A stretch of 21,193 nucleotides of DNA from a virus, in IMG/VR virus record IMGVR_UViG_3300040816_000194, positions 1 through 21,193 of that record, one strand, 5' to 3'. Below are positions 1-21,193 of this stretch, one piece after another; the stretch's first letter is position 1, and each line of letters opens with the position of its first letter. Both the position numbers and the translations under genes were made by a program. The notes under the pieces were generated by a model. It saw nothing but the letters and a program-made list of their open reading frames with translations, had not been told where the DNA came from and did not search any database.

Positions 1-663
1 GTCTGTTATGTTATAACTAAATTCATATATAACATCATTAGTAGCAGTATCTGTTCCAACTAAAATTGTATAAACATTATTGTCTGCTGTTATTACTTGA
101 ATTTCACTACCAAACTTTTCGTTTTGTGCCGGAACTCTACTCATAGAAACTGCACGTAGTCTATAATCTCTAGCACCGACCTTTTGATAAACAAAAATCA
201 TACCTTCTGTTGTATCAGTACCTGTAATATACGGAGTTCTGTCAAAGTCTGCAGGAATATAAGATATTTCTTCAAAATCTTGACTTTCTACAGATATTGT
301 AGAACCATCACCTACAGTGTCTTGTGTTACTTTCCAAAGTTTAGATTCGTATTCTACAACGTCTCCTAAACTGTAAACATTGTTACCGTCATATGTGCCT
401 TTAAAACGAGTTTTTACTCCGCTACTGTTTGGTGCACCTACTACTAAAACATTACCGTCTTCACTTACAGAAAGTACTTCACCAAATGATGGCGATACTG
501 CATAATCATTAATAGGTTTTAATGTTTCTACAAAGACCGGAGTTAAATTTTCACTATTTCTCTGATAATAGTATACTTCACCTTTTTCTATATTTGCTCT
601 AGGGCTGCCTAAGAAAATATTTTGATTGGTCTTATCTGCTGCAATTGATGCACCAAATCTGTC
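1..663 (-). repeat. FG-GAP-like (integrin-type propeller) repeats in the giant protein
   Basis: Three in-frame repeats follow the FG-GAP pattern. DRFGASIAAD..NIFLGSPR...GEVYYYQR begins at residue 2149, FGEVLSVSEDGNVLVVGAPNSSG at 2208, and FGSEIQVITADNNVYTILVGT at 2331. The spacing is 57 residues between the first two and about 124 between the second and third. A chitin-binding-like module of about 50 residues accounts for the extra length. The set runs off the window, so the full blade number is unknown. FG-GAP repeats usually build beta-propellers used for adhesion or ligand binding. Confidence 0.6.
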
Positions 664-3600
664 AATAAAATAATCATCATACTCAAACCAGTTTTCGCTT
701 AGTACAGGTTCTCCGCCTTGTGTGTATGATAAACCTAAACCTCTAGGAATTGCAGCAGATGCTTGATATTTTTTACCTTCAAATATTACAACATCATATT
801 GGTCGTATCCATCAACAGTGTTTAATTCACCTCTATAAACACTAGGATTTTCAAACTCTTTAAACACAGAATGCGGATCTTGATTTTCAAGTAATGCCCA
901 ATTACTATCTCCGATATCATCAAACCAAACTTTATCGCCTGGTAATAAAAAGTCTGTTATAATATCACTATTAAATGTATTTGCATCTTTAATTCTATAG
1001 TTTGTAAATTTAGCTACAAATGCTCTATTAGGAACTATACTTTCTTCAGAAGGTGCAATGTCTGCTTTTATATCAATAATATTATTGTTTACGTTTAATA
1101 CTTTCCATGCTTTGTTAATTGTTTGATCAACTGGAACATTTGCGTCTTCAATTACGCCTCTAATCAAGATATAATCATTTTTAGAAATATCTTTTACTTG
1201 TTTATTTAAAGTTAGAGATAATACACCTTGATTGTTTTCTGCACTTATGATGTTTAAATTAGTTTTACTAGGTTTTAGTACTGCCCAATCATTTATATAA
1301 TTAGCTACCCAAACATACCCAGTTCTAGAAGTATTTCTAAAATCAATAGTAGAAATGTCTTCTATTTCTTTAATAGTAAATTCTACATCTTCATCAGCTA
1401 CATAGCCTGTGGTTTTTAAATATAAATTATAATCATCACGAGTTACAAAAGGCTTATGATCATACCCTTCAGGTTTTGTATAAACCTCATCAGGAATTTG
1501 TTGATATACTAGCTCAGATGTATTATTGTCTTTTGCTGTTACTAGTGATACTGGCTGCGGCTCAAGAATATATTTCTGTTCATCAATTATATATTCAACT
1601 TCTTTAAAGTTACTTACACCGCCATATTGTCCAACTCTTATAGCCCATTCTTCATAAAATTTTAAACTATCTTCGCCTGCTGCACTTATACTTTCAAATA
1701 ACTTAGTTAAACTATTAAGGGTACCCTTTTCGCGAATCATACCTTGATAGAATTTATACTGACTTACTTCGTCGTTAATAATATTTTCAAGATACTGACG
1801 TTTTTGATATCCTACTAAATGTTGAGCTAGACGTTGCTGTTCACTGTCAAAATTGTCACTTTCAAGATCATAAAAGTCTCCAAACTGTGCAACTTTGTAA
1901 TCAAAGTTTGGTAAAAGACTAGCTTCTGGTTTTGCTGAAAGTCTTGCCCATTGTGTTGTATCAAAAGATTGTGATCCAGAAATATTAAATTTAGCAGAAT
2001 AATAAAACTCTTTAAATTTAACAGTGTCACCTATGTTATAATCAGTAAAAGGTTCCCACTTTTTAATTATTACATTATCGTATATAAATCCTGGAACATT
2101 AAAATCGCCTGACCATTCGTCAGTTCTATAACCTAGAACACGAATACGTTCTTGTCTATATCCCATTTCAGGAGAATATATAACATCTTTAAATTTAGTC
2201 TCATTGTCAAAAATAACAACGTGTTCTTTTTGTACAGGATATAGTTTTGCGAAATATATACCTTCACTTGTGTTTACTGTTTTTAAAGTAAATTTGTTGT
2301 TTTTATTTCTAACAGTTTTGACATTAGTACTGTCTAAAGGTCTTCCGTCTGCTTTTAGAATACTATATCCATAAAATGGATTTAAAATATTATCTATAAC
2401 TGCATATTCTTGTTTAACAACTAAGCTGTTTGCAGCTGGACTTAGTGTTAAGACACTGTTATCGTCCCAATTTTGTGTGGTCCAGAATAAAAACTCTTTT
2501 ACACTTAGCTTCCAGTTTTCAATTTCTAAATTTTCAGAACTAAATGCATCAAATTCAAATCCTTGAGCTTTTAAATAATATTCGTATCCTAATAAGAAAT
2601 CGACAACTTCTTGCACAGTAGCAAAAAGAGTTCCATAAGGTACAACTAAAATTTCATTTCTAAACTTTCTTCTAATAGTTGCCCTTGCACCACCAACTTC
2701 TGGCAGTGCTGGAATTTTTTGCCAATCATCGCTATTAAAACTATTAGACGAATTTTTATTTAAAGACTTGTAAAAAGAGTTTTGATAAGATACATATTCT
2801 CCTTGAGCATATTCAACTCCTGAATTCCAATTTGAAAAGTCAGTAGTTACTCCACCAACTACTATACCTTTATCATCAATAGACTCGAGATAGTCATTAA
2901 TATAAAAATTAGTATTTTCTTTATTGTATCCTTTTACAACAAATCCATTAGCTTTCTTTTCAATTATTACACCGCTATAAACAAGTTCATTTGTAGGTGA
3001 GCTTGAATTTAATATAATATTAAAGTTTTCTTCTGGAACAAAAACATTTCCTTGATTTAGTGGTGTTCTGCTATCAAGAATCAATCTAAAGTTTTCTTTA
3101 CTTGTAAATCCTGCAATTTTAGAACCGATTCTATTTGTTATGCTTGAAAGCCTAGAAGCATACGACTCAAAAATATTTTTATTTTTACTTGTTAGATAAT
3201 TCTGAACATAGTTTACAATACCAGCTGTAAATTTCTTTTCGGTGTCTCCGCTTACGTTCGGAAATACTATTTTATCTAAAGTTATTCTTTGGTTCTCATT
3301 TTCATAAACAATTTGGTCTATTTTATTAACTTTTTGTCTACTTCTGTCAAACGAACTTGAAAATACGTGATGAGGTTGATTTACCATATATGCTAATAAT
3401 ATTGAAAACGCATACTCAGAACTTTTCCTCCATGCATTTTCTACAGGTGATATATCACCAAATTTATAATCATTATCAGCTAAATTAATATCAAAGTTTT
3501 TAATTAGTCCTGCTGCAATAGGATCTTTAAGATTGCCCTGACCATCGACTGGCAATTTATTAATTAAAAACGGTTTTGCACGTTTTTTATTTGTAATTAA

Positions 3601-6600
3601 TCTAGCATTAGGATTTCTAATTATACCTGCTGACAAATCTTCCCAAAGTAACTTATTTTCTGAAGTGTACGGAGCAGGACCGTATTGATCTTCCCACCAC
3701 AAAGGTTTGATAGTAAATCCTAGCATTTCCCATGGATGCGTATTTGGTCTGTCAGTTTCATATACATATTTGTATATTCCTCTCCAGAACCCCGGACTTG
3801 ATTCACCATTGAATAAAAGACTAAAGCTATAATTAAACGTAAAAGGATTATTTGCGTTAAAATAGATGTTTTCTTGAGGATTTTCTAATCCAGCAAGAGA
3901 TACCCATTGTCCATAGTCTGTAGAAAGCGAAAGATTTGCAGAACCAATTGTAAATTCTGTTTTTCTTTGTAAAGTTGATTGGAAATCATCATAGTCTAAA
4001 AGTCTAGTATTATATTCTACTTTGATGTTATTAAAAATTCTTTTTTCTAATTCAAGAATAATATTATCTCTATAATCATCATAAGCACGTATTAAACTAC
4101 CATCGTGTCCTTGTATAAAATTAACAGCTTCTGGGTAAGATTTATCCTGGACTATCATAGGTTCAAATTTTGGATATAAACCAAACTTTGTCGGGGTCGG
4201 AGGAACAAAATTACCGTTAGTAGTTTCATACTCAAATATTTTTAATACAGAGTTAGGCGAATCTATATTTTGTAAAATTATAAATTCGTCTTGGATAATG
4301 TAATCTTTTTCAATTAATAATAAGTTATCGTCTAGATAAACTAATAACGCTTTGTCTGAAACTGTATTAATGTCAAAGTCTAGATAAAAAGGATATGTGT
4401 TTAACCCTCTTTCTAGTACATATTCATAAGTTTTGAATCCTTTATACGGTACCATATCACTAAAGTAGAATGGCATTGCATTATTTTTATTAAGATTAAG
4501 TTCTTTTAAGGCATTATCAACATGCTCTTTAATTTTACCATTAAAAGGTAAATCGGTAATTGTTTTTATAAAGTTGCGTTTAAATTTTGAATATTCATTT
4601 TTAGCAAATCTAATTGCTTTTATAGCATTTGCATCAGCATCTAATAAGTGATATGATGCAAGATTAAAAGGACTGCTATGCTGAATTACTTTCTTACCGT
4701 AAACAGTTGCATCTTGTAAATCTCTCAAATTAGATTTGCCCGGAAATACTCCGTTAAAATCTGGGTGTTCTTCTGCAATAGATAGTACATGGTCAATAAC
4801 TTCGCCATAACTAAATTCTGGTAACGAATTATTTGCAGGATTTCTTTCTAAATTAGATGCAATCTCATAATAGCCTTTATCTGTTTTTTGAGCAGATGAT
4901 CTTGCTTTAATTAAAATTTTATCATCAACACTTAGACTGTTAAACTGTATATATAGTTTTCCTTGTTCTGAAATTGTAATATAATCTTTATTTTCAAATA
5001 CTAAAGAATTATTTTTATAAATTACTAGTTTTAAGTCATCTAATAGTGCAGCGTTTTCAAAAACATCTACTTCAAATAGATCTTCAACTCTTTCTGCATA
5101 ATACTGTCTAATCACAAAAGAAGGATTTGTAACTTTAGATTTTTGCCAAGCATTTTGTAACTTATAATTTCCGTTTCTATCATATACACGAACAAAACAA
5201 TCTTTACTATCAACTGTTGCAGAAAGGGTATCAATTGTATATGTATACGTTTCTGTTAGATAATTAAAATCGAAAAGTATATCACCTGTATTTTCTATAG
5301 TTTGATACTTTAGCGGAAATCCTAAATCTTCATCATTTGCTCCGGAGCCAACTGCATATGAAAATATATTGTTGCCTTCGAAGTTAGTTGATCCATAAAC
5401 AATGTCATCTGACAAGCTAACATCATTGGCGTCAAATAAATCAAAATGAGGTGCTTGATTTATAGTATTTTTTCTTTGTGCTGGATTCCATTGATTACCG
5501 TCATAAAACCACATAACACCTTGGTTTTCTGTACCCTGTTTAACTAGAACTGTTTCATTTTCTATAGGCTCAGCATCTGTTTCTTCTACAAGTGATATTT
5601 GATTTTGATTTCTAAAATCAATAAAAGTTACACGATATATTTTTCCGTATACTCTGCTGTCTGTATCAGCAGTAAATAACACTCTCATACCTTCGACTAG
5701 ATCAACACCGTCAATATTATAACCTTGAGATCCTTCAATAATACTAAAAACATCAGTTGTAAATGTGTCAATAACAGTAACAGGTGTTTTTTGTTTTGTT
5801 CCAAAGTTAAATAATTTTAATCCAGAAGTAAATTCAATAATAGGTTTAAATGCTCTAGCAGATTGGTCTATTTCTAACTCAGTACCATTAATTTTTGCAG
5901 TTTTTTCTAAAACATCAATATGGAACCAACGATTATATCTACTCCAAGGAGATCTATCAACTGCCGATCTACAGATTAAAATATAATCTTTAGAACCAGC
6001 AAATGATGCTTGATTTCCAAAAGGAATAGTATCAAAACCTACTTCATCAAACGGTACTTGAGTTGATTGGGTATACGTTGCAGGTATTTCTAAGTCGTCA
6101 CTTGATACTAATTCAATTTTGTTTCCGACTCCTTCTACATACCAAAAACCTTCACTATACTTTTCAGGATTTGTTCTTCCTAAAAATTCTATCTTCATAC
6201 CGTTAGATAATTTTTCACCATTAGATAGCGTGTATTCTTTTTTACCAATAATTTCATTTTCTACATCAATGGAAGAATTTTCTTCTATTGGTAATACATT
6301 AATTTGGCCACCTTGATTTAAATCATTACCGTTAACATAGTAAAGCGTTTCGGGTGTTTGTTCGTCAATTATAACAGTTATAACGCCCTGTTCAGCACCA
6401 TTATTTGTAACTTTGTCATATCTATAAGTTTGACCTTCTCTTTTTTCTACTTGAAAGAAAAGAGGTGCATCCGGAGTATCTACTTCAAACTTATAGATTT
6501 GTCCTCTATAAAGATTAATTGTAGGATTTCTAGTAAGTCCGTTAGGATTAAAAATATAAGGTTGGTTATCTATTTCGTCTGCTAGTTCTACTGTATACGT

Positions 6601-7107
6601 ACTTTCTAATAAATCTTGCTGGCCAAAAATACTAATAGCATCTGGGCCATTTGGCAACCAATAATATTCTCTAAAGTTTACAAATTTATCCCAGTCAATA
6701 TTAGGATTCCAAGAATAGGTTTCTTGTTGATTTAATAAACCGTAATTACTAGTTGTACTATTAAAAATTTTAATTTGATTTAGATAATCATTATAATCTT
6801 TATAATAAGTAACATTTTCTAAATCGTCAATAATAACACTTGCAGGTTCAAGTTGATAATTTTTTCTTTGGTTCGAAATATCACCAAGATAGCTATCAGT
6901 TTTTTTGCTACTTTTTGCAGTTTCTCTACCTAAGTATGAATTAATTTTTTCAACAGCACCGTTTTGTATAAACTGATCTAATGTTGCATTTATAAATTTT
7001 TCATTTGATTCTGTTCTAAAAAATCTAGGTAAAAAAGGAGTTGCTTCTTTCTTTTGCTCACTAGCACCCGGCAATGCTTTTTCGTTTTGATTTTTATCGT
7101 AAGCCAT
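1..7107 (-). CDS. Giant baseplate/tail structural protein, position of gp7 (3' end missing)
   Basis: An uninterrupted frame of 2369 codons runs from an ATG at 7107 to base 1, where it is still open; I checked every in-frame codon for stops. It starts 2 nt after the gp6 stop, with GGAGGAAG upstream. The N-terminus (about residues 20-150: PFLPRFFRTESNEKF, TLDQFIQNGAVEKINSYLG, W-rich IDWDKFVNFREYYWL) matches what I remember of a giant structural protein family in marine T4-like phages. A helical stretch near 1740-1800 (MIREKGTLNSLTKLFESI) resembles the FYSTKGIEASYKFLF segment of T4 gp7. Four chitin-binding-like modules lie at about 1425-1465, 1682-1722, 2090-2142 and 2234-2282, and FG-GAP-like repeats from 2149 onwards. 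T4 gp7 is about 1030 aa, so this is more than twice as long. The position after gp6 suggests a wedge-attached peripheral baseplate or adhesin role; the exact function is inferred. Structural late protein: high confidence; gp7 equivalence: tentative. Confidence 0.8.
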   Translation of the reverse strand, partial: MAYDKNQNEKALPGASEQKKEATPFLPRFFRTESNEKFINATLDQFIQNGAVEKINSYLGRETAKSSKKTDSYLGDISNQRKNYQLEPASVIIDDLENVTYYKDYNDYLNQIKIFNSTTSNYGLLNQQETYSWNPNIDWDKFVNFREYYWLPNGPDAISIFGQQDLLESTYTVELADEIDNQPYIFNPNGLTRNPTINLYRGQIYKFEVDTPDAPLFFQVEKREGQTYRYDKVTNNGAEQGVITVIIDEQTPETLYYVNGNDLNQGGQINVLPIEENSSIDVENEIIGKKEYTLSNGEKLSNGMKIEFLGRTNPEKYSEGFWYVEGVGNKIELVSSDDLEIPATYTQSTQVPFDEVGFDTIPFGNQASFAGSKDYILICRSAVDRSPWSRYNRWFHIDVLEKTAKINGTELEIDQSARAFKPIIEFTSGLKLFNFGTKQKTPVTVIDTFTTDVFSIIEGSQGYNIDGVDLVEGMRVLFTADTDSRVYGKIYRVTFIDFRNQNQISLVEETDAEPIENETVLVKQGTENQGVMWFYDGNQWNPAQRKNTINQAPHFDLFDANDVSLSDDIVYGSTNFEGNNIFSYAVGSGANDEDLGFPLKYQTIENTGDILFDFNYLTETYTYTIDTLSATVDSKDCFVRVYDRNGNYKLQNAWQKSKVTNPSFVIRQYYAERVEDLFEVDVFENAALLDDLKLVIYKNNSLVFENKDYITISEQGKLYIQFNSLSVDDKILIKARSSAQKTDKGYYEIASNLERNPANNSLPEFSYGEVIDHVLSIAEEHPDFNGVFPGKSNLRDLQDATVYGKKVIQHSSPFNLASYHLLDADANAIKAIRFAKNEYSKFKRNFIKTITDLPFNGKIKEHVDNALKELNLNKNNAMPFYFSDMVPYKGFKTYEYVLERGLNTYPFYLDFDINTVSDKALLVYLDDNLLLIEKDYIIQDEFIILQNIDSPNSVLKIFEYETTNGNFVPPTPTKFGLYPKFEPMIVQDKSYPEAVNFIQGHDGSLIRAYDDYRDNIILELEKRIFNNIKVEYNTRLLDYDDFQSTLQRKTEFTIGSANLSLSTDYGQWVSLAGLENPQENIYFNANNPFTFNYSFSLLFNGESSPGFWRGIYKYVYETDRPNTHPWEMLGFTIKPLWWEDQYGPAPYTSENKLLWEDLSAGIIRNPNARLITNKKRAKPFLINKLPVDGQGNLKDPIAAGLIKNFDINLADNDYKFGDISPVENAWRKSSEYAFSILLAYMVNQPHHVFSSSFDRSRQKVNKIDQIVYENENQRITLDKIVFPNVSGDTEKKFTAGIVNYVQNYLTSKNKNIFESYASRLSSITNRIGSKIAGFTSKENFRLILDSRTPLNQGNVFVPEENFNIILNSSSPTNELVYSGVIIEKKANGFVVKGYNKENTNFYINDYLESIDDKGIVVGGVTTDFSNWNSGVEYAQGEYVSYQNSFYKSLNKNSSNSFNSDDWQKIPALPEVGGARATIRRKFRNEILVVPYGTLFATVQEVVDFLLGYEYYLKAQGFEFDAFSSENLEIENWKLSVKEFLFWTTQNWDDNSVLTLSPAANSLVVKQEYAVIDNILNPFYGYSILKADGRPLDSTNVKTVRNKNNKFTLKTVNTSEGIYFAKLYPVQKEHVVIFDNETKFKDVIYSPEMGYRQERIRVLGYRTDEWSGDFNVPGFIYDNVIIKKWEPFTDYNIGDTVKFKEFYYSAKFNISGSQSFDTTQWARLSAKPEASLLPNFDYKVAQFGDFYDLESDNFDSEQQRLAQHLVGYQKRQYLENIINDEVSQYKFYQGMIREKGTLNSLTKLFESISAAGEDSLKFYEEWAIRVGQYGGVSNFKEVEYIIDEQKYILEPQPVSLVTAKDNNTSELVYQQIPDEVYTKPEGYDHKPFVTRDDYNLYLKTTGYVADEDVEFTIKEIEDISTIDFRNTSRTGYVWVANYINDWAVLKPSKTNLNIISAENNQGVLSLTLNKQVKDISKNDYILIRGVIEDANVPVDQTINKAWKVLNVNNNIIDIKADIAPSEESIVPNRAFVAKFTNYRIKDANTFNSDIITDFLLPGDKVWFDDIGDSNWALLENQDPHSVFKEFENPSVYRGELNTVDGYDQYDVVIFEGKKYQASAAIPRGLGLSYTQGGEPVLSENWFEYDDYFIDRFGASIAADKTNQNIFLGSPRANIEKGEVYYYQRNSENLTPVFVETLKPINDYAVSPSFGEVLSVSEDGNVLVVGAPNSSGVKTRFKGTYDGNNVYSLGDVVEYESKLWKVTQDTVGDGSTISVESQDFEEISYIPADFDRTPYITGTDTTEGMIFVYQKVGARDYRLRAVSMSRVPAQNEKFGSEIQVITADNNVYTILVGTDTATNDVIYEFSYNITD
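262..408 (-). repeat. CBM5/12-like module 4, inserted between FG-GAP repeats
   Basis: Residues about 2234-2282 read RFKGTYDGNNVYSLGDVVEYESKLWKVTQ in two overlapping parts: the Y..GDVV.Y..KLW.V core is clear, but the closing position is a phenylalanine instead of tryptophan. It sits between the second and third FG-GAP-like repeats, as if inserted into a propeller. Confidence 0.45.
682..840 (-). repeat. CBM5/12-like module 3 in the giant protein
   Basis: Residues about 2090-2142 contain YDQYDVVIFEGKKYQAS followed by P...W2140, directly ahead of the first FG-GAP-like repeat. It has a longer loop before the closing tryptophan than modules 1 and 2, so this is a weaker match. Confidence 0.4.
1936..2064 (-). 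repeat. CBM5/12 (ChtBD3)-like module 2 in the giant protein
   Basis: Residues about 1682-1724 repeat the same pattern: W1684, then YNIGDTVKFKEFYYSAK, then W1720. The first-to-last tryptophan spacing (36) is almost the same as in module 1 (35), which supports a shared fold. Confidence 0.5.
2710..2841 (-). repeat. CBM5/12 (ChtBD3)-like module 1 in the giant protein
   Basis: Residues about 1423-1466 have the W...Y..G..V.Y.N.FY....N......W pattern of small chitin/carbohydrate-binding modules, with the bracketing tryptophans at 1427 and 1462. Such modules bind polysaccharide through exposed aromatics. Pattern recognition only. Confidence 0.5.
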
Positions 7108-7109
7108 TA

Positions 7110-10100
7110 TTAATAACTTCCTCCACTACTAATACCTGTATTACTACTTGAATTCACTTCTATGTTTCCTTCAGCTCTTAACTGGCTTGCTGTATTACTT
7201 GTTATAATATCAATATCATTAACTGTTGCGCCACTTATTAGTATTTCGTCATTTTCAGATTTTACTTCGAACATACTTCCGAAAAACTGTTTTTTATCAA
7301 CAGGTACTAGTACTACACTTAGTACTTGTGGAGTCATATTTGATATAATATAAGTTGCCATTTCTTGGAAATAAAACGTATCTCCAAAATCCCAATTATC
7401 TAAACTAAAAAACAAGTTTATGTAGTTTATTACTTGACTTTTAATCTGATTATCATTAATAGGTATATCAGGATTTTTAACAACTTTAATTCTTGCTTGT
7501 AAAGTAGGTTCTGCCTTTTCTCCAAACAAAACTTTATACTTTACTGGATGATAAATTACTTCATCGCTTATACTTTTAATTTTGTTAATTTCTCCTGAAA
7601 AGTTAAGATATAATTGATCAGAACTTAAAGGTAGCGGTTTAGTTCCATTTGTTTCTGACAGATACTGTCTAAACGAAGTGTCGTAGTCTCTAGTTAGCAA
7701 GTACGTATCGATTAAGTTACTAACACTAGGATCAATTCTAGTAGTCTGATCTGCTGTATGATTATATTGAAATTTAAGACCAGACCTGCCAATATATGCT
7801 CTGTAATCGTTAATAATTGTAAATTTACCTGTTAACGCTTCGTATATTTTAAATAAATCAACATTTGCAAAATAAAACTTATCGCCATCAACATGTTTTG
7901 TTAAATTTAAACTAGCTTCTTCTTGGTTACTATAAATTGTAATATTTTCATCAGCTGCATTAACAAAAGAGTAGTCTTCTGTATTATCAATTGTTTGAAT
8001 TCTTTTTTGTATAATAAACTTTTCATTAGAATTAACAGTAGGCTCAACTATATGATCGAATAAATCAGGATCATCAATTACTCCGTCATTGTCACTGTCA
8101 AAAAATCCAATTTTAAGTTTTCTACTATCAATATAACCTGAAGAGTTTTTATAACAATCTTCTATTTGCCATTGCCAGTCTACTGTAAATGGAATAGTAT
8201 TATCAGGCTGATTATTAATGTTTAAAACTTTTATACTATCCGATAAAAAGTTTCCTGTTTTAGTATCAAATACTTTATTTTTATTTTCAAAATAAAATCT
8301 AACTTGATCTTCACTTTCAAATACATATTCTAAAAGTCTGTTTGTGATAGTGTAATTAATACCGTCTGTTTCAAAAACAATAAACCAACTGGAGTCTTGA
8401 TTTGTATTAGTAGTATCGCCTGCTTTACCTAAACTAAAAGAATCAATAACATTGAGATTTTCTCCTAAAATAATTTTCCATGATCTATCTACAAAATCAT
8501 ATCTTAAACCAAATGTTTTATTAGCAAACATTAGGTCAATTATTTTAGTAAGAACATCATCAGTTAATGCTGTAGTAAACTTCGGTCTAATTTCTGAAAT
8601 GGTACTATTAGAAGGGATACTATCGTTAATGACTATAGGGCCGTCACCATTTTCTAGTATTCCAGTACCAAATGCTGTGCCGTCATTTTCTACTGAAATA
8701 ATTCTAACCCATTTATATGAAGATGATCCTAACATAACAGGATTACCTTCCATTATTTGTCCTCCCATAAAATGATACCCTTCTGGAGGAATAAACTTTA
8801 CTAATGCACCTGATTCTAAGTATCTTAAATTACTACTAGTAAAAGTACCTACAGGTGATATTAAATCGTCCTGATCCGTAAAATATCCAGTAACTTGATT
8901 TGTATTATCTGTTACCGTAGTCCATACCCTGTCTTCTGTAATTAAAATTTTACTATAATTTTTATAATAAAAACTTCTAGTTCTAGGATCTTTAATTATA
9001 GGAGTAATTGTATTGTATAATAAGTTTTCAATATCAGTTCTTGTATTAAATGTAAATGTTCTTTTTTCTTCAATTTCTTGTCTGTATATTATTCCGTCAT
9101 CTGCAAATATGTTTGTATTTGAATATTTTCCTGTACTATCTCTTAAGTCAAAATAACGACTAATTCCGCTAGCATTTCTATTAACACTCTTTACTTTTAC
9201 AATTTGTTGATTAGTAGCTAGTGGACCAATATTGTAATCTTCAGCTGTAATTAATCTATTTTGTGTATAATATGTTGCAGGAGCATTTCTTTTAATACTT
9301 TCGTTACTTTCTGTTGTAGTAGCATTTGAAACAACATACTGAAGTGCTAAAGTAATAGATAAATTGTGAATACTACCTTGTGCATTTACATAAGGTATTA
9401 CAAGATTTACATTTGTAATTTCTCTCGGAAGTATTTGGAAATTTCTATTAGCACTAGATCGATAATAAACTTTAAATTGACCTTTGGGAAGATTGCCAAA
9501 TACTCCATCGCCAAATGCAATGTCAATTCTATCATCAGCTTTTGTTAAAACATTAAAAATATTTCTATTTCCGTTGTTTAAAGAATTATAAACAACGTTG
9601 TTACCTTGCAAGCTATCAACTTTATTCCAAAGTGTAGTTTCAATTCCATTAGAATCCAAGCTGTATAACCAAACATCGCTATTGTTGATATTTGTTGCAT
9701 TAATATTTACAATTTGATTAGTGCTAGGATTTGAAATTACAAAATTACCATTTTGTAAAGTACCTTGTCTAAAGTGACAGAAAAACCCTGTGTTAGTGCT
9801 TGCAGCGCCTTTGCCATCATCTCTGTATAACAAACTCAATGCGTTCCCTACAAATGGCGGTTCTTCTTGAATAGAACCTTGATTTAAGTAACAACTTGTA
9901 ACTTCAAACTGTGTGCTTGCGCCACTTATAGGTTTAGTAAATCCGTATACAGGAACATCGTTGTTTATTCCTGCAAATTTATAAAGCTCAGTTGGTATTC
10001 CGTCTACACTTTCAAAACTTGCTGGATTTCCAAATTTGTTATTTGCTGTAAAAGCACTATTAATAATCTTTATAAACTGTTCAAACCAGTCGTCATTTGA

Positions 10101-10541
10101 CGGATCATTCCATAATACTGTTTGATTAGATAAATTTATGTTATTCCCGTCAAATATATCTTCTGTTGTTTGAACTGCTGTTATTTTTAATACACCATTA
10201 GCTGCTTGATTACGACGAGGATTGTAAGCAACTAAACGAGCAAGACGTAGAATACTTTCACGACGTTCTGCTAGTTCTAAATAGTTTTCTCTTGCATTAA
10301 GATCGCCACGGAAAGAGAGGTTTTGTCCTAAATAAGCGATAAGATCAATTAATGCAAGATATTCACTTGATTCAATATAGTCATTAAAATCTTCAGGATA
10401 GTTTTCACGCAAATAAGCGATCATTGTTCTGCGCAATGTGTCAAAGTCATAACTCTGGAAGTCTGCGTTTCTAAATGTTTGATAAATTCGCTTCCAGTCT
10501 TCGGCTACAAGCAAACGGTTTTGTCTATCAGTTGCTGACAT
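7110..10541 (-). CDS. 6: Baseplate wedge subunit gp6
   Basis: gp6 is a main wedge subunit that, as dimers, forms the ring joining the six wedges around the hub. The conserved N-terminal region (about residues 10-110) is well preserved: FRNADFQSYDFDTLRRTM, IESSEYLALIDLIAYLGQNL, ENYLELAERRESILRLARLV and YNPRRNQA. It has 1143 aa against 660 in T4 gp6; the extra length lies in the middle. An EF-hand-like loop D815-S-D-N-D-G-V-I-D-D-P-D826 is visible in this extra part. The C-terminus (about 1000-1110) has a conserved block (INDNQIKSQVINYINLFF, WDFGDTFYFQEMATYI) as expected for the family. The ATG at 10541 follows AGAGG by 6 nt. It lies 49 nt downstream of gp25 and 2 nt ahead of the giant gene, so it is part of the late baseplate operon. 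Confidence 0.93.
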   Translation of the reverse strand: MSATDRQNRLLVAEDWKRIYQTFRNADFQSYDFDTLRRTMIAYLRENYPEDFNDYIESSEYLALIDLIAYLGQNLSFRGDLNARENYLELAERRESILRLARLVAYNPRRNQAANGVLKITAVQTTEDIFDGNNINLSNQTVLWNDPSNDDWFEQFIKIINSAFTANNKFGNPASFESVDGIPTELYKFAGINNDVPVYGFTKPISGASTQFEVTSCYLNQGSIQEEPPFVGNALSLLYRDDGKGAASTNTGFFCHFRQGTLQNGNFVISNPSTNQIVNINATNINNSDVWLYSLDSNGIETTLWNKVDSLQGNNVVYNSLNNGNRNIFNVLTKADDRIDIAFGDGVFGNLPKGQFKVYYRSSANRNFQILPREITNVNLVIPYVNAQGSIHNLSITLALQYVVSNATTTESNESIKRNAPATYYTQNRLITAEDYNIGPLATNQQIVKVKSVNRNASGISRYFDLRDSTGKYSNTNIFADDGIIYRQEIEEKRTFTFNTRTDIENLLYNTITPIIKDPRTRSFYYKNYSKILITEDRVWTTVTDNTNQVTGYFTDQDDLISPVGTFTSSNLRYLESGALVKFIPPEGYHFMGGQIMEGNPVMLGSSSYKWVRIISVENDGTAFGTGILENGDGPIVINDSIPSNSTISEIRPKFTTALTDDVLTKIIDLMFANKTFGLRYDFVDRSWKIILGENLNVIDSFSLGKAGDTTNTNQDSSWFIVFETDGINYTITNRLLEYVFESEDQVRFYFENKNKVFDTKTGNFLSDSIKVLNINNQPDNTIPFTVDWQWQIEDCYKNSSGYIDSRKLKIGFFDSDNDGVIDDPDLFDHIVEPTVNSNEKFIIQKRIQTIDNTEDYSFVNAADENITIYSNQEEASLNLTKHVDGDKFYFANVDLFKIYEALTGKFTIINDYRAYIGRSGLKFQYNHTADQTTRIDPSVSNLIDTYLLTRDYDTSFRQYLSETNGTKPLPLSSDQLYLNFSGEINKIKSISDEVIYHPVKYKVLFGEKAEPTLQARIKVVKNPDIPINDNQIKSQVINYINLFFSLDNWDFGDTFYFQEMATYIISNMTPQVLSVVLVPVDKKQFFGSMFEVKSENDEILISGATVNDIDIITSNTASQLRAEGNIEVNSSSNTGISSGGSY

Positions 10542-10562
10542 TTTATACCTCTCTCTATAAAC

Positions 10563-10570
10563 TATTTATT
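10563..10570 (-). promoter_or_regulatory. Possible late promoter element ahead of gp6
   Basis: The minus strand reads AATAAATA here, one base off the T4 late consensus TATAAATA. It lies in the largest gap of the operon (49 nt between gp25 and gp6), 21 nt upstream of the gp6 ATG. That leaves room for a start site and the AGAGG ribosome site. In AT-rich DNA such a match can arise by chance. Confidence 0.4.
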
Positions 10571-10590
10571 AGATTATATAATGTGTGTAG

Positions 10591-11037
10591 TTAACTGATG
10601 AGTCCGTTTTTTTGATCAAAATCTAGTCGCATTTTTTCAGAAATGTTATATGTAAGATATTTTAGTTCGCACTCAATTAATATACCGCTGTCTTGCTGTT
10701 CTACATTAACACTGTTAACTTGAATCCTAGGATCGTAGTTTACAATATCTTCTACGTTTTGTATGATCGCTGCTCTTAAATCATCAGTCAAAGGTTCAAA
10801 TAGTACATCCCATATAATAGTACCAAACTCAGGATTTTCTAGCTTTTCACCTTGTCTAATATGAAAATGATTAATTAAGTCTTGTTTTATAATAGCAATA
10901 TCATACAAACTATAACTTAAATTTTCATCAGAACCTACAGAACTAAATCCTCTGTATCTTTTAGATACAACTGGATTAGGATCTTCATATCCTACTACTT
11001 TTACGTTTTTATAAATGTTTTGTTCTGTACTTGGCAT
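10591..11037 (-). CDS. 25: Baseplate wedge subunit gp25
   Basis: gp25 is the small wedge protein next to gp6 and gp53 that helps trigger sheath contraction; it is the most widely conserved baseplate protein of contractile systems. The 148-aa product (T4: 132) shows the family core at about residues 45-115: DLINHFHIRQGEKLENPEFGT, IWDVLFEPL, IIQNVEDIVNYDPRI and the beta strands VNSVNVEQQ...LIECELKYL. The ATG at 11037 follows GAGGG by 10 nt. The start lies 15 nt after the gp5 stop, and gp6 follows. Confidence 0.93.
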   Translation of the reverse strand: MPSTEQNIYKNVKVVGYEDPNPVVSKRYRGFSSVGSDENLSYSLYDIAIIKQDLINHFHIRQGEKLENPEFGTIIWDVLFEPLTDDLRAAIIQNVEDIVNYDPRIQVNSVNVEQQDSGILIECELKYLTYNISEKMRLDFDQKNGLIS

Positions 11038-11052
11038 AATGTATTTACCCTC

Positions 11053-13542
11053 TTAACGTGGACCTAATTTTGGTACGTCACCTGTAGATCTTGGATCGGT
11101 TTGTTGAGGTTCAAGCGTAAGACTTGCAAGAGGTACTAGCTCTTTGTTAATAAGTCTATTAGCAAAACCTCTACCTAACCCAATACGTCTATTTGTTTCT
11201 GCGCCGCCTTGATCTGCATATCCTACTGCTCTGCGGAATTCTTGTCCAAGTGCTGCATAGTCAAAACTTGTCCAAGTAATACTCTTAGACTTAATGTATG
11301 CACATGCAAGTTTAGTTGCTATTTCTGGATCGTTTGCTAGATCAGGATTTTCAACTACTTGAGGTACTCCAGCAAGTCCACTATATTTTTCGTAGTTTGA
11401 CTTAAATGTAAGTTGTATCAAACCTCTACCACGATATTTGTAACCTTCATCTTGAGCGTTACCGTAACGGCCACCGTATAGTGTATTACCTATTGCGGCA
11501 GGCCCTGCTGCTGAAAGTTGTCTAGCAAACTCATCTGTTTTAACTCTTGACGGAAATACCTGTCTTAGACGTGTTGCACTATAATTTAAGTTTTCGCTCT
11601 TAGGAATAAACGTACATTCTGCTTGTACTTGTGCCATTGCCATTCCTAGTGCTTCTGCGTTTCCAGGAGTTTCGCCTTCTGGTACTAGATCTGGATTTGC
11701 ACTGTTTAATGCTGTTGCAGGATCTAATCCGATAGCATTAATAAGTTCACTAACAAAGTATTGTTGTAAATCGCTAACAGGAACTGGGTTTGAAGGTTGT
11801 TCACCGGTAGGACCTACTTGTCCAAACACAATTTCTTGAGGGCCGCTTACGTTTGCTTGATCTCTAAACTGTGTAGTTGTCGGCCTTTCATCTGCTGCAC
11901 TGGTGATTAAAGGCGTGCTTTCATTTAATTGCGCACTAGGACTTTCAACACCTTGCGTTGCATCAGGTCCAAAAGACTCCGGATTTAAATGTTCGTGTTC
12001 TCCCCAAGGTTCGTGTGTAGGAACACGCTGTGGGAACGGGGCATTTGCTGCTGTTACTGCACTTGCTGCGGCTGCTGCATCTCCTGCTGCGGCTGCTGCT
12101 GTTGCATCTGGGCCATTAAGATTAATGTCACCGCCTGATATTGTAGTATTTGCTGCTTTTATTTCTGCATTACCACCCGATGTAAAATAATTGTATCCAC
12201 CTGTGTTAACGTCCCAATTTGCTTGTGTATCTTTTCTGTCGCCTGCTGTGTTAATATCTAGTGTTGCAGCATTCGATTCTGTACGGGCTCCAGTTGTACT
12301 AATGTCTAAAGTAGCTTGATTTGTAATTTTATGAGCGCCTGTAACTATTAAATCGCCTGTGCCACCTACTAACACTTTTTGATCTGCACCAACATAATGA
12401 TCATAGTTAGCACCAATGTCAAAATGTGCATCAACACCAACTTTAGTATCCCAATTATTACCTACTGTATGTTTATGATCTCTACCACTATTAAAGTTAA
12501 TATCTCTAGCAGCACTCATATTAATATCTCTATCAGCACTTATGTTTAAATCAACACTAGTTCTAATGCTAATGCTGTCATTAGCAAATATATCGATTTT
12601 ACCGTTTGCTGTTAACTCTATCCAACTGTCTCCGCTGCCATGAGAAATATAAATTAAATCTTCAGTGTTATGGAATAATATTTGATGACCTGTTCTAGTT
12701 CTAATTCTAACACACTCATTTGCTGGAAGAGATTTATCACCTGTTTCATTAGCTGTTACATTAGCATATTCAAATGGAGTAGTTTTAGCAGGACCTTTAC
12801 GCACTAGTCTTTCATCACCGTCGTCCATTACAAAACTACTGCCACCTAATCGACTTGTATATTTTGTTGCTTTTGCATCACTTGTTCCTACTTTAGACTT
12901 AGGACCATTTTTATTAATCGGTCCAGGAGTAGAAACTCCAAATACTGTAGAAGGAACTTCTCGTCTTGCTGTACTACTGCTTAACCCCCTAACTTCATCT
13001 ATTTGCAATCCTGCTCTACTTAGACGTTGATAAAAGTCTGTATTAATCGGTTTTACATATCTTGTTGCATTGCTTCTGACAGGTTGTTCAACTTTTTTAT
13101 TATACTCTCCTACGGGCGCATAAGTTTTAGACTCGTTGTCATAACTTCCAGGCTGTGCTCCTGGTACCATGTAATTTACAAATTCGTCCATTACACAGCC
13201 CATCCAGTAACCTTGTCCCAAATCGCCTTCTACAAATATACACATTACCTTTTGTCCAACATCAGGCGGAACAAACCACATTCCGTAACTCTGTTGACTA
13301 TCGTAAAATCCAGGATTAGAAGTGTTGGCACTCAAAGGTGTTACTCCATAAAAAGGATTTAAATATCTTACAGTTACCGTTTCACCTAATGCTTCAGGTG
13401 TATTTCCTGCTGCTGTTGATTTTAATAGTTCTACTTGTAAATTACCCATATAACTAGGGTCTGCGTGACTTATAACTTTTGCAAGATATGGCCCAGGATT
13501 AGTTAGTCTACCACTATTTGCGCTTCTAGATAATTCTGCCAT
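11053..13542 (-). CDS. 5: Baseplate hub gp5 with C-terminal GH19-like lytic domain
   Basis: This is the central spike of the baseplate, which punctures the envelope and locally degrades peptidoglycan. Residues about 17-130 form the gp5 N-terminal OB-like domain (GPYLAKVISHADPSYMGNLQV, VGQKVMCIFVEGD, GYWMGCVMDEF). Residues about 300-470 are repetitive and beta-rich (IDIFANDSISIRT, VDLNISADRDINMSAARDIN), matching the gp5 triple-stranded helix. An Ala-rich linker (about 475-500) and a HEPWGEHEH peptide (W513) follow. Residues about 585-800 look like a GH19 chitinase/endolysin: the Glu-containing AQVQAECTF (E642), ENLNYSATRLRQVFPSR (E650), YGGRYGN and YRGRGLIQLTFKSNY. T4 gp5 instead has a GH24 lysozyme between the OB domain and the helix. 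The ATG at 13542 overlaps the previous stop by 1 nt, with AGAGGA upstream. Confidence 0.92.
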   Translation of the reverse strand: MAELSRSANSGRLTNPGPYLAKVISHADPSYMGNLQVELLKSTAAGNTPEALGETVTVRYLNPFYGVTPLSANTSNPGFYDSQQSYGMWFVPPDVGQKVMCIFVEGDLGQGYWMGCVMDEFVNYMVPGAQPGSYDNESKTYAPVGEYNKKVEQPVRSNATRYVKPINTDFYQRLSRAGLQIDEVRGLSSSTARREVPSTVFGVSTPGPINKNGPKSKVGTSDAKATKYTSRLGGSSFVMDDGDERLVRKGPAKTTPFEYANVTANETGDKSLPANECVRIRTRTGHQILFHNTEDLIYISHGSGDSWIELTANGKIDIFANDSISIRTSVDLNISADRDINMSAARDINFNSGRDHKHTVGNNWDTKVGVDAHFDIGANYDHYVGADQKVLVGGTGDLIVTGAHKITNQATLDISTTGARTESNAATLDINTAGDRKDTQANWDVNTGGYNYFTSGGNAEIKAANTTISGGDINLNGPDATAAAAAGDAAAAASAVTAANAPFPQRVPTHEPWGEHEHLNPESFGPDATQGVESPSAQLNESTPLITSAADERPTTTQFRDQANVSGPQEIVFGQVGPTGEQPSNPVPVSDLQQYFVSELINAIGLDPATALNSANPDLVPEGETPGNAEALGMAMAQVQAECTFIPKSENLNYSATRLRQVFPSRVKTDEFARQLSAAGPAAIGNTLYGGRYGNAQDEGYKYRGRGLIQLTFKSNYEKYSGLAGVPQVVENPDLANDPEIATKLACAYIKSKSITWTSFDYAALGQEFRRAVGYADQGGAETNRRIGLGRGFANRLINKELVPLASLTLEPQQTDPRSTGDVPKLGPR

Positions 13543-16256
13543 TAAAATCCTCTTGTAATACCTTTTCTAAGATCGGTTATTCTATTTTCAATTTCAGCTG
13601 CCGATTGTGTTATATTGTTTATTGAACCTGTAGCTTGATTGACAGTGTTTTGAATTTGCGCAGATGCGCCTTCTACTTGTTTAAGAGCATCACTTACTCC
13701 CGGTGCAAAGTCAGATAATGCGCTGCCAAAACTAAATCCGTTTAACAATCCTTGTGCTTTGCCTAATACGCCTTGTAATGCACCGTCAAGATTGTCTTGG
13801 AAATCACCAATAGGATTACCGCCTTCAAAGAATGCAAATGCATCACTTGCTGTACCTTCTTTTTCTTGGTTTGGTCTACGTATCATATCAAGTGTTTGAG
13901 TAAATTGATTACCAGACCATGTGTTTTTGACCATTATTACTCTATAAAGTCCACTAAAAGGAGTAAGTCTAGTTCCATCGTCAGGAAATAGCATGCCGCC
14001 AGTATCTTCTCTGTAATCAATAGGTGTTCTAAAGTTAACTATTACATCTACTTCACCGTTTTGATAATTCATACTTCCGTCACTTGTTATGTTAAGTGCT
14101 CCACTAGGAGGACTATTATAGTTTCCCATTCCACTATCGGAAATGTAGTAAGGATCTCCTAGTATTTCAAGTTGTAATTGTACTAAGTCGACATCACTGT
14201 TAATAACAGCATCGTGAAATTGACGAGCAACTCTTATTTTTTGATCGTCTAGTTCAGTACCTTTAATAGGAGCAGTTTTTGGTTCAATTGTGTTTACTTT
14301 CGGAGCTTCGCCGTCAGGATTAAATTCGCCTGCACCTTCTGCTTGATTAAGGACTGTTTGTTCTGTTGCTAATGCACCATCTTGACCATTACTACGTAAA
14401 TTTGGAGCGCCTTGTCCTCTGTCGTCTTGCAATGCTGTAAAAAATGCAAAATTAAAATTTATATCAAAGTTTATTATGTCTTTGTTTTTTCCAGTATAGA
14501 TATAGTTGTATTCTTTAACTGCGTTTGATTTAAGTGAAGGATATCCGACAGAACCGCTGCTTGATTTTTTAAACACACTATGATGGACTAGATAAGGAAC
14601 TACGCTATACACATATACCGCTGGTGTTTTACCACTTTTAGAACTATCTGAATAATCTTGATTTATAAAAACCTTAGTTTCAATTCTAAACCAAGGTAGC
14701 ATTCCGTTACCGTCTGGCTGTTTATCAACAATGCTTTTAGCCCATTCGCTTGTTAATACTACTGCTTCAATAATTTTAGATATTTCAGTTTTTTGACTAA
14801 AGTTATATTGTCTAATATCTGAAGATATTGTTAACTTGTTTTGGTCCATTAGACCTGTAACTTCATCGTATATAAAAGCATCTACTCCCATAGGGCTTTT
14901 ACCTCTTTCAGTAGGAGCACCTACTGTTTTTGATGTACCAATATCGTTAGCGGAAGAATTTGCTAAACTAGAAAGTCTTGTACTAACACTATCTTTACCA
15001 ATAGACGTTCCTTTGGTTTTCTGCATTTCTTCAATTTTATCAATAATAGGACCGTCAACGCCTACTGCGCCAATACTTTCCGCTGCATCTTCTTTAGTAG
15101 TAGTTGCACTACCAGCAGGAGTAGAAATGACTTGAGATAAGTTTGTATCACTTTTAGGAAAAATAATTACATACTCATCAGGAGTGCTTACTTCGTTTGC
15201 TTTTTGCTTTTCTTTTTCTCTACGATTTAGAATACTTGTTAAACTGTTTTCACCGGTTTGTAATATTTCTGCTACTGTTCTTCCAGTAGGACTTACATCA
15301 CCTTTAACTTTTTGGATGTCATCTGCAAATGCTACTTCGTTCCAAGGTATAGCCTCTACAGTATAAACACTGCCTCCTGCTGTAACATTAAATTTAATAT
15401 CAACAAATCTTAATGGATAGTACCTAGTTGTGTTTTCTATTATTTTAATATTACCAAAGTCGTCGTGACCAACAAAATCAATTTGTAAAACATAGGTTGC
15501 TTCAATATAGTTTGCATGTCCTGCAGATAATGCTGCTGTCATTAATGACTGTAAAAACAGTCCCATACTATATGGTTCAGTTACTTCAAAACTAATAGAA
15601 GTAGCATTTGATGACCCAATGCTAGGCTTAGGAGCAATTATACTATCAATCGAAACATTATCTATAAAGTATTCAACTCTTCCTCGACTTTCATATGCAG
15701 TAGTTGCTTTAGAAGATCCTAAGCCGCCGCCGCTTCTTAATATTTTTATTTTAGGTCCATTTGTTCTATATGTTGTTTCAGGAAAATTAACTTCGTCTGC
15801 ACTTAGTACACCTAAAGTAAAAATATTATTAAAGGATGCAAATTCTTCTAAAGGGTTAGGTTGAAAACTGCTTCCGCCAAAACTAGGTGCTGTGAAATTT
15901 GTTACAGAAGCAAGTGCTCCTTGTATACTAGAAGATAAATTTTTAGTAACAGTAGCAGCATCTATTTTTCCAGCTATTGCACCTTCAACTGACGATATTG
16001 CACCTTCAACTGATTCTGCAATTTGAGAAGGAGTAGTCCCCCATCCAATTCCTGGAATGAATACGTCACCAGGTGACGGTTCGCCTTTGCCACCAAACGC
16101 ATCTAAACTTACACCTGCTTCTGCAGCAGCTCCTGCAATATTTGGGCCAGCGCCACCAAACGCACTTAAATCATTTGCTATTTTACTTGCAGTATTTTTA
16201 GCAGATGCGGCTTGCATTCTTGCTTGTCTTAGTATTGCATCATCATAGTTTGCCAT
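13542..16256 (-). CDS. Large baseplate structural protein, probably gp27-like hub
   Basis: This is a 904-aa protein directly upstream of gp5 and coupled to it by a 1-nt overlap (TAATG). The N-terminus (1-60) is Ala/Gly-rich and the C-terminus (about 855-904) is Ser/Asn/Gln-rich and looks like an amphipathic helix or coiled coil (VEGASAQIQNTVNQATGSIN). The C-terminal part of the folded region (about 745-800) has the SGLYRVIMVKNTWSGNQFTQTLDMIRR pattern seen in hub/late-control (gp27, gpD-like) proteins, where a strand pair ends in a dipeptide of basic residues. In T4, gp27 and gp5 form one complex, and no other gp27 candidate is in the operon. T4 gp27 is only about 390 aa, so this would be a much enlarged form. 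Structural role: likely; gp27 identity: inferred from position and a weak pattern. The ribosome site is weak (AGAAG/TTAGG within the end of gp53). Confidence 0.6.
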   Translation of the reverse strand: MANYDDAILRQARMQAASAKNTASKIANDLSAFGGAGPNIAGAAAEAGVSLDAFGGKGEPSPGDVFIPGIGWGTTPSQIAESVEGAISSVEGAIAGKIDAATVTKNLSSSIQGALASVTNFTAPSFGGSSFQPNPLEEFASFNNIFTLGVLSADEVNFPETTYRTNGPKIKILRSGGGLGSSKATTAYESRGRVEYFIDNVSIDSIIAPKPSIGSSNATSISFEVTEPYSMGLFLQSLMTAALSAGHANYIEATYVLQIDFVGHDDFGNIKIIENTTRYYPLRFVDIKFNVTAGGSVYTVEAIPWNEVAFADDIQKVKGDVSPTGRTVAEILQTGENSLTSILNRREKEKQKANEVSTPDEYVIIFPKSDTNLSQVISTPAGSATTTKEDAAESIGAVGVDGPIIDKIEEMQKTKGTSIGKDSVSTRLSSLANSSANDIGTSKTVGAPTERGKSPMGVDAFIYDEVTGLMDQNKLTISSDIRQYNFSQKTEISKIIEAVVLTSEWAKSIVDKQPDGNGMLPWFRIETKVFINQDYSDSSKSGKTPAVYVYSVVPYLVHHSVFKKSSSGSVGYPSLKSNAVKEYNYIYTGKNKDIINFDINFNFAFFTALQDDRGQGAPNLRSNGQDGALATEQTVLNQAEGAGEFNPDGEAPKVNTIEPKTAPIKGTELDDQKIRVARQFHDAVINSDVDLVQLQLEILGDPYYISDSGMGNYNSPPSGALNITSDGSMNYQNGEVDVIVNFRTPIDYREDTGGMLFPDDGTRLTPFSGLYRVIMVKNTWSGNQFTQTLDMIRRPNQEKEGTASDAFAFFEGGNPIGDFQDNLDGALQGVLGKAQGLLNGFSFGSALSDFAPGVSDALKQVEGASAQIQNTVNQATGSINNITQSAAEIENRITDLRKGITRGF

Positions 16257-16257
16257 A

Positions 16258-16557
16258 TTATAAACCTAATTCTTCTTGTATTCTGCTTTTTTTAGGAAGA
16301 TAGATTTGTTTTCCTACTGCAAAATCAAAAATCGGATCATTTATTTTATCTAGATTACGTTGTACAAAGACCCACCATAGCTTAGAGCTACCATACAAAT
16401 CATAAGCAAGTAAATCGGGCCTATTATGATACTGGGGCTCAATTTCATACAAAATATCATCTGCATCGGCCGGAACTGGTCTAATAGTTAACTGACCTAA
16501 GTATTGTCCATTAACTACTTGTGTTTTATAATACGGGCTAGTTACTGATCTTTTCAT
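16258..16557 (-). CDS. 53: Baseplate wedge subunit gp53
   Basis: gp53 clamps gp25 and the gp6/gp7 bundle in each wedge. The 99-aa product holds the family core: PQYHNRPDLLAYDLYGSSKL, WWVFVQRNLDKINDPIFDF and the LysM-like end VGKQIYLPKKSRI. T4 gp53 is 196 aa, so this is about half length and seems to keep only the conserved domain. Its ATG overlaps the stop of the upstream gene by 1 nt, and its own stop is 1 nt before the start of the 904-aa gene, consistent with translational coupling. Confidence 0.9.
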   Translation of the reverse strand: MKRSVTSPYYKTQVVNGQYLGQLTIRPVPADADDILYEIEPQYHNRPDLLAYDLYGSSKLWWVFVQRNLDKINDPIFDFAVGKQIYLPKKSRIQEELGL

Positions 16558-17450
16558 TAGATAAATCCATCTCCGCCTGAAATATAATTTCCGTTTACAA
16601 AATCTTGTAAATTAAATTGTTCAACTTTACGTCTGCTGTAAACAGGCTGAAGTGTAACTGCAATTAAACTTTGTGCAGGTACCCAACTGATCGCATCTGC
16701 GCCAACACTATTACTTCCTCCGACTTGAGTTGAAATATAATCAACATCTGAAGGTAAATCGATCTGGAAGTTAGTTACTACTACAGGAACATTGTTAAAA
16801 ACAAAGTCGCCGTAACCGTTTAATCTTACTACAGGAGGTGGTGCACCTGTACCACCATAGTCCATTTTAGTAAGTGTTCTTAAATATTGTACTGCTGCAA
16901 CCCAATATTCTGCTTCAAAACTATTTTCAACAAGGAACTCGCCACTAATAGTAAATTGATCTGTTCTACTATTTTGATAAACTGGAAAAGGATAGTTTGA
17001 ATGTACAGGTTGTAGCATATTATAGTCTGCACTATGCTGTATATAAATTGTAGGAGTAAATGGAAATACAAATCCAAATGTGCGCTTCAAAGGAGTAAGG
17101 ATAGGACTATTTGTAAATTGTGCTGGGATACTTAAACGTACTCTCCAGTCACGTTCTGGACCACTAGCAAATTGAGCATTAACTCTGCTAGCCGACTCAG
17201 GTTCTGCACCACTAAAAATATTTCTTGATCTAAACCCACTAATAAGCGAAGCAGGATTACTAAGTGCATTTGCAAAATCAGCTACTCCTTGCGCTACATT
17301 AGAAATACTTCTAGCAGTACCTACTACTTGATTAAGTGTTTGACCAAATTTACTGTTGTCTACTTGTCTAACAAACTCGCTTCCAATTGAATTAGACAAA
17401 CTTGAAAACTGATTTGCTACACGGCTTACTGTACTAAAAAATCCTGCCAT
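16557..17450 (-). CDS. Baseplate tail-tube cap/initiator, gp48/gp54-like
   Basis: This 297-aa protein is the first gene of the baseplate operon. Residues 1-75 are Ser/Asn/Ala-rich and helical. The folded part has tail-tube-like blocks: DWRVRLSIPAQF, FVFPFTPTIYIQHSADY, YQNSRTDQFTISGEFLVEN and EAEYWVAAVQYLRTLTKMDYG. This fits the proteins that cap the hub and start tube polymerisation (T4 gp48, 364 aa; gp54, 320 aa). I cannot tell gp48 from gp54 by eye. The ATG at 17450 follows a full AAGGAG by 5 nt, and a TATAAATA late element lies 21 nt upstream, so this gene should be made late and at high level. Confidence 0.7.
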   Translation of the reverse strand: MAGFFSTVSRVANQFSSLSNSIGSEFVRQVDNSKFGQTLNQVVGTARSISNVAQGVADFANALSNPASLISGFRSRNIFSGAEPESASRVNAQFASGPERDWRVRLSIPAQFTNSPILTPLKRTFGFVFPFTPTIYIQHSADYNMLQPVHSNYPFPVYQNSRTDQFTISGEFLVENSFEAEYWVAAVQYLRTLTKMDYGGTGAPPPVVRLNGYGDFVFNNVPVVVTNFQIDLPSDVDYISTQVGGSNSVGADAISWVPAQSLIAVTLQPVYSRRKVEQFNLQDFVNGNYISGGDGFI

Positions 17451-17470
17451 GATTACTCCTTGTGTAGTTG

Positions 17471-17478
17471 TATTTATA
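17471..17478 (-). promoter_or_regulatory. T4-type late promoter for the baseplate operon
   Basis: The minus strand reads TATAAATA, the exact T4 late promoter consensus recognised by gp55-programmed RNA polymerase. It sits 21 nt upstream of the first baseplate gene, with AAGGAG between it and the ATG. The expected start site is near 17464. It faces the gene for gp55 itself. Confidence 0.8.
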
Positions 17479-17509
17479 ACTCGTAATTAAGTACGCATTT
17501 AATTTTTTC

Positions 17510-17517
17510 CATAAATA
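17510..17517 (+). promoter_or_regulatory. Possible late promoter element facing gp55
   Basis: The plus strand reads CATAAATA, one base off the late consensus, about 65 nt upstream of the gp55 start. Together with the minus-strand copy it makes an inverted pair: GTATTTAT (17470-17477) and ATAAATAC (17511-17518) are exact reverse complements. It could give late transcription of gp55, but this is a weak call. Confidence 0.35.
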
Positions 17518-17530
17518 CTGTATATTTTAC

Positions 17531-17559
17531 TTGACTTTTAGAACATCTTGTTGTATAGT
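17531..17559 (+). promoter_or_regulatory. Sigma-70-type promoter for gp55
   Basis: TTGACT (17531-17536), a 17-bp spacer and TATAGT (17554-17559) make a near-consensus host promoter. Transcription would start near 17566, just before the GGAG ribosome site at 17572-17575. The position of the -35 box over the upstream in-frame TTG codon argues that translation does not start there. Confidence 0.75.
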
Positions 17560-17581
17560 AGTAAATAATTTGGAGAACATA

Positions 17582-18436
17582 GTGCGCAAAACAAACTATT
17601 TAAACAACAAAGACATACTAGCAGAAATACACAAGTCAAAAGCTACATTTTGTAGTTTTATAGACCCAGAATATCATCAATATGATATTATTTTACCTAG
17701 TGTAGACAAAATTAACATTAGAACAATAGCAGAAGCTAAAAGGAATAAAGCAAAACGCCTAGGCGATGCAGATTATCAAGCAAGAAAAGCTGCTGGTGAA
17801 AAGGTTAAACAAGCAGAATGCGAAGTTGATTACAAAAAAATTACTAAAGAAGAATTAATCTTTAGAATTTATACATTTGACCACATTCCAGATGAGCCAG
17901 GACGTAAAAAGAATCCTAAAACAGTAGCAGACACAAAAGTTAAACTTAATTTTCCTCCTTTCCAACACTATAAGTTTAATGACGAAGGCGAACTAGTGTG
18001 TGTAGGTAAATCACACTGGGTTGGAGGTATGGAAAATGGAAATTTTGATCTAAAAGCAGGAAAAGCAACTAATAAACTTGCTATGATGTGGTTAAAACTT
18101 GTAGACCGCTATGCTACTAGAGGCAATGTTCGTGGTTACACCTATAACGACGAAATGAAAGGTCAAGCAATACTACAACTTGCGCAAATTGGCTTACAAT
18201 TTGATGAATCAAAATCAAATAATCCGTTTGCATACTATACAGCCGCAGTAACTAACTCGTTTGTACGCATTATTAATTTAGAAAAACGCAATCAAAACAT
18301 AAGAGACGACATTTTAGAAATGAACGACCTAAACCCAAGTTACACAAGACTACATGCAGGCGAATGGGAAGCAAGTGTTAAAAGAAACGAAGAAGCATCA
18401 ATTACAAGTGTGTCAACAAAAAAGATTGACACGTAA
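17582..18436 (+). CDS. 55: Late-transcription sigma factor gp55, with N-terminal insertion
   Basis: gp55 is the small sigma-family factor that directs host RNA polymerase to TATAAATA late promoters. The start is GTG at 17582, 6 nt after GGAG and downstream of a sigma-70 promoter; an in-frame TTG at 17531 is rejected because it lies in the -35 box. The product is 284 aa. The N-terminal NYLNNKDILAEI matches T4 gp55 NYVNNKELLQAI. From N164 the sigma-2-like core follows: YATRGNVRGYTYNDEMKGQA, FDESKSNNPFAYYTAAVTNSF, VRIINLEKRNQNIRD and NPSYTRL. T4 gp55 is 185 aa and has about 41 residues before this core, against 163 here. So roughly 120 extra residues (about 20-160), charged and of unknown fold, are inserted. 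The C-terminus is polar and lacks a T4-like SLDFLYE clamp-binding motif. Same-strand neighbours are gp47 and gp46. Confidence 0.88.
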   Translation: MRKTNYLNNKDILAEIHKSKATFCSFIDPEYHQYDIILPSVDKINIRTIAEAKRNKAKRLGDADYQARKAAGEKVKQAECEVDYKKITKEELIFRIYTFDHIPDEPGRKKNPKTVADTKVKLNFPPFQHYKFNDEGELVCVGKSHWVGGMENGNFDLKAGKATNKLAMMWLKLVDRYATRGNVRGYTYNDEMKGQAILQLAQIGLQFDESKSNNPFAYYTAAVTNSFVRIINLEKRNQNIRDDILEMNDLNPSYTRLHAGEWEASVKRNEEASITSVSTKKIDT

Positions 18437-18454
18437 ACTATTTGAATGTATAGT
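18426..18454 (+). promoter_or_regulatory. Sigma-70-type promoter for gp47-gp46
   Basis: TTGACA (18426-18431), a 17-bp spacer and TATAGT (18449-18454) make a near-perfect promoter whose -35 box lies within the last codons of gp55. Predicted start is near 18461. The -10 region (TGTATAGT) is identical to that of the gp55 promoter. Confidence 0.75.
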
Positions 18455-18470
18455 TACACTAGTATAACTA
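18451..18470 (+). promoter_or_regulatory. 20-bp near-palindrome over the gp47 promoter start point
   Basis: TAGTTACACTAGTATAACTA pairs with itself at 9 of 10 positions (only the 18457/18464 pair fails). It overlaps the last four bases of the -10 box, spans the predicted start site and abuts the GAGG ribosome site at 18471. It could be a repressor operator or, if transcribed from further upstream, a small hairpin affecting gp47 translation. Confidence 0.45.
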
Positions 18471-18482
18471 GAGGAATACACC

Positions 18483-19493
18483 TTGTTTAAAAAAGCAGCC
18501 GTTTTTACAGACATTCACTTTGGTCTTAAAGGCAACTCACGTGTTCATAATCAGGACTGCGAAGACTTTGTAGACTGGTTTATCAAAACAGCAAAAGAAA
18601 ATAATTGCGAAACTGCCATCTTCTGTGGTGACTGGCATCACAATCGTAACAGTCTTAACCTTACTACCATGGATGCAACTATTCGCAGTTTAGAAAAACT
18701 AGGCAAAGCATTTGATAAGTTTTACATGTTTGTTGGTAATCATGACTTGTATTACAAAGACAAGCGTGACGTTGCATCAACTATGTTTGGTAGGCACATA
18801 CCAGGTGTTACTTTTGTAGATGAAATCTACGAAGAAGATGATGTAGCACTTGTTCCGTGGCTAGTTGGCGACGAATGGAAGAAAATACAAAAAATTAAAG
18901 CCAAATATCTATTTGGACATTTTGAACTTCCTAGCTTTTATATGAATGCTATGGTTAAGATGCCGGATCATGGTGATCTAAAAGTAGAACACTTTGAAAA
19001 TCAAGAGTATGTGTTCTCAGGACACTTCCACAAACGTCAAAAGCAAGGCAAGATCCACTATATCGGCAATGCTTTCCCACACAACTATGCAGATGCTTGG
19101 GATGACGAACGTGGTATGATGATACTGGACAGTGAGAACGATGCAGCGCCAGAATATATCAACTGGGAAATGTGTCCTAAGTATAGAGTTGTAAAACTTT
19201 CACAACTAATAGACGATGCAGAACGCCTTATTAAGCCAAATATGTATTTGCGTGTTAATTTAGACTTACCTGTAAGTTTTGAAGAGGCAAGTTTTATAAA
19301 AGAAACATTTGTTAGTCAATACGGATGTAGAGAAATCAGTCTTATACCACAAAAACAGCTAGAAGAAATTACTACAGAACTTGATATTGCTCAGTTTGAA
19401 AGCGTTGATCAAATTGTAGCAGGAGAAATTAGTGCAATTGAATCTGATAGCTTTGACAAGAAACTTTTATTGGACATTTATAACGAACTATGA
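18483..19493 (+). CDS. 47: Recombination endonuclease subunit gp47 (Mre11/SbcD-like)
   Basis: gp47 is the nuclease half of the gp46/gp47 complex that resects double-strand ends to start recombination-dependent replication and degrade host DNA. The 336-aa product (T4: 339) carries the metallophosphoesterase motifs in order: D10-I-H12, G49-D50-W-H52, G85-N86-H87-D88, H146 in LFGHFE, and G180-H181-F-H183. All metal ligands seem present. The start is TTG at 18483, 8 nt after GAGG; an in-frame TAA at 18465 excludes a start further upstream and no ATG lies near the conserved AAVFTDIHFG. Its end overlaps the gp46 ATG by 4 nt (ATGA). Confidence 0.93.
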   Translation: MFKKAAVFTDIHFGLKGNSRVHNQDCEDFVDWFIKTAKENNCETAIFCGDWHHNRNSLNLTTMDATIRSLEKLGKAFDKFYMFVGNHDLYYKDKRDVASTMFGRHIPGVTFVDEIYEEDDVALVPWLVGDEWKKIQKIKAKYLFGHFELPSFYMNAMVKMPDHGDLKVEHFENQEYVFSGHFHKRQKQGKIHYIGNAFPHNYADAWDDERGMMILDSENDAAPEYINWEMCPKYRVVKLSQLIDDAERLIKPNMYLRVNLDLPVSFEEASFIKETFVSQYGCREISLIPQKQLEEITTELDIAQFESVDQIVAGEISAIESDSFDKKLLLDIYNEL

Positions 19494-21193
19494 TTAAAAT
19501 TAAAGATCTAACCGTAAAAAACTTTATGAGTGTGGGTAATCAAACTCAGGCAGTAAACTTTGATAGAGAAAAACTTACACTTGTACTAGGCGAAAACTTA
19601 GATCAAGGCGGTGATGATGCAGGATCTCGTAATGGTACCGGTAAAACTACTATTATCAACGCATTATCTTATGCATTGTACGGTCAAGCATTAACAAATA
19701 TTAAACGCAACAACTTAATTAACAAAACTAACTCAAAAGGCATGTTAGTAACACTGCATTTTGAAAAAGACGGTACTGACTATCGTATCGAACGAGGTCG
19801 TTCACCTAATATTTTAAAGTTTTATATTAACGATCAAGAACAAGAACTAATCGACGAGAGTCAAGGTGACAGTCGCAAGACACAAGAAGATATTAATCAT
19901 CTACTTAACATGAGTCATGATATGTTTAAGCATATTGTTGCACTTAACACCTATACAGAACCATTCTTATCAATGCGAGCAAACGATCAACGTGCTATTA
20001 TTGAGCAGTTGCTAGGTATAACAATCCTTACAGAAAAAGCAGACTCTCTCAAAGAACAAGTTCGTACTACTAAAGAAGCAATTACTGAAGAAACACTAAA
20101 GATTAATGCTATCCAAAGTGCAAATGAAAAGATTGAAACAACTATTGAGAATCTAAAGAAAAATCAACGTGCATGGAAGGCAAAGAATGCATCAGATGTT
20201 GAAAAACTATCTAATTCTATTAAAGAGTTAGAGCAATTAGACATTGACTCAGAGCTAGAATCTCACGAAAAATTAGCAAATTGGAACGAACATAACACTG
20301 CTATTTTGGCTCTTAATAAAGAAAAAAGCACACTTGAGAGTGCATTATTACGTGCTACTAAATCTGTTGAAAAGGCAGAAAAAGACATCGGAAATTTAGA
20401 AGATGCAATGTGTTACACTTGTGGTCAGGCACTTCATGAAGACAAAAAAGCAGAAATTGAGTCAAGAAAAACTAAAGAATTAAACGATGCAATAGCATAT
20501 CAAACAGAAGTAGCAGGAAAACTTGAAGATGTTCTTAAAGGTCTAAATGATATTGGAGATATCAACGGGCGTCCTACAACATTTTACGAAACAGCAAAAG
20601 AAGCATACGAGCATAGACAGAATGTTGAGAGCTTAAAACAAAATCTTCAAAACAAAGAACAAGAAACTGATCCTTATCAGAGTCAAATTGACGAATTATT
20701 AAATAGTGCTATTCAAGAAATTAGTTGGGATAAAGTAAATGATCTGACTAATTTTAAAGAACATCAAGAATTCTTATTAAAACTACTTACAAACAAGGAC
20801 AGTTTTATTCGTAAAAAGATTATTGATCAAAATCTTGCATACTTGAACAATAGACTTACATATTACTTAGATAAACTAGGATTGCCGCATCAAGTTCAAT
20901 TCCAAAACGATCTAAATGTTGAAATTACACAACTAGGACAGGATCTAGACTTTGATAACTTGTCAAGAGGTGAGCGTAATAGACTTATACTAGGTTTAAG
21001 TTTTGCATTCCGTGATGTTTGGGAATCGTTGTATCAAAATGTTAATCTATTGTTTATAGACGAACTTATTGATAGCGGCATGGACACTGCTGGTGTAGAA
21101 AATTCTCTAAGCGTTCTTAAAAAGATGGGAAGAGAGCGGGATAAAAACATTTATTTGATTTCACACAAAGACGAACTAATAGGAAGAGTAAAC
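19490..21193 (+). CDS. 46: Recombination endonuclease subunit gp46 (Rad50/SbcC-like), 3' end missing
   Basis: gp46 is the SMC-type ATPase partner of gp47. The frame starts with ATG at 19490, overlapping gp47 by 4 nt, and is open to the last base (568 codons seen; T4 gp46 is 560 aa, so the stop is probably close). Motifs in order: FMSVGNQ near the start, Walker A G45-SRNGTGKTT (54), coiled-coil arms with the zinc hook C308-Y-T-C311-G, ABC signature LSRGERN (491-497), Walker B LLFIDEL (D524, E525) and the SHKDE histidine switch. About ten residues (LDQGGDDAGS) are inserted just before the P-loop compared with T4 (LITGRNGGGKST). All catalytic motifs are intact. Confidence 0.94.
   Translation, partial: MIKIKDLTVKNFMSVGNQTQAVNFDREKLTLVLGENLDQGGDDAGSRNGTGKTTIINALSYALYGQALTNIKRNNLINKTNSKGMLVTLHFEKDGTDYRIERGRSPNILKFYINDQEQELIDESQGDSRKTQEDINHLLNMSHDMFKHIVALNTYTEPFLSMRANDQRAIIEQLLGITILTEKADSLKEQVRTTKEAITEETLKINAIQSANEKIETTIENLKKNQRAWKAKNASDVEKLSNSIKELEQLDIDSELESHEKLANWNEHNTAILALNKEKSTLESALLRATKSVEKAEKDIGNLEDAMCYTCGQALHEDKKAEIESRKTKELNDAIAYQTEVAGKLEDVLKGLNDIGDINGRPTTFYETAKEAYEHRQNVESLKQNLQNKEQETDPYQSQIDELLNSAIQEISWDKVNDLTNFKEHQEFLLKLLTNKDSFIRKKIIDQNLAYLNNRLTYYLDKLGLPHQVQFQNDLNVEITQLGQDLDFDNLSRGERNRLILGLSFAFRDVWESLYQNVNLLFIDELIDSGMDTAGVENSLSVLKKMGRERDKNIYLISHKDELIGRVN

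Follow-up and report, generated by a model that had tools for sequence, protein, structure and literature searches.

The spike protein gp5 of phage T4 consists of an OB domain, a GH24 lysozyme and then a beta-helix, with the lysozyme placed around the top of the helix. During infection the T4 needle, tipped with gp5.4, crosses the outer membrane, and the lysozyme helps the tube through the peptidoglycan (PMC7600766). A different order was described in 2013 for RaK2 ORF078, in which the helix is followed by a C-terminal lysozyme, a "very unusual domain composition" (PMC3622015), and likewise in 2017 for CBB_240, which has a C-terminal lysozyme and a possible M23 domain and was detected in virions by mass spectrometry (PMC5259590). 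The available sections of an overview of jumbo phages (PMC7824862) mention PAAR proteins and tail-associated lysozymes, and the enzyme-after-helix arrangement does not occur in them. In the literature searched, which mostly did not extend to subscription journals or bioRxiv, we found no description of a GH19 enzyme after the helix or of an exchange of enzymes across the clade. Placement of an enzyme after the helix is hence known, whereas the broader modular pattern across the clade appears undescribed in the literature searched.

We analyzed a virus record of 21,193 bases (hereafter the window), which contains an 829-aa gp5 homologue amid baseplate genes (Table 1). On the minus strand these follow the order 297-aa virion protein, gp53, a 904-aa protein at the hub position, gp5, gp25, a gp6-like wedge protein and a very long protein; the ORF for the last of these encodes at least 2369 aa and runs off the window (positions 1-7107, minus strand). 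The plus strand carries a 301-aa ORF along with SbcD-like and SbcC-like ORFs. The jumbo phage PA5oct displays the same gene order and, alongside it, SbcD and a late sigma factor; of this arrangement, 121Q, GAP32 and Munch share the sigma factor and the baseplate part. By gp5, the nearest isolates are PA5oct (36% over 17-356), the 121Q/GAP32/Munch group and Atu_ph07; a megablast search of the whole window against phage records gave no match. An earlier note made from the DNA letters had ordinary marine T4-like phages in view as kin, but the nearest isolates are instead jumbo phages of the types represented by PA5oct, RaK2/121Q and Atu_ph07. Metagenomic relatives lie on contigs of up to 330 kb, which makes a jumbo genome likely, and the window is probably a fragment of the genome of a jumbo phage of the T4 superfamily.

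The same note had read the spike as an OB domain, a beta-helix, a linker and a GH19-like domain in that order, and had held that both the type of the enzyme and its place depart from T4. Profile searches bear this out and add a conserved tip motif between helix and linker: residues 11-436 match PHROG 13211 (baseplate hub and tail lysozyme; 2.5e-39), residues 267-486 match phrog_430 (2e-06) and residues 633-754 match PHROG 181 (endolysin; 1.2e-31). Three Pfam models fall slightly under their curated cut-offs, namely Phage_base_V at 85-117 (21.1 bits against 23.8), Gp5_trimer_C at 339-415 (28.5 against 30.9) and Glyco_hydro_19 (PF00182) at 698-749 (5.1e-05; 23.6 against 25.5). The PHROG and PDB-sequence E-values are strong and a second record (L002) is identical, which excludes a chance match. 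No Pfam or PHROG lysozyme profile was recovered between the OB domain and the helix (residues 119-338), where T4 has its GH24 domain. The AF2 model of the full-length monomer is poor outside GH19 (mean pLDDT 64.8, pTM 0.38, no strands after residue 320) and unsuited to geometry, so that both the helix and where the enzyme stands with respect to it are read from sequence profiles. Foldseek nevertheless placed GH19 endolysins, the spikes of contractile injection systems and VgrG and, weakly, T4 gp5 (1k28) in the list for this model. Thus, both profiles and Foldseek recover the OB domain and ensuing beta-helix of the gp5/VgrG spike family, with a predicted trimeric state.

Table 1. Features of the spike gene and its two neighbors (positions in the window; residue numbers are those of the 829-aa protein)
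Feature	Position	Strand	Basis
904-aa virion protein directly upstream of gp5, at hub place	13542..16256	-	phrog_11190 3.1e-25; synteny with PA5oct, 121Q, GAP32
gp5-like baseplate spike protein, 829 aa, ATG start	11053..13542	-	ORF; phrog_13211 2.5e-39
gp25-like baseplate wedge protein, next gene downstream of gp5	10591..11037	-	PF04965 3.2e-10
N-terminal OB-domain region, residues ~17-118	13189..13494	-	Phage_base_V 85-117 (under cut-off); AF2 strands 19-116
Segment 119-280 between OB domain and helix, conserved in the clade, without lysozyme	12703..13188	-	Pfam/PHROG profiles; alignment
Beta-helix shaft, residues ~281-485 (putative ends)	12088..12702	-	Gp5_trimer_C 339-415; phrog_430 267-486
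Tip motif PTHEPWGEHEHLNP, residues 508-521, consensus PxHEPWxxHENLxP	11980..12021	-	alignments; also ends enzyme-less spikes
Linker, residues 522-584	11791..11979	-	sequence; low pLDDT
GH19 endolysin-type domain, residues 585-798	11149..11790	-	phrog_181; PDB phmmer; AF2 and VIA, Z 16.3 to 9eoi
E642, predicted catalytic base	11617..11619	-	E in 80/81 relatives; aligns with E51 of PaGH19Lys and E49 of SPN1S endolysin
E650, predicted catalytic acid	11593..11595	-	E in 79/81 relatives; aligns with E60 and E58 of the same enzymes
Q710-L711-T712; T712 predicted water-coordinating Thr	11407..11415	-	Q and T each in 79/81 relatives; Q127/T129 in PaGH19Lys

The C-terminal domain shows both the profile and the fold of the GH19 endolysin-type family. 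A phmmer search against PDB sequences recovered the GH19 endolysins 9ms6 (4.4e-14), 8p8e (1.7e-13) and 4ok7, and the AF2 model of residues 508-829 (mean pLDDT 82.3, mostly above 90 in the enzyme) superposed with VIA on the GH19 endolysin 9eoi with a Z-score of 16.3 (184 residues, 2.5 A), followed by 8p8e (16.1), 4ok7 (15.4) and TseP (8xcl; 14.8). PaGH19Lys is a measured muramidase that uses E51, E60, Q127 and T129 and is crippled by E60Q (PMC12329726), and the SPN1S GH19 endolysin has E49 and E58 as its catalytic pair, with T130 holding the water (PMC8547705). The corresponding glutamate pair and threonine are present in the window's domain, and the two glutamates, which the earlier note had singled out as kept, are indeed nearly invariant across relatives. 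Among 38 close pairs drawn from 19 relatives, with the window in none of the pairs, the median dN/dS is 0.062 and the maximum 0.153, which shows purifying selection on the family. With the catalytic residues kept and a median this low, the domain is constrained as an enzyme would be, and it is by its sequence a predicted muramidase.

A comparison with described spikes shows which parts of this architecture are shared. T4 gp5 has the same OB domain and beta-helix needle, the same hub place by the gp25, gp53 and gp6 genes and a spike-borne peptidoglycan-cutting enzyme; unlike its GH24 domain, which lies between OB domain and helix, the GH19 of the window follows the helix, the tip motif and the linker. 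The hubs of RaK2 (ORF078), CBB (CBB_240), 121Q, GAP32 and Munch have a homologous spike N-terminus (phrog_13211), the same gene neighborhood and a peptidoglycan hydrolase C-terminal to the helix; they differ in bearing a GH24 domain and an M23-like segment rather than GH19, and they lack the HEPW motif in the aligned place. Hence the enzyme-after-helix departure that the earlier note had pointed out holds with respect to T4, but the order itself had already been described in RaK2 and CBB. Delftia phage PhiW-14 and Synechococcus phage BUCT-ZZ01 do carry GH19 inside gp5, but ahead of the helix (13-323 and 173-359 respectively). We accordingly set aside the view that the window's spike has no precedent, given the C-terminal lysozymes of RaK2 and CBB and the GH19 domains of PhiW-14 and BUCT-ZZ01. 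PA5oct gp350, the nearest by N-terminus among the isolates and set in the same gene order, is 477 aa long and stops right after a degenerate tip motif, without an enzyme. In the evolved VgrG proteins of the type VI secretion system (T6SS), such as VgrG3 of Vibrio cholerae, a peptidoglycan-cutting domain is likewise C-terminal on a homologous spike. These, however, belong to a bacterial weapon, whereas the gp5 of the window is surrounded not by a T6SS gene cluster but by a gp25, gp6, gp53 and SbcD/sigma neighborhood, and its GH19 matches the separate T6SS effector TseP (PMC11893102) rather than VgrG3.

To place the window among its relatives we collected 425 loci, of which 417 contained the gp5 N-terminus and 396 of these a complete 3' end, reducing to 261 distinct spikes (5 isolates added by hand and 30 from the GH19 bait alone among them). 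The viral scans each gave the best 80 matches, out of 595-598 relatives matching an N-terminal bait and out of 100 matching the GH19 bait; the sample is biased, so that the class counts below are not prevalences. C-terminal classes were built by single linkage. Among the matches listed, the commonest are GH19 (82 of 261; 81 passed the family check and L040 failed), no enzyme (77) and an M15-type class (21), followed by a lambda-R-like class (phrog_90; 16), a phrog_196-like class (15), a VgrG3-like class (13) and low-complexity C-termini (12). The small classes among these matches comprise a phrog_27932-type enzyme (7), a second M15-like group (7), GH24 (3), M23 with GH24 (3, all isolates) and five singles. 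When the GH19 bait is left out, 231 spikes remain, with 52 GH19 forms and 77 without an enzyme. The earlier note had allowed that a C-terminal enzyme of this kind might turn out to be common to all marine T4-like phages; the arrangement is frequent, yet it is one of many among the relatives.

The assignments were compared with family profiles as totals rather than member by member. In this sense, the matches among 66 scanned C-termini to PF13539 (21), PF21277 (13) and PF00959 (3) equal the sizes of the first M15 class (M15a), the VgrG3-like (VgrG3C) class and the GH24 class, and those among 38 scanned C-termini to phrog_90 (16), phrog_196 (15) and phrog_27932 (7) equal the sizes of the GH104-like, SLT-like and phrog_27932 classes. 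GH104 and lambda-R-like are both names for the phrog_90 class. The label SLT is our own, in that Pfam SLT matched 2 of the 66 C-termini and phrog_196 is named baseplate hub; the second M15-like group (M15b; 7 members) and the single spike L235 had no family match in the profile searches and were labeled by eye. The VgrG3-like class, whose best match to PF21277, the Pfam model for the C-terminus of the T6SS protein VgrG3, is 9.5e-37, also matches PDB 4noo, and in its members (L186, L087, L098, L103 and nine more loci) this domain sits at the gp5 C-terminus, just where the bacterial effector has it. The C-termini of L027 and L065 gave no phmmer match in PDB. The family profile of the phrog_27932-type enzyme has it ahead of the helix (330-497, with the helix at ~542-742), but in the surveyed spikes it follows the helix.

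That the C-terminal part moves independently of the rest of the spike is seen most directly in L027. This locus bears the window's nearest spike among the matches listed, with 72% to the window in the 297-aa protein, 77% in gp53, 55% in the hub protein, 65% in residues 1-355 of gp5, 73% in gp25 and 67% in gp6, and it is closer than every GH19-bearing relative in these six flank comparisons; the maxima over the other 15 loci are 54, 61, 43, 58, 61 and 54%, respectively, the last of these setting aside one 36-residue gp6 fragment. L027 nevertheless has no detectable match to the window in gp5 356-507 or in GH19, and carries the phrog_27932-type enzyme in place of the latter. Conversely, the GH19 domain most similar to that of the window among the matches listed (79%) is found in L108, the flanks of which are at 43-59%. 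With the flanks of L027 the nearest and the distal helix and enzyme unrelated, one of the two lines has had the distal half of its gp5 exchanged as a single unit.

The phylogeny of the N-termini extends this picture to the clade. A maximum-likelihood tree was computed for 127 spike N-termini, left from 221 rows once near-copies, eight rows that were long or distant, and members of the low-complexity, "other" and M23GH24 classes had been taken out. On it the C-terminal class changed at least 24 times, against a possible minimum of 11 and a mean of 73.8 for shuffled labels; the labels are thus far more clustered on the tree than shuffled ones. Taken by itself, GH19 requires 8 changes, 6 of which are forced by starred branches. 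A FastTree version with all 221 rows gave 30 changes of class. The grouping of the window with L027 has a support of 97 in the FastTree version (a starred branch), but only 90/96 in the careful 127-row tree. From its distal helix onward, gp5 forms an exchangeable cassette that relatives swap for one with another peptidoglycan hydrolase or with none.

The boundary at which the enzymes attach is marked by the tip motif. Enzyme-less spikes (e.g. L060, L011 and L012) stop shortly after PxHEPWxxHENLxP and the enzymes start beyond it, which indicates that the motif marks the end of the shaft and that the enzyme is encoded beyond this end. The motif was recovered in 238 of the 261 distinct spikes by a pattern that fixed positions 1, 4, 5 and 9, so that only the remaining columns count as evidence, among them H3 (0.86), W6 (0.91), E10 (0.99) and P14 (0.94). 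The two His-Glu pairs of this motif, seen in the window and in nearly all relatives, might form a metal-binding closure of a trimeric tip. A PAAR tip protein is encoded separately between gp5 and gp25 in 12 of the 82 GH19 forms, two examples being confirmed with Pfam, which indicates that a PAAR cap and a C-terminal enzyme can coexist. Among GH19-type relatives, small PAAR-motif genes in this place are found in L004, L005 (3837-4118), L006, L007 and L008 (8109-8369). No PAAR gene was found in the window's 21 kb, nor between gp5 and gp25 in most relatives.

We infer that the gene would encode the trimeric needle of a contractile tail, probably that of a jumbo phage of the T4 superfamily, each chain of which would contribute an OB collar and beta-helix, the conserved tip motif, a flexible linker and a GH19 muramidase. 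Upon contraction of the sheath the needle would pierce the outer membrane and carry up to three copies of the enzyme on its leading end into the periplasm. Entering with or ahead of the tip, these would there cut the glycan strands of peptidoglycan ahead of the tube. Delivery with or ahead of the tip is suggested by the analogy with the T4 needle and by the parallel with VgrG3, and the trimer, the muramidase activity and the role in entry are likewise proposed. To this reading as a whole, namely a trimeric needle with a GH19 muramidase at its leading end and an exchangeable distal cassette, we give a probability of roughly three in four.

The placement of the enzyme at the leading end can be doubted, because the linker of ~63 residues could let it fold back along the shaft. 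Packed against shaft or collar in this way, the GH19 would occupy a place in the virion much as in T4, and the low modeling confidence of residues 522-584 along with the tolerance of GH19 ahead of the helix in PhiW-14 and BUCT-ZZ01 would agree with this. We nevertheless regard this as unlikely: a conserved tip motif stands between shaft and linker, and the PAAR proteins that accompany a minority of GH19 forms suggest a closed tip, though they do not locate the enzyme. A further doubt concerns catalysis, since alanine (A641) replaces the histidine of the usual HE pair and enzyme-less spikes are common enough (77 of 261 distinct spikes) for catalysis to be dispensable in the family, in which case the domain might be a wall-binding or structural end-piece. 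The earlier note had flagged the AE pair as unusual; it is present, but unremarkable, in that the residue preceding the first glutamate in 81 relatives is A (41), G (24), T (7), R (4), H (3) or S (1), with one gap (A, G, T, R or S in 77). A valine takes this place in the endolysin structures 9ms6 and 8p8e, which also dispense with the histidine. We therefore rejected the equation of AE with inactivity, and the retention of E642, E650, Q710 and T712 in 79-80 of 81 relatives and a dN/dS of about 0.06 leave a non-catalytic end-piece quite improbable.

The GH19 domain might also be cleaved off to serve mainly as an endolysin in lysis rather than in entry, seeing that its closest solved relatives are endolysins and that T4 gp5 is itself cleaved (PMC7600766). 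Free-standing GH19 was never met among the ORFs fetched: 100 of 105 are fused to the gp5 N-terminus and the remaining 5 are cut by a contig end. The domain is thus joined to a virion spike in all 100 full-length cases, and related hubs are found in virions, namely CBB_240, by mass spectrometry (PMC5259590), and PA5oct gp350; we hold this reading to be very improbable. The same counts, together with the identical record L002, led us to reject a chance fusion of ORFs in a single contig.

Within the favored reading, that of a leading-end GH19 on an exchangeable cassette, the spike tip looks like an exchangeable tool holder for wall-cutters. On a more specific version, to which we give even odds, the conserved HEPWxxHEN tip of a large clade of environmental jumbo-type phages would close the needle, perhaps by binding metal, and serve as a docking platform into which at least seven unrelated wall-cutters have been plugged by recombination, following the wall of the host. 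If so, the evolved VgrG effectors would have a counterpart, and possibly one of their sources, in this phage platform, as a VgrG3-like domain is among those plugged in. On the favored reading, the statement that the T4 spike carries a lysozyme generalizes to a needle that bears whichever wall-cutter has been acquired, with the carrying place moved to the tip. Spikes with the same needle and a different enzyme, or none, form a natural comparison set for asking whether entry enzymes track the wall chemistry of the host and whether they are needed at all, and the set also bears on the exchange of parts between phage spikes and T6SS effectors. It further offers biochemistry a source of many natural, predicted spike-fused muralytic enzymes.

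Three further spikes display unusual combinations of domains. The gp5 of Agrobacterium phage Atu_ph07 (L025) has a lambda-R-like (phrog_90) domain at 497-655 and, C-terminal to it, ends in a trypsin-like protease domain (700-849). In BUCT-ZZ01 (L427) the GH19 ahead of the helix is accompanied by a weak C-terminal M15 match, giving two enzymes on one spike. Finally, a gp5-like protein on a Porticoccaceae MAG contig (L189:4917-7427) ends in a Peptidase_S74 chaperone domain (5.4e-05), which is unusual for a spike.
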